Positions 1-64,000 of a stretch of DNA of 64,000 nucleotides are shown in pieces. Position 1 is the first letter of the stretch. The number at the start of each line of letters is the position of its first letter. The translations under genes and the position numbers were made by a program. Source of the stretch: Gracilimonas sediminicola (GTDB lineage Bacteria > Bacteroidota > Rhodothermia > Balneolales > Balneolaceae); the NCBI RefSeq assembly GCF_024320785.1, contig NZ_JANDBC010000001.1, positions 392,617 through 456,616 of the forward strand, read 5' to 3'. Below the pieces are notes generated by a model. It was not told where the DNA came from and did not search any database. It saw only the letters and a list, made by a program, of their open reading frames with translations.

Positions 1-1207
1 TATTTGGCAGAATGTAGGCTTTTGTATTTCCTTTTTGAGCCGACTGTGAAACCGATTCCTGAAAATAACCCAACAATCCCTGTTTATTCTCAACAGCCGT
101 CTTTACGATGGAAACTCCATTGGTGTAATGATCAAAAACCCGTTGCCGGAGAGTCAGCACATAGCCATCATCGGTTTCAACTGCACGTCCGCCCCGACTG
201 TGGCCTCCCTGTTCAGCCAGCATCCCGATTCCTCCCATAATACTTGGGTAAGAGGAGCCATATCCCGGATAAAAGAAGTCAAAAGCTTCACGGGTCGCAT
301 AATTAACACTGGCCTCATCCAGTTCTTCTATTAAACCGCGGCCGAAAGTATCTGCCCATTTATCGTATTCAGACGGTAGCTCCAGGTTTCTGGGAGTGGT
401 ACCCGGCATGGCAAAATAGTTGTTATTAAATCCCTGCTCGTGAAAATCCATATGCACCTGGGGCATCCATTGCTGGTAAGCGGCAATTCTTCCCTTCGAT
501 TCAGGGTGAACCAGCCATACCCAATCACGGTTCAGGTCAAACCAATAGTGGTTTGTTCGACCTCCGGGCCAAATTTCATCATGCTCCAGATCATCTGCAT
601 TCGTATTAAGTACATTTGCCCGGGAAGATTTGTACCAGTACACATACCGGTCGCGCCCGTCCGGATTAATCATCGGGTCAATAATAACTACCGAATTTTG
701 CAGCCAATTTTCCGTTCCCTGATCGGCTCCGGCCACCAGTCGGTATGCGGTTTGCATTGCTGCCTCACTGCTTGATGGCTCATTCCCGTGCACATTGTAG
801 CTGAGCCACACAACCACCGGTTTATCATCAATTCCGGTGGATTCAGGGTTATTCGCCAGCTCAAGATTGGCCTGCCGGATTGACTCGATGTTGCCCTGAT
901 TTTCCTCCGAGCTGATGACAGCATAATACAATCCCCGCCCTTCATATGTAGTGCCGTACTTGTGGAATGTCAATCTGCCGGATTCTTCAGCCAGCTGTTT
1001 AAAGTAATCCATCACCCGGTGGTGAAAAGTATATTCCTCACCCAGTTCATATCCCAGGAATTCTGCAGGAGAGGTGATCTCTGAATCATAACTAAGGTTG
1101 GGGTGAAACTGGAACCGTTCGTAGGCAAATTCATCCTGGGCTAATGCCTGGTTTGACGCCAATAAAAAGAAGCCTGATACGAAGAGAAGTTTTAGCAGTG
1201 ATTTCAT
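1..1207 (-). CDS. Secreted M14-family zinc carboxypeptidase (C-terminus cut by window edge)
   Basis: The reading frame opens with ATG at 1207 and runs off the left edge, giving about 402 residues. Residues 1-23 form a signal peptide ending ALA before QDE. The M14 zinc motif HGNE lies at H140-E143, followed by DPMINPDGR at about 177-185 and FDLNRDW further on, all typical of M14 carboxypeptidases that remove C-terminal residues in the periplasm or outside the cell. A later VHMDFHEQG segment probably supplies the third zinc-binding histidine. The C-terminal half, including the catalytic glutamate region, is outside the window. It is transcribed away from the neighbouring plus-strand gene at 1336, so the two share a divergent upstream region. 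Family is clear; substrate is not. Confidence 0.9.
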   Translation of the reverse strand, partial: MKSLLKLLFVSGFFLLASNQALAQDEFAYERFQFHPNLSYDSEITSPAEFLGYELGEEYTFHHRVMDYFKQLAEESGRLTFHKYGTTYEGRGLYYAVISSEENQGNIESIRQANLELANNPESTGIDDKPVVVWLSYNVHGNEPSSSEAAMQTAYRLVAGADQGTENWLQNSVVIIDPMINPDGRDRYVYWYKSSRANVLNTNADDLEHDEIWPGGRTNHYWFDLNRDWVWLVHPESKGRIAAYQQWMPQVHMDFHEQGFNNNYFAMPGTTPRNLELPSEYDKWADTFGRGLIEELDEASVNYATREAFDFFYPGYGSSYPSIMGGIGMLAEQGGHSRGGRAVETDDGYVLTLRQRVFDHYTNGVSIVKTAVENKQGLLGYFQESVSQSAQKGNTKAYILPN

Positions 1208-1318
1208 AGTGTGGTTTTTTAGCGTTCAGCGGTCAGATAACTGATGGCTTTGTATTTAAAGTTGGCCTTATAATAAGAGTATTCCGTTAAGAATAAAGTC
1301 TTTTGCTTTTTGAGGATT

Positions 1319-1336
1319 TATCTCAATTTTGAGATA
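1319..1336. promoter_or_regulatory. Perfect 18-bp palindrome over the start codon of the AsmA-like gene
   Basis: TATCTCAA-TT-TTGAGATA forms two perfect 8-bp arms, and its last base is the first base of the ATG at 1336. It could be a repressor operator or an mRNA hairpin covering the start. No Shine-Dalgarno sequence is visible upstream. The function is inferred from symmetry and position only. Confidence 0.4.
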
Positions 1337-2922
1337 TGAAAAAAGCGCTAAAAGTTTTTTTAATATTTGTTATATCTGTAGTAATTCTTGCAGGAGTCGC
1401 CGCCTTCATTGCCTCCACCTTTTTGACCACTCCCCTTAAGAAAGCCCTTACTGAAGAATTCAGTCGCCAAACCGATCAGGATTTCATCCTCGATTTTTCC
1501 GCCTTCGATATCAGCCTTTTGCGGCGTTCTATTACGGTTGATTCTATAGTAGTTCGCCCCGATAGTGCTTCTCCTCACATCAGAAAAATTTCAGCATCAT
1601 CGGTATCCATCGCAGGAATTCATTGGTTTAGCCTAATTAATAAACCCTTTCCAAATTTTGAACGGATTATTATTCAGCAGCCTGATGTAGAACTCTATTC
1701 CCGCGACTTTTCTTCTTCAGCATTTGCCAACTCCGGGAATAACCCCACCGATGATATAACAAAAAAACTAGCCACTTTTGATTTGATAATTAATAAAGGG
1801 AAAGGCCGAATCATCAGGCCCAACAAGCAGGAAATTTTTCGGGTTGATGACATTTCCGTTGAAGCCAGAGACGTAAACATAAACGAGCTTCTGGATGGTT
1901 CTCAGCTTATTTTTATGGATAATTTGATCATCAACGGCTCGGGTTTGCGACTGTCGATGGAGAAGAAACTGTACGAAATAACAGCCGGTGATTTCAGCTT
2001 CAACAAAAAATCCCAGTATGCCTCACTGGCTGATTTCACCCTTACTCCACTCGCCCCAAAATACCGGTTCTCTGAAATCAAAAACCGGCAAATCGATCGA
2101 ATTGACTTAAACATTCCCGGTATAGAATTCATCGGCTTTGATATGGCATCCCTGGCGAACCAACACTTCGAACTGGACTCGCTCCACATTTCAGGAGCGC
2201 GCATGGAAGTATTTCGGGATAAATACAAAGAACGTCCACCCGGCATTCACCCCAAACCCTTGCTCTATGAAATAGCCACCTCAACGGATTTCTCTTTCGG
2301 ATTGAATAAAGCCGTTATTTCAAATGCCAATATCACCTATGAAGAGCATAAACCTCCGGCTCAAAAAACCGGAAGCATTACGTTTAATAACATCAACGCT
2401 TCGATACAGGATTTCAGAACAGAAAGCCACCCAAAATTTAGGGAGGACTCCCTCAAGCTGGATGTAGAGACATTGTTCATGAACACCTCAAGAATGACCT
2501 TAGACGTTCGATATGCCACCTTTGACAGAAACAACACCCACACGGTAACCGTCAACCTGGATAGCTTTGACCCAAAGGAAGCAGGCGATATGCTGCAAAA
2601 CGTAGGCTTTGTAAAAATTGAAGACGGACTGATTGAAAGCCTTAACGCCAACTATTCACTTAACTCTAAGTCAGCTTTCGGAGATGTGAGATTACTTTAT
2701 CGGGATTTGAAAGTGTCCTTCCTCAATAAAGACAACCCTGAAAAAACCGGATTGAAACAGCAGTTTGGAGATTTCATCGCCAATACATTTGTGCTGAAAT
2801 CAGATAACCTTGGGGAAAATGCCCGGACTGGTGAAATCAGTTTTGAACGGGATATTGAAAAGTCGATTTTCGCTTATTGGTGGAAGTCTTTGTTAGATGG
2901 AATTAAAGAAGTGATCAAATAA
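1336..2922 (+). CDS. AsmA/DUF748-like membrane-anchored periplasmic protein
   Basis: The 528-residue protein has one N-terminal transmembrane helix (about residues 7-29) followed by a long region rich in beta-strand-like alternation, without catalytic motifs. The order, a short cytoplasmic tip, one helix, then an amphipathic region starting with a segment like TTPLKKALTEEFSRQTDQDF, resembles AsmA/DUF748-type proteins, which are linked to outer-membrane lipid and protein homeostasis. The assignment rests on overall appearance and not on a signature motif. It is followed 4 bp later by the PLP enzyme gene at 2927, so they are probably co-transcribed. Confidence 0.55.
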   Translation: MKKALKVFLIFVISVVILAGVAAFIASTFLTTPLKKALTEEFSRQTDQDFILDFSAFDISLLRRSITVDSIVVRPDSASPHIRKISASSVSIAGIHWFSLINKPFPNFERIIIQQPDVELYSRDFSSSAFANSGNNPTDDITKKLATFDLIINKGKGRIIRPNKQEIFRVDDISVEARDVNINELLDGSQLIFMDNLIINGSGLRLSMEKKLYEITAGDFSFNKKSQYASLADFTLTPLAPKYRFSEIKNRQIDRIDLNIPGIEFIGFDMASLANQHFELDSLHISGARMEVFRDKYKERPPGIHPKPLLYEIATSTDFSFGLNKAVISNANITYEEHKPPAQKTGSITFNNINASIQDFRTESHPKFREDSLKLDVETLFMNTSRMTLDVRYATFDRNNTHTVTVNLDSFDPKEAGDMLQNVGFVKIEDGLIESLNANYSLNSKSAFGDVRLLYRDLKVSFLNKDNPEKTGLKQQFGDFIANTFVLKSDNLGENARTGEISFERDIEKSIFAYWWKSLLDGIKEVIK

Positions 2923-2926
2923 ACCC

Positions 2927-3883
2927 ATGAAAACCAACCTCACCCCTCCTGTCTTTGAAGATGTAAAGGAAGCTCGGCAACGAATTTCCGAACATATACA
3001 CCGAACCCCTGTTTTAAACAGCAAGCAGGTGAACCAGAAAACGGGCGGTCAAATTTTTTTTAAATGTGAAAACTTTCAGAAAGTCGGTGCTTTCAAGTTC
3101 CGGGGCGCAAGCAATGCAATTTTTTCTTTAAGTGATGATGAAGCTGCTAAGGGAGTGGCTACGCATTCTTCCGGAAACCATGCACAGGCATTGGCTTTAG
3201 CTGCCAAGCTTCGGGGAATTCCTGCATACGTAGTTATGCCTGAAAATGCTCCAAAAGTGAAAGTGAAAGCTGTTAAAAACTATGGAGCCGAAGTTACTTT
3301 CTGCGAATCCACCCTGGAGGCCCGCGAATCCACCCTTGAGAAAGTTGTAGCTCAAACCGGGGCCACGTTCATTCATCCCTATGATGATGCAAGAATTGTA
3401 GCCGGACAAGGTACGGCTGCCCTGGAATTGCTGGAAGATCATCCCGACCTGGATATGATTATAGCTCCTGTGGGCGGCGGTGGATTATTGAGCGGAACCG
3501 CATTAGCCGCTAAATCCATTAAGCCTGATATACAAGTTATTGGAGCCGAACCTGCAAATGCTGACGATGCCTTTCGCTCATTCCAAAAAGGCGAGCTTAT
3601 TCCCGTTAAAAACCCGGACACGATCGCCGATGGGCTTCGAACTTCATTAGGAGAACTACCCTTTTCACTAATCCGAAAGTATGTGGATGACATTGTAACC
3701 GTCCCTGAAGAATCTATTATTGAAGCAATGCGCTATGTGTGGGAGCGCATGAACATGATCATCGAAGCCTCCTGTGCGGTGCCTGTAGCGGCCGTTTTTG
3801 ATGGAAAGGTAGATGTGAAAGGGAAGAAAGTGGCCATTATCATTACCGGTGGAAATGTAGATTTGGATAACCTGCCGTGGTGA
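2927..3883 (+). CDS. Threonine dehydratase / serine racemase-like PLP enzyme
   Basis: This 318-residue fold-type II PLP enzyme has the Schiff-base lysine K57 in GAFKFRGA, the substrate loop SSGNH at 81-85, the phosphate-binding glycine loop GGGGL near 186 and a C-terminal IITGGN. It lacks the C-terminal ACT-like regulatory domain of biosynthetic IlvA, so its length fits catabolic threonine dehydratase (TdcB) or serine racemase. Likely reactions are deamination of L-threonine or L-serine to the 2-oxo acid, or serine racemisation; sequence alone does not separate them. The start is ATG, 4 bp after the preceding gene. Confidence 0.88.
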   Translation: MKTNLTPPVFEDVKEARQRISEHIHRTPVLNSKQVNQKTGGQIFFKCENFQKVGAFKFRGASNAIFSLSDDEAAKGVATHSSGNHAQALALAAKLRGIPAYVVMPENAPKVKVKAVKNYGAEVTFCESTLEARESTLEKVVAQTGATFIHPYDDARIVAGQGTAALELLEDHPDLDMIIAPVGGGGLLSGTALAAKSIKPDIQVIGAEPANADDAFRSFQKGELIPVKNPDTIADGLRTSLGELPFSLIRKYVDDIVTVPEESIIEAMRYVWERMNMIIEASCAVPVAAVFDGKVDVKGKKVAIIITGGNVDLDNLPW

Positions 3884-4002
3884 TCACTTTCTCAATCGGT
3901 CAGACAACATAGTTCGTTTAAGAAATAAGTCTATCATTTTCTTTTTTACGATGTGAAACAATTCCCTGCGTAAATTCGTCCTTAGGTAAACAATCTATTG
4001 CC

Positions 4003-4878
4003 ATGGGAAAAAAAGAAGACAACAAAACACGCTCTTTCACTAACGATCTGGACCGCAATTTTGATGATGATCACGACCCGGATTTTGATTTAGACGAATA
4101 CATTCGCCGGCAAAGTCAGCCCACCGCACAAATGCCGCTACAGGAAGAAGCAAAAGATCCTGATCGCTACCTTTTCAAAAATGGTGTCCTCATATTCATC
4201 GTATTTGCTGCGGCTTTTTTATGGTTTAATAGCTGGAGTGATGCAGAATCCTGGAGTTCCATTTTTGGTGGTAATGATCAGGCCGCTGAGGTAACAGCCG
4301 GAGTTCCGGGTCTCGATCAACCTGAAATTTCCATACCGGAGCCTCCTCAGGTTCCATCGGCACCCGGGGTTGAAGCTCCACCCGCCCCTCCTGCTTCTTC
4401 ACTGGATATGACTATTACAGAATATTTATCTGTACTGCAGGATCGCGGCTATCTTGGGGATGAAATCTCGGGGTTTTCGGCCCGACAACTTTATGACGCC
4501 AATGTCCCTGTTTCTTATCTCGATGAACTTCAGAATGCCGGTTTTCTGGAAAACCTCTCCTTCGTTTATATCACCAACTATTTCCAAAACCAGATTCCGC
4601 TAACCTATCTCGAAAGTCTGCATGATGCCGGTGTGTATGAAGAGCTTTCGTTTGTGGATGTGACCGCTTTTTACAACGATAACATACCCACTGAGTACCT
4701 GGTAACCTTAAATGAAGCCGGATATCTTGAAGACTTATCTTTTGTGTATGTAACCAATTTTTATAATGCCGGTGTAACCGTTGAATTCCTGGATCAGCTG
4801 AAAGAGCAGGGGCTTTATGAAGATCTCAATTTCCTGGATATCGTTGATCTTTATCAGCGGGAAAACAGCGACGGTTAA
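4003..4878 (+). CDS. Membrane-anchored 30-residue-repeat protein, copy 1
   Basis: I know no name for this 291-residue protein. It has an acidic cytoplasmic tail carrying DPDFDLDEYIR (25-35), one transmembrane helix (about 58-75), a WSS-FGG segment, a Pro-rich linker (about 97-132) and then about five 30-residue repeats of the form YLxxLxxAGxxExLSFxxVTxFYNxxIP. The repeats recall the roughly 29-residue GVTPEYIxxMxxxGF repeats that I remember from M56/BlaR1-type proteins, and probably form paired helices outside the membrane. The next gene, 19 bp downstream, has the same architecture and the same tail motif, so they are tandem duplicates and probably co-transcribed. Function unknown. Confidence 0.8.
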   Translation: MGKKEDNKTRSFTNDLDRNFDDDHDPDFDLDEYIRRQSQPTAQMPLQEEAKDPDRYLFKNGVLIFIVFAAAFLWFNSWSDAESWSSIFGGNDQAAEVTAGVPGLDQPEISIPEPPQVPSAPGVEAPPAPPASSLDMTITEYLSVLQDRGYLGDEISGFSARQLYDANVPVSYLDELQNAGFLENLSFVYITNYFQNQIPLTYLESLHDAGVYEELSFVDVTAFYNDNIPTEYLVTLNEAGYLEDLSFVYVTNFYNAGVTVEFLDQLKEQGLYEDLNFLDIVDLYQRENSDG

Positions 4879-4897
4879 ACCTATTGAGTAATCGACT

Positions 4898-5869
4898 ATG
4901 AAAACAAAGTATAGAAACAGTGAAACAGATCCTGATTTTGATCTGGATGAATATATTCGCGAGAAAAGTCAGGAACCTGATAATGTTGCCTTTCAACCCT
5001 TGCCTCCGGAAGATGCTGATGGGACCATGTTTAAAAACGCCGTACTGATTTTCATGGTGTTTGCAGCATCATTCCTTTGGTACCACGATTGGAGTCCTGC
5101 CCAGGCCTGGTCTTCCGTTTTTGGGAGTGATCAGCAAAGTGTGAACGTCAATATTCCCGATATCAACATTAATATCCCTGATATTGACATTCCTGAGATG
5201 GCTCCTTTACCGGACTTTAATTTTGAAGGAGGTTTTGCTGATTATTTAGTTGCCATAAATGATGCCGGCTTGGATGACATCTATTCGAACTCAGGATATC
5301 AGGCCTTATACCAAACCGGGGTGCCTATCGAGTACCTGGAACAGCTAAACGAGGCCGCGTATCTGGAGAATGACTTCTCCTATTCTGCCGTCATTGGTCT
5401 CTATAACAGTGGTGTTCCCATGGATTACATTAATGGACTGAACGATCTAAACTTGCTGGATGAATTCTCCTATTCAGCAATTATTGGATTATATAATTCC
5501 GGAGTTTCTTTAGACTATATTTCCAGCTTGAATGAGGCAGGTTACCTGGACGACTTTTCATATTCCGCAATAATTGGTCTCTATAACGGAGGGGTTTCTA
5601 TCGATTACCTAAATGCCCTAAGCGAAAGTAATTTTATTGATCAATTTTCATATTCAGCTGTTATAGGAATGTACAATGGTGGGGTAAGCATTGATTATCT
5701 GAATCAGCTTTCTGAGAATAATTACCTTGATCAATTCTCCTACTCAGCAATCATCGGGATGTACAATGCAGGCGTAACCGTAGATTACATAAACGGGTTA
5801 GCTGAAAGAGATTTGCTGGATGATTTGAACTACTCTGATATTATCAGGATGTACAATACGGACAGGTAA
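4898..5869 (+). CDS. Membrane-anchored 30-residue-repeat protein, copy 2
   Basis: This 323-residue paralogue of the preceding gene has the same DPDFDLDEYIR tail (11-21), the same membrane helix (about 46-62) with the following W-S-S-x-F-G motif, an Asn/Ile/Asp/Pro linker (81-107) and seven repeats (113-323). The repeats are more regular here: DYxxxLxExxxLDxFSYSAxIGxYNxGVS, period 30 residues or 90 bp. Neighbouring repeats are nearly identical as protein but differ at many synonymous positions, which points to purifying selection on the repeat and argues against recent slippage. There is no catalytic motif; a scaffold or binding role outside the membrane is an inference. Confidence 0.8.
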   Translation: MKTKYRNSETDPDFDLDEYIREKSQEPDNVAFQPLPPEDADGTMFKNAVLIFMVFAASFLWYHDWSPAQAWSSVFGSDQQSVNVNIPDININIPDIDIPEMAPLPDFNFEGGFADYLVAINDAGLDDIYSNSGYQALYQTGVPIEYLEQLNEAAYLENDFSYSAVIGLYNSGVPMDYINGLNDLNLLDEFSYSAIIGLYNSGVSLDYISSLNEAGYLDDFSYSAIIGLYNGGVSIDYLNALSESNFIDQFSYSAVIGMYNGGVSIDYLNQLSENNYLDQFSYSAIIGMYNAGVTVDYINGLAERDLLDDLNYSDIIRMYNTDR

Positions 5870-5897
5870 AGTTTTTTAAGCTACAAATTCTAAATGG

Positions 5898-5963
5898 GCA
5901 GTGAGCAGTGAGCAGTGAGCAGTGAGCAGTGAGCAGTGAGCAGTGAGCAGTGAGCAGTGAGCA
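5898..5963. repeat. Heptanucleotide tandem repeat (GCAGTGA), 9.4 copies
   Basis: Nine perfect copies of GCAGTGA run from 5898 to 5960, followed by GCA. The array lies between convergent genes (the repeat protein ending at 5869 and the ABC exporter ending at 6052). It has no spacers, so it is not CRISPR. A second and third heptamer array follow directly. Confidence 0.97.
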
Positions 5964-5985
5964 AGATTTGAAATTTGCAGCTTGG

Positions 5986-6048
5986 AATTTGGAATTTGGA
6001 ATTTGGAATTTGAAGCTTGGAGCTTGGAGCTTGGAGCTTGGAGCTTGA
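5986..6048. repeat. Two consecutive heptamer arrays: (AATTTGG)4 then (AGCTTGG)5
   Basis: Four units of AATTTGG, the last ending GA, occupy 5986-6013. Five units of AGCTTGG, the last also ending GA, occupy 6014-6048. The two units differ at only two positions and share their phase, which suggests that one array gave rise to the other. The second array ends just before the ABC exporter stop codon at 6052. Confidence 0.95.
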
Positions 6049-6051
6049 AAT

Positions 6052-7839
6052 TTAAATAACCTTGGGTTGGTCTAAATCCCTGAACTGTAATTCGTACAAA
6101 TGACTGTACAGCCCGTTTTGGCCTATCAATTCAACATGGGTTCCCTGTTCCACAATCTTACCTTCATCCAGCACCAGGATTCTGTCAGCATGCTGAACCG
6201 TGGATAAGCGGTGAGCAATCACAAACGTGGTTCGGTTGGTCATGAGTCTCAATAAAGCCTCCTGAACCTGGGCCTCTGATTCGGAATCCAAAGAAGAAGT
6301 GGCTTCATCCAATAATAGAATAGCCGGATTCTTAAGAATAGCCCGTGCTATAGCCAGCCTTTGGCGCTGCCCGCCACTCAGTTTCACTCCTTTTTCACCA
6401 ATTAATGAGTCGTAACCGTTTTCGGTTTGCATGATGAACTCATGGGCATTGGCATCCCTGGCAGCTTGAAGAACTTCTTCTTCGGTGGCATCCAGTTTTC
6501 CATAGGTGATGTTCTCCCGAATGGTGGTTCCAAACAAATGCACCTCTTGCGGTACTATAGAAATATGTTTGCGAAGGGATTTGAATTTCACATCCTGAAT
6601 ATTGGTGCCATCCACATAGATACTGCCTTTCTGAGGATCATAGAAACGGGGAATGAGATTGAGCAATGTTGTTTTACCCGCCCCGCTTGGTCCCACCAGG
6701 GCAATGGTTTTACCAGCTTCAACTTTAAATGAGATCCCTTTCAGCACCTCTTTCTCTCCCTCATAACTGAACCATAGGTCTTTCACTTGCACTTCCCCAT
6801 TTACTCCTTCGATGTCATGAGCATCAGGGTTATTCTCTATTTCGGGGGTTTCTTCAAGCAGCTCAAAAATACGCTCTGATGCCCCTGCTGCTGTATTTAC
6901 AGCCGTATATAGTCTGGAAGTTTGACTAATGGATCTTGAAATGTTCAGGGCATAGATAATGAAAGCAACTAAATCTCCGGCAGTGAGCCGATCAGCCAGA
7001 ACTTCCTTTCCTCCATACCAGAAAATGATCACCAAAGTACTCATAAACATAATGCCGACACCCGACCAGAAAAGCTGAGTCAGTACCATCTTGCGCCTGG
7101 CCGTCTTAAATAATTTCTCAACTGCGGTTTGATATCGGCCTACCTCATAGTCTTCCCGTACAAAAGCTTTTACCAGCCGAACAGCCCCGAGGGCATCTTC
7201 GGCAACGGCTGTGGAATCGGCAAGTTCATCCTGAATGTCTTTGGAGAGATGGCGAATTTTCTGCCCGAAATAACGGGTTGCAAGTGTAACGAAAGGCACG
7301 GTCACAAAAATCACCATACTTAAACGCCAGTTCAGAACTACCATCAACGAAACCGAGCCAATCAAAGAAAAAGAAATGGTGAGTAATTGAGGCAGTGAAT
7401 CCGTCAATGCCGTTCGGATGGAGCCTACATCATTTGTTAACCGCGAGGTGATTTCCCCCAGTCTGCGCTCCGCAAAAAACTTGAATCCCAGCCGATGCAG
7501 GTGTTCATACACTTTTTTTCGTAAATCGGTGACCACCCGCTCACCCACCCATTCCAGGTGATAATTCCCAAAAAATGAAAACGCAGCTTGCAGTATGAAC
7601 AGCCCAAACAAACCGATAGCCAGCCAGTTCAGCAGTTCGTTATTGCCGGATTCAAATACCGCGTCCAGTAATTCACGAAGTCCTAACGGAACTGTGAGCC
7701 ATACCGCTGATGCCAGTAAAGTAACAACCGTCGCCGCATAGAAACGAAGCCGGTACGGTTTGCTCAGCGCAAATATCTGCTTCAGCGTTTGCCAAAGCGA
7801 TTTTATGGATTTATGATCGTTCTCGGATTTCTTAGTCAT
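6052..7839 (-). CDS. MsbA-like ABC exporter, fused membrane and ATPase domains
   Basis: This 595-residue half-transporter has an N-terminal membrane domain with about six helices (residues 30-320) and a C-terminal ATPase domain. Visible motifs are Walker A GPSGAGKTT (about 380), the signature LSGGQRQR (about 483), Walker B AILLLDEATSS and the switch histidine in FVIAHRLST. Such proteins work as homodimers in the inner membrane and export lipids, drugs or peptides. The MsbA/multidrug type is suggested by length and fusion, but no substrate can be read from the sequence. It is transcribed alone, convergent with the repeat-protein pair. Confidence 0.9.
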   Translation of the reverse strand: MTKKSENDHKSIKSLWQTLKQIFALSKPYRLRFYAATVVTLLASAVWLTVPLGLRELLDAVFESGNNELLNWLAIGLFGLFILQAAFSFFGNYHLEWVGERVVTDLRKKVYEHLHRLGFKFFAERRLGEITSRLTNDVGSIRTALTDSLPQLLTISFSLIGSVSLMVVLNWRLSMVIFVTVPFVTLATRYFGQKIRHLSKDIQDELADSTAVAEDALGAVRLVKAFVREDYEVGRYQTAVEKLFKTARRKMVLTQLFWSGVGIMFMSTLVIIFWYGGKEVLADRLTAGDLVAFIIYALNISRSISQTSRLYTAVNTAAGASERIFELLEETPEIENNPDAHDIEGVNGEVQVKDLWFSYEGEKEVLKGISFKVEAGKTIALVGPSGAGKTTLLNLIPRFYDPQKGSIYVDGTNIQDVKFKSLRKHISIVPQEVHLFGTTIRENITYGKLDATEEEVLQAARDANAHEFIMQTENGYDSLIGEKGVKLSGGQRQRLAIARAILKNPAILLLDEATSSLDSESEAQVQEALLRLMTNRTTFVIAHRLSTVQHADRILVLDEGKIVEQGTHVELIGQNGLYSHLYELQFRDLDQPKVI

Positions 7840-8010
7840 GGGCTTGGTTTGATGGAATCAACAATAAAGCACCTGTTTTTGGTTTCCGCAATAGTATCCA
7901 AATATCGTGCCGCAATATTAATCTCTGCCATTTAAATAAATGCAATTCATTTGAGATTTTTTGTCTTCAAATCACTATCTATACTAAAACTTAAATCTAT
8001 TTTTCAGATT

Positions 8011-8508
8011 ATGGATAGTGAAATTCTGACGTGGATTTTTTTAATCGGGGGCGTTCTTTTGATGTTTCTCGAAGCCGCCCTTCCCGGAGGCGTTGCTTTC
8101 CTGCTTGGCTTTAGTGGTTTAGGAGTTGGTATCCTTCGGTACTTTGGCTTTTTGCAGGATCCTTTTACCGCAGCTTTTGTGTGGCTGATGTCATCAACCA
8201 TTCTGACTATCGCCATCCGGCCTTTTATCAACAAATATTTTAAAGGGGAAACTTCCTATAAATTCGCCGATGAAGATTACGAGGCCATGGATCAGATTGC
8301 TGAAGTCACAGAGCCTATCAACGATCTGGATAATGAAGGCCGTATTCGGTTTCAGGGGATATCCTGGCAGGCTCGTTCGCTGGAGGGTGATATTCCGACC
8401 GGCGTACAGGTGCGCATCAAGTACCGGGATAACACAACCTGGATTGTAGAGCCGGTAGATATCATCGACTCAAAGAAAAATCAACTTAAAGACTCAAACC
8501 AAAGCTAA
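8011..8508 (+). CDS. NfeD-like membrane protein with C-terminal OB-fold
   Basis: The ATG at 8011 is preferred over an upstream start at 7951 because the hydrophobic N-terminus begins there, giving 165 residues. Two or three membrane helices (about 5-70) include the GG-F-E-A-LPGG pattern typical of NfeD. The C-terminal 60 residues (GRIRFQGISWQA to EPVDI) match the NfeD OB-fold. NfeD proteins pair with SPFH proteins, and two SPFH genes follow at 1 and 2 bp spacing, so this is a classic NfeD-SPFH operon thought to organise membrane microdomains. Confidence 0.88.
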   Translation: MDSEILTWIFLIGGVLLMFLEAALPGGVAFLLGFSGLGVGILRYFGFLQDPFTAAFVWLMSSTILTIAIRPFINKYFKGETSYKFADEDYEAMDQIAEVTEPINDLDNEGRIRFQGISWQARSLEGDIPTGVQVRIKYRDNTTWIVEPVDIIDSKKNQLKDSNQS

Positions 8509-8509
8509 T

Positions 8510-9466
8510 ATGTTGTGGACCACAATTTTAGTAATCATCGTTTTATCCTACTTCGTGCTCACCCGGCTGTTTCAGATTGTGGAGATGCGAGAGGAAGTTA
8601 TTCAGGAACGGCTGGGTAAATACAAGAAGACACTTAAACCGGGTTTTCACTTTCTGATTCCTTTTGTTGACCGGCCGGCTTACAGCCAGGAAATGCGGGA
8701 ACAGGTGCTGGATGTACCAAGCCAAACCTGTATCACCAAAGACAATATTGAAGTGGCCGTGGATGGACTGGTTTACCTCAAGGTTATGAATTCACACAAA
8801 GCCAGCTACGGTATCTCGGATTACCAGGCAGCGGCTGTGAACCTTGCCCAGACCACCATGCGGAGCGAAATCGGTAAAATGACCCTGGATGACACTTTCT
8901 CGGAACGGGAAAAAATGAATGAGAACATTGTTCGTGAAATTGATAAGGCTGCTGATCCCTGGGGCATTAAAGTAATGCGATACGAAATCAAGAATATCAG
9001 ACCCTCCGGTGAGATTGTGGACACTATGGAGCGACAAATGGAGGCCGAACGAGCGAAACGCGCTGAGATTACAAACTCTGAAGGTCACCGGCAGGCGCGT
9101 ATCTATGAATCGGAAGGTGAACAACAAAGCCAGGTACTGATTTCAGAGGCCCAAAGACAGCGACGTATAAATGAAGCCAAGGGTCGGGCTAAAGAAATTG
9201 AACTGGTTGCCAATGCAACGGCCAAAGGCCTTCGAAGAGTAGCAGAAGCCATTGATAAACCCGGTGGTGAGCTGGCCGTAAAAACTAAACTGGTAGAACA
9301 GTACATCAAGCAATTTGGGAATATCATCCAAAACTCCAATGTATCCGTTCTGCCTACCGAAACAGCAAATCTTAAAACCTTTTTTGAAGGGGTAAGTACC
9401 ATTAGCGATCATACCAAAAATCCATCCACCAAAAGAACCAGAACATCTAATAAAGGAGAGCAATAA
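8510..9466 (+). CDS. SPFH/Band 7 membrane protein (paraslipin/QmcA-like), copy 1
   Basis: This 318-residue protein has an N-terminal membrane helix (1-20), an SPFH domain (about 22-190, with ERLGKYKKTLKPGFH and FVDRP) and a charged Ala/Glu/Arg-rich coiled coil (about 170-260). SPFH proteins oligomerise on the membrane and often modulate proteases or microdomain order. It starts 1 bp after the NfeD-like gene and ends 2 bp before a second SPFH gene, so the three are one transcription unit. Two adjacent paraslipins suggest a hetero-oligomer, by analogy with paired SPFH proteins such as HflK/HflC; that is an inference. Confidence 0.9.
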   Translation: MLWTTILVIIVLSYFVLTRLFQIVEMREEVIQERLGKYKKTLKPGFHFLIPFVDRPAYSQEMREQVLDVPSQTCITKDNIEVAVDGLVYLKVMNSHKASYGISDYQAAAVNLAQTTMRSEIGKMTLDDTFSEREKMNENIVREIDKAADPWGIKVMRYEIKNIRPSGEIVDTMERQMEAERAKRAEITNSEGHRQARIYESEGEQQSQVLISEAQRQRRINEAKGRAKEIELVANATAKGLRRVAEAIDKPGGELAVKTKLVEQYIKQFGNIIQNSNVSVLPTETANLKTFFEGVSTISDHTKNPSTKRTRTSNKGEQ

Positions 9467-9468
9467 TC

Positions 9469-10410
9469 ATGGAAATCATGGAGACAATCAGTCAGGTTTT
9501 ATTGGGTGCATTTTCGGTTTATGTGATGTACAAATTCATACGTTCGCTGCGGCTGGTACCTAACCAGTATGCATACATTGTTGAACGCTTGGGTAATTAT
9601 CAGAAAACACTTGGGCCGGGATTTCACGCCCTTATCCCTTTTGTTGACAAAGTGGTTTATAAGCAGGACTTGCGAGAAGAAACCATTGAGGTAGAACCCC
9701 AGGAGTGCTTCACTAAAGACAACGTGAAGGTTGAAGTTGATGGAGTCATTTACCTGAGCGTTATGGATCCTGTAAATGCCAGTTATGGGGTAACTAACTA
9801 CCGATATGCGGCCGTACAGCTGGCCCAAACTACTACACGATCGGTTCTGGGTAATATGGAACTGGATCAAACCTTTGAAGAACGGGCTGCCATGAGCCGT
9901 GAAGTGGTGAGTGTGCTCAGCGAAGTAGAACAGCTTTGGGGAATAAAGGTGCACCGGTATGAGATCAAGAACATTCTTACTCCCCGAACTGTCCAGAAAG
10001 CCATGGAGCGCCAGATGACAGCAGAACGGGATCGCCGGGCCATCATTGCAACTTCTGAGGGCGTGAAAGGCTCTAAAGTAAATGATGCCGAAGGTATGAG
10101 AGCCGAAATCATCAATATTTCAGAAGCGGAAATGCAGCGGCGCATCAACGAAGCTGAGGGACAGGCAGAAGAAATATTAGCGATTGCCGAAGCTACGGCT
10201 AAATCCATTGAGGAAATTGCCGGTGCCCTTGCTCAACCCAAAGGAACCGAAGCTATGCGGCTTCAGCTTTCAGAGCAATATCTGGATGTACTATCCGGAC
10301 TGGGCCGGGATGAAAACAACGTGATTTTACCTAAAGATATCTCCAACTACGATGCCATAATGGAGGGATTATCGCTGGGTGAAATAACGGCTAACAAAAA
10401 AGAAAGCTGA
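9469..10410 (+). CDS. SPFH/Band 7 membrane protein (paraslipin/QmcA-like), copy 2
   Basis: The 313-residue paralogue of the preceding gene has a membrane helix at about 7-24, an SPFH domain starting ERLGNYQKTLGPGFH, a coiled coil (about 175-250) and an acidic C-terminus. An AAGGAG-type ribosome-binding site sits a few bases upstream of the ATG at 9469. It is the last gene of the NfeD-SPFH-SPFH unit, and a strong intrinsic terminator follows 25 bp downstream. Confidence 0.9.
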   Translation: MEIMETISQVLLGAFSVYVMYKFIRSLRLVPNQYAYIVERLGNYQKTLGPGFHALIPFVDKVVYKQDLREETIEVEPQECFTKDNVKVEVDGVIYLSVMDPVNASYGVTNYRYAAVQLAQTTTRSVLGNMELDQTFEERAAMSREVVSVLSEVEQLWGIKVHRYEIKNILTPRTVQKAMERQMTAERDRRAIIATSEGVKGSKVNDAEGMRAEIINISEAEMQRRINEAEGQAEEILAIAEATAKSIEEIAGALAQPKGTEAMRLQLSEQYLDVLSGLGRDENNVILPKDISNYDAIMEGLSLGEITANKKES

Positions 10411-10435
10411 GATATAAAACCGGTTAACCATTTCA

Positions 10436-10468
10436 GGGCAATTCATAAATCATGAATTGCCCTTTTTT
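10436..10468 (+). terminator. Intrinsic terminator after the NfeD-SPFH operon
   Basis: GGGCAATTCAT (10436-10446) and ATGAATTGCCC (10452-10462) form a perfect 11-bp stem with a 5-nt loop, followed by six T residues. It ends the operon before the phosphohexomutase gene. Confidence 0.93.
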
Positions 10469-10538
10469 ATTATTTATATTATTTGCCGCTGACAAGACTA
10501 ATATTTGAAACTATCAATTCACTACAAAAAATCAGGAA

Positions 10539-12275
10539 ATGAACGCATTAGATTCGGCTGTACAAAACAAAATTAACGAATGGTTGGAAGGAAGTTATGA
10601 CGAGGAAACCAAAGCAGCTATCCGCCAAAAACTGGATGACAAGCAATTTGATGAGCTGACCGATGCGTTCTACAAAGACCTGGAATTTGGCACCGGCGGA
10701 CTTCGCGGAATTATGGGTATCGGTTCAAACCGGGTCAACAAATACACCTTTGGAATAGCCACTCAGGGGCTCAGCAATTTCCTGAAGAAAGAATACCCAG
10801 GCCGGGAACTAAAGGTAGCAATTGCTCACGACTGCCGGAATAATTCCGAGAAACTGGCTAAAGTAGTGGCTGATGTGTTTTCAGCTAATGGCATAAAAGT
10901 GTTCTTTTTTGATGCCCTCCGTCCTACCCCCGAACTTTCTTTCGCCATTCGAGAATTAGGATGCCAAAGCGGGGTAATGCTGACCGCTTCTCACAATCCC
11001 AAAGAGTATAACGGCTACAAAGCCTACGATGCCAATGGTGGTCAGTTTGTGTATCCGTACGACAAAATGGTGATGGAAGAAGTGCAAAAAATCAAAAACG
11101 TTAATGAGGTCAATTTTGACGGGAACGATGATCTGGTTGAAGTAATCGGCCGGGATATGGACGAAAAGTACCTGAAAGCACTGGCGGACCTATCGGTTTC
11201 AAAGGAGGCTATAAAACGACAAAAAGATCTGAAAATCGTTTTCTCTCCCATCCATGGTACCTCCCGAAAACTGGTTCCGGACGTGTTGAAAAGATATGGC
11301 TTCGAAAATGTTACTCTTGTAGAAGAGCAAATGACGGTTGACGGCAACTTCCCTACCGTTGTGTATCCGAATCCGGAGGAGAAAGAAGCCTTGAACATGG
11401 CATTGGAAAAGGCCAAAGAAATTGACGCCGACCTGGTGATGGCTACCGACCCTGATGCGGATCGGGTGGGCATTGCCGTAAAAAACATGAACGGAGATTT
11501 TGTACTCTTGAACGGCAATCAGACCGGTTCTCTCATCATCAATTACATGCTTACCGCTTGGGAAGAGGCCAGAAAAATCACCGGAAATGAGTATATCGTT
11601 AAAACCGTGGTTACCTCATACCTTATCGACCGAATAGCCAAATCCAAAGGAGTTGAATGTTTCAATACGCTCACCGGCTTCAAATATATTGGCGAGCTGA
11701 TGACCCAGCTTGAGGGGAAAAAACAGTTTATAGCCGGTGGCGAAGAAAGCTACGGCTACCTGATTGGCGATCATGTAAGGGACAAAGATGCTGTGGTTTC
11801 CTGTGCCATTATTGCTGAGATGACCGCTTTCTATAAAGATCAGGGTACCAGCTTATACGAGGCTATGCTTGATATGTATGTTGAACACGGATTATTCCGG
11901 GAAAACCTGGTTTCCGTTACTAAGAAAGGAAAATCGGGCGCAGAAGAAATTCAGCAAATGATGATGAATTTCAGAGCAAATCCACCGAAAAAGTTAGGGG
12001 GTTCACAGGTGGTGACGGTTAAAGATTACCAAACAGCCAAAGAGAAAAACATGGCTACCGGTGAGATTAAGGACATTGACCTCCCCAAATCGAACGTCCT
12101 TCAGTTTATTACGGAAGACGGTGCTATCGTTTCGGCAAGGCCTTCGGGTACGGAGCCTAAAATTAAATTCTACTGCAGCGTAAATACCAACCTGATGAGT
12201 GCAGAAGATTACAATCAAGTAGCTTCCACTCTCGACAAAAAAATAGAGATGATGATTGAAGGACTGAAGAATTAG
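10539..12275 (+). CDS. Phosphoglucomutase/phosphomannomutase family enzyme
   Basis: This 578-residue alpha-D-phosphohexomutase has all four family motifs in order: the phosphoserine loop TASHNP with catalytic S151, the magnesium loop DPDADR (about 306), the sugar loop GGEESYGY (about 404) and the phosphate loop RPSGTEPK (about 540). Its length fits the PgcA-type phospho-sugar mutases, which interconvert hexose 1- and 6-phosphates for glycogen, polysaccharide and lipid synthesis. It is flanked by an intrinsic terminator upstream and a non-coding gap downstream, so it is probably monocistronic. Whether glucose or mannose phosphate is preferred cannot be read here. Confidence 0.92.
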   Translation: MNALDSAVQNKINEWLEGSYDEETKAAIRQKLDDKQFDELTDAFYKDLEFGTGGLRGIMGIGSNRVNKYTFGIATQGLSNFLKKEYPGRELKVAIAHDCRNNSEKLAKVVADVFSANGIKVFFFDALRPTPELSFAIRELGCQSGVMLTASHNPKEYNGYKAYDANGGQFVYPYDKMVMEEVQKIKNVNEVNFDGNDDLVEVIGRDMDEKYLKALADLSVSKEAIKRQKDLKIVFSPIHGTSRKLVPDVLKRYGFENVTLVEEQMTVDGNFPTVVYPNPEEKEALNMALEKAKEIDADLVMATDPDADRVGIAVKNMNGDFVLLNGNQTGSLIINYMLTAWEEARKITGNEYIVKTVVTSYLIDRIAKSKGVECFNTLTGFKYIGELMTQLEGKKQFIAGGEESYGYLIGDHVRDKDAVVSCAIIAEMTAFYKDQGTSLYEAMLDMYVEHGLFRENLVSVTKKGKSGAEEIQQMMMNFRANPPKKLGGSQVVTVKDYQTAKEKNMATGEIKDIDLPKSNVLQFITEDGAIVSARPSGTEPKIKFYCSVNTNLMSAEDYNQVASTLDKKIEMMIEGLKN

Positions 12276-12456
12276 CTTCTTATCTCTACATCAAAATTCG
12301 TGAATTATTAAATCGTGCAGGATAGGTGTAAGCGGGCTTTACTTTCATGGTAAAACCTTATTAATTATTCAGTATGATTTACAATATTTGTGGAACACCA
12401 CAGGTCTGATTTTGTTGTAATAGTACAGTTCAATCTAAATTAATGAGGTTATTATT

Positions 12457-13602
12457 ATGAGTGTAGTGAAAAGAGATACCATTGAGAAACTTATCAATGA
12501 AACCAAAGACATCAACGTCACTATATTCTTACCAACTCATAAAACCGGCGAAGAAGGCAAGCAAGATTCCATACGACTTAAGAATCTCATCCAAAAAGCA
12601 AAAAGTGAACTCATAGAAAAGGGATGGCAAGAGAACAAAGCTGAAGAACTCTTTAAGAAAGTTCAGTCCAAAACCGAAGAGAATCAGTTTTGGTTGCATC
12701 AGGATAAGGGCTTGGCGTTATACATCAACGAAGATTATTTCGACTTTTTTAAGATCCCTGTGAGTCCTGAAGAAAATTATTATATCGCTGAAAACTTTTT
12801 AATTACTCCCCTTCTCGAGCTTCAAAATCATCACGGCATTTACCATGTGCTGATGCTGAGCCAGAATGAGACCAAAATGTTTAAGGTTGCCCCGGACGTA
12901 ACTACCAAAGTTGAGTTTGAAAGTGTGCCCACCAGTATGGAAGAACACCTCAAGTACCACGTTCATGAACGTTCAATACAGCAGCATACCGGTACCTCGG
13001 GTAAGAACGCGATGTTCCACGGACAAGGCGGAGATGCCAATGAGGATGATAAGGAGCTGGAGCTCTTCATTAAGCATATTGAAAACAAGGTTACCAAGTA
13101 CCTGAAAAAGGAAAACGGGCCGCTTATTCTCGCAGGGCCTGAAAAGATGGTTGCTTACTACAAAAAGGCCAACAAATATTCTAACGTTTTAGACGAATCC
13201 ATCAGAGGTAATGTTGATAATAAAAGCGCGCAGGAAATAGCTGATGAATCCTGGGAGATTGCAAGAAATTATTTCCAACAAGATATCCAAAGTGATATAG
13301 AGCGTTTCAACGACCTGCAGGGCAGCGCGTTAATTTCCACGGAGATCGAGGAAATTGTGAAGAGTGCCTATTACGGTAAAGTGGATACTTTATTTGTGCC
13401 CATGGGTCATCGCCAGTTCGGTGTGTTCCATCCTGATGAAAACCGGGTGGATATGTCAGAATCACTGAATGGTGAAGCCGTAGATCTGATTAACTATGCG
13501 GCCATTTCGGCCATCCGTACCGGAAGTACGCTGTATGGATTGCCACAGGCTGAAGTTCCCAAGAATTCAGGATTAGCCGCTATTTATCGCTATAAAAGCT
13601 AA
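12457..13602 (+). CDS. Stand-alone bacterial eRF1-like protein (baeRF family)
   Basis: This 381-residue protein resembles the bacterial homologues of archaeo-eukaryotic release factor eRF1. It begins TIFLPTHKTGEEGKQDSIRL, as I remember for baeRF family 3, has a central Rossmann-like segment (GPLILAGPEKMVAYYKK) and ends with an L7Ae-like part (YYGKVDTLFVPMG-R-FGVF). An HGQGG stretch near residue 190 lies where eRF1 carries its GGQ loop, though the order differs. These proteins are predicted to act on stalled ribosomes or tRNA under stress. The gene stands alone, with a terminator after it. The fold assignment is from memory; the role is unproven. Confidence 0.65.
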   Translation: MSVVKRDTIEKLINETKDINVTIFLPTHKTGEEGKQDSIRLKNLIQKAKSELIEKGWQENKAEELFKKVQSKTEENQFWLHQDKGLALYINEDYFDFFKIPVSPEENYYIAENFLITPLLELQNHHGIYHVLMLSQNETKMFKVAPDVTTKVEFESVPTSMEEHLKYHVHERSIQQHTGTSGKNAMFHGQGGDANEDDKELELFIKHIENKVTKYLKKENGPLILAGPEKMVAYYKKANKYSNVLDESIRGNVDNKSAQEIADESWEIARNYFQQDIQSDIERFNDLQGSALISTEIEEIVKSAYYGKVDTLFVPMGHRQFGVFHPDENRVDMSESLNGEAVDLINYAAISAIRTGSTLYGLPQAEVPKNSGLAAIYRYKS

Positions 13603-13620
13603 TCTCACACCTTTTTCCCG

Positions 13621-13657
13621 GGCCGGAATGAATGACAAATTCTTCCGGCCTTTTTTA
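13621..13657 (+). terminator. Intrinsic terminator between the baeRF and histidine kinase genes
   Basis: GGCCGGAA (13621-13628) pairs with TTCCGGCC (13643-13650), followed by six T residues that run into the stop codon of the convergent histidine kinase gene. Confidence 0.88.
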
Positions 13658-14869
13658 TTTCCTGGTAAGTAGCACCGGAAATTCAACATCAAAACGGTTC
13701 CCACGGTCCCCTTCATCGGAAATTGAAAAACTTCCCCCCTTTTTCTTAAGTAATCGGTGAATAGCGCGAAGGTTCATAGACGTTACTTTTTGGTCGGACT
13801 CAATTTCGTTATTGAAAACCTGTCTGATTTGATTGTTCGTTAACTTTGATCCCGTATTTTTTATCGTGATTAACAAATGATTGGAACCGGAAGCACACCT
13901 GTATTCCTGCCTCACCATAATCATCTCTCCCGGAAGCGTGAACCGAATCACGTTTGAAATAAGATTACCTATAACCGGCAGCACATTCTTTTTGGGAAAT
14001 GGCAGATCCTCGCATTGCGGGTGATTTGCGATCGTCAGGTCAATATCATGTATATCAGCCTGAGATTTATATAACTCACTTAGTTTGGCTTTCAGGCTAA
14101 GCAAAGTGAGTTCATTATCTTTTAATTTTCGCTCCCCATTCCTCTTTTTGTAAGACAGCCTTTTATTGGCAATGCCGAGTAAATTATCCCCTGCCTTTTC
14201 AATCAAATCAAGATAGCGGGTTATTTCACTTACCTTTTCATCGGTATCCTGATCTTTAATAAGCTGAACCAATCCAATTATGCCGCCAATAGGTCCGCGA
14301 ATATCATGATTTAACCTGCGTTTGAAATTATAGCCCGCAATCAACCTGCTTTCTAATTTCATAATTCGTTTTCGGGCTTCAAGCCGTTCCACAATCTCAT
14401 CGGAAATAATTCTGAGCTGTTCAGCTCTATCCGGGCTGATTTCTTTCTTATTTGGATCCAGCATGCACAGCGCCCCTATCTTGAATCCCTTATGGGTTAT
14501 GAGAGGTATTCCAAAATAGTATTTCAGCCTGGGAGGATAGGCTACATAGTCCCGCTCCTGAAATCGTCGGTCCTCACTAAGGTCTTTTACTTCAAAAGTA
14601 TGATCATTTAGAATGGTGTATTGGCAAATTCCTTCTTCTCTTGGCATTTGGTGCACATCCAGACCATAGGAAGAGATGGTCCACTGGGTGAAGGAATCGA
14701 TGATGTTTACAAGACAGATCTCAGTTTGGGCAACTTTTGCAGCCAGCTTAGTTAAATCTTTAAGGGAATGACTTAACCCGGAGTAATCTAAATCAAATGC
14801 TGACAGTTCTACAATCCGCTCAAATTCCTTATCAGGAATAGGATTCATTACACTGGTTTCCATGCGCAC
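13655..14869 (-). CDS. GAF-domain histidine kinase with degenerate ATPase domain
   Basis: The 404-residue soluble protein has an N-terminal GAF domain (about 30-165), a coiled linker, an H-box NHDIRGPIGGIIGL with candidate phospho-histidine H188, and a HATPase-like region (about 285-402) with an N-box VIGNLISNVIRFT. The ATP-binding part is unusual: the G1 box reads KNTGS where DxGxG is expected, and there is no clear GxG before KKKGG. It may be a poor kinase, a phosphatase or a pure phosphotransfer/regulatory protein. No response regulator is adjacent. The start is uncertain: Met codons at residues 1, 3 and 8 are all possible. Confidence 0.8.
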   Translation of the reverse strand: MRMETSVMNPIPDKEFERIVELSAFDLDYSGLSHSLKDLTKLAAKVAQTEICLVNIIDSFTQWTISSYGLDVHQMPREEGICQYTILNDHTFEVKDLSEDRRFQERDYVAYPPRLKYYFGIPLITHKGFKIGALCMLDPNKKEISPDRAEQLRIISDEIVERLEARKRIMKLESRLIAGYNFKRRLNHDIRGPIGGIIGLVQLIKDQDTDEKVSEITRYLDLIEKAGDNLLGIANKRLSYKKRNGERKLKDNELTLLSLKAKLSELYKSQADIHDIDLTIANHPQCEDLPFPKKNVLPVIGNLISNVIRFTLPGEMIMVRQEYRCASGSNHLLITIKNTGSKLTNNQIRQVFNNEIESDQKVTSMNLRAIHRLLKKKGGSFSISDEGDRGNRFDVEFPVLLTRK

Positions 14870-14957
14870 GCCAATTTGTTCTATAGATTATTCGTGTTAT
14901 CGAACAAATGCGTAAAAACTTAAACGTTTATTTCGGAATTTTGTGAAAGATTACCGC

Positions 14958-16076
14958 TCAGAGAAGTTCGAAATTCTTTCCTGCTTTTTGCAGTACTATC
15001 CCATCCATTTCCAGCTGAAGCAGGGAAACCAATAACCGGCTGGTATTCACTCCTATCGCATCACTTAAATCATCTACCTGAAAGGGTTTTTCTTCCAGCG
15101 CCTCGCAGATTTTAACGGCTGTTTCATCCAGCTCTCTATCGCGCCAGCTTACTTTTTTCTCTTCCTGAACTGATGACTCCGGGGAATGTTCTATGGGCAG
15201 CTCTTCCAGAATATCATCCACGGTTTGTACCAGTTTAGCCACGCCTCTCTTAATAAGGTAATTACATCCGGTTCCTGATGGATTGCCCAACGGGTGGGGC
15301 ACTGCAAACACTTCCCGGTTTTGGTCGAGGCCAAGATCAGCTGTGATCATACTTCCTCCCTTCAGGCCCGATTCCACCACCAAAACTCCCAGGCTCATCC
15401 CACTTACAATTCGGTTCCGGACCGGGAAGTTACCGGCATCAGGATTAGTACCCGGTGGAAACTCGGTGATCACGGCCCCACCTGATTTCACAATTCGATT
15501 CGCTAAATCAGCATTCTTTTTGGGATACAGGTTGTCAATTCCCGAACCCAAAACAGCAACAGTCAGTGCTTTAAACTCTATGGCCGTTTGGTGTGCGATG
15601 GAATCAATTCCATAGGCCAGCCCACTGAAAATACAGAGTCCATGCTCCGCCAGCTCACCGGTTAACTTCTTTGCCATATTCCGGCCGTAGGCTGAGGTAT
15701 TTCGGGTGCCTACCACAGCTACTCCCGGTTTAGACAGAGCTTCGGGGTTGCCCTTGATCCACAACAGAGCAGGAGGATCATAAATCTGTTTTAACAACGG
15801 AGGGTATTCAGGGTCAGCCAGCGTTATGATATTCGACCCGCTTTTTTCCGTTTCTTCTAAAAGATGATCTACTTTCTCCCAGTCGTCAAAGGAAAGGATG
15901 GAAAGAGCCGAAGCTTCTCCGATGCCTTCAACCGATCTGAGTTTGCGTTTGCCAAGGCTGAATATCTCCTCAGGATCATCTATGTTTTTAAGCAGTTTAT
16001 AAATGCGCCGGCTTCCAAACCCCGGTATTACGCTCAGCGCTACCAGTACCCTATGTTTCTTCTTTTTCTTTCCCAT
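14958..16076 (-). CDS. dprA: DNA-processing protein DprA
   Basis: The 372-residue protein has an N-terminal helix-hairpin-helix/SAM-like region (10-70), the Rossmann-like DprA core (about 80-285) with VVGTRNTSAYGR, FSGLAYGIDSIAH, PPGTNPDAGNFPVRNRIVSG and ESGLKGGSMITA, and a C-terminal winged-helix domain (about 315-372). DprA loads RecA on incoming single-stranded DNA during natural transformation. Its start overlaps the end of obg by 26 bp, so they are translationally linked. The N-terminus is basic (MGKKKKKHR). Confidence 0.95.
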   Translation of the reverse strand: MGKKKKKHRVLVALSVIPGFGSRRIYKLLKNIDDPEEIFSLGKRKLRSVEGIGEASALSILSFDDWEKVDHLLEETEKSGSNIITLADPEYPPLLKQIYDPPALLWIKGNPEALSKPGVAVVGTRNTSAYGRNMAKKLTGELAEHGLCIFSGLAYGIDSIAHQTAIEFKALTVAVLGSGIDNLYPKKNADLANRIVKSGGAVITEFPPGTNPDAGNFPVRNRIVSGMSLGVLVVESGLKGGSMITADLGLDQNREVFAVPHPLGNPSGTGCNYLIKRGVAKLVQTVDDILEELPIEHSPESSVQEEKKVSWRDRELDETAVKICEALEEKPFQVDDLSDAIGVNTSRLLVSLLQLEMDGIVLQKAGKNFELL

Positions 16077-17049
16077 GTTGAATGTATTCCCATAATTTCT
16101 CTCTCAGCTCATCTACCCCATGACCTGTAGCTGACGAAATAGGAATAACGGGAATTTCATCATCAAAGTGAAGCTCTTCTTCTAACTCAAACCCTTGTTT
16201 TAAATCCATCTTGGTGATGGCAAGAATGCGGGGCTTATCAAGCAGGTCTTTTCGGTAAGACCTCAGCTCACTCAGCAGCGCCTCGTATTCATACTTGATA
16301 TCCGTCATAACGCTGACCATAAACAACAGCACATTATTACGTTCTATATGCCGGAGAAATTGAATTCCCAGCCCTTTCCCTTCATGGGCTTCTTCAATAA
16401 TTCCGGGAATATCTGCCATTACAAAACTCCGAAAATCCTCAAACTTCACCACTCCAAGATTAGGCTCCAGCGTGGTAAAAGGATAATCCGCAATTTTAGG
16501 CTTTGCATGAGACAGTGCTGAAAGTAAGGTGCTCTTTCCTGCATTTGGGAAGCCCACCAGGCCAACATCTGCAATCAGTTTCAGTTCCAGTTCAACGGCA
16601 CGTTCTTCACCGGGTTTACCTTCCTGTGCATGCTGTGGGGTTTGGTTGGTAGAGCTGCGGAAATGCCAGTTTCCCAGACCGCCTTTGCCACCTTTGGCAA
16701 TCACCAGTTTTTCTTCATGGTCGGTGATTTCACCCAGTCTTTCTTTGGTGTCAGCATCAAATACAACCGTACCGAGCGGTACTTCCAGGAGCTCATCTTC
16801 GCCTGCAGCACCGGAGCTTTTACTCTTTGAACCGTTCTCCCCATTCCCGGCTTTCACATATTTTCGATAACGAAGGTCAAGAATGGTATTCAATTGTTCA
16901 TTCCCAACCAGGATAACATCGCCACCCTTACCGCCATCTCCGCCGTCAGGTCCTCCTTTGGGGACATACTTTTCCCGTCTGAAGTGAGCAGAGCCATCTC
17001 CACCCCTTCCGGCCGTTACATAAATTTTAGCGTAGTCAGCAAAGCGCAT
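16051..17049 (-). CDS. obg: GTPase Obg/CgtA
   Basis: This 332-residue protein has the glycine-rich Obg fold (1-158, FADYAKIYVTAGRGGDGSAHFRREKY) and a GTPase domain (159-325) with G1 GFPNAGKST, G3 DIPG and G4 TKMD. Obg GTPases associate with the large ribosomal subunit and link ribosome maturation to growth and stress. There is no C-terminal TGS-like OCT domain; the protein stops soon after the GTPase domain. It is the first gene of an obg-dprA unit. Confidence 0.96.
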   Translation of the reverse strand: MRFADYAKIYVTAGRGGDGSAHFRREKYVPKGGPDGGDGGKGGDVILVGNEQLNTILDLRYRKYVKAGNGENGSKSKSSGAAGEDELLEVPLGTVVFDADTKERLGEITDHEEKLVIAKGGKGGLGNWHFRSSTNQTPQHAQEGKPGEERAVELELKLIADVGLVGFPNAGKSTLLSALSHAKPKIADYPFTTLEPNLGVVKFEDFRSFVMADIPGIIEEAHEGKGLGIQFLRHIERNNVLLFMVSVMTDIKYEYEALLSELRSYRKDLLDKPRILAITKMDLKQGFELEEELHFDDEIPVIPISSATGHGVDELREKLWEYIQHGKEKEET

Positions 17050-17152
17050 ATAAGAATTTAACCGTTATAGATTAGCAACTTCTCCCTTGTTGTGCTCGGC
17101 ATTTTTACCAACTCCAGATGCCACATATTTTGGAAAAGTTTGATAATTAGAT

Positions 17153-19330
17153 TTAAAGATTTTCAAAAACAAATTCACTCATCAGCTGATAGAGATGCTT
17201 TCTTGCATTTCCACCATAAATACTATGAGCTTTGTTGGGATAAATCATGGTTTCAAAGTCAACGTCAGCCTCTATCAACGCATCTATCATTTCAACAGAA
17301 TTCTGGAAGTGAACGTTGTCATCCCCGGTACCATGAATCAGTAAATAATTGCCTGTAATCTGGTCCACTTTTGTCAGGGGCGCCCCTTCGTTATATCCTT
17401 CAGGATTCATTTGAGGAGTCTGCATGTATCGTTCGGTGTAGATAGTATCATAAAAACGCCAGCTGGTGACCGGTGCTACCGCAATGGCCGTAGTAAATAT
17501 GTCAGAACCTTCAGCCAATGCTAACGATGACATATACCCGCCATAACTCCAGCCCCAAATTCCGATGCGGTTTTCGTCAACATACGGCCATTCTGCAATC
17601 TGTTTGGCGGCTGCTATCTGGTCGGCCGTTTCTAACTGGCCCAGTTTTTTATACACCTGCTTTTTGAATTGTCGGCCCCGGGCACCTGTTCCCCGGTTGT
17701 CTACAGAAACCACAACATATCCCTGGTTTGCAAGGTACTGATGCCACATGGGTCGCTGTCCGCTTCCAAAAGCTTTTGTTACTGTCTGGCTGCCGGGACC
17801 TCCATATACATACATAAGCACAGGGTATTTTTTGTTTGAATCGAAATCTACCGGTTTCAGTACATAAGCGTTCAGGCTGGTGCCATTAACGTCCAGTGTA
17901 ATAAATTCCTTTTCTACATAGCTGTATTCTTCCAGGGTCTTGCTCAGGCCGGTATTGTCCTTGATAGTTCTCACACTTCGGCCATTACTTCGATGCAAAC
18001 TTACCACAGGAGGCTTATTATAATCTGACCAGGTATCAATATAGTACTTGAAGTCCCGGCTCATATTAATATCATGCCAGCCATCTCCTTTCGTCAGCTT
18101 CTCTTTTTTCTTTCCATCAATCCTGATGCTGTACAAATGGCGTTCCAGTGGCGACTGCTCGGCACTCACGTAGTACAACTCATACATCCGTTCGTTATGT
18201 CCAATCAGTTCGGTTACGTCCCAGTTGCCGGATGTAATCTGCTCAAGCTGTCTGCCCTGCATGTTATACAGGTACACATGGTTATAACCGCTCTTATCGC
18301 TGGTGGTTATAAACTGCTCTCCGTTACTTAAAAAATAAAGGTCATCGTGTACATCCAGCCAGGTATCGCTTTGCTCTGTGAGGATTACTCTTGTTGAACC
18401 GGTTTCTGCATTGGCGATCAGTAAGTCCTGCTTATTCTGCAGTCGGTTCATACGGCGAATAGCCAATCGGCTGTTATCCCGGGTCCAGTTAATTCGCGGG
18501 ATGTACTGATCAGTCTCCTCTCCTACATCCATCGTTACTGTTTCACCGGAATCAAGATGGTACACATGAATGGATACAATGGAATTTTGCTCTCCGGCCT
18601 TAGGGTATTTAAACTCTACTTCTTCCGGGTAGAGAGAGCCCCAGTTGGTCATAAAAAATTCTTTCACCCGCTCTTCATCAAAGCGATAAAAAGCGATCCG
18701 ATCTCCTTCAGGCGACCAAAACCAGGCTTTAGCAAAACCAAACTCTTCTTCGTAAACCCAGTCGGCGGCACCGTTAATAATCTTGTTGAACTCACCATCG
18801 GAGGTGATTTGAATTTCCTCGCCGGTTGATAAATCAACCCAAACCAAATTGTTATTTCGCACAAAAGCGGCACGATCGGCTGAGGGTGAAAGTTCAGCAT
18901 ACTGTTGTTTCTCATCTGATGCTGTCAGTTTCGAAAAATCCCCTGACTCAAATTCATACACATAATAATTCTCGCGGGTACTTCGGCGCCAGATTTGTTC
19001 CACATCGGTTTTTATCAGCAGCTTCGATTCATCCGAAGAAAACTGATAACCCTGCACGCGAATGGTATCGCCACCGGCATCAGTAAACTCATTACCGTTA
19101 AACAATACCTCTTCAGAACCATCCACGATGTTATAGCGAATGATTTGATTGTTACGGGTAGCCGAATAGTATTCGCCGTCATTCATCCAGCGAACATTTT
19201 GCACGTTATTTGGAGAAAACGTACCGTCGAAAATATGTTCAAACTCGATAGCTTTTTTGTCCTGAGCAACGGTTGCTGTAGCAACAGAACAAAGCGCCAA
19301 CAATATAATTGAGAGTCTAAGTGCCTTCAT
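17153..19330 (-). CDS. Secreted dipeptidyl peptidase IV (S9B)
   Basis: This 725-residue protein has a signal peptide (1-22, ending TVAQ), an N-terminal eight-bladed beta-propeller (about 40-470) and a C-terminal alpha/beta hydrolase domain. The catalytic triad is visible as serine in GWSYGGY, aspartate in HGTGDDNVHF and histidine in NKAHSIYGG. The propeller motif DWVYEEEFGF supplies the glutamates that bind the free N-terminus in DPP-IV enzymes. It removes X-Pro or X-Ala dipeptides from peptides in the periplasm. With the M14 and S10 enzymes here, it fits a protein-degrading lifestyle. Confidence 0.94.
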   Translation of the reverse strand: MKALRLSIILLALCSVATATVAQDKKAIEFEHIFDGTFSPNNVQNVRWMNDGEYYSATRNNQIIRYNIVDGSEEVLFNGNEFTDAGGDTIRVQGYQFSSDESKLLIKTDVEQIWRRSTRENYYVYEFESGDFSKLTASDEKQQYAELSPSADRAAFVRNNNLVWVDLSTGEEIQITSDGEFNKIINGAADWVYEEEFGFAKAWFWSPEGDRIAFYRFDEERVKEFFMTNWGSLYPEEVEFKYPKAGEQNSIVSIHVYHLDSGETVTMDVGEETDQYIPRINWTRDNSRLAIRRMNRLQNKQDLLIANAETGSTRVILTEQSDTWLDVHDDLYFLSNGEQFITTSDKSGYNHVYLYNMQGRQLEQITSGNWDVTELIGHNERMYELYYVSAEQSPLERHLYSIRIDGKKKEKLTKGDGWHDINMSRDFKYYIDTWSDYNKPPVVSLHRSNGRSVRTIKDNTGLSKTLEEYSYVEKEFITLDVNGTSLNAYVLKPVDFDSNKKYPVLMYVYGGPGSQTVTKAFGSGQRPMWHQYLANQGYVVVSVDNRGTGARGRQFKKQVYKKLGQLETADQIAAAKQIAEWPYVDENRIGIWGWSYGGYMSSLALAEGSDIFTTAIAVAPVTSWRFYDTIYTERYMQTPQMNPEGYNEGAPLTKVDQITGNYLLIHGTGDDNVHFQNSVEMIDALIEADVDFETMIYPNKAHSIYGGNARKHLYQLMSEFVFENL

Positions 19331-19404
19331 AAATGATAAATTTGGGTTAAAAAAGAAAAGAACGCCGGTTGAGCATTCTTTTCTGTTGTAAAGTTTAATA
19401 AGGG

Positions 19405-20250
19405 TTAGTTCTTATGGAGAACCAGCTTCAGTAGTTTGGTAAGCTTTGCTTTCATCTTGGTTCGTGGGAGAATGAAATCCAGAAATCCATGTTCCAGCAG
19501 GTATTCTGCCGTTTGGAAACCTTCCGGCAGATCTCGGCCGATAGTCTGCCTGATTACACGCGGCCCGGCAAATCCAATCAAAGCGCCGGGTTCAGCGATA
19601 TTAAAATCACCCAGCATAGCATAACTGGCGGTTACCCCACCGGTAGTCGGGTCTGTCATATAAGAAATGTAAGGAATTCCGGCTTCTTCAAGCTGGGCCA
19701 GTTTGGCTGATGTTTTAGCCATCTGCATCAAGCTGAGTACACTTTCCATCATACGGGCACCGCCGGTTTGAGAGATAATCATCAGAGGGATTTTATTCTC
19801 ACGAGCATGATCGATAGCAACCCCCAGTCGCTCGCCCACAACCGATCCCATACTTCCTCCGATAAAAGAGAAATCCATACAGGCCACAACCAGGTCGAGC
19901 TTATTCATTTTACCCACTCCAACTCGTGCGGCATCACTTAATCCGGTCTTTTCCTGATACTCTTCCAGCCGGTCTTTGTATTTCTTTCGGTCTTCAAACT
20001 CCAATGGGTCGGTAGGCTGAATTTCTTGCCCGATTTCCTTGAATTTTCCTTTATCAAAGATAATCTCAAAGTACTTCTCACTTCCAATTCTGAAGTGATA
20101 GCCACTCAGAGGATCTACCCAAAGATTATCCTCCAGCTCGCGCTTATGGATTGTTTCACCGGTTGTAGGAACTTTAATCCAAACCCCTTCCGGCATTTCC
20201 TTTTTGGTGTTGGTCTGAATGTTTTCGTCTTTTCTTTTAAACCAGGACAT
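19405..20250 (-). CDS. accD: Acetyl-CoA carboxylase carboxyltransferase subunit beta
   Basis: The 281-residue carboxyltransferase beta subunit starts MSWFKRK and has the crotonase-like core with [18 protein letters not shown] and [11 protein letters not shown]. With AccA it transfers a carboxyl group from biotin to acetyl-CoA to form malonyl-CoA for fatty acid synthesis. All four zinc-ribbon cysteines of the E. coli enzyme are missing: the aligned positions are V27, T30, D46 and S49. I associate this cysteine-free form with the Bacteroidota group. The gene for AccA is not in the window. tsaB lies 66 bp upstream on the same strand. Confidence 0.95.
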
Positions 20251-20316
20251 AAACTGTGTTTTGTGAATTTTTCAGAGAGATAAAATAAAGATTCTGAGGG
20301 TTAATTCTGAATCTGT

Positions 20317-20973
20317 TTATACGGATGTATTATTAACCTGACTACTGCTCAAATAATTTGATTCCAGCTCTTCGGCAGTGGTTTTTTTGAAAAACTGTTT
20401 CCCCGATGAGCTATTGAAAAGAGCGATCAGAGCATTAGCCGAAATGTTTCTGGTTTCCAGCACTTCAAGTCCCTCAAGTTTGTCTTTATGTAAACGGTCA
20501 ATTCCGGTTCCAATAATCTTTTCGCCCGGATTCAGCATCGGCTCAATTTCGGTAAGCTCCAGAATTTCTGAACCGGATACAGCTGAAAGCTCCCCGGCAA
20601 CCTCAAACTTTTGATGATACAAGTGCTTACGCCGCGCATTAATCACAGCATGGACCGTTCCCTCACCGGCCGATTGAGCAAATCCAGCCAGTGTATTTCC
20701 GGCATAAACGTCAACATTCAAACCGAACAGCATTCCTTTGACCGCACTGGCGGCAATTCGGAGACCCGTGTAGGAACCGGGGCCAGTGCTCACCAAAACA
20801 GCATCCAGGTCAGCTATACTAAAGTCATGCTCCTTCATCAATTCACGGACGTAGAGAAACAACAGTTCGGAATGTGAACCTTTTCGCTCCGTCCTTTTCT
20901 CATGGATCTCCCCTCCATCATCCTGAAAGGAAACTGAGCAAATGTTTGTAGCTGTTTCGAAAGCGAGTATCAT
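20317..20973 (-). CDS. tsaB: tRNA threonylcarbamoyladenosine biosynthesis protein TsaB
   Basis: This 218-residue ASKHA-fold protein starts with the phosphate-1 motif LAFETATNICSVSF and has the conserved VSTGPGSYTGLRI (about 61-73), as in TsaB. TsaB is the bridging partner of TsaD and TsaE in forming t6A37 in ANN-decoding tRNAs. It lacks the metal-binding HxxxH of TsaD, as expected for TsaB. accD follows on the same strand. Confidence 0.93.
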   Translation of the reverse strand: MILAFETATNICSVSFQDDGGEIHEKRTERKGSHSELLFLYVRELMKEHDFSIADLDAVLVSTGPGSYTGLRIAASAVKGMLFGLNVDVYAGNTLAGFAQSAGEGTVHAVINARRKHLYHQKFEVAGELSAVSGSEILELTEIEPMLNPGEKIIGTGIDRLHKDKLEGLEVLETRNISANALIALFNSSSGKQFFKKTTAEELESNYLSSSQVNNTSV

Positions 20974-21089
20974 AAATGATTACTAAAAAGTCTTTATCTG
21001 ACAGTTAAAACCTGTCTTTGTTTTTACATCCGGATTCTTACCCTGCCAATTTCAGCATGCAGGCTTTGCAGGAATGAACGGTATGAATA

Positions 21090-22370
21090 CTATCTCAGCT
21101 CGTTAATCACCAACTGTCCTTTATTGAAAATCCCAACAGCTCTTCCCTTCAATTGCTTATGCAGGTAGGGAGAGTTCTTTGATTTGGATCGAACGTTTTT
21201 CGGAGTGAAGGTCCATTCTTCATCGGTATTGAAGAAGGTGAGGTTGGCTTCTGCTCCTTCTTTAATCTCCGGAGATTCCAGATTCAAAATCTTGCGCGGA
21301 TTATATACCAGTTTATCCATCAGCTGCTGCAAGTCCAGTTTTTTGGTTTGAAGCAACCGCTGATTCGTTATCGACCAGGCCGTTTCCAGCCCGATAATTC
21401 CATTGGGGGCGTAAATGAATTCTACTTCTTTCTCCTCGATGGCATGCGGTGCATGATCGGTACAAATGGCATCGATAGTTCCATCCACCAAGCCTTCTAC
21501 CATAGCATCCACATCTTCCTGAGTTCGAAGCGGTGGGTGCATTTTAAAGTTGGTATCAAAATGTTGCTTCTCAATTTCTTCATCGGTCAGGTCAAAGTGA
21601 TGCGCACAGACTTCCGTAGTTACGTTAATTCCCTTCTTCTTAGCCTGACGCACCAGATCCACCGCCCCTTTGGTACTGATGTGCGCAACATGAATATGTC
21701 CACCTGTGTATTCCGCCAGCATGATATCGCGGGCAATCATCACTTCTTCAGCAATTCCTGGCGTTCCATCCAAGCCAAGCCGGGTTGCTACCTTGCCTTC
21801 GTTCATATGTCCGGGACGGGAAAGGGCCAGATCTTCTTCATGATTGATTATGGGCAGGCCCAGCATCGACGAGTATTCCAAAGCCACGCGCATTACCTGT
21901 GAATCGTAAACCGGATCACCATCATCGCTAAAAGCAACCGCACCGCCTTCTTTCAGATCGGCCATTTCAGCAATGGATTTCCCTTTTCGCTCTTTGGTTA
22001 CGCACGCAATCGGGTGAACATCAACCGGAAGCTTCTCCGCTTTTTTGATGATATACTCAACCACGTCACGGGTATGTGTTGCCGGTTTGGTGTTAGGCAT
22101 ACAAGCCACAGCCGTAAAACCTCCAAACGCAGCGGCATCGCATCCGGTTTTAATGGTTTCTTTGTGTTCAAAGCCCGGCTCGCGCAAATGCACATGCATG
22201 TCCATCCAGCCCGGAGAAACAAAGGCTCCTTCAAAATCGTGAGATTCTTCCCCTTTCCCGGCTTTGAGTCCACTACCAATTTCTTTAATTACTCCTTCCT
22301 CAATACGGATATCTACGGTGTCTTTACCTTTCTGGGAGTTGCTAACGGGCTTCAGGTTTCTGAGGAGCAT
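21090..22370 (-). CDS. pyrC: Class I dihydroorotase
   Basis: The 426-residue amidohydrolase has the metal motif HVHLREPG (H60/H62 region), conserved metal-binding histidines in INHEEDL and HVAHIS, and the catalytic aspartate in CTDHAPH. It closes carbamoyl-aspartate to dihydroorotate in pyrimidine synthesis. Length and the LREPG and TDHAPH motifs place it in class I (longer than the E. coli PyrC type). A GAGGAG-type ribosome-binding site lies directly upstream of the ATG at 22370. Confidence 0.93.
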   Translation of the reverse strand: MLLRNLKPVSNSQKGKDTVDIRIEEGVIKEIGSGLKAGKGEESHDFEGAFVSPGWMDMHVHLREPGFEHKETIKTGCDAAAFGGFTAVACMPNTKPATHTRDVVEYIIKKAEKLPVDVHPIACVTKERKGKSIAEMADLKEGGAVAFSDDGDPVYDSQVMRVALEYSSMLGLPIINHEEDLALSRPGHMNEGKVATRLGLDGTPGIAEEVMIARDIMLAEYTGGHIHVAHISTKGAVDLVRQAKKKGINVTTEVCAHHFDLTDEEIEKQHFDTNFKMHPPLRTQEDVDAMVEGLVDGTIDAICTDHAPHAIEEKEVEFIYAPNGIIGLETAWSITNQRLLQTKKLDLQQLMDKLVYNPRKILNLESPEIKEGAEANLTFFNTDEEWTFTPKNVRSKSKNSPYLHKQLKGRAVGIFNKGQLVINELR

Positions 22371-22471
22371 GAATTTGTTTTTGAGCTTTCAAGTTCGACC
22401 GCAAATATACCGTGATTCGGTGCTAAAGCACAAAGGGACTTTGGCCTGATTTATTTATTTCAAAACATCCA

Positions 22472-22515
22472 TCAATGTACAAGCACGGATTGAAATCCGT
22501 TGCTTGAATAAAGGA
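22472..22515. repeat. REP-like hairpin, left copy flanking the RAYT gene
   Basis: The arms CAAGC-ACGGAT (22480-22490) and ATCCGT-T-GCTTG (22495-22506) form an 11-bp stem with a TGAA loop and one bulged T. Its flanks TCAATGTA (22472-22479) and ATAAAGGA (22508-22515) recur, inverted, on the other side of the transposase gene. This is the arrangement expected for REP sequences around their own RAYT. Confidence 0.8.
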
Positions 22516-22597
22516 TAACAGCCTTATCAATTTAGAAATTTTTGTAAGGAATCAGCCTGAAATAGCTCTTACTAAAGAATTGATCAAAAGTAGTACT

Positions 22598-23020
22598 ATG
22601 CCAAAAACATTGAATCAGGTTTGGGTACACGCCGTTTGGAGTACAAAAGACCGACTACCACTACTAAAGAGATATTTCAGAGGAGAACTGAACATTTACA
22701 TTAAAGAAAACTCCTTGGAATGGGGTATTCAGGTTGATGTCGTGAATGGTATGCAAGACCATCTGCATGTTCTATTCAAACTTCCAACGACCGTTTCAGT
22801 AGCTGATGCCATTAAACAAATGAAAGGTGCTTCATCAAGGTGGGTAAATGAGAACTATTACCCAACCGGTAAATTTGAATGGCAACAAGGGTATGGTGTA
22901 TTTTCAGTTGGGAGAAATGAGATTAACAGGGTTAGAAATTACATCTACAATCAGGAATACCATCACCAGAATCGCTCTTTTCAGGATGAAATAAAACAAT
23001 TTGATATCAGAAGAATGTAG
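22598..23020 (+). CDS. REP-associated tyrosine transposase (IS200/TnpA-like, RAYT)
   Basis: This HUH-type single-strand transposase is 140 residues from the ATG at 22598; an upstream TTG at 22580 is possible but has no support. It carries the HUH motif H55-L-H57 in MQDHLHVLF, the RAYT-typical WQQGYGVFSV (95-104) and the catalytic tyrosine, probably Y115, in RNYIYNQ. The gene is bracketed by inverted REP-like hairpins at 22472-22515 and 23021-23061. RAYTs cut and join single-stranded REP DNA and are usually single-copy and domesticated. Both hairpins being intact suggests an active or recently active unit. Confidence 0.9.
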   Translation: MPKTLNQVWVHAVWSTKDRLPLLKRYFRGELNIYIKENSLEWGIQVDVVNGMQDHLHVLFKLPTTVSVADAIKQMKGASSRWVNENYYPTGKFEWQQGYGVFSVGRNEINRVRNYIYNQEYHHQNRSFQDEIKQFDIRRM

Positions 23021-23061
23021 TCCTTTATTAAAGCGAAGGATTTCAATCCTCCTTACATTGA
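23021..23061. repeat. REP-like hairpin, right copy (inverted) flanking the RAYT gene
   Basis: It begins at TCCTTTATT directly after the RAYT stop codon. The core stem AGGAT (23037-23041) / ATCCT (23046-23050) has a TTCA loop, and the copy ends TACATTGA. It is the reverse complement, with a few changes, of the copy at 22472-22515. Confidence 0.8.
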
Positions 23062-23093
23062 TTTTATTTTAGATTTTTCAATTCATCACCCCT

Positions 23094-24293
23094 ATGCCCG
23101 ATAAACAAATTCCGTTTCTTTTTGATATCCCATCCGTTGCCGAGCTCACCGAGAAGATCAAGAACCTGCTGGAGCAGAATTTTGTGGATATTTTGGTGGA
23201 AGGCGAAACCAGCAACGTCAATCAAAGCCGGAACGGGCACTATTATTTCACCCTCAAAGATGCCGATGCTTCCCTTCCCTGTGTAATATGGAGAAGCACT
23301 GCTCAACGACTGGGCATTAATCTAACCGATGGTCAACAGATAGTAGTCGGTGGCGACATCCAGGTGTATGCTCCCCATGGCCGCTATCAGATGATTGTGA
23401 ATCTGGTTCAGCAAGCCGGCATTGGAAAGCTTCAGCAGGCTTTTGAAAAGCTGAAGGCAAAGCTGAAAGAAGAAGGTTTGTTTGATGACACCCACAAAGT
23501 AGCACTTCCCAAATTTCCCGAACGCATCGGGGTGGTGACATCCGCGACCGGTGCCGCTTTTCAGGACATCCGTTCTACCCTGGAAAAAAGATGGCCGCTT
23601 GCTGAAGTGAAACTTTATCACGCCAGTGTGCAGGGCGTGAATGCTGCGCCGGAAATCGTGGATGGCATCAATTACTTCTCCAATCACAAGAATGTGGATA
23701 TCCTGATTATAGGACGTGGCGGCGGTTCCCTGGAAGACCTTTGGCCGTTTAATGAAGAATCCGTTGCCCGTGCTGTCTATCATTGTGAAGTTCCGGTCAT
23801 CAGTGCGGTGGGACACGAAGTTGATTTTTCCATCTCCGATTTTGTAGCCGATGCCCGGGCCGCTACACCAACACAAGCTGCTGTACTTGCCGTCCCCGAC
23901 ATTAACGAAATCCGGTTTATGGTAGAAGATTATGCCAAAAAACTGGAGGTAAATACTACCGGAGCCATTGAGTTATATAAAGATAAAGTGGCAAATATGG
24001 CGAAGTCGCACGCCTTGCTGGCTGTAAAGCAGAAGATGGAATCAGCACGCTCGCGTATTCTCACTCTGAATGAAAAGCTGGAACACCGAACGGAATCGTT
24101 GGTTCGGAACCGAAAAGAACATCTCACCAAATTATTTCACTCCCTGGATAAGCAAAACCCTAACGAACCCCTCGAAAAAGGTTTTGCACGTGTATGGCAG
24201 GACGGAAAATGGATCCGTGAATCGAAAGCTTTCAAAAAAGCTGCGGGCTTTGACTTAGAATGGAAAGACGCAAAAGTGACTCTTGAAGAATAA
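23094..24293 (+). CDS. xseA: Exodeoxyribonuclease VII large subunit
   Basis: This 399-residue protein has an N-terminal OB-fold (about 10-110, VEGETSNVNQSRNGHYYFTLKD), the catalytic domain (about 125-320) with IGVVTSATGAAFQDI, IGRGGGSLEDLWPFN and SAVGHEVDF, and a coiled-coil tail. Exonuclease VII degrades single-stranded DNA to short oligonucleotides. The small subunit gene xseB, often directly downstream, is absent here; the next gene is a flavin oxidase that overlaps this one by 11 bp. Confidence 0.95.
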   Translation: MPDKQIPFLFDIPSVAELTEKIKNLLEQNFVDILVEGETSNVNQSRNGHYYFTLKDADASLPCVIWRSTAQRLGINLTDGQQIVVGGDIQVYAPHGRYQMIVNLVQQAGIGKLQQAFEKLKAKLKEEGLFDDTHKVALPKFPERIGVVTSATGAAFQDIRSTLEKRWPLAEVKLYHASVQGVNAAPEIVDGINYFSNHKNVDILIIGRGGGSLEDLWPFNEESVARAVYHCEVPVISAVGHEVDFSISDFVADARAATPTQAAVLAVPDINEIRFMVEDYAKKLEVNTTGAIELYKDKVANMAKSHALLAVKQKMESARSRILTLNEKLEHRTESLVRNRKEHLTKLFHSLDKQNPNEPLEKGFARVWQDGKWIRESKAFKKAAGFDLEWKDAKVTLEE

Positions 24294-25227
24294 GAACCAC
24301 ATAACGGTTTTGGGAGCCGGTGTTTCCGGTCTGACAACCGCCATTGTGCTTGCCGAGCATGGCTTCAAGGTAAACATCATTACAAAAGAACTTCCCAAAC
24401 AAACCACTTCGGCCGTAGCTGCCGCCATCTGGTTTCCTTATGAAGCCTACCCGACAAACAAAGTAAACAGTTGGAGCCGCAGGTCGCTTTTAAGATTCAA
24501 GCATCTTGCCCAGAATGAAGACTCCGGGGTCTCTTTCATCCCCTTCACAGCCTATCTCGACACCCGCCAAAAACCGTGGTGGCTGGATGCTTTACCTGGC
24601 GAGAATATCCTTGATGACGACGTTCAGCATCCGGTTCACCCCGGATACAAAGGATACACCCTTAATGTGCCTTTGATAGAAACTCCCATCTACCTGGAAT
24701 ACCTTTTGAATCGTTTTAAAGAATCAGGCGGGGAAATAATCAAGCAGGAAGTTACCTCTGTTGAAGAACTTGAAGCATACTTCCCGGTGGTGAATTGCAC
24801 CGGACTGGACGCAAAGCATTTGTTTAATGACGAGCAACTGTACCCCATTCAGGGACAGGTTGTGAGAGTAGCTCCAGATCAGAAGATTCAGGGAATGGCT
24901 ACTGAATATGAGCTTGGCGATCAGGAAATGGCATACATTATTCCCCGGAGAGATGGGATCATCTTAGGTGGTTCTGCCAAAAAGCATCAAACTTCTACCA
25001 AAGCTGATCCCTCCCTTACAGAACGAATCCTTACATATTGCTCGGAATTTGAACCTGCTGTTTTGGAACTGCCGGTATTGGATGTGAAAGTTGGATTGCG
25101 GCCCGGAAGACCAGAAATCCGACTGGAAAAGGATCCGCAATTGCCGGTAATTCATAATTATGGACATGGCGGTGCCGGCTATACGGTATCTTGGGGATGT
25201 GCAGAAGAGGTATTGAAACTCCTCTGA
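24283..25227 (+). CDS. D-amino-acid-oxidase-like FAD enzyme (TTG start)
   Basis: The 314-residue DAO-family flavoenzyme has the N-terminal dinucleotide-binding motif VLGAGVSGL, the substrate/FAD segment YIIPRRDGIILGG, GLRPGRP with the conserved arginine, and GHGGAGYTVSWGCAEE at the C-terminus. This matches D-amino-acid or D-aspartate oxidases, which oxidise D-amino acids to oxo acids and hydrogen peroxide. The start must be TTG at 24283: an in-frame TGA lies at 24277-24279, and the FAD motif begins only nine residues after the TTG. It overlaps xseA by 11 bp, which implies translational coupling. Confidence 0.88.
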   Translation: MKNKNHITVLGAGVSGLTTAIVLAEHGFKVNIITKELPKQTTSAVAAAIWFPYEAYPTNKVNSWSRRSLLRFKHLAQNEDSGVSFIPFTAYLDTRQKPWWLDALPGENILDDDVQHPVHPGYKGYTLNVPLIETPIYLEYLLNRFKESGGEIIKQEVTSVEELEAYFPVVNCTGLDAKHLFNDEQLYPIQGQVVRVAPDQKIQGMATEYELGDQEMAYIIPRRDGIILGGSAKKHQTSTKADPSLTERILTYCSEFEPAVLELPVLDVKVGLRPGRPEIRLEKDPQLPVIHNYGHGGAGYTVSWGCAEEVLKLL

Positions 25228-25296
25228 TCACTTCCCGGTTTCTTCATCAATTCTTTACCTGGATGCGCTACCCTTCAAAAGTTCGAATTTCAGGGC

Positions 25297-25330
25297 TTTG
25301 ACATCTGGCTCCGGCATTTAATACCTTTTG
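25297..25330 (+). promoter_or_regulatory. Putative Bacteroidota-type promoter of the porin gene
   Basis: TTTG at 25297-25300 and TACCTTTTG at 25322-25330 are separated by 21 bp. This is close to the Bacteroidota consensus TTTG-N19-21-TAnnTTTG, with one extra T in the -7 box. It lies about 105 bp upstream of the chosen porin start at 25435. Confidence 0.45.
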
Positions 25331-25434
25331 AGAAGTTATACTGACTGTTGCTTAAGACAGATAAAGGAACTGTCGATAACCACAGGGTAAATTTCAGAAA
25401 CAATAATCATTTAAAAATAAATTTTTCCAAGAGA

Positions 25435-26502
25435 ATGGTCTCCAGAATAGGTTTTACGATTGCAGTGTTCGCTGCATTTTTTTTGAACGCTAATGCACAA
25501 GAGAACAGCAACTTTAATTTTTCAGGGAATGCCAGGTTTGCTTATGTCAGCTCCTCCGGTGAAGCACTGGAGCATTTTGAAGGCACCTCATTTTTAAGAG
25601 TTCGGGTTGGGGCATTTTACTCCATCAATGAAAACCATGGCTTCAAAGCCCGGTTGGCTACCACTCAGTCTTCTGAATTACCGGAAGTCAGCTTTACGAT
25701 ACAAGCCGATGGCGGTGGACTTGATCGCGGAAGTATCTCTTTCGATGAATTTTACTATCGTTTCAAGAGTGAGCAAACCGAGGTAAAAGCCGGACGTTTT
25801 CAGCATTACCCAAAAGTTCTTACTAACGCCGGAAGAAGTAATTTCCGCTTTATGAGCAACAACATAAACATTCACTGGGTGGATGGGATTTATGTGAAAA
25901 GGAACCTGAATGAAGACTGGTACGGAGAGATTTTAGGTGAATATCAGCCTCGCGACCATACCTCTTATTCTTATCGCGGAGCGCTTAATTTTGGAAATAA
26001 TGAGCACAACCTGGCCTCCTATTTAGGACTGGAGAACCGAAACCGCGATGATAACAACTTCATACAAAAAGGATTTGGGCTATTTGTAGCGCCGAATGCT
26101 TATTTCAAATCCGGTGGTTACAGCACGTACCTGACTGTAATGAGTCGCTTGGTTTACGACCTCCCCAAGCCCGATGCCCTTAACGGAGGAAGTTTTAGAG
26201 TTGCGGCCGAAATTGGCCAAAACCTGAATACGACCTTTGAAGACGGAACCAGTGCTGTGCTTTCTTTGGGCATACATAATTTCGCAGGCAAGCACCAGTT
26301 TATGGTTGAGTTTGCCAAAACGGATTCTGACTGGCTTACTCCCAATGTATATGGACCTAATTCCGATGAAGTTGAATTCAGATATCGATACTTCATCACT
26401 GATGATTTAAATATCGACTTCCGGTACCGAATTCGTGAGTCCCGAAGTGATTTTGTGGATACGAACTACAACTTCTTTGCCCGGGCTACATACTCTTTCT
26501 AA
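25435..26502 (+). CDS. Outer-membrane porin-like beta-barrel protein
   Basis: The start is placed at ATG 25435 because it gives a clean signal peptide, MVSRIGFTIAVFAAFFLNANAQ. The mature part (about 333 residues) consists of amphipathic beta strands with many aromatic girdle residues and ends in aromatic YSF, as expected for an outer-membrane barrel. The segment TEVKAGRFQHYPKVLTNAGR resembles phosphate-selective or alginate-type porins, but no substrate can be assigned. It is convergent with pheA, with a 14-bp gap. Confidence 0.72.
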   Translation: MVSRIGFTIAVFAAFFLNANAQENSNFNFSGNARFAYVSSSGEALEHFEGTSFLRVRVGAFYSINENHGFKARLATTQSSELPEVSFTIQADGGGLDRGSISFDEFYYRFKSEQTEVKAGRFQHYPKVLTNAGRSNFRFMSNNINIHWVDGIYVKRNLNEDWYGEILGEYQPRDHTSYSYRGALNFGNNEHNLASYLGLENRNRDDNNFIQKGFGLFVAPNAYFKSGGYSTYLTVMSRLVYDLPKPDALNGGSFRVAAEIGQNLNTTFEDGTSAVLSLGIHNFAGKHQFMVEFAKTDSDWLTPNVYGPNSDEVEFRYRYFITDDLNIDFRYRIRESRSDFVDTNYNFFARATYSF

Positions 26503-26516
26503 AGAACATCAGGATA

Positions 26517-27656
26517 TTACGCTTCCTGTTTAGGATAACAGCCGAGGACCTTTAACTCCTCGGCTTTTTTATTGAGTTCATCTAAACCGGCAGAAACTTC
26601 CGGATCGTCTATATTGGCAAGAATATCCAGGTAGAAAGAATACTTCCAGGGTTCATTCAGCCTGGGGCGCGATTCCAGCTTGGCCATGTTGATTTTATGC
26701 TTATGCAAAATATTCAGGCATTCTATCAAAGAGCCCTCATCGTTTGATGTCACCATCATCAGGGAGGTTTTAGCGGGTATTTGCACATCAACCTGAACCG
26801 GCTCTTTAGCGGCTACCACAAAGCGGGTATAGTTTTCTTTTTGATTGGCAATGTCGTGTTCAATCACATGTAGTCCGTATAAATCGGCCGCATGGGCTCC
26901 GGCAATAGCTGCCTGGGATAAGTCGCCGTCTTCCAGCACTTTTTTGGCCGACATGGCCGTATCCAAATACGACTCCACCTTACACCGCGGAAGCTTGGAT
27001 AAAAACTGCGAGCACTGCGCAATAGCCTGGGGGTGCGACATGATCCGCCGGATTTTACCTAATTCTACTTGTTCTACGGCCATCAAGCAGTGAACTACCT
27101 TCAGAATTTCCTCTCCCACAATATGGAGTTTTTCATTTCCCAGAATGTCATAAGTGTCGTTGATGGAGCCGGCCGTGGTATTTTCTATGGGCAACAATGC
27201 ATAATCCACCTTGTCGTCCAAAACAGCCTGTGCTGCCTGCTGAAAGGTGTCATAGCCAATGGCATCCACCGTTGAATAACGATCGCTAAAGTGACGAGTA
27301 GCAGCCTGATGACTGTAAGCCCCATCGGTTCCCTGGTAAGAAACCCGAATGACTTCTCCCTCCGATTTCTCATTCTGATGATCTACCAGTGAGTGTGTCT
27401 GAAAGCGTACCGAGTTGGTGATGATTTCCCGAAACAGGTGCTCAGCATAGTATCGATCAAGGCCGACTTCATGGGCCAAATCCCGAATCCGGTTTAATAG
27501 CTGCTCTTCCCTTTCAAGGTCCCGGATGCCCTGTTCATTTTTGAGCTTCATATCCGAGACCTCCTTTACTAATCCCTGTCGCTGAGCCAGCGCTTTAAGA
27601 ATAGTCCGGTCTATATCATCCAGCTGCTTGCGGATGGAGTCTAATTCATCTGACAT
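26517..27656 (-). CDS. pheA: Bifunctional chorismate mutase / prephenate dehydratase
   Basis: This 379-residue P-protein has an N-terminal AroQ chorismate mutase domain (1-90, LDSIRKQLDDIDRTILKAL), a prephenate dehydratase domain (about 105-280, with LLPIENTTAGSIND) and a C-terminal ACT domain (about 293-370) with the phenylalanine-binding ESRP motif. It converts chorismate to phenylpyruvate and is expected to be feedback-inhibited by phenylalanine. It is transcribed alone. Confidence 0.95.
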   Translation of the reverse strand: MSDELDSIRKQLDDIDRTILKALAQRQGLVKEVSDMKLKNEQGIRDLEREEQLLNRIRDLAHEVGLDRYYAEHLFREIITNSVRFQTHSLVDHQNEKSEGEVIRVSYQGTDGAYSHQAATRHFSDRYSTVDAIGYDTFQQAAQAVLDDKVDYALLPIENTTAGSINDTYDILGNEKLHIVGEEILKVVHCLMAVEQVELGKIRRIMSHPQAIAQCSQFLSKLPRCKVESYLDTAMSAKKVLEDGDLSQAAIAGAHAADLYGLHVIEHDIANQKENYTRFVVAAKEPVQVDVQIPAKTSLMMVTSNDEGSLIECLNILHKHKINMAKLESRPRLNEPWKYSFYLDILANIDDPEVSAGLDELNKKAEELKVLGCYPKQEA

Positions 27657-27931
27657 ATCAATATTCCTATCTGTGAGTGACTATGGAAAGTAGTAAATGT
27701 GATGGGGATTTAAAGAAGGAATTTTGGGGTGATGAATGGGTTCTGCCGACTCTGATATTTTCACTTCAGATTATTCAACCTTGATTAGGAGGATTTTGGG
27801 ATTGCCTTGATTCGATGATCCTTAACCCCGAATACAAACTGCCTTTTTTGCGGGAAGGAAGGAACAAGAATTGGCTATTTGGCAGAATACCCAAAATTAG
27901 CTATTGTGGAAAATCACCCGAATTAAAATTC

Positions 27932-28411
27932 ATGATTATGACTAAGCTTTTCTTTATCCCACTCCTCACTGTATTATTTCTATTTCCTGCCCAGGTCCCG
28001 ACCACCAATGTAGATGCTTTTTGGGATGAAATGAGCCGAACCGTAGCAGAGGGTGAATTTGATGAATATGCTGCCCTATATCATGAAGATGCTGTTTTGG
28101 TAAATGGCATTTCCGGTGAAAGTTACCCCATTTCAAGTGCCTTAGATGGCTGGAAGCAAGGCTTTTTGGATACCAAAGCCGGGAAAATGAAAGCCGGTGT
28201 AGAGTTTCGCTTCAGTAAAAGAATGCACAGCGAAACCACCGCTCATGACACCGGCATTTTTAACTACTATTCGCAAATGGAAGAACAGGAACCCCAGCTG
28301 ATTTATGTTCACTTTCAGGGACTATTGGTAAAAAAGGACGGCGAATGGAAACTGGTGATGGAGCACCAGGAGTCGATGGCGACTGAGGAAGAGTGGGAGA
28401 AATTGAAGTAG
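27932..28411 (+). CDS. Secreted SnoaL/DUF4440-like protein
   Basis: Starting at ATG 27932 gives 159 residues with a signal peptide (about 1-19); an earlier start at 27815 would bury it. The mature part has the NTF2-like pattern FWDEMSRTVAEGEFDEYAALYHEDAVLVNG ... VHFQGLLVKKDGEWKLVMEHQE, as in SnoaL/DUF4440 proteins. These small cones bind diverse small molecules or serve as scaffolds. The role is unknown here. It stands between pheA (divergent) and a CPBP protease gene. Confidence 0.7.
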   Translation: MIMTKLFFIPLLTVLFLFPAQVPTTNVDAFWDEMSRTVAEGEFDEYAALYHEDAVLVNGISGESYPISSALDGWKQGFLDTKAGKMKAGVEFRFSKRMHSETTAHDTGIFNYYSQMEEQEPQLIYVHFQGLLVKKDGEWKLVMEHQESMATEEEWEKLK

Positions 28412-28466
28412 TACCATTGGTCCGATTTATTAAAACTTTTCTTTCGATCCTCCGTAGTTTGCAGTC

Positions 28467-29177
28467 ATGATCTATGCTATTACCGTGCTCGCCATCTCGT
28501 GGCTGATTGTCTATTTATCGGAGAAAAAGAACCTTTTAACTATTTGGTTTACGCCGCTGAGTCAAAGGACTAAAGAGTTCGTCAGCGGATTTCTCATTCT
28601 TGCGATTTTGAGTGCCATCACTCAATTACTCTTCGGATACTTAAGTGGTGTAAGCTGGCAACTCAATGATAGCATCACCCCTGAACTTATTATTAATTCC
28701 GCTTTTTATGATCTGAAATCTGTTTTATTTGAGGAACTCACGTTCAGAGGCATCATTCTCTACCTGCTTCTCAGATATACCGGAAAAAGACAAACTTCCC
28801 TGCTCCTAACAGCAGCCGCATTTGGGGTTTATCATTGGTTTACTTTTGGGGTAATGGGAAACATCATGGCAATGATTGTGGTTTTCATTACAACCGGGTA
28901 CATGGGTTATGTTTTCGCCGTTTCCTATGAAAAAACAAACTCCATCATTCTTCCCATAGCTCTTCACCTTGGGTGGAATGTTATAAACAACACCATGTTT
29001 TCAAACGGCCCCAACGGAATTCAACTTTTAGAAGCTGTTCAGGGACAAATGCCTTTTGAACTTGGAGGTTATTCAGGTTTAATCAGTTTGAGCTGGTACC
29101 TGTTAATTCCTTCAGTCGTTCTGGTCATTCTTCACAAATTCTATACCCCTCAGACCAAAGACTTTAAACTGCTATAG
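28467..29177 (+). CDS. CPBP-family intramembrane glutamic protease
   Basis: This 236-residue protein has about seven membrane helices and the three CPBP/ABI (Rce1-like) motifs: EExxxR in FEELTFRG, FxxxH in FGVYHW, and HxxxN in HLGWN. Bacterial members are predicted intramembrane proteases, in some cases tied to bacteriocin self-immunity. No bacteriocin gene is adjacent, so the substrate is unknown. Confidence 0.9.
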   Translation: MIYAITVLAISWLIVYLSEKKNLLTIWFTPLSQRTKEFVSGFLILAILSAITQLLFGYLSGVSWQLNDSITPELIINSAFYDLKSVLFEELTFRGIILYLLLRYTGKRQTSLLLTAAAFGVYHWFTFGVMGNIMAMIVVFITTGYMGYVFAVSYEKTNSIILPIALHLGWNVINNTMFSNGPNGIQLLEAVQGQMPFELGGYSGLISLSWYLLIPSVVLVILHKFYTPQTKDFKLL

Positions 29178-29322
29178 TCTTGTAGGCTTAGGGACCCGGG
29201 AAAGCCTTTCTTCCTCAACTCTCTGCAGTAACTATACACTAATTCGCCTTTCAACCCCATATATTTGCATATCATTCTAAATTTAATAGATTTAGATATA
29301 CGTTTAATCAAATGGATCTGTC

Positions 29323-30333
29323 ATGAACATTTTTCGGTGTACTATTTTATCTCTGCTAATAATTGTAGCATTTAATTCCAGGGGGCTTGCTCAGGCCGAA
29401 GTCGATTCCGCATATATTGATTATGTAAATAGCTCTTGGGATGAAGTTCAGGCAACTGAATATGACGATTCCATTCAGACAAAGTATGCTTCCGAATTCT
29501 ATGAATATTATCTGAGTCACGAAGAAACCGTGGCCGGAAAAAAAGCTTTACAGAGTGCCCTAATGATGTGGGGAAATACCGGAAATGTGGCTATGATGGA
29601 TGAAGTCATTAGTAAGTTTAAACCTGACTCTGATGTATGGGCTTGGGTTCCTAACTCTCTCGGCCATGCATATGTAGGAGATTCGAGCAGAACCCATCAG
29701 GATGCTATGAAGAAACTTGAATCCTTAAAAGATTACGTCACTAATCCGGTTGGCAAATCTGCTATTCTTACATCGCTTGTCAGATTTTATAAACGAAATC
29801 CCGATACCCACCAAAAGGCACTTGAATATGCGCAGGATCTGGTTGAAATTAATGAAAGTAAGTGGTTCGTCGATCTTGGACTGGGCGCTATTTATGAATT
29901 GGAGTCATTGGGAGTTGGACAGGCTGCGCCGGAATTCACAGCTACAACTTATCACGGGGAAGAATTCAACCTCGCCGATCATAAAGGCAAATATATCATT
30001 CTCGACTTTTGGGCGACATGGTGTGGGCCCTGCATGCCTGAAATTCCGGTTATTAAGTCCTTGAGAGAAACATACCCGGAAGAAAATTTAACCATCGTAA
30101 GTATTGCACTGGAGGAAGATTCAGAGAAATACGACAAATTTCTTACTGAGAACGGGATGACCTGGACTCAAATCCTCCAGGAAAAAAAGAGGGAAGATGA
30201 AATTCCTACCCTATATAATGTTGGCGGCATTCCCCAAAAATACATAATTGGGCCTGAAGGAAATATTGTGGCCAAGCATCTTCGGGGAGAAAAATTAACA
30301 GCAAAAATGGACACCTTAATAAACCGGAAGTAA
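29323..30333 (+). CDS. Secreted TlpA-like thioredoxin-fold protein
   Basis: The 336-residue protein has a signal peptide (about 1-23), an alpha-helical N-terminal region without a recognisable domain (25-195), and a C-terminal AhpC/TSA-type thioredoxin domain (about 200-336) with active site WATWCGPCMPE. The order matches periplasmic TlpA/ResA-like reductases common in this group, which keep cysteines reduced for cytochrome c maturation or other targets. A TATATTTG sequence at 29260-29267 matches the Bacteroidota -7 box but has no good -33 partner. Confidence 0.88.
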   Translation: MNIFRCTILSLLIIVAFNSRGLAQAEVDSAYIDYVNSSWDEVQATEYDDSIQTKYASEFYEYYLSHEETVAGKKALQSALMMWGNTGNVAMMDEVISKFKPDSDVWAWVPNSLGHAYVGDSSRTHQDAMKKLESLKDYVTNPVGKSAILTSLVRFYKRNPDTHQKALEYAQDLVEINESKWFVDLGLGAIYELESLGVGQAAPEFTATTYHGEEFNLADHKGKYIILDFWATWCGPCMPEIPVIKSLRETYPEENLTIVSIALEEDSEKYDKFLTENGMTWTQILQEKKREDEIPTLYNVGGIPQKYIIGPEGNIVAKHLRGEKLTAKMDTLINRK

Positions 30334-30348
30334 GATTAACACCTAATT

Positions 30349-31439
30349 TTATTCACCCTCATCCAGCCAGCCAAACCTGCGTTGAAGCGATTTGATGGTG
30401 ATGGCATGCCGTTCGGTGCCCCGGGTGCCCAGCAAAAACCCGATGGGTTTGAGGTCTTCCACATTTTCACAGACGATTTTAAACAAACCGAGGTATGGGA
30501 TGATGATCAGCATGCCCGGCACTCCCCAAATCATACTGGCCGCAATCAATGAAAAAATAATGACCAGCGGGTTTATCTGAACGTATGAACCGGTGATATT
30601 CGGGGTAAGGATATTGTTCTCTAAAAACTGAACGATCAAAAACTGGATGAGGATTGGGATGGCCAAGCCCGGCGTTCCGGTTCCTAAAGTAAATAGCAGC
30701 ACTACCCCATAACCAAGCACAGTGCCTAAATATGGGATCAGGTTAAACAGGGCAGCAATTATTCCGAAGAGCAAGGCATATTCCAGTCCAATCAGGTAAA
30801 ACCCAAGGAATTCAATCCCATCAGAATAAAACATACAATCACCAGTCCTTTCAAATATTTTGGCACAACTTCAGAAGCCTGATCAATGATATTCTGTGCT
30901 GCTTCCTCCTGGTTGTTGTAGATCAGCATAGAGATAAAGTCCCGGAATTTATCCCGGTAAAACAGCAGCAGAAAGGTATAAACGGGAATCAGCCCAAGGC
31001 TCAGAAGCGTATTTGTGGTGGCCGTAAAAAGCTGACTTATATACTGCCCGGTTTCGCCCAGCGACTCAATCAGAGAATCAATCCCCGAGATATAAATACC
31101 GGTATATGCTCCAATTGCATCAAATATACTTTGGATATTGATCTCGAACTGCTCTTTTAGTTTTGGGAAGTCTTCCGTGAAGTTTGTTGATAGCGTTCCG
31201 ATTGCCGCCACGATACCCGTCACAATGGCTATAAAACCCAACACCACGATAAAGTTGGTTGCAATACGTGGGATTTTGTGTTTCTCAAGCCAATCGGCGT
31301 ATGGGAAAAGCAGGTAGGCCAGCATAATACTCAGAAACAAAGGCACCAAAAGCGGACGGGCTAAAATCAATGCGGCTACCACCAGAAAGGCGAAAGCCAG
31401 TCGTATGGTGTTTAGAAGTAAAAGTGGGTATTCATTCAT
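30349..31439 (-). pseudogene. AI-2E family transporter, split by a frameshift
   Basis: Two overlapping frames together make one complete AI-2E/PerM-family protein of about 360 residues. The N-terminal frame (31439 to 30792) runs through PKYLKGLVIVCFILMGLNSLGF and then stops. The C-terminal frame (ending 30349) resumes as YLIGLEYALLFGIIAALFNLIPYLG, exactly the family's next segment. The junction is at GGGTTTTA (minus strand, near 30799): one extra T, or a -1 ribosomal slip on G-GGT-TTT, restores the frame. The family is eight-helix membrane transporters. Either a pseudogene, a sequencing indel in the T-run, or programmed frameshifting. Confidence 0.85.
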
Positions 31440-31590
31440 AGGTTTTGATTTTATACCAAAGGATACAACTCGAACAGCAATATATCATCACAAATATAAG
31501 CTTAAGTCTATATTATTTTTTCTAACAGGATGCGACTTTGTTTCCGCTTTTTTATTACACTCCTGTTCACTCTAACTAATTGTGCGCCTT

Positions 31591-32181
31591 ATGAAAAGAA
31601 TGATTACGCTTTGTTTGACCCTGCTGCTTTCTGTGAACGTGATGGCACAGCTTAGTACCGCCGACCGTGATTTTGCTGTCGAATACCTGAATGCAACTCA
31701 CCAAAATATTGTGGATTTAGTGGAACCTCTACCTGATGAAGCCTGGAATTACACCCCTGAAGACGGTGGCTGGTCGGTAGCTAATTGCCTGGAGCATATC
31801 CTGACTACAGAATCCTCGTTTTTCCAAATGGCTCAGGGATATATGAGTCAGTCTGAAGCAGATCCCGATTTTGACAGTTCTGTTTCGGATGGAGTACTCA
31901 TCGGGATGATGGCCAATCGCGGAACCCGGGTCCAAACAGCCGAGCAATTCGAACCATCGGGCAAGTGGGCCACCAAACAGGAAATGCTGGATGAACTGGA
32001 ATCCTCCCGGGATCGACTCATCAACTATCTTTCCAATGCCAAGCAGAACCTCAGAGATCATAAAGCAAATACTCCATTTGGAGAAATCGATACCTACCAG
32101 GTATTTCTGCTTGTAGGAGCCCACAGCCAGCGGCATACTTTCCAGATGCAGGAAGTGCTGGGCGAAATTGAAGGAATGTAA
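31591..32181 (+). CDS. Secreted DinB-like protein
   Basis: From ATG 31591 the protein is 196 residues with signal peptide MKRMITLCLTLLLSVNVMAQ. The rest is a DinB/YfiT-type four-helix bundle (GWSVANCLEHILTTES, TPFGEIDTYQVFLLVGAHSQRHTFQM) with metal-ligand histidines in CLEH and HSQRH. DinB-fold proteins include thiol-dependent transferases; an exported form is less usual but common in this group from memory. It is convergent with pgk, with a shared terminator. Confidence 0.8.
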   Translation: MKRMITLCLTLLLSVNVMAQLSTADRDFAVEYLNATHQNIVDLVEPLPDEAWNYTPEDGGWSVANCLEHILTTESSFFQMAQGYMSQSEADPDFDSSVSDGVLIGMMANRGTRVQTAEQFEPSGKWATKQEMLDELESSRDRLINYLSNAKQNLRDHKANTPFGEIDTYQVFLLVGAHSQRHTFQMQEVLGEIEGM

Positions 32182-32189
32182 GTGAACTT

Positions 32190-32224
32190 AAAAGCCTCTT
32201 ATATCAAGTAAGAGGCTTTTCTTT
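32190..32224. terminator. Bidirectional intrinsic terminator between the DinB-like gene and pgk
   Basis: AGCCTCTTA (32193-32201) and TAAGAGGCT (32209-32217) form a perfect 9-bp stem with a 7-nt loop. Runs of A before and T after allow it to serve both convergent genes. Confidence 0.9.
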
Positions 32225-33418
32225 TTACTTATCCGTCAACCACGCAACCCCGGGAAGTTCTTTTCCTTCCAGATATTCAAGGCTGGCTCCACCGCCGGTG
32301 GAAACATGTGAGACCTCATCACTGAGGCCTGCCTTTTTGATTGCAGCTGCAGAGTCACCACCGCCAATAATGGTGGTTGCTCCGAATTTAGTGGCTTCAG
32401 CCAGGGCTTCCGCAACCGAGAAGGTTCCGTCTGCGAAGTTCTCCATTTCGAACACCCCCATCGGTCCGTTCCATAGTACGGTTTTGGCAGCCTTAATCTG
32501 GTTTCCAAAAGCAATGGAGGATTGTGGGCCTATGTCGAGTCCCATCCAACCGTCTTCAATACCTTCTTCATCTACCACTTTGTGTTCTGCATCGTTATTA
32601 AATTCTTTGGCAACTACAGAATCCAGTGGCAGCATAAACCGGATGCCTTTTTCTTCGGCTTCCTCAAGCAGCTCTTTGGCTAAATCAACTTTATCATCTT
32701 CAACCAAAGAATTACCGATTGGCCAGCCTTTGGCTTTATAAAAAGTATAAGTCATACCCCCGCCAATAATGATGGAATCCACTTTTGAAATCAGGTTCTT
32801 AATCACTCCGATTTTATCGGACACTTTGGCTCCACCCAAAATGGCCACAAACGGACGATCCGGATCATTGATGCTTTCTTCCAGGTACTTAATCTCTTTC
32901 TCCAGTAAAAATCCTGACACAGCCGGCTGCAGATAGCGTGTTACACCTGCTACCGAAGCATGGGCACGGTGACTGCTTCCAAAAGCATCATTCACAAACA
33001 CATCGGCATGGGAAGCCAGCGCTTTGCTAAACGACTCATCATTCTTGGTTTCCCCTTTATGAAAGCGGACATTTTCGAGCACAACCACTTCTCCATGCTT
33101 GGCATTGTATATCGCCTCCTCGGCTTTATCCCCAATACAATCTTCCCCGAAGTGAACTTTGGTGTTCAGTAAATCAGCTAAATGGTCAGCTGCCGGTTTC
33201 AGGGAGAATTCAGGTTCCGGCATTCCCGACGGTCGCCCAAGGTGGCTGGTCAAAATCAATAACCCTCCATTCTGAATTACGTGCTTTATAGATGGTAGTG
33301 CCTGTACAATTCGATTGTCGTCAGTAATTTTACCGTTTTCAATAGGCACGTTAAAATCTACGCGCATCAGCACTTTCTTCCCTTTTACATCAATATCGTT
33401 GAGTGTGAGTTTCGCCAT
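32225..33418 (-). CDS. pgk: Phosphoglycerate kinase
   Basis: This 397-residue enzyme has the N-terminal signature [16 protein letters not shown] (about 18-33), substrate arginines in SHLGRP, and the C-terminal nucleotide domain with [18 protein letters not shown] and GGGDSAAA. It catalyses 1,3-bisphosphoglycerate plus ADP to 3-phosphoglycerate plus ATP in glycolysis. No other glycolysis gene is adjacent. The DUF559 repeat unit begins just upstream of its start. Confidence 0.97.
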
Positions 33419-33494
33419 GAGTTGAGTAAATAAATTGATTGGTAATTCGATGATGAAGGTACCAAGATCTCTCCACGAAATGAAGCGGTAATCA

Positions 33495-33666
33495 CCGCCC
33501 TGATAATAAGTCTTCGACTTTTATCTGTCCCTCCCCGGAGGGACACAAATGCATGAGCAGCACAAAATGTGTGAGCAACTTCACACACCATTCCCCCAAA
33601 GAACATCCCTCTCCCCGAGAGGGAACATTTGAGCCCCGCTCAAATCAGGGCGAGGCAGGTACGACC
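33495..33666. repeat. Hairpin-rich direct repeat, copy A (upstream of DUF559 gene)
   Basis: This ~172-bp unit is shared with 34124-34294. In order it holds CGCCCTGAT (33496-33504); a hairpin around 33502-33525 (AAGTC/GACTT core); TGTCCCTC/GAGGGACA (33526-33545); a variable middle; CCCTCTC/GAGAGGG (33607-33623); TTTGAGC/GCTCAAA (33628-33644); ATCAGGGCG (33644-33652), the inverted partner of the first 9-mer; and a conserved tail GAGGCAGGTACGACC. It may fold into a multibranched structure closed by the terminal inverted repeats. Confidence 0.88.
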
Positions 33667-33724
33667 CCACCCCGTAGCATAAAACCCCAAAGAACACTAC
33701 TTTCCCAAAAAAGAGGGTACAAGT

Positions 33725-34120
33725 ATGTCAAGAAACTCCGCTTTTAACTACTATAACAAAGACCTTAGACCCAACGCCCGTTCTTTACGGAAAAACATGA
33801 CCAAAGCAGAGGTTTGCCTTTGGAAATACGGGCTCCGGAAAAAGCAGCGCATGGGATACACGTTCAACCGGCAACGACCTGTTTTGAATTACATCGCCGA
33901 TTTCATTTGCAAAAAGCTGAAATTGATCATTGAAGTGGATGGTTCAAGCCATGACAGTCCGGAGGCTTTCGAATACGACCAACGAAGGCAGCGACATCTG
34001 GAAGAAGCCGGGTTCAGAGTGATCAGGTTTCGAAACAAAGATGTGCTTACCAATATGGATGCGGTGCTTATGGCGGTAGATAAAGTGATTTTGGAATTAG
34101 AGAACGGGGCAGAGTCCTGA
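33725..34120 (+). CDS. DUF559 (Vsr-like) endonuclease-domain protein
   Basis: The 131-residue DUF559 protein has the family's ARSLRKNMTKAEVCLWKYGLR start, the fold core with D59 in YIADF and E70-V-D72-G in LIIEVDGSSHD, and a C-terminal RVIRFRNKDVL. The domain is related to very-short-patch-repair (PD-(D/E)xK-like) nucleases. It lies between two copies of a ~170-bp hairpin-rich direct repeat and between unrelated housekeeping genes (pgk and a cysteine desulfurase), so it looks like the protein of a small mobile or selfish unit. An AGAGGG ribosome-binding site precedes the ATG. The activity is inferred from the fold. Confidence 0.88.
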   Translation: MSRNSAFNYYNKDLRPNARSLRKNMTKAEVCLWKYGLRKKQRMGYTFNRQRPVLNYIADFICKKLKLIIEVDGSSHDSPEAFEYDQRRQRHLEEAGFRVIRFRNKDVLTNMDAVLMAVDKVILELENGAES

Positions 34121-34123
34121 CCT

Positions 34124-34294
34124 CCGCCCTGATCATAGTCTGCGACTATGATCTGTCCCTCCTCGGAGGGACACAGGTGTTTGTGCAATGCAAAATGTTT
34201 AAACAAACCCTTACACCTTTCTCCCAAAGAACATCCCTCTCCCGGAGAGGGAACATTTGAGCCCCGCTCAAATCAGGGCGAGGCAGGTACGACC
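34124..34294. repeat. Hairpin-rich direct repeat, copy B (downstream of DUF559 gene)
   Basis: This is the second copy of the unit at 33495-33666, in the same orientation. Elements: CGCCCTGAT (34125-34133); a perfect 10-bp hairpin GATCATAGTC/GACTATGATC (34131-34153); TGTCCCTCC/GGAGGGACA (34154-34173); CCCTCTCC/GGAGAGGG (34235-34251); TTTGAGC/GCTCAAA (34256-34272); ATCAGGGCG (34272-34280); tail ending GTACGACC. Several stem changes relative to copy A are compensated on the opposite arm. Confidence 0.88.
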
Positions 34295-34394
34295 GGTTTC
34301 CAATCCTAATCCCGAAAGCGCTTTTATCCCTGCTTTTCAATCAAATAATGGATATTTTCTCAGGGCAAAAAATAATCCAAACCTTATTCACTGA

Positions 34395-35555
34395 ATGCGA
34401 ACGGTTTACTTAGATCACGCGGCCACTACTCCCTTAGATGATCGCGTGCTGGAAGCCATGCTTCCTTACCTGAAAGAAAATTACGGAAACGCCAATTCTC
34501 CCCATCACCTTGGGCAGAAATCGAAGGTGGTTGTGGAAGACGCCCGGGAGAAAGTAGCAGCTTTAATTGGAGCTGAACCTTCTGAGATTATCTTTACCAG
34601 TGGCGGTACCGAAAGCGATAATGCCGTTATTAAAGGTGTTTTAGCTATTTCAGGTGATAAAAAGGAAGTAATTACTTCAGAATTAGAACATCATGCCGTT
34701 CTGCACACGGTGGAGCTTGCCAAAATGCAGGGTGTTAAACCCGTTTTTGCCCCATCCAAGGATTGTGGTACCATCACCGCTGATGCCGTTAAAAAATCCA
34801 TTACCGAAAACACGGCACTGGTTACGATCATGCACGTGAATAATGAAATCGGCACCATCAACCCGCTGAAAGAAATTGCCGAAGTGTGTAAAGAGCACGG
34901 AGTACCCCTTCATTCCGATACCGTTCAAAGTCTGGGTAAAATTCCGCTCAACGTAAAAGATCTGGGGATTGACTTCCTCAGTGGCAGCGCTCACAAAATT
35001 TATGGGCCGAAAGGAACCGGGATCATGTATGTGAAAAATGGTTCCAAGTGGATCCCATGGGTACATGGCGGATCTCAGGAACGCCGCCGTCGCGGAGGTA
35101 CCCTGAACGTGCCCGGAATTGTTGGTTTTGCCAAAGCCCTTGAACTGGCTGTTGAAGAGATGGATGAACATCAAAAGCATTTCAAAAAACTACGTGCTCT
35201 TCTCCTCAAAGAGATGGACACCAATCTGGAATTCAACTACAATGTAAATGGCCCGCAAAACAACGGCGTGCCCCATATCGTAAACCTCTCCTTCAGTGAC
35301 GAGCAGGGCAAATATATAGATGGCGAGATGCTGCTGCTGAACCTGGATATTGAGGGAATTTGTGTATCCAACGGCTCGGCCTGCACTTCCGGTGCCGTTG
35401 AGCCTTCACATGTGCTTAATGGTATCGGGATGGAAGACGGACTGGCTAAATCGAGCATTCGCGTAAGTTTCGGTAAGCAGAATACCGAAGAGGATGTGCG
35501 CTATTTTGTAGAAAAACTTGACACCGTTCTCAAACGAATGTTTACCGTAGCCTGA
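34395..35555 (+). CDS. Cysteine desulfurase (IscS/NifS family)
   Basis: The 386-residue PLP enzyme starts VYLDHAATTPLD and has TSGGTESDNAVIKG, SELEHHAVLH, HSDTVQSLGK, the Schiff-base lysine in SGSAHKIYGPKG (about 205) and the sulfur-accepting cysteine in SACTSGAVEPSHVL (about 325-330). It takes sulfur from cysteine for iron-sulfur clusters or tRNA thiolation. IscU and other isc genes are absent nearby, so the use (for example with MnmA) is not settled. The following LOG gene overlaps the stop codon by 1 base. Confidence 0.93.
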   Translation: MRTVYLDHAATTPLDDRVLEAMLPYLKENYGNANSPHHLGQKSKVVVEDAREKVAALIGAEPSEIIFTSGGTESDNAVIKGVLAISGDKKEVITSELEHHAVLHTVELAKMQGVKPVFAPSKDCGTITADAVKKSITENTALVTIMHVNNEIGTINPLKEIAEVCKEHGVPLHSDTVQSLGKIPLNVKDLGIDFLSGSAHKIYGPKGTGIMYVKNGSKWIPWVHGGSQERRRRGGTLNVPGIVGFAKALELAVEEMDEHQKHFKKLRALLLKEMDTNLEFNYNVNGPQNNGVPHIVNLSFSDEQGKYIDGEMLLLNLDIEGICVSNGSACTSGAVEPSHVLNGIGMEDGLAKSSIRVSFGKQNTEEDVRYFVEKLDTVLKRMFTVA

Positions 35556-36109
35556 TGAAGAAAAACGTCTGCGTGTATTGCGGTTCCAGAGAAAGCAACA
35601 ACCCACGGTTTCCTGAGCTGGCCCAACAAGCGGGTCGCGAAATTGCCCGGCGAAACTGGGGTGTGGTTTATGGCGGTGGCAAAGTCGGGATGATGGGCAA
35701 GCTGGCCGATGCCGCTCTCGAAAGTGGCGGTGATGTTTTTGGGGTGATTCCAACCAAACTTAAGAAACTGGAAGTGGCCCACACCGAACTCACCGACCTC
35801 CACGAAACGCAGGACATGCATACCCGAAAAGCGCTCATGGAATCTCTTTCTGATGCTTTTCTTATCCTGCCCGGCGGATTCGGAACCCTTGACGAATTTT
35901 TTGAAATCCTTACCTGGCGGCAGTTGGGTATTCATGATAAACCCATTTATCTGCTTAATGCAGAGGGGTATTTCGATGGACTGGTTAAGTTTACCGAGAA
36001 CTCCATTCAGTATGATTTTGTAAGAAAAAGCAGCCTCAAACTCTTCAAAGTTTGTAACGAGATTGACTCTTGTATTGAAATGCTGGAACGTTTTTTCGAG
36101 GAGGATTGA
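35555..36109 (+). CDS. LOG family protein (cytokinin riboside phosphoribohydrolase-like)
   Basis: This 184-residue Rossmann-type protein has GGGKVGMMG (about 43-51) and PGGFGTLDEFFE (about 107-118), the nucleotide-binding and catalytic motifs of the LOG/TIGR00730 family, which cleaves nucleoside 5'-monophosphates to base and ribose 5-phosphate. In non-plant bacteria the physiological substrate is usually unclear. Its ATG overlaps the TGA of the cysteine desulfurase. Confidence 0.92.
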   Translation: MKKNVCVYCGSRESNNPRFPELAQQAGREIARRNWGVVYGGGKVGMMGKLADAALESGGDVFGVIPTKLKKLEVAHTELTDLHETQDMHTRKALMESLSDAFLILPGGFGTLDEFFEILTWRQLGIHDKPIYLLNAEGYFDGLVKFTENSIQYDFVRKSSLKLFKVCNEIDSCIEMLERFFEED

Positions 36110-36141
36110 TTCTTATCTCGTAATCAAGTTTCAATCCGACT

Positions 36142-36501
36142 ATGCCCAAAATTTCCGAAAAGAATCCACTACCTCCCTGCCCTGCTACGCCGAACTGCAT
36201 TCGGACTTCAGAAGTATATCAGACCGGTCTCGAAATGGTGTACGAAGCATTTATTAAAGTCTTCGACGAAGAATCGTACCGATGGGAAGTAATCGATCCC
36301 AAAAGGATTGAACTTCATGCCGTATATCGCATTCCCGTTTTTGGATTTAAGGATGATGTGGATGTAATTATGGAAGAAACCGATGGGACAACTACTGTTT
36401 TCATCCGAAGTGCAAGCCGGGTTGGAGCTTATGATCTCGGGGTGAATCAACGCCGTGTAAAACGCATTCTCAAAAAAGCTGAGCTTAAGATTAAGAGTTA
36501 A
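36142..36501 (+). CDS. DUF1499 protein
   Basis: This 119-residue protein begins with CPATPNCIRT and ends with FIRSASRVGAYDLGVNQRRVKRI, both close to the DUF1499 pattern (CPxxPNCV ... RSxSRVGxxDxGxNxxRV). The family has no known function. It follows the LOG gene by 32 bp and probably belongs to the same transcript. Confidence 0.88.
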   Translation: MPKISEKNPLPPCPATPNCIRTSEVYQTGLEMVYEAFIKVFDEESYRWEVIDPKRIELHAVYRIPVFGFKDDVDVIMEETDGTTTVFIRSASRVGAYDLGVNQRRVKRILKKAELKIKS

Positions 36502-36548
36502 TTCTTGGCTATATTCACCTTCATCAATTAAAGAAAATATTTTAGCAC

Positions 36549-36989
36549 ATGTACGAAGGATTATTACACGCACACTCAGGACTTCGATGGATTGTATTGG
36601 TACTCATTGTCTGGGCTTTGTTCAAAGCCGTTACCGGCTGGACAGGCAAAAAAGATTATCAAAAATCAGATAGGCTTGCCGCCCTTCTCGCCCTCATTTT
36701 TACGCACATCCAGCTATTGATAGGTCTGGTTCTTTATTTTATCAGCCCAAAAGTTTCGTTCCAATCCGGCGTGATGGAAAGCCAGGTTCTCAGGTTCTAT
36801 ACCGTAGAGCACATGTCCATGATGATCATCGCCATTGCATTAATTACCATTGGTTTCAGCACAGCTAAACGCATGTCTGATTCCGTAGCCAAGCACAAAC
36901 GAATTGCCATTATGTATGGCATTGGCCTTTTGGTGATCATTGCCTCCATCCCCTGGCCTTTCCGCGGTTTAGGTGCCGGCTGGTTTTAA
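36549..36989 (+). CDS. Four-helix membrane protein, possible heme-binding (cytochrome-b-like)
   Basis: The 146-residue protein has four membrane helices (about 13-30, 47-65, 85-104, 116-135). Histidines in HAHSGLRW, THIQLLIG and VEHMSMM lie in or near helices, which would suit heme coordination. Relatives in this group are, from memory, annotated as cytochrome B or, wrongly, ribosomal protein L27. Function unproven. It sits in the plus-strand run starting at the cysteine desulfurase. Confidence 0.6.
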   Translation: MYEGLLHAHSGLRWIVLVLIVWALFKAVTGWTGKKDYQKSDRLAALLALIFTHIQLLIGLVLYFISPKVSFQSGVMESQVLRFYTVEHMSMMIIAIALITIGFSTAKRMSDSVAKHKRIAIMYGIGLLVIIASIPWPFRGLGAGWF

Positions 36990-37001
36990 AAGAATATTGT
37001 T

Positions 37002-37400
37002 TTGAAAACCTACAATCCTCCTATAAGAGAGCGAGGCAAAGACGATCTTCTGAAGATCATTGACTCGCCAGACGAATGGGAAGATGATGTGCTCAGGATT
37101 GCTTCCGATGAACTGACAAAAAGAGGTATTAGTTTAAGAACGCAAGAAAGAAGAGCAAAAAGCCATAGCAAGGCTAAGAAGCAAATTAAAGAAATCAAGA
37201 AGAATGCTTCTTACTCATACTTTCAGATGACACTGCTGTTGGTTTTTGCTCCTTTCACTCTTCTTTGGTTCGTTCCAAGTGGCATGGGCATTATTGAACT
37301 TGAAAATGAAGGATTTCTCAGGAAACGAAACCAAAGATTCATCTTAATTAGTTTAAGCTACCTTCTTTGGTTTTTATTCATTTCCTATTTTCCATTCTGA
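37002..37400 (+). CDS. Small hypothetical protein with two C-terminal membrane helices
   Basis: I do not recognise this 132-residue protein. It has a basic, charged N-terminal half (1-70) and two hydrophobic segments (about 78-95 and 112-132). The start is a TTG at 37002; no ATG occurs in frame before the hydrophobic part, so the start is uncertain. It ends 1 bp before the stop codon of the convergent symporter gene. Confidence 0.55.
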   Translation: MKTYNPPIRERGKDDLLKIIDSPDEWEDDVLRIASDELTKRGISLRTQERRAKSHSKAKKQIKEIKKNASYSYFQMTLLLVFAPFTLLWFVPSGMGIIELENEGFLRKRNQRFILISLSYLLWFLFISYFPF

Positions 37401-37401
37401 A

Positions 37402-39168
37402 TTATTTAGGATAGCGAATGCTTTCCACCATCTCTTGCACATCCTCCGGCGGTTCCGGAAATATCATACCAACTGCAAAGGAAACGGTCAAGTTCAGGAG
37501 CATACCCAGTGTACCTATACCCTCTGGTGAAATTCCAAACCACCAGTATTCCGGTGAATTAAACTCCGGGAAGGCAATCTTATAGAACACCACATAGGAA
37601 AGCGTGAACAGCAGTCCGGCTATCATTCCGGCAATGGCGCCCTGACGGTTCATTTTCTTATAAAAGATGCCCAGGATAATAGCCGGGAAGAAGGACGCTG
37701 CCGCCAGCCCAAAGGCTATAGCCACCACTTCAGCTACAAAACCCGGGGGATTAATCCCAAAATAACCGGCAACTACTACCGCTGCGGCTGCCGAAATACG
37801 AGCCCACATCAATTCAGCTTTGTCAGAAATATCAGTTTTAATCTGCTTCTTGATTAAGTCGTGAGAAACAGCCGTGGAAATCACCAACAGCAAACCGGCT
37901 GCGGTTGAAAGAGCCGCTGCCAGCCCACCAGCGGCTACCAAACCAGCAACCCAGGCCGGTAAATTGGCAATCTCCGGATTGGCGAGCACCATGATATCCC
38001 GATCCACATACAATTCATTATTGGTATCCGTCGGTTCGTTATTAACCATCACTTCCCCAAAAGGGCCACGGATAATTTCCCCATCCGCATTTCGCTGAAT
38101 ATCAGGTAGTCCAACCATAGCTTCGCCCGGAGCGTAGGTGATAATTCCGTCATCATTTTTATCTACCCAGGTGAGCAGTCCTGTTTGTTCCCAGGTATTA
38201 AACCATGCAGGCATTTCGGTGTATTCTTCTTCGTTTACCGTTTCCATCATGTTGTATTTAGCAAAAGCCGCAATAGCCGGGGCCGTTGTGTACAGGATCG
38301 CGATAAAAATCAGTGCATAGCCTACAGAAACACGGGCATCTTTCACTTTTGGAACGGTGAAGAAACGTACGATTACGTGGGGCAACCCGGCCGTACCGAT
38401 CATTAGGGCCGCGGTAATAAAAAAGACATCCTGCATGCTTTTCGTACCGCTGGTGTAGGCAGCAAAACCGAGCTCGGTATGCAGTTGATCAAGTTTTTCA
38501 AGCAGGTACTGTCCGGATCCATCCGCTAAGGTAGAACCAAATCCAAACTGAGGGATTGGATTTCCGGTGAGCTGAAAAGAGATAAAGAATGCCGGAACCA
38601 TAAAGGCGAAAATCAGCACACAGTACTGAGCTACCTGCGTATAGGTAATTCCCTTCATTCCACCCAAAACAGCATAGAAAAAGACGATCGCCATCCCAAT
38701 CAGAACACCCAGATCGATGTTAACTTCCAGGAATTTGGAGAACACCAGTCCAACCCCGCGCATCTGTCCGGCTACATATGTGAATGAAACCACCAGTGCA
38801 CAAATCACGGCAATAGTTCGGGCAAAGTTGGAGTAATACCGGTCGCCGATGAAATCAGGAATAGTAAACTTGCCGAACTTTCGGAGATAAGGTGCCAGCA
38901 GTAAGGCCAGCAGCACATAACCGCCGGTCCAGCCCATCAGGTACACCGAGCCGTCGTAGCCCATGAAAGAAATCAGGCCGGCCATGGATAAGAAGGAAGC
39001 TGCTGACATCCAGTCGGCTGCGGTAGCCATCCCGTTAGTAATGGGATTCACATGAGCGCCCGCTACATAAAAATCGCTGGTGGAGGCCGCTTTAGCCCAA
39101 ATAGCTATGCCGATGTAAAGGGCAAAGGTTACTCCAACTAAAATATAAGTCCAGATTTGAACATCCAT
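37402..39168 (-). CDS. Sodium:solute symporter, VC_2705-like subfamily
   Basis: This 588-residue protein has about 13 membrane helices and SSS-family segments such as GMATAADWMSAASFLSMAGL and AALSTAAGLLLVISTAVSHDL. A hydrophilic insert near residues 330-400 carries an EF-hand-like DKNDDGIITY loop. It resembles ActP-like acetate/organic-acid permeases, and its partner DUF4212 gene lies 2 bp upstream, as is known for the VC_2705 subfamily. Likely substrates are short-chain carboxylates; this is an inference. Confidence 0.9.
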   Translation of the reverse strand: MDVQIWTYILVGVTFALYIGIAIWAKAASTSDFYVAGAHVNPITNGMATAADWMSAASFLSMAGLISFMGYDGSVYLMGWTGGYVLLALLLAPYLRKFGKFTIPDFIGDRYYSNFARTIAVICALVVSFTYVAGQMRGVGLVFSKFLEVNIDLGVLIGMAIVFFYAVLGGMKGITYTQVAQYCVLIFAFMVPAFFISFQLTGNPIPQFGFGSTLADGSGQYLLEKLDQLHTELGFAAYTSGTKSMQDVFFITAALMIGTAGLPHVIVRFFTVPKVKDARVSVGYALIFIAILYTTAPAIAAFAKYNMMETVNEEEYTEMPAWFNTWEQTGLLTWVDKNDDGIITYAPGEAMVGLPDIQRNADGEIIRGPFGEVMVNNEPTDTNNELYVDRDIMVLANPEIANLPAWVAGLVAAGGLAAALSTAAGLLLVISTAVSHDLIKKQIKTDISDKAELMWARISAAAAVVVAGYFGINPPGFVAEVVAIAFGLAAASFFPAIILGIFYKKMNRQGAIAGMIAGLLFTLSYVVFYKIAFPEFNSPEYWWFGISPEGIGTLGMLLNLTVSFAVGMIFPEPPEDVQEMVESIRYPK

Positions 39169-39170
39169 GA

Positions 39171-39428
39171 TCAGTCCTCATTCACGTTAAATTCACGATC
39201 CAGTTTGTTCATCAAATACACGTACACAAAAATGAGGATCACAAAGGTATAAATGGCACCTTGCTGGGCAAACCAAAAGCCAAGCTTGAATCCGGCTATC
39301 TGAATTTCATTTAAAGCGGGAGCAAGTAAAATTCCCAAACCGTAGGAAACCACAAACCAGATACTAAGCAAAATGCCCAGGTATTTGAGGTTTCGTTTCC
39401 AATACCCTTTTAAGTCCCGTTCTTCCAT
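39171..39428 (-). CDS. DUF4212 small subunit of a sodium/solute symporter
   Basis: The ATG at 39428 is chosen because a GGAGGT ribosome-binding site lies just upstream, giving 85 residues instead of the longer frame from 39488. It has two membrane helices (about 15-35 and 52-72) and the DUF4212 pattern YWKRNLKYLGILLSIWFVVS ... GFWFAQQGAIYTFV. DUF4212 proteins are known partners of SSS symporters, and the symporter gene follows 2 bp downstream. Confidence 0.92.
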   Translation of the reverse strand: MEERDLKGYWKRNLKYLGILLSIWFVVSYGLGILLAPALNEIQIAGFKLGFWFAQQGAIYTFVILIFVYVYLMNKLDREFNVNED

Positions 39429-39612
39429 CTGTATGACCTCCATAGTTTTATTCCGGCTTAGTATGCAGTATTTGACGGAATGAATCAAATTTTTGAATGT
39501 GATTGAATCCGGTTTTTAAGCGAACGGTGATTGTGAGGTGCTGTTTTGGAGCGAAACAGGAATCATTCTTTCTCGCATCTGATTATATTATTCCACATCA
39601 AAAAAGAGGATT

Positions 39613-40500
39613 ATGCAGTACAACAGATTGGGAAATTCAGATCTTGAAGTAAGTGAAGTCAGTTTTGGTTGTATGTCTCTGGAAGTTGAGAACAACTCAG
39701 AATCAGCCTCTTCCCTTCTCCGTGAAGCCTATAACAAAGGGATCAATTTCTTTGACACCGCCGACCTCTACAATCATGGCCTAAATGAGGAAGTAGTTGG
39801 AAAAGCGCTGAAGCCTTTCAGGGATGAAGTTATTATTTCTACCAAGGTCGGTAATGTGTGGGATGAAGATGGTTCGGGATGGGAATGGAATCCTACCAAA
39901 GAATATATTTTGACGGGCGTGAATGAGAGTTTACGCAGGCTCCAGACCGAATACATCGACCTCTATATGCTGCATGGCGGAACCGTTGACGATCCGATTG
40001 ACGAAATTATTGAAGCATTTGACCGACTTAAAGATCAGGGGAAGATTCGTGCTTATGGAATCTCGTCCATCCGCCCAAATACCATTCGGGAATACGCAGA
40101 ACGCTCAGATATGGACTGCGTGATGATGCAGTACAGCCTGCTTGATCGTCGCCCGGAAGAAGAAAGCCTGGATCTGCTTGCAGAAAATGACATCAGTGTG
40201 ATTACCCGTGGAACGTTGGGTAAAGGCATGCTTATAGATAAGCCGGCTCGTGATTACCTGGGGCATTCAACAGAAGAAGTTGAAGAATTACAACGGGCAG
40301 CCAATAACACCGGAAACCCGATTTCAGTGGCTGTTCAATTTGTATTGGATCATACTGCGGTAGCTTCAGCCGTTCTTGGCATCCGCACTAAGCATCAGTT
40401 AGAGGAGATTACGGATGCGATGAACTCCCCTGTTTCTGCTGAGGAATTGGATAACCTCAGAAGCATTTTATCCCCCAAAAAGTACGATCAACACCGTTAA
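39613..40500 (+). CDS. Aldo/keto reductase
   Basis: This 295-residue NADPH-dependent reductase has the AKR start MQYNRLGNSDLEVSEVSFGC, catalytic D and Y in FDTADLYNHG (about 46-55), lysine in ISTKVG and histidine in YMLHGG. The C-terminal VLGIRTKHQLEE binds the cofactor phosphate. Aldehydes or ketones are reduced to alcohols; the physiological substrate is unknown. Confidence 0.92.
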   Translation: MQYNRLGNSDLEVSEVSFGCMSLEVENNSESASSLLREAYNKGINFFDTADLYNHGLNEEVVGKALKPFRDEVIISTKVGNVWDEDGSGWEWNPTKEYILTGVNESLRRLQTEYIDLYMLHGGTVDDPIDEIIEAFDRLKDQGKIRAYGISSIRPNTIREYAERSDMDCVMMQYSLLDRRPEEESLDLLAENDISVITRGTLGKGMLIDKPARDYLGHSTEEVEELQRAANNTGNPISVAVQFVLDHTAVASAVLGIRTKHQLEEITDAMNSPVSAEELDNLRSILSPKKYDQHR

Positions 40501-40585
40501 CCCAAACTTTCGGTTAGCTTTTTGTTGCCTTTATTTTAATTTCTCATCGTGATGACGGATATTATACGACCACCTATTCACGATT

Positions 40586-41155
40586 ATGAAGGCAATAGTA
40601 ACCACCATATTGATTTTCCTGTTTAGCTCCGGTTTGGTTTTCGGGCAGCATCAGTCCGAGAAAAATTATATCTACTGGAGCGATGACTACGAATTGGTTT
40701 GGACTGATTTCGAGGAGATTCCCAAGCGATACAGTGAACACGCCGCCTTTTCTGTTGTTGGGTATGAAAGTTCGTTCAACATGAACGCGCAGCAGTATGA
40801 GGCCGAAATAAAAACCTACTTCAGTAAAAATGAATCCTGGTCCAAAAGCTGGATTGCCTCCCTTCTGCTCCACGAACAGGGTCATTTTGACCTAGCGGAA
40901 GTGAACGCACGGAGATTCCGAAAGCGGGTTAAAGATGCCATGGAAGCCGGGACCATCTCTGTAAGTGTATTCGAGGAGATGAGTGATGAGGCCATGGCCG
41001 ATCTTGAAGAAGCACAAAAAGAGTATGATGAAGCCACCAATTACTCCATGGATTACCGCTCCCAGCTACAATGGTCAGAAAAAATAGCCGAACAGCTCAA
41101 AGAACTGGAGGCTTTTGCTAATACACGGATTGTTATTTCGCGGACAGGTAATTGA
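40586..41155 (+). CDS. Secreted DUF922-like putative zinc protease
   Basis: This 189-residue protein has a signal peptide (about 1-20, MKAIVTTILIFLFSSGLVFG). The mature part contains LLHEQGHFDLAEVNARRFRK, an HExxH zinc-peptidase motif with the DUF922 surroundings. A charged helical C-terminus follows. A metallopeptidase function is inferred from the motif only. Confidence 0.8.
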   Translation: MKAIVTTILIFLFSSGLVFGQHQSEKNYIYWSDDYELVWTDFEEIPKRYSEHAAFSVVGYESSFNMNAQQYEAEIKTYFSKNESWSKSWIASLLLHEQGHFDLAEVNARRFRKRVKDAMEAGTISVSVFEEMSDEAMADLEEAQKEYDEATNYSMDYRSQLQWSEKIAEQLKELEAFANTRIVISRTGN

Positions 41156-41241
41156 AAGCTTAGCCTGATACCTTTTAACAACCATCGGAAATTTGAGCTG
41201 CTTATCTTTACCTTGCATCAAATTCGCACTTAATACAATAC

Positions 41242-42393
41242 ATGGCTATTCATTACATCACTGAGAATAATGATCTACAAAAGCTCACTTCGGACCTTCA
41301 CCAAACCAAAGAATTTGCTGTAGATTTAGAGTTTGATCGCAATCGTTATCGCTATGGGTTCAATATGTGCCTCATGCAGATTTATGGCGGAGACGACTGT
41401 TACCTGGTAGATCCACTCAGTGACGATCTCGATATAAAGACCATCTTCCCGGTCATCGAGAACCCGGAGGTACAGAAAGTGGTTTTTGCATTCGGAGAGG
41501 ATCTTCGCCTGCTGCATTCCATGGGATGCTTTCCTAAAAACCTCTACGATCTGGATGCCGCCACCAGTCTGTTGAATTACGAACCGGCTTCCCTGACCAA
41601 TCTCATCAAAGAGGTTTTGGATGTAAAGGTGAACAGCTCCTCACAGCAGAGCAACTGGTGGAAACGACCGCTTTCCGAAAATCAAAAACAGTATGCAGCA
41701 GATGATGTGATCTACCTGCTCGACTTTAAAGCCAAACTCAATCAACAAGCCGACAAACGGGGTATCCTCGACTGGATTAAGCAAGAGAACGACGTTTTTG
41801 ATCACCTGGATTACAGCGATGAAGATCATAACAACCTGATTAAAGAAAAGGACAAGAATAACCTGTCTGTTTTTGAATGGTTCGTCTATTGCCAACTCAT
41901 GGATTTCTTTGATGAGAAAGCCCGCGAACTGAACAAGCCTATGTATCAGCTTGCCAGTAAGAGAATAGTGAGTGAGCTTGCTCAGAATCCTGATAAAGTG
42001 CACAACTGGAAACAGACCAAGGGGGTTTACGGGCGGATTAAGAATGATAACTTTAAGTCTCAGCTTCAATCGGTGGTTGATTCTGCAATCCATGAGGCAA
42101 AAGAGCAGGACCTATCTACTTCCCGAAAGGCCAGTGATACCATGACTGGTGAGGAATACCGGGCCATGCGGAATGAACAGAACCGAATCAATGATCTGAG
42201 AAATAGACTTCTTTCCCCTATTCAGGATCGGTTAGTGACTGATTTTGGCAAGCATGCCAAATCCTTTATTCTCCCCAACCGGCTCACCAAAGAAATTATA
42301 GCCGGCGAAACGGAGCTGATGCCCGATTATAAAGTGAAGTTGCTGCGAAGGTATGCCGAAGAGCTGGACCTGGATTTGAGTGATTATGTCTGA
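41242..42393 (+). CDS. rnd: Ribonuclease D
   Basis: The 383-residue protein has a DEDDy 3'-5' exonuclease domain (1-195): D and E in AVDLEFD, the middle aspartate in FGEDLRLL, and Y-x3-D in YAADDVIYLLDF. HRDC-like helices follow (about 210-290 and 310-383). RNase D trims tRNA 3' ends. The first motif is DLEF instead of the more common DTEF. It is convergent with the CDF transporter gene. Confidence 0.9.
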   Translation: MAIHYITENNDLQKLTSDLHQTKEFAVDLEFDRNRYRYGFNMCLMQIYGGDDCYLVDPLSDDLDIKTIFPVIENPEVQKVVFAFGEDLRLLHSMGCFPKNLYDLDAATSLLNYEPASLTNLIKEVLDVKVNSSSQQSNWWKRPLSENQKQYAADDVIYLLDFKAKLNQQADKRGILDWIKQENDVFDHLDYSDEDHNNLIKEKDKNNLSVFEWFVYCQLMDFFDEKARELNKPMYQLASKRIVSELAQNPDKVHNWKQTKGVYGRIKNDNFKSQLQSVVDSAIHEAKEQDLSTSRKASDTMTGEEYRAMRNEQNRINDLRNRLLSPIQDRLVTDFGKHAKSFILPNRLTKEIIAGETELMPDYKVKLLRRYAEELDLDLSDYV

Positions 42394-42444
42394 TCAACCT
42401 GGCAGCATGATATTCTTAGTTTGATTGAATCAGAACTAACACTG

Positions 42445-42484
42445 TATTTCAATGGAACACGGATCACACGGAAAAATTGATTTA
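42445..42484. repeat. Degenerate ACGGATCACACGGA-type intergenic repeat
   Basis: ACACGGATCACACGGA and TTGATTTACACTGAT lie back to back between rnd and the CDF gene. The ACACGGA units repeat at 9-bp spacing. Similar strings are, from memory, common in Bacteroidota intergenic DNA. No function is known. Confidence 0.4.
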
Positions 42485-43480
42485 CACTGATCTTGATAAT
42501 CGATGTTTTCCATCAGAAGCTACGTTTTCTACCGTCCACTCAATGCGTTGTTCAAATGGATGCTGACGCACCTCACAATCCTCAATGGTGCATAAATAGC
42601 ATGAAAATTCCTGACAGAAATCGGTATGAATAAAAATATCTATTCTGTCTCCGAACTTATGGGTAATTAACTCTTCGATGTTATCCAGCTCGGCATGGGC
42701 TTCTTTAACTGTGAGGTACCATGGGAGGGTTAAATGAGCATCCACATGAAGAGTGGGGCCATATTTGGTGATCCTGAGGTTGTGGAGGTCAATCCATTTT
42801 GGATCTCTGTTTTGTTGTAAGTAAGCAATCAGTTCAGCCAGTAACTCTTCATCGGTTTCATCCATAATTCCCGCAACTGCTGCCCGTAAGATCCGGAAGC
42901 CCATATGTATGATCATCAGAGCAAAAACAATGGCCACGGCCCCATCCAGCCAAAGAATATTTGTAAAACGGATGAGAATTAGTCCTGCTATGATACCAAG
43001 GGTGGTATATGTGTCCGTTTGAAGATGACGGCCACTTGCCTGCAGGGCCAGCGAGTCGTTTTTCTTTCCGGTTTGATAAGCCCAGTATCCAAACCCAAAG
43101 TTGATTACCGCTGATATTCCAATCAGGATTATACCGAGGTCCAGGCTCTGCAGCGGCTCCGGATCGATAAAGCTTTGCACGGCTTCTACAATAATGTACA
43201 ATCCGGCAAGGGTGATGAGCGTACCCTCAATTCCCGCTGAAATAAACTCTACTTTTCCGTGTCCGTAAGGGTGATTTTCATCCTTGGGCTTTGCGGAAAG
43301 ATACAGGCTGTATAACCCGATAAAGCCACTCAGCACATTGACGATACTTTCGAGTCCATCGGTGAGTACAGCCACCGAGTTGGTGAGATACCAGGCGGTC
43401 ATCTTTATGACAAAAAGAATGACAGCCACCGCAACGATGAACCATTGAACCCGAATATTTTCCCGAGCTTTCTGCATCAA
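42482..43480 (-). CDS. Cation diffusion facilitator transporter
   Basis: This 332-residue CDF protein has six membrane helices (about 10-210) with the metal-site pattern TNSVAVLTDGLESIVNV (helix II) and a cytoplasmic domain (215-285). It exports divalent metals such as Zn, Fe or Mn against protons. The C-terminal tail (about 285-332) carries four cysteines and three histidines (DFCQEFSCYLCTIEDCEVR ... KHR), suggesting a metal-sensing site. It follows the pyrophosphatase gene by 3 bp and is probably co-transcribed. Confidence 0.9.
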   Translation of the reverse strand: MMQKARENIRVQWFIVAVAVILFVIKMTAWYLTNSVAVLTDGLESIVNVLSGFIGLYSLYLSAKPKDENHPYGHGKVEFISAGIEGTLITLAGLYIIVEAVQSFIDPEPLQSLDLGIILIGISAVINFGFGYWAYQTGKKNDSLALQASGRHLQTDTYTTLGIIAGLILIRFTNILWLDGAVAIVFALMIIHMGFRILRAAVAGIMDETDEELLAELIAYLQQNRDPKWIDLHNLRITKYGPTLHVDAHLTLPWYLTVKEAHAELDNIEELITHKFGDRIDIFIHTDFCQEFSCYLCTIEDCEVRQHPFEQRIEWTVENVASDGKHRLSRSV

Positions 43481-43483
43481 GTT

Positions 43484-44098
43484 CTATTCACCGAACATTT
43501 CTTCGTAATCTTTAATAGACGCTTCGATTACTTTGTAGGCATGGTCGGCATCAAAAATCCCCTGCACATATACGTCGTTCTGGTTTTTTCCGGGGATCAG
43601 CTTGTAAGTGCCAAAGTAATGACGAAGTCGCTCTATCAACACCGGAGGTAAATCATTCACGCTGTTGATGTTGCTGTAATAGGTGTCGTTATCCAGCACG
43701 GAGATGATTTTATCATCCGCTTCATCGTGGTCCACCATATGCAGCCCTCCGATCACGCGGGCGCTTAAAATAACCTCGTTCCGGTCAATCGGTCGTTCAC
43801 TCAACACGCAAATATCCAGCGGATCACCATCCCCTTTTACATCATCTTTCGACAATTCACCCACGTGATTACCGCAATAGGTACGGGGAATAAACCCGTA
43901 TAACGATGGGGGAAGTGAGGAACTTCGTTGCGGACGATCTACCCGCATGTAGCCGGTTTTCTTGTCCACTTCGTATTTGATGGTATCAAAAGGAGTGAGT
44001 TCGATAAAGGCGTTAACGATCTTGGGTTGATCTTCGCCCACTTCCAGTCCGTGCCACGGATGCGGCCTCCACCGGAAAAAAGGATTGGGAAAATTCAT
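43484..44098 (-). CDS. ppa: Inorganic pyrophosphatase, family I
   Basis: The 204-residue soluble enzyme has the family I signature [15 protein letters not shown], with the catalytic aspartates, plus [15 protein letters not shown] and [10 protein letters not shown] upstream. It hydrolyses pyrophosphate to phosphate. A CDF metal exporter follows at 3 bp spacing on the same strand. Confidence 0.93.
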
Positions 44099-44235
44099 AG
44101 CTCAATGGTGAGTGTTAGAACTTTGATGCCTCTCAAGGTAAAACTATATGGAACATCGAACAAGGAACATCGAAATTTGAAGGATGAACTTTTCCAGACC
44201 AGTGGCTTTAAAATAGGCTCAGATCGTTTTAAAAT

Positions 44236-44310
44236 GGCGCAAGCGTCCGCTTGTGCCTTATTTAATTCTGCTTATTTGGCCTTTTCCAGCTTGTCCAAGC
44301 AGACGCTTGA
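44236..44310. repeat. REPIN-like pair of inverted hairpins
   Basis: GGCGCAAGCG/CGCTTGTGCC (44236-44257) is a 10-bp stem with a TC loop and one G-T pair. CAAGC/GCTTG (44296-44309, AGAC loop) is an inverted, diverged copy: both share the core AAGCGTCnGCTT on opposite strands, 36 bp apart. The core differs from the REPs around the RAYT gene at 22.6 kb, so it belongs to another repeat family. Confidence 0.65.
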
Positions 44311-44376
44311 ACTATTTATGGTTGAACAGTTTTTGACTATCAGCAAAATCTTACAATCCTGAAATCTGTGGCCAAT

Positions 44377-44412
44377 AAAAAACCCCGACTGGCGGTTCAG
44401 CCAATCAGGGTT
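44377..44412 (-). terminator. Intrinsic terminator of nrdJ
   Basis: Read on the minus strand, AACCCTGATTGGC pairs with GCCAGTCGGGGTT (11 of 13 positions) around a 6-nt loop and is followed by six T residues. It lies about 85 bp past the nrdJ stop codon. Confidence 0.8.
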
Positions 44413-44446
44413 TATCCTGTTCTCCATGAAAGTCGTTATTCGTTAA

Positions 44447-44500
44447 ATGGTGATTTCGTTAATCGAATTAACGATTAACGAATCAACCAATAACGAATTA
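44447..44500. repeat. Palindromic TTAACGAAT-rich repeat
   Basis: Alternating copies of ATTCGTTAA and TTAACGAAT/TTAATCG occur in both orientations, with a core GTTAATCGAATTAACG palindrome. It lies just past the nrdJ stop and resembles the short iterated intergenic repeats elsewhere in this window. Confidence 0.55.
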
Positions 44501-47500
44501 GCTACAGCCGGTGGTAGATCCACAGGTGATGCACTTCATGCAGGTTCCGTTACGAACCATGGTCATACTGCCGCATTCGGGGCAGGCTTCACCGGTGTAT
44601 CCCATTTGTTTGGCTTTATCGTATTCGCTCTCGTAGCTGTCAGACTGTACCGCTTTTTGCTGAACCTGAGCACTTTCGCTGTTATCAACAGCGGCCGGTT
44701 CGGGCTCAGCTACGGTCTTTTTTGCGACAGCATCCGATGATGATGATGCATTGGGGGCTTTCGCCTCGGTCTGTGTATTGTCCGCTTTGGCTTCAGCCTG
44801 GGCATCAGCGGTCGGACGTAAATTTCGGGTTTCGATCTGCTCGGCCGGCACGTGCGCCAGGTCTTCTCTGCCGAGGTAGGTAACCGCCAGCTCACGGAAG
44901 ATGTAATCAATTACAGATGTACTCATCTTCACGTGTGGGTTTCCATTTACCATGCCGCTTGGCTCGAACTTGGTGAACACAAAAGCATCCACAAATTCTT
45001 CCAGAGGTACGCCGTGCTGCAATCCAAGTGAAATAGAGATAGCAAAACAGTTCAGCAGGCTTCGGAAAGCGGCGCCTTCGCGGTGCATATCAATAAAGAT
45101 TTCACCAAGCTGGCCATTTTCGTATTCCCCGGTTCGGAGATATACGCTCTGTCCGCCAATCTTCACTTTCTGCGTGTATCCTTCGCGACGGAAAGGAAGT
45201 CGCTGACGACGGGCCACATATTTGTGGATGATGCGCTCGGCCACTTCAAGCACTTTATCCTGTGCCATGGTGGTTTCAGCATCGGCCGGTGCTTCTTCTT
45301 CTTCGTCAATTTCCTCCAGCACATCCGCCATAGAATTCAGTGGCTGACTTAATTTAGAACCGTCACGATACAGCGCATTCGCTTTCAGCATCATCTCCCA
45401 CGAATCCATGTAAGCGTCCTTCATATCTTCGATGGTCGCCTCATTTGGCAGGTTGATGGTTTTTGAAATAGCGCCGGAAAGGAACGGCTGAGCAGCAGCC
45501 ATCATACGAATATGTCCTTTGGCAGAAATAAAGCGTGTTCCGATTCGTCCGCAACGATTGGCGCAATCGAATACCGCATAATCTTCTTCTTTCAGATGTG
45601 GGGCACCTTCAACCGTCATGGTTCCGCACACATAATCGTTGGCTTCCTGGATTTCCTCTCTGCTGAATCCAAGGTAGCGCAGCATGTCGAAGTTCATGTC
45701 ATTGAGCTGCTCTTCGGTAATGCCCAGTACATCCTTGCAGAAGTCTTCGCCCAGCGTCCACTGGTTGAAGGCAAACTTGATGTCAAAACTTCCAGGCAAT
45801 GCTTCGTTGATCGCATCAATTTGCGTGTCGGTGAAGCCTTTCTCACCCAGTGTTTCCGGGTTGATGTGTGGGCAACCTTCCACCGAACCGGCTCCTTTCG
45901 CGTAGTTGATAATCTCTTCCGATTCCTTAACAGAATAACCGAGATTCTTCAGTGCTTTAGGTACCGCCTGGTTGATAATCTTGAAGTAACCGCCACCGGC
46001 CAATTTCTTGAATTTCACCAGGGCAAAGTCCGGCTCAATACCGGTGGTATCACAATCCATCACCAAACCAATGGTTCCGGTTGGTGCCAGCACCGTCACC
46101 TGTGCATTTCGGTAGCCGTGTTTTTCACCCATTTTCAGCGCTTTGTCCGAAGCTTTCTTCGCGGCTTTCACCAGGTAATCCGGGCAGATCGAAGCATCGA
46201 TGCCCATCGGTTTCACCGTAAGGCCCTCGTACTCTTCCGGGTCAGCATTGTAAGCAGCACGGCGATGATTACGGATCACCTTCAGCATATGCTCTTTGTT
46301 GCGCTCATAGCCTTCAAAGGTGCCGAGCTCTTTGGCCATTTCGGCTGAAGTGGCGTAGGAAGTCATGTGCATGGTTGCGGTAACAGCTCCGGCAACTGCG
46401 GCTCCTTCTTCACTGTCGTACGGAAGTCCCTGTACCATCAGCGCAGCACCAATATTGGCATAACCCAACCCAAGCGTGCGGAATACATAAGATAACTCTG
46501 CAATCTCTTTGGATGGGAACTGAGCCATCAGTACCGAAATCTCCAGAACAACCGTCCAGATTCGGGAGGCATATTCCAGCGACTCAATATCAAATTCTTT
46601 GTACTCATCCCCTTTGAAGTATTTCATCAGGTTCAGAGAAGCCAGGTTACAAGCGGTGTTGTCCAGGAACATGTATTCCGAACAAGGGTTACTTGCGTTG
46701 ATCGGACCATCTTCGGGACAGGTATGCCATTCGTTGATGGTATCGTGGTATTGGGTTCCGGGATCAGCACACGACCAGGCTGCGTAGGCGATGTCATCCC
46801 AAAGTTCACGGGCCTTCATCGTCTTCATGGGCTTCGGTTCTCTACCCTCTTCAGCTGCATCATCTTTTTCCACACGGCCGTACAGGTGCCAATCTTTGTC
46901 TTCCTTCACCGCTTTCATGAACGAGTTTGGCACACGAACGGAGTTGTTGGAATTCTGACCACTTACGGTTGAATATGCTTCGGAATTCCAATCGGTGTCG
47001 TAGGTGTCAAATTCAAGATCGGTGAATCCCTGTGCCGCCAGCTGTATCACGCGCTCTATATAATTAAGAGGAACTTGATTTCTCTTGGCTTTACGGATTT
47101 CCGCGGCAAGTTCTTTGTTTTTCAGCGGGTCGCGACTCATCGCTCCGTTAAATGTACGTCCTTCAATCTCCACCGGCGTGTGGCAGAGTTTAATAATATT
47201 CTTAAGGTGCTTCTGAACCGTTTTTGATCCGGCTACCAAAGCGGCCACTTTCTGCTCTTCTCGAACTTTCCAGTTGATATACTCTTCGATGTCCGGGTGG
47301 TCCAGATCAAGCGTCACCATCTTGGCTGCACGTCGGGTGGTACCGCCAGACTTAATAGCACCGGCAGCCCGGTCTCCGATTTTGAGGAAACTCATCAGAC
47401 CGGAACTTCTTCCCCCGCCACTCAGCGGTTCGTTGGCTCCTCGAATTTTAGAGAAGTTACTTCCAGTTCCGGATCCATATTTAAACAGACGCGCTTCACG

Positions 47501-48160
47501 TGTCCACAGATCCATGATGCCGCCTTCATTCACCAGGTCGTCATCTACACTCTGGATAAAGCAGGCATGGGGCTGCGGGTGGGTGTAAGCATCTTCGGAT
47601 TTTTTGAGCTCTCCGGTTTTGCCGTCCACATAATAATGACCTTGTGCAGGACCATTAATTCCATATGCCCAATGCAGCCCGGTGTTGAACCACTGCGGAC
47701 TGTTTGGTGCGGCCATTTGGTTGGCCAGCATGTAGGCTAATTCATTATAAAAAACTTTCGCATCTTCCTCGCTGTCAAAATAGTCGTGTTTCCAACCCCA
47801 ATAAGTCCAACATCCCGCCAAACGATGAAAGACCTGCTTACTATCAATTTCATGTGTATAACGTTCTTCTTCGGGCAGATCTTTGAGTGCCTTTTCATCA
47901 GCTTCAGATCGCTGTAACCATTTGGGCACTCCCTTCTCTTTGATCTTTTTCAGTTTCGCAGGAACTCCAGCCTTGCGGAAATATTTTTGAGCGATAACAT
48001 CGGTGGAAACCTGAGACCAGCTTTCAGGAACCACAACGCCTTCCATATGGAATACCTGGGAGCCGTCCGGGTTTTTAATTTCTGAGGTGCGTGTTGCAAA
48101 TTCGATGTCGTCAAATGGAGTCTTCCAGTCCGACTTAGTATAGAAGCGAGTAAATTTCAT
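44498..48160 (-). CDS. nrdJ: Vitamin B12-dependent ribonucleotide reductase (class II)
   Basis: This 1220-residue protein is a class II adenosylcobalamin-dependent RNR, reducing ribonucleotides to deoxyribonucleotides without oxygen. It contains [13 protein letters not shown], the active-site region [21 protein letters not shown] (about 500) and [21 protein letters not shown] low-complexity Ala/Glu/Gln linker (about 1115-1185) leads to a C-terminal zinc ribbon CPEC ... CMKCITC plus a CS end, thought to carry redox cysteines. No nrdR box or riboswitch is visible upstream, but DnaA boxes are. The adjacent cobalamin receptor fits the cofactor need. Confidence 0.96.
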
Positions 48161-48796
48161 TGGCGTACTTCGTTAGTGTATTAATATTATGTTGAAACCT
48201 TCGTAGATGAGAGACAATTAAACAAATCCCGATACCTTATCTCCTAAAGAAGTACGAATTAATATAGACGAGCAGAGGTGATTGGGCAAGAAAAAAATCA
48301 AATACTTTTCCACAAATTAGGGGACTTATCCACATCTGTGAATTCACTAATTCTAAACATGCAAAATCAACTTATAAAAATGAATTTATTATTATACATT
48401 TTATTGTATAAATGATTTACTGACTTTGAGGCGTTGCTGAAATTACTTTTAAAATCAGTTTAAAGACGAATATTTTACGGCAAGTAATAGGGTGATTGGA
48501 GAAAGTTATCCACATCCTGCTTTTATGGCAAGATCATTAATTCTATTTTTTTATAATTATTATTCGATATATATCAAATAATATTTTGAATAAAAGTGTA
48601 TAGATTTGTTAAGTGGAAAGACGTCTAATATTACTTACATATTTACCTTTAATGGAAAGTAATATTTGTAAAAACCATGGCGGGCAAATGCTTGAGGGGC
48701 ATTACCAATTAGAATTGTGAAACAAAGCCGGACGCTGACAAAAACGAATCAACGCCCGGTTTCTTTCAGCTAAATAATTCTTATAAATTCAGAAAA
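48161..48796. other. AT-rich non-coding region with DnaA boxes (nrdJ promoter or origin candidate)
   Basis: This 636-bp gene-free region upstream of nrdJ has three same-strand DnaA boxes: TTTTCCACA (48306-48314), TTATCCACA (48326-48334) and TTATCCACA (48506-48514). A very AT-rich segment follows (about 48535-48605). A perfect 10-bp inverted repeat AATATTACTT/AAGTAATATT lies at 48627-48666. It could hold DnaA-controlled nrdJ promoters, as known for E. coli nrdAB, or an origin of replication. dnaA itself is not in the window. Confidence 0.6.
48724..48762 (-). terminator. Possible terminator of the BtuB-like receptor gene
   Basis: On the minus strand AAACCGGGCG pairs with CGTCCGGCTTT (one mismatch), followed by a short interrupted T stretch. 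It lies about 35 bp past the receptor stop codon. The T-run is weak. Confidence 0.45.
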
Positions 48797-50653
48797 TCAG
48801 AATAAGAATTTGATTCCTCCTTTGAAGTGAAATCCCGGAGTGTTGAAACCGTACACTTCCGTATAGTCTGCATTCAACAAGTTGTTCAGTGAAGCAAAAA
48901 CGGTGAGTTGTTTATCCAATAGCTGGTATTGAATATTTGCATTAACCAGTACGTAACTTTCCAGCTCTACTTCTTCAGTGGAAAAGGTATTGGTGTTGAA
49001 GTAAAGATCATTTCGCTCACCCACATATTGTCCGCTGAGATTTACACTAAAATCGGAAGTGAGTTGCTGATTCAGGTTCACCCCAAAATTATGATTAGGG
49101 CGGCGAATCAGGTTATCCGTTTCTTTCCCGTTTTGAGTGATTGCCCCATCCAGGTAATTATAGAAAACCTCGACCTTCGTTTGGTCCTGCTTATATCCCA
49201 CAGACAATTCAATACCGGAATCATTCTGCTCGTTCACATTTATGTATCCCTGGTTGCCGCTGTACGAAATCAAATCTTCAATGGTTCTTCGGAAATAGAT
49301 AGCGGAAGCGGATAATCTTCCATCCAATAATTGCAACTCAACGCCAGTATCTACCGTCAAGCTTTGCTGGGGCTTTAATTCGGTGTTTGCCCCAAACGGA
49401 CCGAATAATTCATTAAGGGTTGGGGCTTTAAATCCGGAACTTACCGACGCAAGTAACTTAATTTCTTCCGTGATGTTATAAACCGGAGCTACATTAAACG
49501 TCCAGTTACTTCCATATTCAGAATGATTGTTCAGCCTGAGCCCAAGCTCACCGTTCAACCCAAATCCTGATCGCAGGAATGCGGTTACATAAGGACTCAA
49601 AATCTGAGACCCCTCATCAATTCCTTCCAGCTGAAAATTTAAACTCTGAACATTAAATCCGGCAAGCAGTCTCACTTTTTCAAACTTGTTGTAGATACCG
49701 TACAGGTCAGAATTAAATAACGAGGCTTCAGGATTGAATACTCCAAAGCCATCGGTAAATTTTCTTTCAGTTTGAGTGAATGTAGCCGCTTCTTTAATCT
49801 CAAAATTATCCGTCTTATAACTGATTCGGGCTCCGGTATTCAGCAGGTCCGATTCATAGCGGTTATCGGCATCCGAAAAAGCACCTGCATCATAATCTCC
49901 ATCATATTGGGAGTAGTTCAAAAATGGAGTAATGGTCAGGCCCTCTACAGGCTTAACCGAAACCTGGGTGTTGATAGCGTTTCTCTCATACCCATCTTTT
50001 GTAAAATCAGCGCCATCCCGGGGTTCTGCTTCTGAAATGCCGTCTGTTTGGGTGCGGGTCAGGTTCACCGTATAGTCAATGATATCCGAACTTCCGCTTG
50101 CGCCGAGTTCCCAATCGTAGGTATTAAAAGAACCGTAGGCTGCTTTTCCGTTTACGTTGAAAGTCCCGGTCTCGCTTTTCTTTGTAATGATATTGATCAC
50201 TCCGGCTATGGCGTCCGAACCGTAGAGTGTACTCATACTTCCCTTCACGATTTCGATGCGTTCCACATTTTCCAAAGGTAAAAGACGCAGATCAAATGCC
50301 CCTCCTTCTCCGGATGGATCGGTAACCGGAAAACCGTCAATAAGAATAAGGGTAAATTGTGTAGATGCTCCCCGAAGGTACACCGACTTGTCTTTGCCCG
50401 GGCTTGATGCCGCCCCGTTTATAGTGATTCCATTCTGCTGATTCAATAACTCAGAAATGGATAAGCCGGTATGTCGTTCGATTTCTTCCCGTTCAATGAC
50501 CGTCACAGGTTTTGTTGTTTCCCGCTCGGTAGTGGGGGTTTTGGATGCTGTTACTACTACTTCTCCTAAATCGAGGGTATCAGCAACTTGTGCGTAGGTG
50601 TTATTGGAAACCGCCAGTAGAAAAATGATGGTCAGCGTAATTAAATGCTTCAT
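48797..50653 (-). CDS. btuB: BtuB-like TonB-dependent cobalamin receptor
   Basis: This 618-residue outer-membrane receptor has a signal peptide (1-21), a TonB-box-like LDLGEVVVTASK (about 27-38), a plug domain (about 40-155, with VYLRGASTQFTLILIDG and EIVKGSMSTLYGSDAIAGVINI) and a 22-stranded barrel ending in F. The cobalamin riboswitch at 50816-51008 in its leader makes vitamin B12 or a related corrinoid the likely cargo. No btuFCD genes are in the window. Size fits BtuB (about 600 residues). Confidence 0.9.
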   Translation of the reverse strand: MKHLITLTIIFLLAVSNNTYAQVADTLDLGEVVVTASKTPTTERETTKPVTVIEREEIERHTGLSISELLNQQNGITINGAASSPGKDKSVYLRGASTQFTLILIDGFPVTDPSGEGGAFDLRLLPLENVERIEIVKGSMSTLYGSDAIAGVINIITKKSETGTFNVNGKAAYGSFNTYDWELGASGSSDIIDYTVNLTRTQTDGISEAEPRDGADFTKDGYERNAINTQVSVKPVEGLTITPFLNYSQYDGDYDAGAFSDADNRYESDLLNTGARISYKTDNFEIKEAATFTQTERKFTDGFGVFNPEASLFNSDLYGIYNKFEKVRLLAGFNVQSLNFQLEGIDEGSQILSPYVTAFLRSGFGLNGELGLRLNNHSEYGSNWTFNVAPVYNITEEIKLLASVSSGFKAPTLNELFGPFGANTELKPQQSLTVDTGVELQLLDGRLSASAIYFRRTIEDLISYSGNQGYINVNEQNDSGIELSVGYKQDQTKVEVFYNYLDGAITQNGKETDNLIRRPNHNFGVNLNQQLTSDFSVNLSGQYVGERNDLYFNTNTFSTEEVELESYVLVNANIQYQLLDKQLTVFASLNNLLNADYTEVYGFNTPGFHFKGGIKFLF

Positions 50654-50815
50654 GTATCTTGTATTTATGATTTTGAATTACTTTGGGCGGGTAAAAAACT
50701 TCCTTCTGAATGATATACAGTAATCCCTGGAACCGGGAATCAGTGTGGGAAAAACAGAATAAAATTCAGAGCTAAAAGCATGATTGTTCAGCTGCACATC
50801 CTTTTACCCGAAAGA
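50654..50815 (-). promoter_or_regulatory. Leader between cobalamin riboswitch and btuB start (expression platform)
   Basis: About 160 nt separate the aptamer from the receptor ATG at 50653. It contains a small inverted repeat ATCCCTGG/CCGGGAA-type around 50720-50745 and no strong T-run, so translational control at the ribosome-binding site is more likely than termination. This is an inference. Confidence 0.4.
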
Positions 50816-51008
50816 GGTGCATCGGTTAAACGATGGCAGGTCTCCTGGCTTCTCCGATTGCAGCGCCTTCCCGTTTCGATTAAGAAACAGTGGCAAAGGT
50901 GAGGCTGCACTTCATCCGCCATGGGGCGGATTCGGATTACAGTTGCGGGAACAGCTCTCGTTTCTCACGAGATTCCCTTTTAACTCTGGGTGATGAAACA
51001 CATACACC
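50816..51008 (-). promoter_or_regulatory. Cobalamin (B12) riboswitch
   Basis: On the minus strand the B12 box AGCCAGGAGACCTGCC lies at 50850-50835. Upstream are the conserved core pieces GCCACTG and CTGTTCCCGCAACTGTAA (50953-50936 area) and GGGAAGGCG. P1 is closed by GGTGTAT (51008-51002) and ATGCACC (50822-50816). The element precedes the BtuB-like receptor gene and should lower its expression when adenosylcobalamin is plentiful. Confidence 0.96.
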
Positions 51009-51224
51009 CGAGACCATCATTAATTCGCTGCTAAACTAAATACATTTTCATTTAAATCAAACGTAGAATTCTCTAAGTCTCTCAGATGCAATATGATATC
51101 ACACTGATACATACCTTGTAAAAAGCTGACAATTCTATATATGACATTGACTTAGTCACTGTTTCTCTTCATAATCCCCGTACAGAATATTTGGCTTTAA
51201 TTACATTCAGAAAAGAAGGACACC

Positions 51225-52895
51225 ATGAAAAAAACGAATAAAATAATGCTCTTCTCCGGAGGCATTATGCTCGGTTTTTTATTCGCATTCACTCTCATGC
51301 AACCCCAAAATACTCCCATCACCTCAGCAATGATTCAGGATGCAGCTTCGGTCATCGGCCTTGAGTTTACTCAGACTGAACGGGATTCCATGATTGAATC
51401 GCTGGACGATACCCGTGATGACCTTCAAACCATTCGTGACTTTAAGCTAAATAATTCAGTCCCCCCGTCCCTTCAATTCAACCCTATCCCCGTGGGTAAG
51501 ACTTTTGATTTTCAGCAGAAATCACAAACCTGGGATTTACCAGAAAATGTAGAACTTCCCGAAAACCGAAATAACCTGGCTTTTTATACCATCGGAGAGT
51601 TGGCTGCATTGATCAAAGACCGAAAAATTTCATCCGTAGAGCTGACCGAATTTTTCCTGGACCGCATTGAGCAGCATGATGAAAAACTGGAGGCAATTGT
51701 CACCGTAACCAGGGAAAGAGCACTTCAACAAGCACAGCAAATGGATGTGGAACTGGAACAGGGAATTTATCGCGGACCTCTGCACGGCATCCCTTATGGA
51801 GCCAAAGATTTGCTGGCCGTTGAGGGTTACAAGACCACCTGGGGAGCTATGCCTTTCAAAGATCAGGTGATTGATGAAACAGTCACCGTTATAAAAAAAT
51901 TAGATGGAGCCGGAGCTGTGCTGATTGCTAAAACTACTTTAGGGGCGCTTGCCTACGGCGATTTATGGTTTGGCGGACGGACCAACAATCCATGGGATCT
52001 GGAGCAGGGATCCAGCGGTTCATCTGCCGGTTCAGCATCGGGTACTGCAGCCGGACTTTTCCCATTTGCAATCGGAACCGAAACGCTGGGATCTATTGTG
52101 TCACCTTCAACCCGAAATGGTACTACCGGCCTGCGACCAACTTATGGGCGTGTAAGCCGAACGGGAGCTATGGCTTTGAGCTGGAGCATGGATAAAATCG
52201 GCCCTATAACCCGAAGCGTAGAAGATGCGGCCCTGGTTTTCAATGCTATTTATGGCCCCGATGGAAGCGATCAGACAATCATCGACCTTCCCTTCAATTA
52301 TGACGCCGAATTAGATATTAAAACGCTGAAAATCGGCTACCTGAAATCTGCTTTTGAACGTGATTATTGGAATAAGGAACGGGACAGCCTTGTATTGGAA
52401 ACTTTCAGAAATCTTGGGATTGAACTCATTCCCGTTGAACTGCCTGATTTTGAAATCGGTGCACTCCGCATTATTCTTACCGCTGAAGGTGCTGCCGCTT
52501 TCGATCAGCTCACTTTGACCGATCAGGACGATCTCATGAAGTGGCAGGAACCCAATGCCTGGCCCAATACTTTTCGCGCTGCTCATTTTATCCCCGCTAC
52601 GGAATATATTAATGCTAACCGTGCGCGCTATCAACTGATTCAGAAAATGGATTCCGTGATGCAGCAGGTTGATGTGTATATTTCTCCGGCTTTTGGAGGG
52701 GGGAATTTGCTCACTACCAATCTTACCGGACATCCAAGTGTGGTTTTACCCAATGGATTTACCGATGACATGCATCCAACCAGCATCACTTTTGTGGGAG
52801 ATTTATTTGATGAAGCCACTGTACTGTCGGTTGCTAAAGCTTATCAGGATGTTACCGAACATCACACCAAACACCCTCCGCTTTTTAGTAATTAA
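51225..52895 (+). CDS. Exported amidase-signature enzyme
   Basis: This 556-residue protein has an N-terminal membrane/signal segment (about 6-25) and a leader of about 100 residues. The amidase-signature core shows the Ser-Ser-Lys triad: lysine in GIPYGAKDLL, the serine-rich loop GSSGSSAGSASG and GTETLGSI. Its substrate (a C-terminal amide, a peptide, or an acyl amide) cannot be read here. Upstream, TTGACT (51147-51152) and CATAAT (51170-51175) are 17 bp apart and look like a sigma-70 promoter, though this group usually uses other boxes. It is convergent with the barrel gene at 52908. Confidence 0.88.
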   Translation: MKKTNKIMLFSGGIMLGFLFAFTLMQPQNTPITSAMIQDAASVIGLEFTQTERDSMIESLDDTRDDLQTIRDFKLNNSVPPSLQFNPIPVGKTFDFQQKSQTWDLPENVELPENRNNLAFYTIGELAALIKDRKISSVELTEFFLDRIEQHDEKLEAIVTVTRERALQQAQQMDVELEQGIYRGPLHGIPYGAKDLLAVEGYKTTWGAMPFKDQVIDETVTVIKKLDGAGAVLIAKTTLGALAYGDLWFGGRTNNPWDLEQGSSGSSAGSASGTAAGLFPFAIGTETLGSIVSPSTRNGTTGLRPTYGRVSRTGAMALSWSMDKIGPITRSVEDAALVFNAIYGPDGSDQTIIDLPFNYDAELDIKTLKIGYLKSAFERDYWNKERDSLVLETFRNLGIELIPVELPDFEIGALRIILTAEGAAAFDQLTLTDQDDLMKWQEPNAWPNTFRAAHFIPATEYINANRARYQLIQKMDSVMQQVDVYISPAFGGGNLLTTNLTGHPSVVLPNGFTDDMHPTSITFVGDLFDEATVLSVAKAYQDVTEHHTKHPPLFSN

Positions 52896-52907
52896 CCAGA
52901 AACAATT

Positions 52908-54104
52908 CTAAAAGCCGGTACTTAGCTGAATGGCGAATACATTGTCCTGTAACTCGGTTCCTCCGTTTGTAGAATACAGATAGGAAGCTTTCAGAATTAC
53001 ATTGCGCTCGAGCTTCATTCCCACTGTAAACTCAATGCGGTCACGATCATAGGTCCATTTTTCGTAGTTATAGGTAGATTGATTGTTTTTCAGATCTCCT
53101 GAAATCAATCGCTCTGCCCTTATCCCAGCGTAAGCTCCGGGGAGGAATGGGAAATCCATTACCAGTTCTGAACTCAGGTGTTGTACCTGAACTTCATCCT
53201 CCCACACTAAGGAAACCGAGGTGCCCACAGAATCAAGATACGGTGCTTCCCATTTGCTCCAGTTGTAGGATGCCAAAAAGGTAAAGTAGTGATAGGACAG
53301 CTCCATATCTGCACCAAACAGCGTCTGTTTATATCCCGCAAGCTCGTCATCAGTCAGTGAGACATTAATATCATCCCGTTTCATGTAGGAACCATGGCTT
53401 AATGAAAGCCCCAGGCTTCCCCAAACCACGGGCTGTAAAACTATCCTCCCTGTAAATGCCGGGCTCGCATGTTCCCCATACTCAAAATGACTTGAAGCGG
53501 CTGCTAATGTAGCAGCCAGGTTGTACTTAAGCCAACCTGAATCTCCTAAACGATTTCCTATCATTATTCCCTGGGTGTACATGCGCTGGTACACCATTGT
53601 AAGCCCCGTTATGTCTTCCCCGTAATCTACCTGTGAGTATAGCGTGCCACGGATTTTACTGATCGGAAGCCCGGATGCATGAGAAAGCGGAAGATGAACA
53701 AAGGGGTTATCGGAGGAAAGTACGCGGTTGGAATAGGCTCCGTATGGAGTCACGAAACGACCCGCCGTCACCATAAAGTCAGACCCCGAGATGGGCAGGT
53801 AATTAATATTCATGACCGAAAAGAATGGGGAGCTGAGTTGCTTCCCCTCATAATAATCGGCCTGTAAGGCAGCCGAAACAAACCATTTTTCCGAAATTCC
53901 CCCACTAATAAATAGTCGCAGATATGGAGTGTACACGGACCAGTTCTCATTGGGCGTTTGATTTACATACGGAGATGAATCACTTCCACCTTTTCGAATC
54001 TCGAAATCTGCCAGTCCACCAATTTGAACCTGCCCCACTGCTGGAACTGCAAAAAAACTGAGCACTGAAACAATGATAAAAGCACAACGTGTTTTGGTAT
54101 TCAT
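52908..54104 (-). CDS. Outer-membrane beta-barrel (porin-like), third gene of the cupredoxin-cyclase operon
   Basis: The 398-residue protein has a signal peptide (about 1-24, ending AVGQ) and then alternating amphipathic strands with many Tyr/Trp/Phe residues, ending in a phenylalanine (LSTGF). It contains TAGRFVTPYGAYSNRV, as in phosphate-selective or DcaP-like porins. It starts 11 bp after the adenylate cyclase gene and is the last gene of a tight three-gene unit. Substrate unknown. Confidence 0.75.
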   Translation of the reverse strand: MNTKTRCAFIIVSVLSFFAVPAVGQVQIGGLADFEIRKGGSDSSPYVNQTPNENWSVYTPYLRLFISGGISEKWFVSAALQADYYEGKQLSSPFFSVMNINYLPISGSDFMVTAGRFVTPYGAYSNRVLSSDNPFVHLPLSHASGLPISKIRGTLYSQVDYGEDITGLTMVYQRMYTQGIMIGNRLGDSGWLKYNLAATLAAASSHFEYGEHASPAFTGRIVLQPVVWGSLGLSLSHGSYMKRDDINVSLTDDELAGYKQTLFGADMELSYHYFTFLASYNWSKWEAPYLDSVGTSVSLVWEDEVQVQHLSSELVMDFPFLPGAYAGIRAERLISGDLKNNQSTYNYEKWTYDRDRIEFTVGMKLERNVILKASYLYSTNGGTELQDNVFAIQLSTGF

Positions 54105-54115
54105 GGCTTGCCTCC

Positions 54116-55903
54116 CTAATTCTTCGCGATTGACATCATATCCTCGGTTTGCCAGTCTATCTCATAGATTTGAACCGGCTTTTCTATACCCTTCACCTTA
54201 ATGGTTTCAAGTTCATTAACAGGCACCTTACGTTCCAGATTCAGAAAAACAGATTCTGAAATTAAAATCTGATGCTTCTTGGCTGCCGAACATAACCGGG
54301 CTCCCAAATTAACCGTGCTGCCCAATACCGTAAAGTCCATTCTGTTTTCGCTGCCCATGGCCCCCATAACCACTTCACCGCTGTTGAGCCCAATCCCCAC
54401 CGCCAGATCTTCTTGCTCTTTCTGCAGCAGGGACTTCAGCCTTTGTTGAATTTGAACCGCAGCATTCACAGCCTGTTGCTCCTTATCCTCTCCCTGAAAT
54501 ACCGCTACCAGTTCATCTCCCACAAACTTATCAACGTCGCCACCAAACTTATGCACCAAATCGGCCTGATAGCTCAGTAAATTATTCAGCATGTCAATGA
54601 CCTGCTCCGGAGTATGATTTTCGCCCCAGGCGGTAAATCCACGAATATCGGAGAAGAGAACCGTAACATCCCTTCGCTCACCACCGGGTTCTATGCGTGA
54701 AATATTCTTCTTGATGGCATCAAGGGTGGCCTCGGAAACGAATTTGAGCATCAACAAGCGCTCTCTCAGTCCTTCCACCAGTTCATTAAAGGCCCTTGTC
54801 AGTTCCCCGATTTCATCCCGGCTTGTGATCGGTACTTCCTCACTGAAGTCCTCTTTTTCTACACGCTGTACGCCGTCTAACAATAGGTAAATGGGTTTGG
54901 TGATTCGGCCTGTTATCCAAATACTGATGACGATAGCACCGGCAACAGCAAATATCCCGATTCCAAATATCAGTAATTGCAGGTTTTGCAGTGGAATGAG
55001 TTCCTGCGTCAACGATTTAGCTACGGCGTAGTACCCGTCAATCCCTTTGATGCTGCCGGTGGTTTCAAACATCGGTGCGATATAAATGAGCCAATTTTCT
55101 GAGCCTAACGCTACTTCGGTTGAGGTTGCCTGTCCGTTCTTCAGCACCTCAAAAGTTGCGGCGTGTATATTCCTGGAAAGCGTGTTTTTATTGGATGGAG
55201 ATATTTCTTCGAACGAACCGGCCAACAGCTGATTATCTACATAATACAATACTTCGAGGCCTATGTCTTTGGAAAGCTGCTCAGTTTCCTGCTGCCGGAT
55301 AGGGAATCCGTACGAAAGCGTACCCTCCAGCTGATTCCCGGACCAAATCGGAATGGTAATTACATTGAAATACCGGTTTCCTTCTTTCCAGATATAGCTT
55401 TGCGAAGGCATTTCTCCCTGCAGGGCTGTACTGATTCCTGCCCTGTCTGCAATGGAATACCTCGGAAGCGGTGTGGATGACATTTGCCCCAGGGGTTTGC
55501 CTTCCGAGTCGCATATAATTAATAACCCGGCCGAATCCGGATTCATATAGAACTCGCTGGGAACAAGCGAATCCGGGATGATGGGATCGAAATCGAGCAG
55601 GAACAGCAGGTCTTCCCGGAGAACGTAATTTACAGTGGCAGTATCACCGGTAGAAATGGCCGCTTTCAGGCTTGGAATATCTGCAAGTAAGATGGCTGTT
55701 TGCCGTAACTGGCGAAACCGGACATCCTGAATACGCTCAAATATTCGCCCGGCCTCACTGAAATTGGCATCAATATCCTGACGAATACGGGACTCTAAAA
55801 TCTGGCTGGAGCTGAACAGTAAAATCAAAACGGTAGTAAGCACCAGGCCAACAAAACCGGTCAGCAGCTTCCACCTCAAACTGAAAAATTGACTTCTGTT
55901 CAT
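54116..55903 (-). CDS. Membrane adenylate/guanylate cyclase with extracytoplasmic sensor and HAMP
   Basis: This 595-residue protein has membrane helices at about 13-33 and 300-325, a periplasmic sensor between them (dCache/CHASE-like), a HAMP segment (about 325-380) and a class III cyclase domain (about 405-590). Metal aspartates lie in LFSDIRGFT and GGDVDKFVGDE, the adenine-selecting lysine in DVDKF, and the transition-state Asn/Arg in VNLGAR. It should make cAMP in response to an outside signal. It lies 3 bp after the cupredoxin gene and 11 bp before the barrel gene. No obvious cAMP receptor is adjacent. Confidence 0.9.
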   Translation of the reverse strand: MNRSQFFSLRWKLLTGFVGLVLTTVLILLFSSSQILESRIRQDIDANFSEAGRIFERIQDVRFRQLRQTAILLADIPSLKAAISTGDTATVNYVLREDLLFLLDFDPIIPDSLVPSEFYMNPDSAGLLIICDSEGKPLGQMSSTPLPRYSIADRAGISTALQGEMPSQSYIWKEGNRYFNVITIPIWSGNQLEGTLSYGFPIRQQETEQLSKDIGLEVLYYVDNQLLAGSFEEISPSNKNTLSRNIHAATFEVLKNGQATSTEVALGSENWLIYIAPMFETTGSIKGIDGYYAVAKSLTQELIPLQNLQLLIFGIGIFAVAGAIVISIWITGRITKPIYLLLDGVQRVEKEDFSEEVPITSRDEIGELTRAFNELVEGLRERLLMLKFVSEATLDAIKKNISRIEPGGERRDVTVLFSDIRGFTAWGENHTPEQVIDMLNNLLSYQADLVHKFGGDVDKFVGDELVAVFQGEDKEQQAVNAAVQIQQRLKSLLQKEQEDLAVGIGLNSGEVVMGAMGSENRMDFTVLGSTVNLGARLCSAAKKHQILISESVFLNLERKVPVNELETIKVKGIEKPVQIYEIDWQTEDMMSIAKN

Positions 55904-55906
55904 AGC

Positions 55907-56605
55907 TTAATTACTAAGCGTTAAGGTTCCCACAGTCGCAGCTTCACCGGAAACAATCTCAACCGGAATAACCCGCTCCTGAAATCCCAGTGCATAAACC
56001 TTTAACTGATAATTCCCTGCCTCTACATCTTCAATGGTGAAAGAATCACCGCTTTTAACTTTGGTCCATGTTACCACACGCGGGGGCATCACGTAAATAG
56101 TGGCCCGCATATTAGAGTGGATATCACAAAAAACATCTACAGCGCCAGGTGTATCAAACGTTACGTCAAGGTATTCGCCTTTGGGCCTGCGCCCTACATC
56201 AAACCTGTTCTTTGGAGAGAGGCTGAATACATTATGATATACCGGATCAGAATTCCGGATTCTTACGGTACCGTTTAGCCGAACGGGTAACACCGAAGGC
56301 TGGAATGATAGCCCTTTTTGGTCAAGTATAACCGGCCCACTTTGCTCACTACCTGAATTAGCTTCTGTACTTTCCAGCCAAATGAGAACAGAATCTGTGG
56401 ATGAGCTTGAAGCGCCTGACGATCGGGAAGGACGGCCATATCTTCCGCCAACTCTAACCGGATTTTCCTTAGCCGCCAGCAGCACAACACCCTCAACGGT
56501 ACCCAAGTCCGTGCTTTGGCGGGCCATTGTTAAGTCAGGCTGAAGAATCAGAAAGAAGACAACAGCAACAAATAATGGTCCAAAAGTACCCTTCATCGCT
56601 TGCAT
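55907..56605 (-). CDS. Secreted cupredoxin-domain protein (methylamine-utilisation-like)
   Basis: The 232-residue protein has an N-terminal signal peptide (about 1-28) and a cupredoxin-like domain (about 85-175). All type 1 copper ligands are in place: His in YHNVFSLS and Cys-His-Met in VFCDIHSNM. A C-terminal beta-sandwich of carboxypeptidase-regulatory type follows (about 180-230, DVEAGNYQLKVYALGF). Proteins of this type are often annotated methylamine utilization protein. It is first in the three-gene unit with the cyclase and barrel genes, so an electron-transfer or copper-sensing role feeding the cyclase is plausible but unproven. Confidence 0.82.
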   Translation of the reverse strand: MQAMKGTFGPLFVAVVFFLILQPDLTMARQSTDLGTVEGVVLLAAKENPVRVGGRYGRPSRSSGASSSSTDSVLIWLESTEANSGSEQSGPVILDQKGLSFQPSVLPVRLNGTVRIRNSDPVYHNVFSLSPKNRFDVGRRPKGEYLDVTFDTPGAVDVFCDIHSNMRATIYVMPPRVVTWTKVKSGDSFTIEDVEAGNYQLKVYALGFQERVIPVEIVSGEAATVGTLTLSN

Positions 56606-56856
56606 TGTTTAATTAGAATTGAAGTTATTGAATCGATACAACCTGTTTAACCCGATTAATCTACTAAAAATAACCTACTGTTGTAACTGAGGAGTCTGCA
56701 ATTGTGAATTAATACAATCAAAGCAGTCTGCGACGAATTCACATCCTTACAGTTGTTTATGGGCTTTTTCTTTATTGAAATTTTACGATGGTCATTTAAA
56801 AAATTATTTATTATCTATTTACTTATTAAATAAATGGGTTTAAGAAAGGGATAGCA

Positions 56857-57330
56857 ATGACGAAGAAAGAGGTTATCATACGGCCTAAAAAATGGTTACT
56901 CCTCTCACTGTACACATTAGGACCGTTATCTATGTTCATTTGTGGGTATGTACTAATACAACTTTTTGTGGTCGGGACCAATGAACCCTTCGCTTTCAAA
57001 GTCATCCTCTCTGCCGTTTGTACACTGGCAATAGTTGTAATTGCTATTCAGCTGCCTACCTATCACCGTTTCAATATTGTATTTAACCGGGATGGGATTT
57101 TCCAGAATGGCATTATCTCAAAAAAACTTACCTACGATGACATTGAAAAAGTAGTAGTGAGAAGTGCAGGTGTGGAAATTTATGGAGACAACTACTTCAA
57201 TAACATTACCATTGGTGATCTGTACATCAATTATGAGGAAGCTGCCGAGTTTTTGGCTAACATGGTGAAAGACAGGAAAGATGTTTACATCACCGGGAAC
57301 CGGACCTATGTACAGGAATTTGCTGGCTGA
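56857..57330 (+). CDS. Hypothetical two-helix membrane protein with PH-like C-terminus
   Basis: The 157-residue protein has two membrane helices (about 13-33 and 46-66) and a C-terminal half (75-157) of short beta strands (FNIVFNRDGIFQNGIISKKLTYDDIEKVVV), reminiscent of bacterial PH-type domains. No homologue is recognised with certainty. It is convergent with the PAS/GAF histidine kinase gene across a DnaA-box-bearing gap. Confidence 0.6.
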   Translation: MTKKEVIIRPKKWLLLSLYTLGPLSMFICGYVLIQLFVVGTNEPFAFKVILSAVCTLAIVVIAIQLPTYHRFNIVFNRDGIFQNGIISKKLTYDDIEKVVVRSAGVEIYGDNYFNNITIGDLYINYEEAAEFLANMVKDRKDVYITGNRTYVQEFAG

Positions 57331-57687
57331 GACAGGGACATAAAAAAATCGCCCGGAACACTTTTCTATAATCTTTCGGGTTGAAATCTTAAAGAAACAA
57401 GGCCGCGGACTTTAATTTCGACCTTTCCATCAATTATACCGTAGTACTTTTGATGACTTTGTTCAACAGTTAATTAGCATAAAACACGGACGACTGTCAA
57501 CAGAAAAATCACTTATTTTCCCACAACTTTCCCACATAGTTATCCACATTTTTGCACCCAAAACACTTCTGAAAATTCCTAAACCAAACGTAATTAACAG
57601 AATAGGGGAATTCACATTTTTAAGGGAATGTGATTGTCAATAAACAGGTCTGTTCGGGGATAGCCTGCCGGACAGTATTGTAGTAAA
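57331..57687. other. Convergent intergenic region with a cluster of three DnaA-like boxes
   Basis: The region between two convergent genes should carry no promoters for them. It contains TTTCCCACA (57517-57525), TTTCCCACA (57528-57536) and the perfect TTATCCACA (57540-57548), all in one orientation and 11-12 bp apart. An 8-bp hairpin CTGTTCGG/CCGGACAG lies near 57650-57675. Weak inverted repeats near 57353-57381 may terminate the upstream gene. I see no gene here. Confidence 0.6.
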
Positions 57688-60036
57688 TCAGATAATATCG
57701 AGAGAACTGCTTGAACCTTTTTCCATGTCTTTCCTGAATTCAATGCGATAGGTAACCCCGCCTTTTCCATCCATTGTCCATTCGGCCTCAATTTGGCTAA
57801 GCAACGATTTAATTAACGTCATTCCCAGTGAGTTAAAGGTTGATAAATCTTCCTCAGTTGAGAACCCGACTCCATCATCTTTGATAGTACTGTAGATAAC
57901 CCCGTCTCTCTCTTCCAGTTTTACGGTAACCTTACCCTGACTTTTTCCCTTAAAAGCATGCTCCAGTGAGTTTGAGATAATTTCATTCAAAGCAAGGGCA
58001 AATGGTATGGCTTGATTGATATTTAGTTCTACATCTTCGATTTCGGTACTGACACTAATCTTGGCGTTTCCAATTTTAATACTGCTTCTGATTTGATCAA
58101 TTAAATCATCTATGTACTCATGAATAAAGATTCTACTCAGGCTTTCTGACTGATAGAGCTTTTCATGGATCATAGCCATCGTTTGGATGCGCATCTGGCT
58201 TTCCTGGATCAGACGGCTAAAGGTTGGGTCAGAGTATTCATGCACCTGCAGCTCCAGCAAACCGGAGATAACGGCAAGATTATTCTTTACCCGGTGATGA
58301 ATTTCCTGCAGCAGCACTTCTTTCTCGTGAATACTTGCCCGCAGTTCCCCCTCTCTTTTCTTTAAGTCACTTATGTCCTGCCCGGTTCCAATTATAAATG
58401 TTTCTCCCCCACGTTCGAACAGAACCGCATTTACATTTCGGGATAATTCATTACCATCTTTAGAAACAGGACTGGTTTCCATGCTTACTTTCCCTTGTTC
58501 AAAAAGCTCCTTTAAACTACTACCTAATTGTTGTTCATCATGTGCAGAAAAGTAGTTCAGAATTTTTTGATTTAATATCTCCTCCACCGAGTAGCCAATA
58601 TCCTGTGCAAGGTTTTTATTTGCCCTCACCAGGTTCAGTTTTTCATCTAACATAAAAAATGTACCCGGCAAGCCATCTATAATTGCATCTGCAAACCTTT
58701 TCTCTTCAATCAACTCTCTTTCCATTTCTTTCTGCTTGCTGATATTTAAGCCAACAAGTAAAAATGCTTCCTTTCCATCCATCTCAATGATATTCCCTCG
58801 CCAAAAATAAGGGCTAACCATTCCTCTCTTATGTTGCACATTCACTTCCTGCCCGGCCGTATTGTGTGCCAGAATTTCCTTCATGGCCCCTATAAATTGT
58901 TTATGATCTTCTTTAGGGACAAAGTCGAATGCAGACATATTCTTGAGTTCATCAGCGGAGTAGCCAGTTAGTTTTTCTCCGGTTTTATTCCAGAGTAGAA
59001 GATTCATTTTCCTATCAACTACCGTAAGAATACTTGGCAGGCTATCCAGAATCTGCTGGGTGAAGTTTCTTTGCTGAATCAGTGTTTCTTTCATGGAAAT
59101 ACGTTTGAGAAAGTTCCCAATAATTTCCACCGTGGTTCTCAGCGTCAAAAGCTCATAGTGTTCCCAACTCCGTACCTCACCCAGAGAATCAAACCCTATG
59201 AAGCCAAACCAATCATCCCCCTGAAAAACCGGCAATAGTAGTACAGATGAAATTTTCTGGGCTTGCATCAACTCCTTTTCCGGAGAGGGTAATTCTTCTG
59301 TAGGTCTATTAACAATCAGGTTCGATTTAAGCCTTTGATAGAAGAAAGGAAACTCTTTGTAGGGTATATTCTGAAGTTCCGGATTATCAATTTCAGGGAT
59401 CACACCTTCTGCACAAGCTTCAAATTTTTGACTTACAAGAAGTCTCCCTTCCGGCGTAGTTTCATTGGTAAAAAAGTAAACTCTGTCGGAGCCGGTTGTA
59501 CGTTGCAAAATCTTGAGAACTTCATCAAATACGCTGATCTCTGAAGCATCAACCAACAGATTAGAACACAATGAAAGTGCGTTTTGAAAGCTAAGCCTGT
59601 TTCTTAATTCGTTCTCAATTTCCCGCTGAGCTTCTAACTCCGATATTTTCCTGTCTGTTATTTCAAATGAGGTCCCTAATATTGATGATGGCTCTCCTGA
59701 TTCGTTATACAGTAGTTTAATTTCATCCCGAAGCCAAACTATTCGCCCATCTTTTCTTTTGAACCGATATTCATTAATTGCCGCTCCGCCATGTTCAAGA
59801 ATATTATGAAAGCTGTCAGATACCCTCTTCCTGTCTTCAGGATGAATACGATTAGCCCATGCGCTTGGGGTTGTTAAAAAATAATCTCTGGTAAAGCCTA
59901 ATATCTTCTCAACATTTTTACTCACAAATGTTGTGGGATATGCGAAGGAAGGCTTACACTTAAAAACAACAATACTCCCATCTTCAAAAAGCTGCTCAAC
60001 TTCTGAACTGGTTAGTGTTTTACGATTGTCCTTCAT
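57688..60036 (-). CDS. Multi-PAS/GAF sensor histidine kinase, HisKA_2 type
   Basis: Starting at ATG 60036, which has an AAAAGGAGTG ribosome-binding site right upstream, gives 782 residues; an earlier in-frame start at 60180 lacks one. Domains in order: PAS with PAC segment (about 20-130), GAF (about 150-310), two more PAS domains (about 325-440 and 450-560), HisKA_2 with H-box EIHHRVKNNLAVISGLLELQ (about 580-600), and HATPase with N-box ALNEIISNSLEHAF and G-box DDGVGF. It is soluble. No response regulator is adjacent. It probably senses light, redox or a small ligand. Confidence 0.88.
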   Translation of the reverse strand: MKDNRKTLTSSEVEQLFEDGSIVVFKCKPSFAYPTTFVSKNVEKILGFTRDYFLTTPSAWANRIHPEDRKRVSDSFHNILEHGGAAINEYRFKRKDGRIVWLRDEIKLLYNESGEPSSILGTSFEITDRKISELEAQREIENELRNRLSFQNALSLCSNLLVDASEISVFDEVLKILQRTTGSDRVYFFTNETTPEGRLLVSQKFEACAEGVIPEIDNPELQNIPYKEFPFFYQRLKSNLIVNRPTEELPSPEKELMQAQKISSVLLLPVFQGDDWFGFIGFDSLGEVRSWEHYELLTLRTTVEIIGNFLKRISMKETLIQQRNFTQQILDSLPSILTVVDRKMNLLLWNKTGEKLTGYSADELKNMSAFDFVPKEDHKQFIGAMKEILAHNTAGQEVNVQHKRGMVSPYFWRGNIIEMDGKEAFLLVGLNISKQKEMERELIEEKRFADAIIDGLPGTFFMLDEKLNLVRANKNLAQDIGYSVEEILNQKILNYFSAHDEQQLGSSLKELFEQGKVSMETSPVSKDGNELSRNVNAVLFERGGETFIIGTGQDISDLKKREGELRASIHEKEVLLQEIHHRVKNNLAVISGLLELQVHEYSDPTFSRLIQESQMRIQTMAMIHEKLYQSESLSRIFIHEYIDDLIDQIRSSIKIGNAKISVSTEIEDVELNINQAIPFALALNEIISNSLEHAFKGKSQGKVTVKLEERDGVIYSTIKDDGVGFSTEEDLSTFNSLGMTLIKSLLSQIEAEWTMDGKGGVTYRIEFRKDMEKGSSSSLDII

Positions 60037-60182
60037 CACTCCTTTTTTATTTTCCCTGAAACCTGCACAAAAATACAAAATTTGACTACTTGAAACTCTG
60101 GGGCTGAATATTCTAACACTTCTACTACATTTTAGGCACGTATTCGTATTATCGGATTGAACTATAAAATTATAAACCATAT

Positions 60183-60674
60183 ATGGCAGACCCTTACCAA
60201 ATTCCCTCTAACACCCGCATTGGCCATGTGCACCTGAAAGTATCTGATTTGCAACAGTCTCTGGATTTCTATTGCGGACTGTTAGGATTCGAACTGATAA
60301 CAACCTATGGAGATCAGGCTGCCTTTATTTCTGCCGGCGGCTATCATCACCACATCGGGTTAAATACATGGCAGAGCAAAGGAGCCCCACCTGCACCAAG
60401 AAAAAGTACCGGGCTGTTTCATACGGCCATCCTTTATCCCACCCGAAAAGATCTTGCTGAAATTTTACAGCGGCTTATCGATGCTGATTACCAGCTTTCA
60501 GGAGCTTCGGATCATGGAGTTTCAGAAGCATTGTATTTAGATGACCCAGACCAGAATGGTGTAGAACTGTATTGGGACCGACCTGAAAATGAATGGCCCA
60601 GAAATGAGGATGGCTCCCTGAATATGTTCACAAAAGTACTTGATCTTCAGGATTTATTAAATGAGCTCGAGTAG
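60183..60674 (+). CDS. VOC/glyoxalase-family protein
   Basis: This 163-residue protein has the VOC pattern HVHLKVSDLQQSLDFYCGLLGFEL and a second half with LFHTAILYPT and YLDDPDQNGVELYWDRP. Metal ligands are probably the N-terminal His, His in LFHTA and the final Glu. It resembles the N-terminal half of CatE-type catechol 2,3-dioxygenases; a lone half-size protein may act as a dimer. Substrate unknown. It is divergent from the histidine kinase gene. Confidence 0.85.
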   Translation: MADPYQIPSNTRIGHVHLKVSDLQQSLDFYCGLLGFELITTYGDQAAFISAGGYHHHIGLNTWQSKGAPPAPRKSTGLFHTAILYPTRKDLAEILQRLIDADYQLSGASDHGVSEALYLDDPDQNGVELYWDRPENEWPRNEDGSLNMFTKVLDLQDLLNELE

Positions 60675-60747
60675 AATCAAAAGTTTTTACTGAATCGTAA
60701 TACTGACGCCCTTATCTTGTAAAAAATTCAAACCAAACTATTTATTA

Positions 60748-61527
60748 ATGAATAAGCTTTTAACTCTTATTTCCATTTTTGCTTTAGGATTCACATCAAC
60801 AGCGAATGAAGCTTTGCGCTGGGGACAAATCGGCCACCGCACTACCGGCCATGTTGCCGAGCAGTATCTCACCGACAAAGCCGCAGCTGAAGTAGAACGT
60901 GTTCTTGGTAATGAGTCCCTTGCAGAAGTAAGCACCTGGATGGATGAAGTCCGCTCGGACGATGCTTACGATTTCATGGCCCCATGGCATTATGTAACCA
61001 TTCCTGAAGGCGAAACCTATGAAACGGTAGAGAAAGCCGAAGGCGGCGATATCATCTGGGCGTTGGAAAAGGTGGTTAAAGAGCTGAAAGAAGGTAATCT
61101 CACCCAAAAACAAGAAGAGGAAAACCTGAAGATATTGGTACATCTTGTGGGTGATTTACACCAGCCGCTGCATGTGGGTAATGGAACCGATCGCGGTGGA
61201 AATGATGTAAAATTGCAATGGTTCTGGAGTAACTCTAACCTGCACCGGGTGTGGGACAGTGAAATGATAGATGACAAACAACTCAGCTATACTGAGCTCT
61301 CCGATTTCGTGAACCATCCTACCGAAGAGCAAATCAACGAATGGCAGAGTACTTCTATTAGAGACTGGGCATATGAGTCTCAGGATTTACTGCCCCAAGT
61401 CTATGATTTCCCGGAAGACAAGGAGCTAAGCTACGAATATTCGTACAAAAATTGGAACACCGTCGAGCAACGCTTAGTAAAAGCAGGTGTTCGAATGGCG
61501 GGTTTGATTAACGAAATTTATGAGTGA
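60748..61527 (+). CDS. Secreted S1/P1-type nuclease
   Basis: The 259-residue protein has a signal peptide (about 1-19) and the S1/P1 zinc-nuclease pattern: the N-terminal Trp and His in WGQIGHRTTGH, APWHYV, HLVGDLHQPLHVG, DRGGNDV and LHRVWDSEMI. These residues bind a three-zinc cluster that cleaves single-stranded nucleic acids and 3'-nucleotides. It is likely a nutrient-scavenging enzyme outside the cytoplasm. A structured repeat follows directly. Confidence 0.92.
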   Translation: MNKLLTLISIFALGFTSTANEALRWGQIGHRTTGHVAEQYLTDKAAAEVERVLGNESLAEVSTWMDEVRSDDAYDFMAPWHYVTIPEGETYETVEKAEGGDIIWALEKVVKELKEGNLTQKQEEENLKILVHLVGDLHQPLHVGNGTDRGGNDVKLQWFWSNSNLHRVWDSEMIDDKQLSYTELSDFVNHPTEEQINEWQSTSIRDWAYESQDLLPQVYDFPEDKELSYEYSYKNWNTVEQRLVKAGVRMAGLINEIYE

Positions 61528-61536
61528 TTGGGTGGA

Positions 61537-61692
61537 AAAGTGATGAAGTGATAAAGTGATGTGGTGAGCGACTTATATATTTAAGTCACTTAAACTTTGA
61601 TAGCTTATGGTTATAACGAAAGATCCGGCTTTAGGATTATATTGCCATAAGCGCCCCACTTATCACTTCATCACCTCATCACTCCCCATTCA
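61537..61692. repeat. Structured inverted repeat (MITE-like) after the S1/P1 nuclease gene
   Basis: GTGATGAAGTGATA (61540-61553) and its exact complement TATCACTTCATCAC (61661-61674) form the outer arms. Inside are GACTTA/TAAGTC (61570-61587) and GCTTATGG/CCATAAGC (61603-61652). The arms are themselves built of GTGATGAA-like octamers. The remainder of the gap up to the cold-shock gene at 61921 holds only its long leader. Confidence 0.7.
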
Positions 61693-61920
61693 TCACAAAG
61701 TGTAAAATCCGAAATGAAGTTTGGTATTGGTCAATATTCAGGGGATCTTTGAGGTACAAATTAAAGGTAACATCGGTATTTATTTATTAGTACAGTATTT
61801 ATTTCCCTTCTATAGTTTGTATAACTAACACAAAATCTTCACAGCCGATCTTGAAATGAAGTATGCTCATATTGAAGCATATAGTACACTGTGCCTGTGA
61901 AACAACACTTATTATATATT

Positions 61921-62130
61921 ATGGAATACGGTAAAATTAAATGGTTTGACGGCCAAAAAGGATTTGGTTTCATTAAACCTGAAAATGGTGAAAAAGATGT
62001 CTTTGTTCACCGAAACAACGTCGAGAACCTCGGATTTAACGAGGATATTAACGACGGTGAAGAAGTTGAATTTGCTGTTGAAGAAACAGACAAAGGACTT
62101 AGCGCAGTAGATGTATATCTGCTCGAATGA
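61921..62130 (+). CDS. csp: Cold-shock protein (CspA-like)
   Basis: Starting at ATG 61921 gives 69 residues, the usual CspA length. The OB-fold has RNP1 KGFGFI and RNP2 VFVHRN, and starts MEYGKIKWFDGQKGFGFIKP. It should bind RNA and single-stranded DNA. The leader is long, with a TATGCT/AGCATA hairpin at 61862-61881, as for cold-regulated csp mRNAs. A strong terminator follows. Confidence 0.95.
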   Translation: MEYGKIKWFDGQKGFGFIKPENGEKDVFVHRNNVENLGFNEDINDGEEVEFAVEETDKGLSAVDVYLLE

Positions 62131-62151
62131 TATCCTGATTCAATGAATCTG

Positions 62152-62185
62152 AATCCCGCATTTAGTTTTAAGTGCGGGATTTTTT
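62152..62185 (+). terminator. Intrinsic terminator of the cold-shock gene
   Basis: AATCCCGCA (62152-62160) pairs with TGCGGGATT (62173-62181), a perfect 9-bp stem with a 12-nt loop and a T-run to 62185. Confidence 0.9.
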
Positions 62186-62263
62186 ATTACCTGCTATTCT
62201 TTTCTTGCAACATCTACCCCATCCCGCTACTCTTGTCACTATACTCACCAATGGGGGAAACAA

Positions 62264-62662
62264 ATGATTTTTTTTAAAAAACGACGACATTATAAATACA
62301 CTTTGGTAGAATCCTATTCCAGAGTTATTGACATCCGCCCGGATGAAAAACTGGGAAATAACTTTCTATATCTCGATACCAACGGACAGCTTTTTATATC
62401 AGAAGGATACTCCTGGGATGGCCCAAGCGGACCAACCATCGATACCAAAAATTTCATGCAGGGTTCTTTGGTGCATGATGCTTTATACCAGCTGATCAGG
62501 GAACAGTATCTGGACTTTACTTACAGGAAATATGCTGACGAGCTTCTGAAAGAAATGTGTATGGATGACAGCATGTGCTCCATCCGGGCATTTTTTGTGT
62601 ATTGGGGAGTGAGGTTATTCGGTGCTTCCGCAGCCAAACCGGATACTCTTAAAGCTCCATAA
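62264..62662 (+). CDS. DUF1353 protein
   Basis: The 132-residue protein contains GYSWDGPSGPTID ... GSLVHDALYQL, the DUF1353 signature. The family is often phage-encoded and of unknown function, but no phage genes surround this one. The start overlaps a stretch of T and A codons (MIFFKKRRHYKY). Confidence 0.85.
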   Translation: MIFFKKRRHYKYTLVESYSRVIDIRPDEKLGNNFLYLDTNGQLFISEGYSWDGPSGPTIDTKNFMQGSLVHDALYQLIREQYLDFTYRKYADELLKEMCMDDSMCSIRAFFVYWGVRLFGASAAKPDTLKAP

Positions 62663-62679
62663 AATAACCTAAAAAAGAG

Positions 62680-62831
62680 CGCCATTACGAGAAGATCAGG
62701 CTTCTTTTATGGGATGAATAATTAATCTAACGAAGCGATCTCCAAATTCAGAATACTAAGTGATTCATGGAGATCGCCGTGTCGAAAACCAACATAGTTT
62801 GGCTCAAACTATAATTCTCCTCGCGATGACG
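62680..62831. repeat. Palindromic intergenic repeat of the CATTRCGAG...GCGATCTCC type
   Basis: The outer arms CGCCATTACGAG (62680-62691) and CTCGCGATGACG (62820-62831) match at 9 of 12 positions. The inner arms GCGATCTCCA (62735-62744) and TGGAGATCGC (62768-62777) are perfect. This order, CRTCATTGCGAG then GAAGCGATCTCC and the mirror, is that of a widespread bacterial intergenic repeat known to me as strings like ATTGCGAGGAGCGAAGC. It ends 18 bp before the S10 peptidase stop codon. Confidence 0.75.
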
Positions 62832-62848
62832 ATAGGTTTATAACCGGA

Positions 62849-64000
62849 TCAATATCTTGCAGGCATTCCTTCTTCGGGAATGGAATTTTCTATGAATACA
62901 CGGATGTCTTCATTGGAAGTGGCAAGATCTTCAGCCCGCAAATACATCATATGCCCGCTGCGGTAGCCTTTAAAAGAAAGACGATCTTTGAGTCTTCCGC
63001 TTGGATCCATATTCCACATGGTATATTTCGCATCAAAGTAGTTGGTGCCCCCATCGTAATACCCGGATTGTATTAACACATGCAGGAATGGGTTTTCAGC
63101 CATCGCTGATCTCAGGTCTTCACCGGTATTATCACCGCTTCGGTCCCATGGATGAACCGGGCCGAATGTCCAGTATTGCAAATCGGTCTCGTATCCAAGC
63201 TCATCTCTCAGGTAATGATTGATGGCCGGTGTAAACGCGTGATTCCAGGCCGTCAGCGCCGGGTCATAATCATAGCGTTCTCCCGCATTTTGGCGATCAA
63301 CACCGCGGTAGCGTGAATCGAGTCGACCAACGGTTAACCCTTGTTCTCTAAGCAACTCTTTCCAGAAGAAGGAGGTTGAAACGCGAAGGTTTCGATCCAA
63401 AATAGACTCAACAGAAAGTCCTGAATATTCGGATACCTGTTCAGCGATACGTTGTTTTTCTGAATCCTCTAAAAACCCGCCTTTAGCAAGCGCCGGGATA
63501 AATTCATTAATTGCAAATGCCTCCACTTCAGGGAGAATTTCATCCAGATCTTTGCTCTGCAATTCACTTCCCAGGGCATCATGATACCACGCTGTTGCGG
63601 CATAATATGGCAAAGCTGTGGCATCTTCTACCGGACCGTCCCGATCTACGCCAAGTCCTGTTGGTGAAACTAAAATCACTCCATTCAGATACATCCAGTA
63701 AGATGACTGAAGCTCTTCAGCCAAACCGGAAACCCGGGTAGTACCGTAACTTTCACCAATCAGGTATTTGGGTGAAGGCCAGCGATTCTGACGGTTCACA
63801 AATGTATTGATCCAGTCGGCCAGGTACTCAACGTCGGCATTCACTCCAAAAAATTCAGAACGGTCGGTCTCTGAGTCAATAATCCGAGAAAAAGCAACAT
63901 TTACAGGATTCACAAAAACGATATCGGCAACATCCAGAATCGAATGCGGATTATCTTCTACCCCATAAGGCTGAATGGGAAATCCTTCGTCATCAATTTT
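62849..64000 (-). CDS. S10 serine carboxypeptidase-like protein (N-terminus cut by window edge)
   Basis: The frame stays open through the right edge, so at least 383 residues are present and the true start is beyond 64000. Visible motifs are IVFVNPVNVAFSR, the S10 position of the conserved FxDPVGTGFSR, the catalytic serine in GESYGTTR, and at the C-terminus the histidine in YRSGHMMYLRAEDL with an upstream Asp candidate in GYYDGGT. S10 enzymes remove C-terminal residues at acidic pH; bacterial forms are secreted. A GTG at 63913 is in frame but lies within the conserved core. Confidence 0.85.
   Translation of the reverse strand, partial: KIDDEGFPIQPYGVEDNPHSILDVADIVFVNPVNVAFSRIIDSETDRSEFFGVNADVEYLADWINTFVNRQNRWPSPKYLIGESYGTTRVSGLAEELQSSYWMYLNGVILVSPTGLGVDRDGPVEDATALPYYAATAWYHDALGSELQSKDLDEILPEVEAFAINEFIPALAKGGFLEDSEKQRIAEQVSEYSGLSVESILDRNLRVSTSFFWKELLREQGLTVGRLDSRYRGVDRQNAGERYDYDPALTAWNHAFTPAINHYLRDELGYETDLQYWTFGPVHPWDRSGDNTGEDLRSAMAENPFLHVLIQSGYYDGGTNYFDAKYTMWNMDPSGRLKDRLSFKGYRSGHMMYLRAEDLATSNEDIRVFIENSIPEEGMPARY

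Follow-up and report, generated by a model that had tools for sequence, protein, structure and literature searches.

The window, meaning the whole stretch of 64,000 nucleotides of Gracilimonas sediminicola DNA analyzed here, carries an intact gene for a DUF559 protein that is framed by two long structured repeats (Table 1). The original prediction described two same-orientation repeats of ~170 bp around a single DUF559 gene between pgk and a cysteine desulfurase gene. The two repeat copies, their shared tail and the positions of the neighboring genes all agree with this description, and the proposed span of 33495–34294 is the exact extent of the unit.

Table 1. Features of the repeat-framed DUF559 unit and its surroundings, in window positions.
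Feature	Position	Strand	Remarks
Left neighbor, pgk	32225–33418	−	
Stretch dropping out of the alignment to the empty G005 site	33486–34301		G005 has ~63 nt of unrelated sequence instead
Upstream repeat copy R1, type E, 172 nt	33495–33666	+	Outer stem common to two-hairpin half-elements, inverted pair; tail GAGGCAGGTACGACC
R1 hairpin 1	33502–33525	+	GATAATAAGTC TTC GACTTTTATC, imperfect
R1 hairpin 2	33526–33545	+	TGTCCCTC/GAGGGACA
R1 hairpin 3	33606–33624	+	TCCCTCTC/GAGAGGGA
R1 hairpin 4	33627–33645	+	ATTTGAGC/GCTCAAAT
DUF559 (PF04480) Vsr-like nuclease gene (fold as modeled), intact, 131 aa	33725–34120	+	PF04480 E 1e-34
Downstream repeat copy R2, 171 nt, direct orientation	34124–34294	+	85% identity to R1 (BLAST); tail GAGGCAGGTACGACC
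R2 hairpin 1	34131–34153	+	GATCATAGTC/GACTATGATC; one compensatory C-G pair in place of the A-T of R1
R2 hairpin 2	34154–34173	+	
R2 hairpin 3	34234–34252	+	
R2 hairpin 4	34255–34273	+	
Right neighbor, cysteine desulfurase gene	34395–35555	+	

The direct-repeat score across the DUF559 gene is 122, compared with 19 for the runner-up and a median of 13 among the 53 window genes put through the same test, so the framing is not a product of chance, and it is unique to this gene. The unit holds 7 hairpins versus 5 in the remaining 7.4 kb of intergenic DNA. Both the 53-gene control and the hairpin count serve, for the window only, as a check on the bias between intergenic and coding DNA. An Rfam scan of the window returned only a cobalamin riboswitch (50818–51033, minus strand, 101.8 bits), and the repeats match no family.

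In Pfam, the encoded protein matches DUF559 and MTES_1575 only. Residues E29, Q50, D59, F60, E70, D72, G73, H76 and D85 are invariant in an alignment of 57 family members, and the window protein has every conserved acidic residue of the family. A profile search against the PDB retrieved 3hrl (E 4e-33), the catalytic domain of the homing endonuclease I-Bth0305I (3r3p, E 9e-7) and also PvuRts1I. For the AF2 model (pLDDT 89.5), the only confident Foldseek neighbors in the PDB are 3hrl, which is NGO0050 from N. gonorrhoeae, and I-Bth0305I (TM 0.80). As modeled, the protein would be a Vsr-like nuclease with NGO0050 and I-Bth0305I as its nearest relatives, in line with the fold originally proposed. 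The gene is under purifying selection, with a dN/dS of 0.07 against its ortholog in the sister species G007; most other DUF559 pairs gave 0.03–0.25 and one very close pair 0.69. We rejected an identity as a defence system, as the PADLOC matches were weak and confined to restriction nuclease domains.

Repeat structure and nuclease clades within the genus

Both window repeats fold as a cloverleaf whose outer stem encloses four hairpins, two on either side of a variable middle. Differences between R1 and R2 are concentrated in the middle (about 33550–33597). The same holds for the four known copies of this repeat type, type E, two of which are in the window and two in G007: the hairpin-bearing arms are nearly invariant, the middle is variable, and a single compensatory A-T/C-G exchange is present in hairpin 1.

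DNA-only clustering of the genus repeats yielded five multi-member types and singletons. Reading of the sequences resolves the long repeats into inverted pairs of half-elements, which take the form GACCTC-N7-(TTCTCCTT/AAGGAGAA)-AGACGCGTTG in type B and GACCC-N9-hairpin-GGCTCGTTGG in type C, and have two hairpins each in types D, E and F. When types B, C, D and E were subjected to consensus folding, the closed structure was recovered, and 6, 8, 18 (of 43 in type D) and 3 of its pairs, respectively, have compensatory variants; for type A, no consensus fold was obtained from a global alignment. Sequence and predicted folding characterize the repeats as REPIN-like, each made of two hairpin half-elements in inverted orientation.

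The layout recurs beyond the window. All four DUF559 genes of the G. sediminicola genome (G000) are framed by long direct repeats (200–320 nt), each gene having its own distinct repeat sequence. Their neighbors, named from translations, are pgk and the cysteine desulfurase gene, hsp33 and an amino-acid dehydrogenase gene, fadB and fadA, and a RidA-like gene and a sensor kinase gene. Nine of the ten genomes of the genus contain a total of 35 DUF559 genes. With a direct-repeat score of at least 30 as the framing criterion and repeats counted by BLAST and simple alignment, a direct repeat spans the gene at 32 of these 35 loci, versus 0 of 32 for the outer flanks of the same loci, which within one genus are not independent of each other. 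Three loci (L079, L085 and L087, of which two are orthologous) lack a repeat pair around the gene, while L086 and L101 have short flanking repeats only, with a score of 34; all of these are possibly decayed units or adopted genes.

Repeat type and DUF559 clade match one to one. On the protein tree, the labels A–F, of which F was grouped by protein similarity and includes two singleton repeats and one locus with a short repeat only, need 6 changes, the lowest number possible, as compared to a mean of 21 for shuffled labels (0 of 200 shuffles were as low).

Repeat copies are also found without a gene. Five types were concatenated into one query, and among the matches listed for it at least 102 copies lie more than 1.5 kb from any DUF559 gene (A 20, B 36, C 18, D 24, F 4). 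Copies of D and F among these matches are confined to genomes with a nuclease of that type, whereas B and C copies are present also in genomes without the matching nuclease. One genome, G008, has zero DUF559 genes, yet several repeat copies. For type E, no gene-less copies were found: within 58 genomes, the window repeat is matched only in G000, where it is absent outside the unit, and in its sister G007.

Occupied, empty and lone-repeat sites

Among the genus genomes compared, the unit occupies the pgk junction in G000 and G007 only. Seven genomes (G001, G003, G004, G005, G006, G008 and G009) can be aligned to the left and to the right of the junction and lack the whole unit, repeats included; in G002, the pgk side alone aligns. 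The interpretation given in the original prediction is borne out in part. Mobility of the unit is supported by these empty junctions, by repeat–DUF559–repeat arrangements with other repeat types at many unrelated sites, and by the occurrence of empty, lone-repeat and repeat–gene–repeat alleles among sister species. It was not borne out with respect to further copies of the unit's own repeat, of which its genome has none. In G003 (L094), a different palindrome cluster, GACTCTCCAGAGTC and CCTAAAATCAGG/CCTGATTTTAGG, stands at the place of the unit. The junction is possibly a hot spot for repeat insertion.

The fadA–fadB site presents a wider range of states. It is occupied by a unit in G000, G002 and G009, holds a lone repeat and no gene in G004 and in G001, the sister of G009, repeat copies without a gene in G008 and a 45-nt half-element in G005, and has neither unit nor repeat in G003, G006 and G007. 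At another place, a type-C unit of G009 with repeats that agree at 199 of 200 positions is wholly missing from G001, where the right flank is 98% identical. Because the intergenic DNA has diverged, no target-site duplication and no base-exact junction could be read at the pgk or type-C junctions.

Transposition of one type-A unit between G000 (L005) and G007 (L081) was considered and rejected. The flanks of the G007 site lie apart in G000 with one repeat each, which two repeat–repeat recombinations explain, and the pair was thus not counted as gene movement. Since these flanks show repeat–repeat recombination rearranging the chromosome, the repeats also serve as rearrangement breakpoints. Breakpoints between the G000 and G007 chromosomes coincide with type-A copies (G000:C3:615907 and C1:164476; L104, L225, L226), and the G007 contigs C3 and C1 end in or near type-A repeats.

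DUF559 genes and palindromes in other bacteria

DUF559 was detected in 45 of 80 genomes of a phylum sample. Of the free-standing DUF559 genes that this phylum has in other genera, 26 of 56 are framed by direct repeats (score of at least 30) versus 2 of 55 outer controls, and 43 of 56 versus 11 of 55 have hairpins with a stem of at least 8, a comparison biased toward palindromes by the gene since most of the near-flank DNA is intergenic, whereas the outer flanks consist largely of coding DNA. Subject to the same bias, a strict scan for triplex motifs gave 125 motifs at 106 DUF559 loci; 99 sets of outer flanks contained 4 and shuffled flanks 0. Perfect hairpins, often in inverted pairs, lie within 330 nt of the gene at 11 of 12 loci from Alpha- and Betaproteobacteria, Deinococcota and cyanobacteria, a search that drew on plasmid and megaplasmid records, and a Sphingomonas locus is arranged as pair–gene–pair.

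In E. coli K-12, a palindrome adjoins the DUF559 gene ycjD (L126, 1908–2261). Dispersed copies of it are present in 5375 of 5426 genomes, with a median of 16 per genome. We identify this palindrome from its sequence as BoxC, which has been studied as an intrastrand triplex motif (PMC4666352); the strict pattern used in our scan does not score the ycjD copy. The fabI–ycjD–sapF stretch is covered to at least 80% in 3333 of the 5375 genomes, so ycjD is probably variable in E. coli. It seems to be missing at the fabI–sapF locus in roughly 2000 complete genomes, and among the strains listed one has an SMI1/KNR4 gene replacing ycjD and two carry IS1 at this locus.

In other Bacteroidota, DUF559 was found in frame within host proteins, several of which are important or essential. 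The hosts are metH (L031, L033, L034, L036, L038, L041, L045, L021), leuS (L044, L127, L159), cinA (L047), adenine deaminase (L024), hsdR (L129) and hsdM (L132), and Pfam confirms the host protein for one metH case as well as for leuS, cinA, adenine deaminase, hsdR and hsdM cases. The inserts are edged by peptides resembling translated palindromes (SPLTPKGGIK ... SPSGTGGAGK). Similar endonuclease-bearing in-frame inserts without intein or intron motifs are the ShiLan-type homing inserts of phage methylase genes (PMC11855218), which, however, have an HNH enzyme, an alternative frame and no flanking repeats; this likeness concerns only the in-frame DUF559 cases of other genomes.

Candidate mechanism, rival explanations and known systems

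We consider it probable that the unit is a compact selfish element of REPtron-like or homing type, composed of structured repeat, non-HUH DUF559 nuclease and structured repeat, whose matched nuclease homes via the repeats. This reading draws on the layout, the pairing of types and clades, the gene-less copies of other types, the empty and lone-repeat alleles, the purifying selection and the modeled fold. From the one-to-one match between repeat type and nuclease clade and from the homing-endonuclease fold, we infer that the nuclease recognizes and cleaves the repeat, much as originally suggested, and that break repair copies it; a homing-type break-and-repair route is suggested by the Vsr-like fold. 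As kin of EDxHD homing endonucleases, the nuclease would most likely recognize the repeat of its own type, folded or paired, and nick or cut it. Repair of the break could then put a new copy elsewhere, either of the repeat by itself or of the gene flanked by repeats, or might convert a lone repeat into repeat–gene–repeat. The repeats would double as recognition site and homology arms, and half-elements, pairs and full units would spread through the genome along with the matched nuclease. Recombination between the direct repeats may remove the gene so that a single repeat stays behind, as happens with solo LTRs. Several points count against the selfish-element reading. Target duplications and junctions are unreadable, type E has no gene-less copy, 3 of 35 loci are unframed, and the one apparent relocation (L005 versus L081) is accounted for by recombination between repeats. 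The presence of types B and C in genomes without their nuclease means that a genome can, at the least, keep repeats when the enzyme is missing, and as a PD-(D/E)XK nuclease is unable to rejoin ends alone, host repair must do so.

A gene flanked by hairpins in inverted pairs, scattered copies that are single or paired, and matched repeat/enzyme pairs are also REPtron traits (PMC3733652), and they would suit a mechanism in which DUF559 acts on single-stranded replication hairpins, excising and inserting repeats as RAYT transposases do with REPs and differing in chemistry only. This is unlikely, given that the window protein has no HUH/Y1 domain among its Pfam matches and models with a Vsr-like fold. 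To our knowledge, such a fold forms no covalent intermediate and could therefore not catalyze strand transfer. The strength of the purifying selection, the persistence of repeats in G008 and the role in mismatch repair proposed for VsrA, a DUF559 protein of Caulobacter (PMC12907096), could instead mean that the repeats are moved by another agent or arise through recombination, while a trapped DUF559 gene is kept for Vsr-like repair of structured DNA. We regard this as quite improbable, because close relatives lack the gene at the same sites, the gene recurs next to a clade-matched repeat at many loci, and DUF559 turns up in frame within essential genes of other bacteria. That the repeats are RNA elements, for instance an RNA antitoxin or a guide for a DUF559 ribonuclease, would fit their strong foldable structure with compensatory changes and the resemblance of direct repeats by a small nuclease gene to type III toxin-antitoxin loci, but is very improbable for repeats that flank the gene on both sides, also stand alone far from any nuclease and match no Rfam family, and for a protein whose closest solved relatives are DNA endonucleases.

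In its anatomy, the selfish element favored here would be a REPtron with a different enzyme. It resembles REPtrons in the small nuclease gene framed by inverted hairpin pairs, the matched repeat and enzyme types and the gene-less copies, single or paired. However, the window enzyme is Vsr-like (PD-(D/E)XK/EDxHD) and not an HUH Y1 tyrosine transposase (RAYT), its two flanking repeat blocks have the same orientation, and a reading of the sequences found no GTAG tag, another REPtron trait, beside the stems of the window repeat. Many gene-less copies, as typical of REPtrons, are seen for the genus types A, B, C, D and F but not for the window type in its own genome. With the EDxHD homing endonuclease I-Bth0305I, the unit shares the fold of the catalytic domain, sequence similarity, the conserved acidic/His site and a site that is occupied or empty among relatives. 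Unlike that enzyme, the window protein is a bare catalytic domain (~110 aa) without extra DNA-binding domains, and its gene lies outside any intron or intein and is framed by structured repeats. Classical insertion sequences have terminal inverted repeats and a short target duplication; the long repeats of the window unit are direct, and its junctions have diverged too far for a duplication to be read.

Many DUF559 genes adjoin a hairpin with a mirror-symmetric purine block, as found in the BoxC/PIT/intrastrand triplex repeats of E. coli and >260 other genomes. This triplex motif, in which a third, mirror-symmetric purine block comes after the hairpin, is present in every type B and C locus. 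The window repeat appears to be a variant with two hairpins that lacks the third block, with one weak motif match in the unit and none in the G007 ortholog. No associated mobility gene has been found for BoxC-type triplex motifs (PMC4666352), and a dedicated transposase is reported to be lacking for CGTC-tagged REPs and Rickettsia palindromic elements (PMC3733652). The latter two resemble the repeats studied here as short inverted-pair palindromes that also occur in frame within proteins. Their stem sequences differ from ours, and CGTC or GACG adjoins the stem only in some of our types. CGTC-tagged REPs are marked by CGTC, TGTC or CCTC immediately ahead of an 8–9 bp stem that opens with A-T pairs; GAC/CGTC lies by the stem in type A, in type B and in S. 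meliloti, and the window hairpins read differently. Our literature search, which left most subscription journals outside, found no link between DUF559 and repeats, REPIN and BoxC topics included.

Because close relatives lack these repeats at the site and the same family is repeat-framed in many other bacteria, our data suggest that DUF559 is the missing partner of widespread palindromic repeats that spread without a known enzyme. We propose only tentatively, with the balance leaning slightly against it, that DUF559 proteins are the long-missing mobility enzymes of bacterium-wide repeats (BoxC/PIT triplex motifs together with some or all CGTC-tagged REPs), working in matched pairs by homing-like cut-and-repair and able to insert in frame into essential genes. 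If true, this would assign a function to DUF559, a domain that is very widespread but has so far been without one. Both BoxC/PIT triplex repeats and CGTC REPs occur commonly and have been tied to genome instability, and a causal link between DUF559 and BoxC would settle an open question for a bacterium-wide repeat class.

Two other hairpins of CGTC-type, REP-like appearance, TGTCATCCCGCA...TGCGGGATC and GATTCCTGCTTTCGCAGGAATGAC, stand at the fadA–fadB site of G007 (L117, about 1393–1501). An intergenic hairpin in the window, AATCCCGCATTTAGTTTTAAGTGCGGGATT at 62152–62181, is similar to these palindromes and may represent a lone repeat element.
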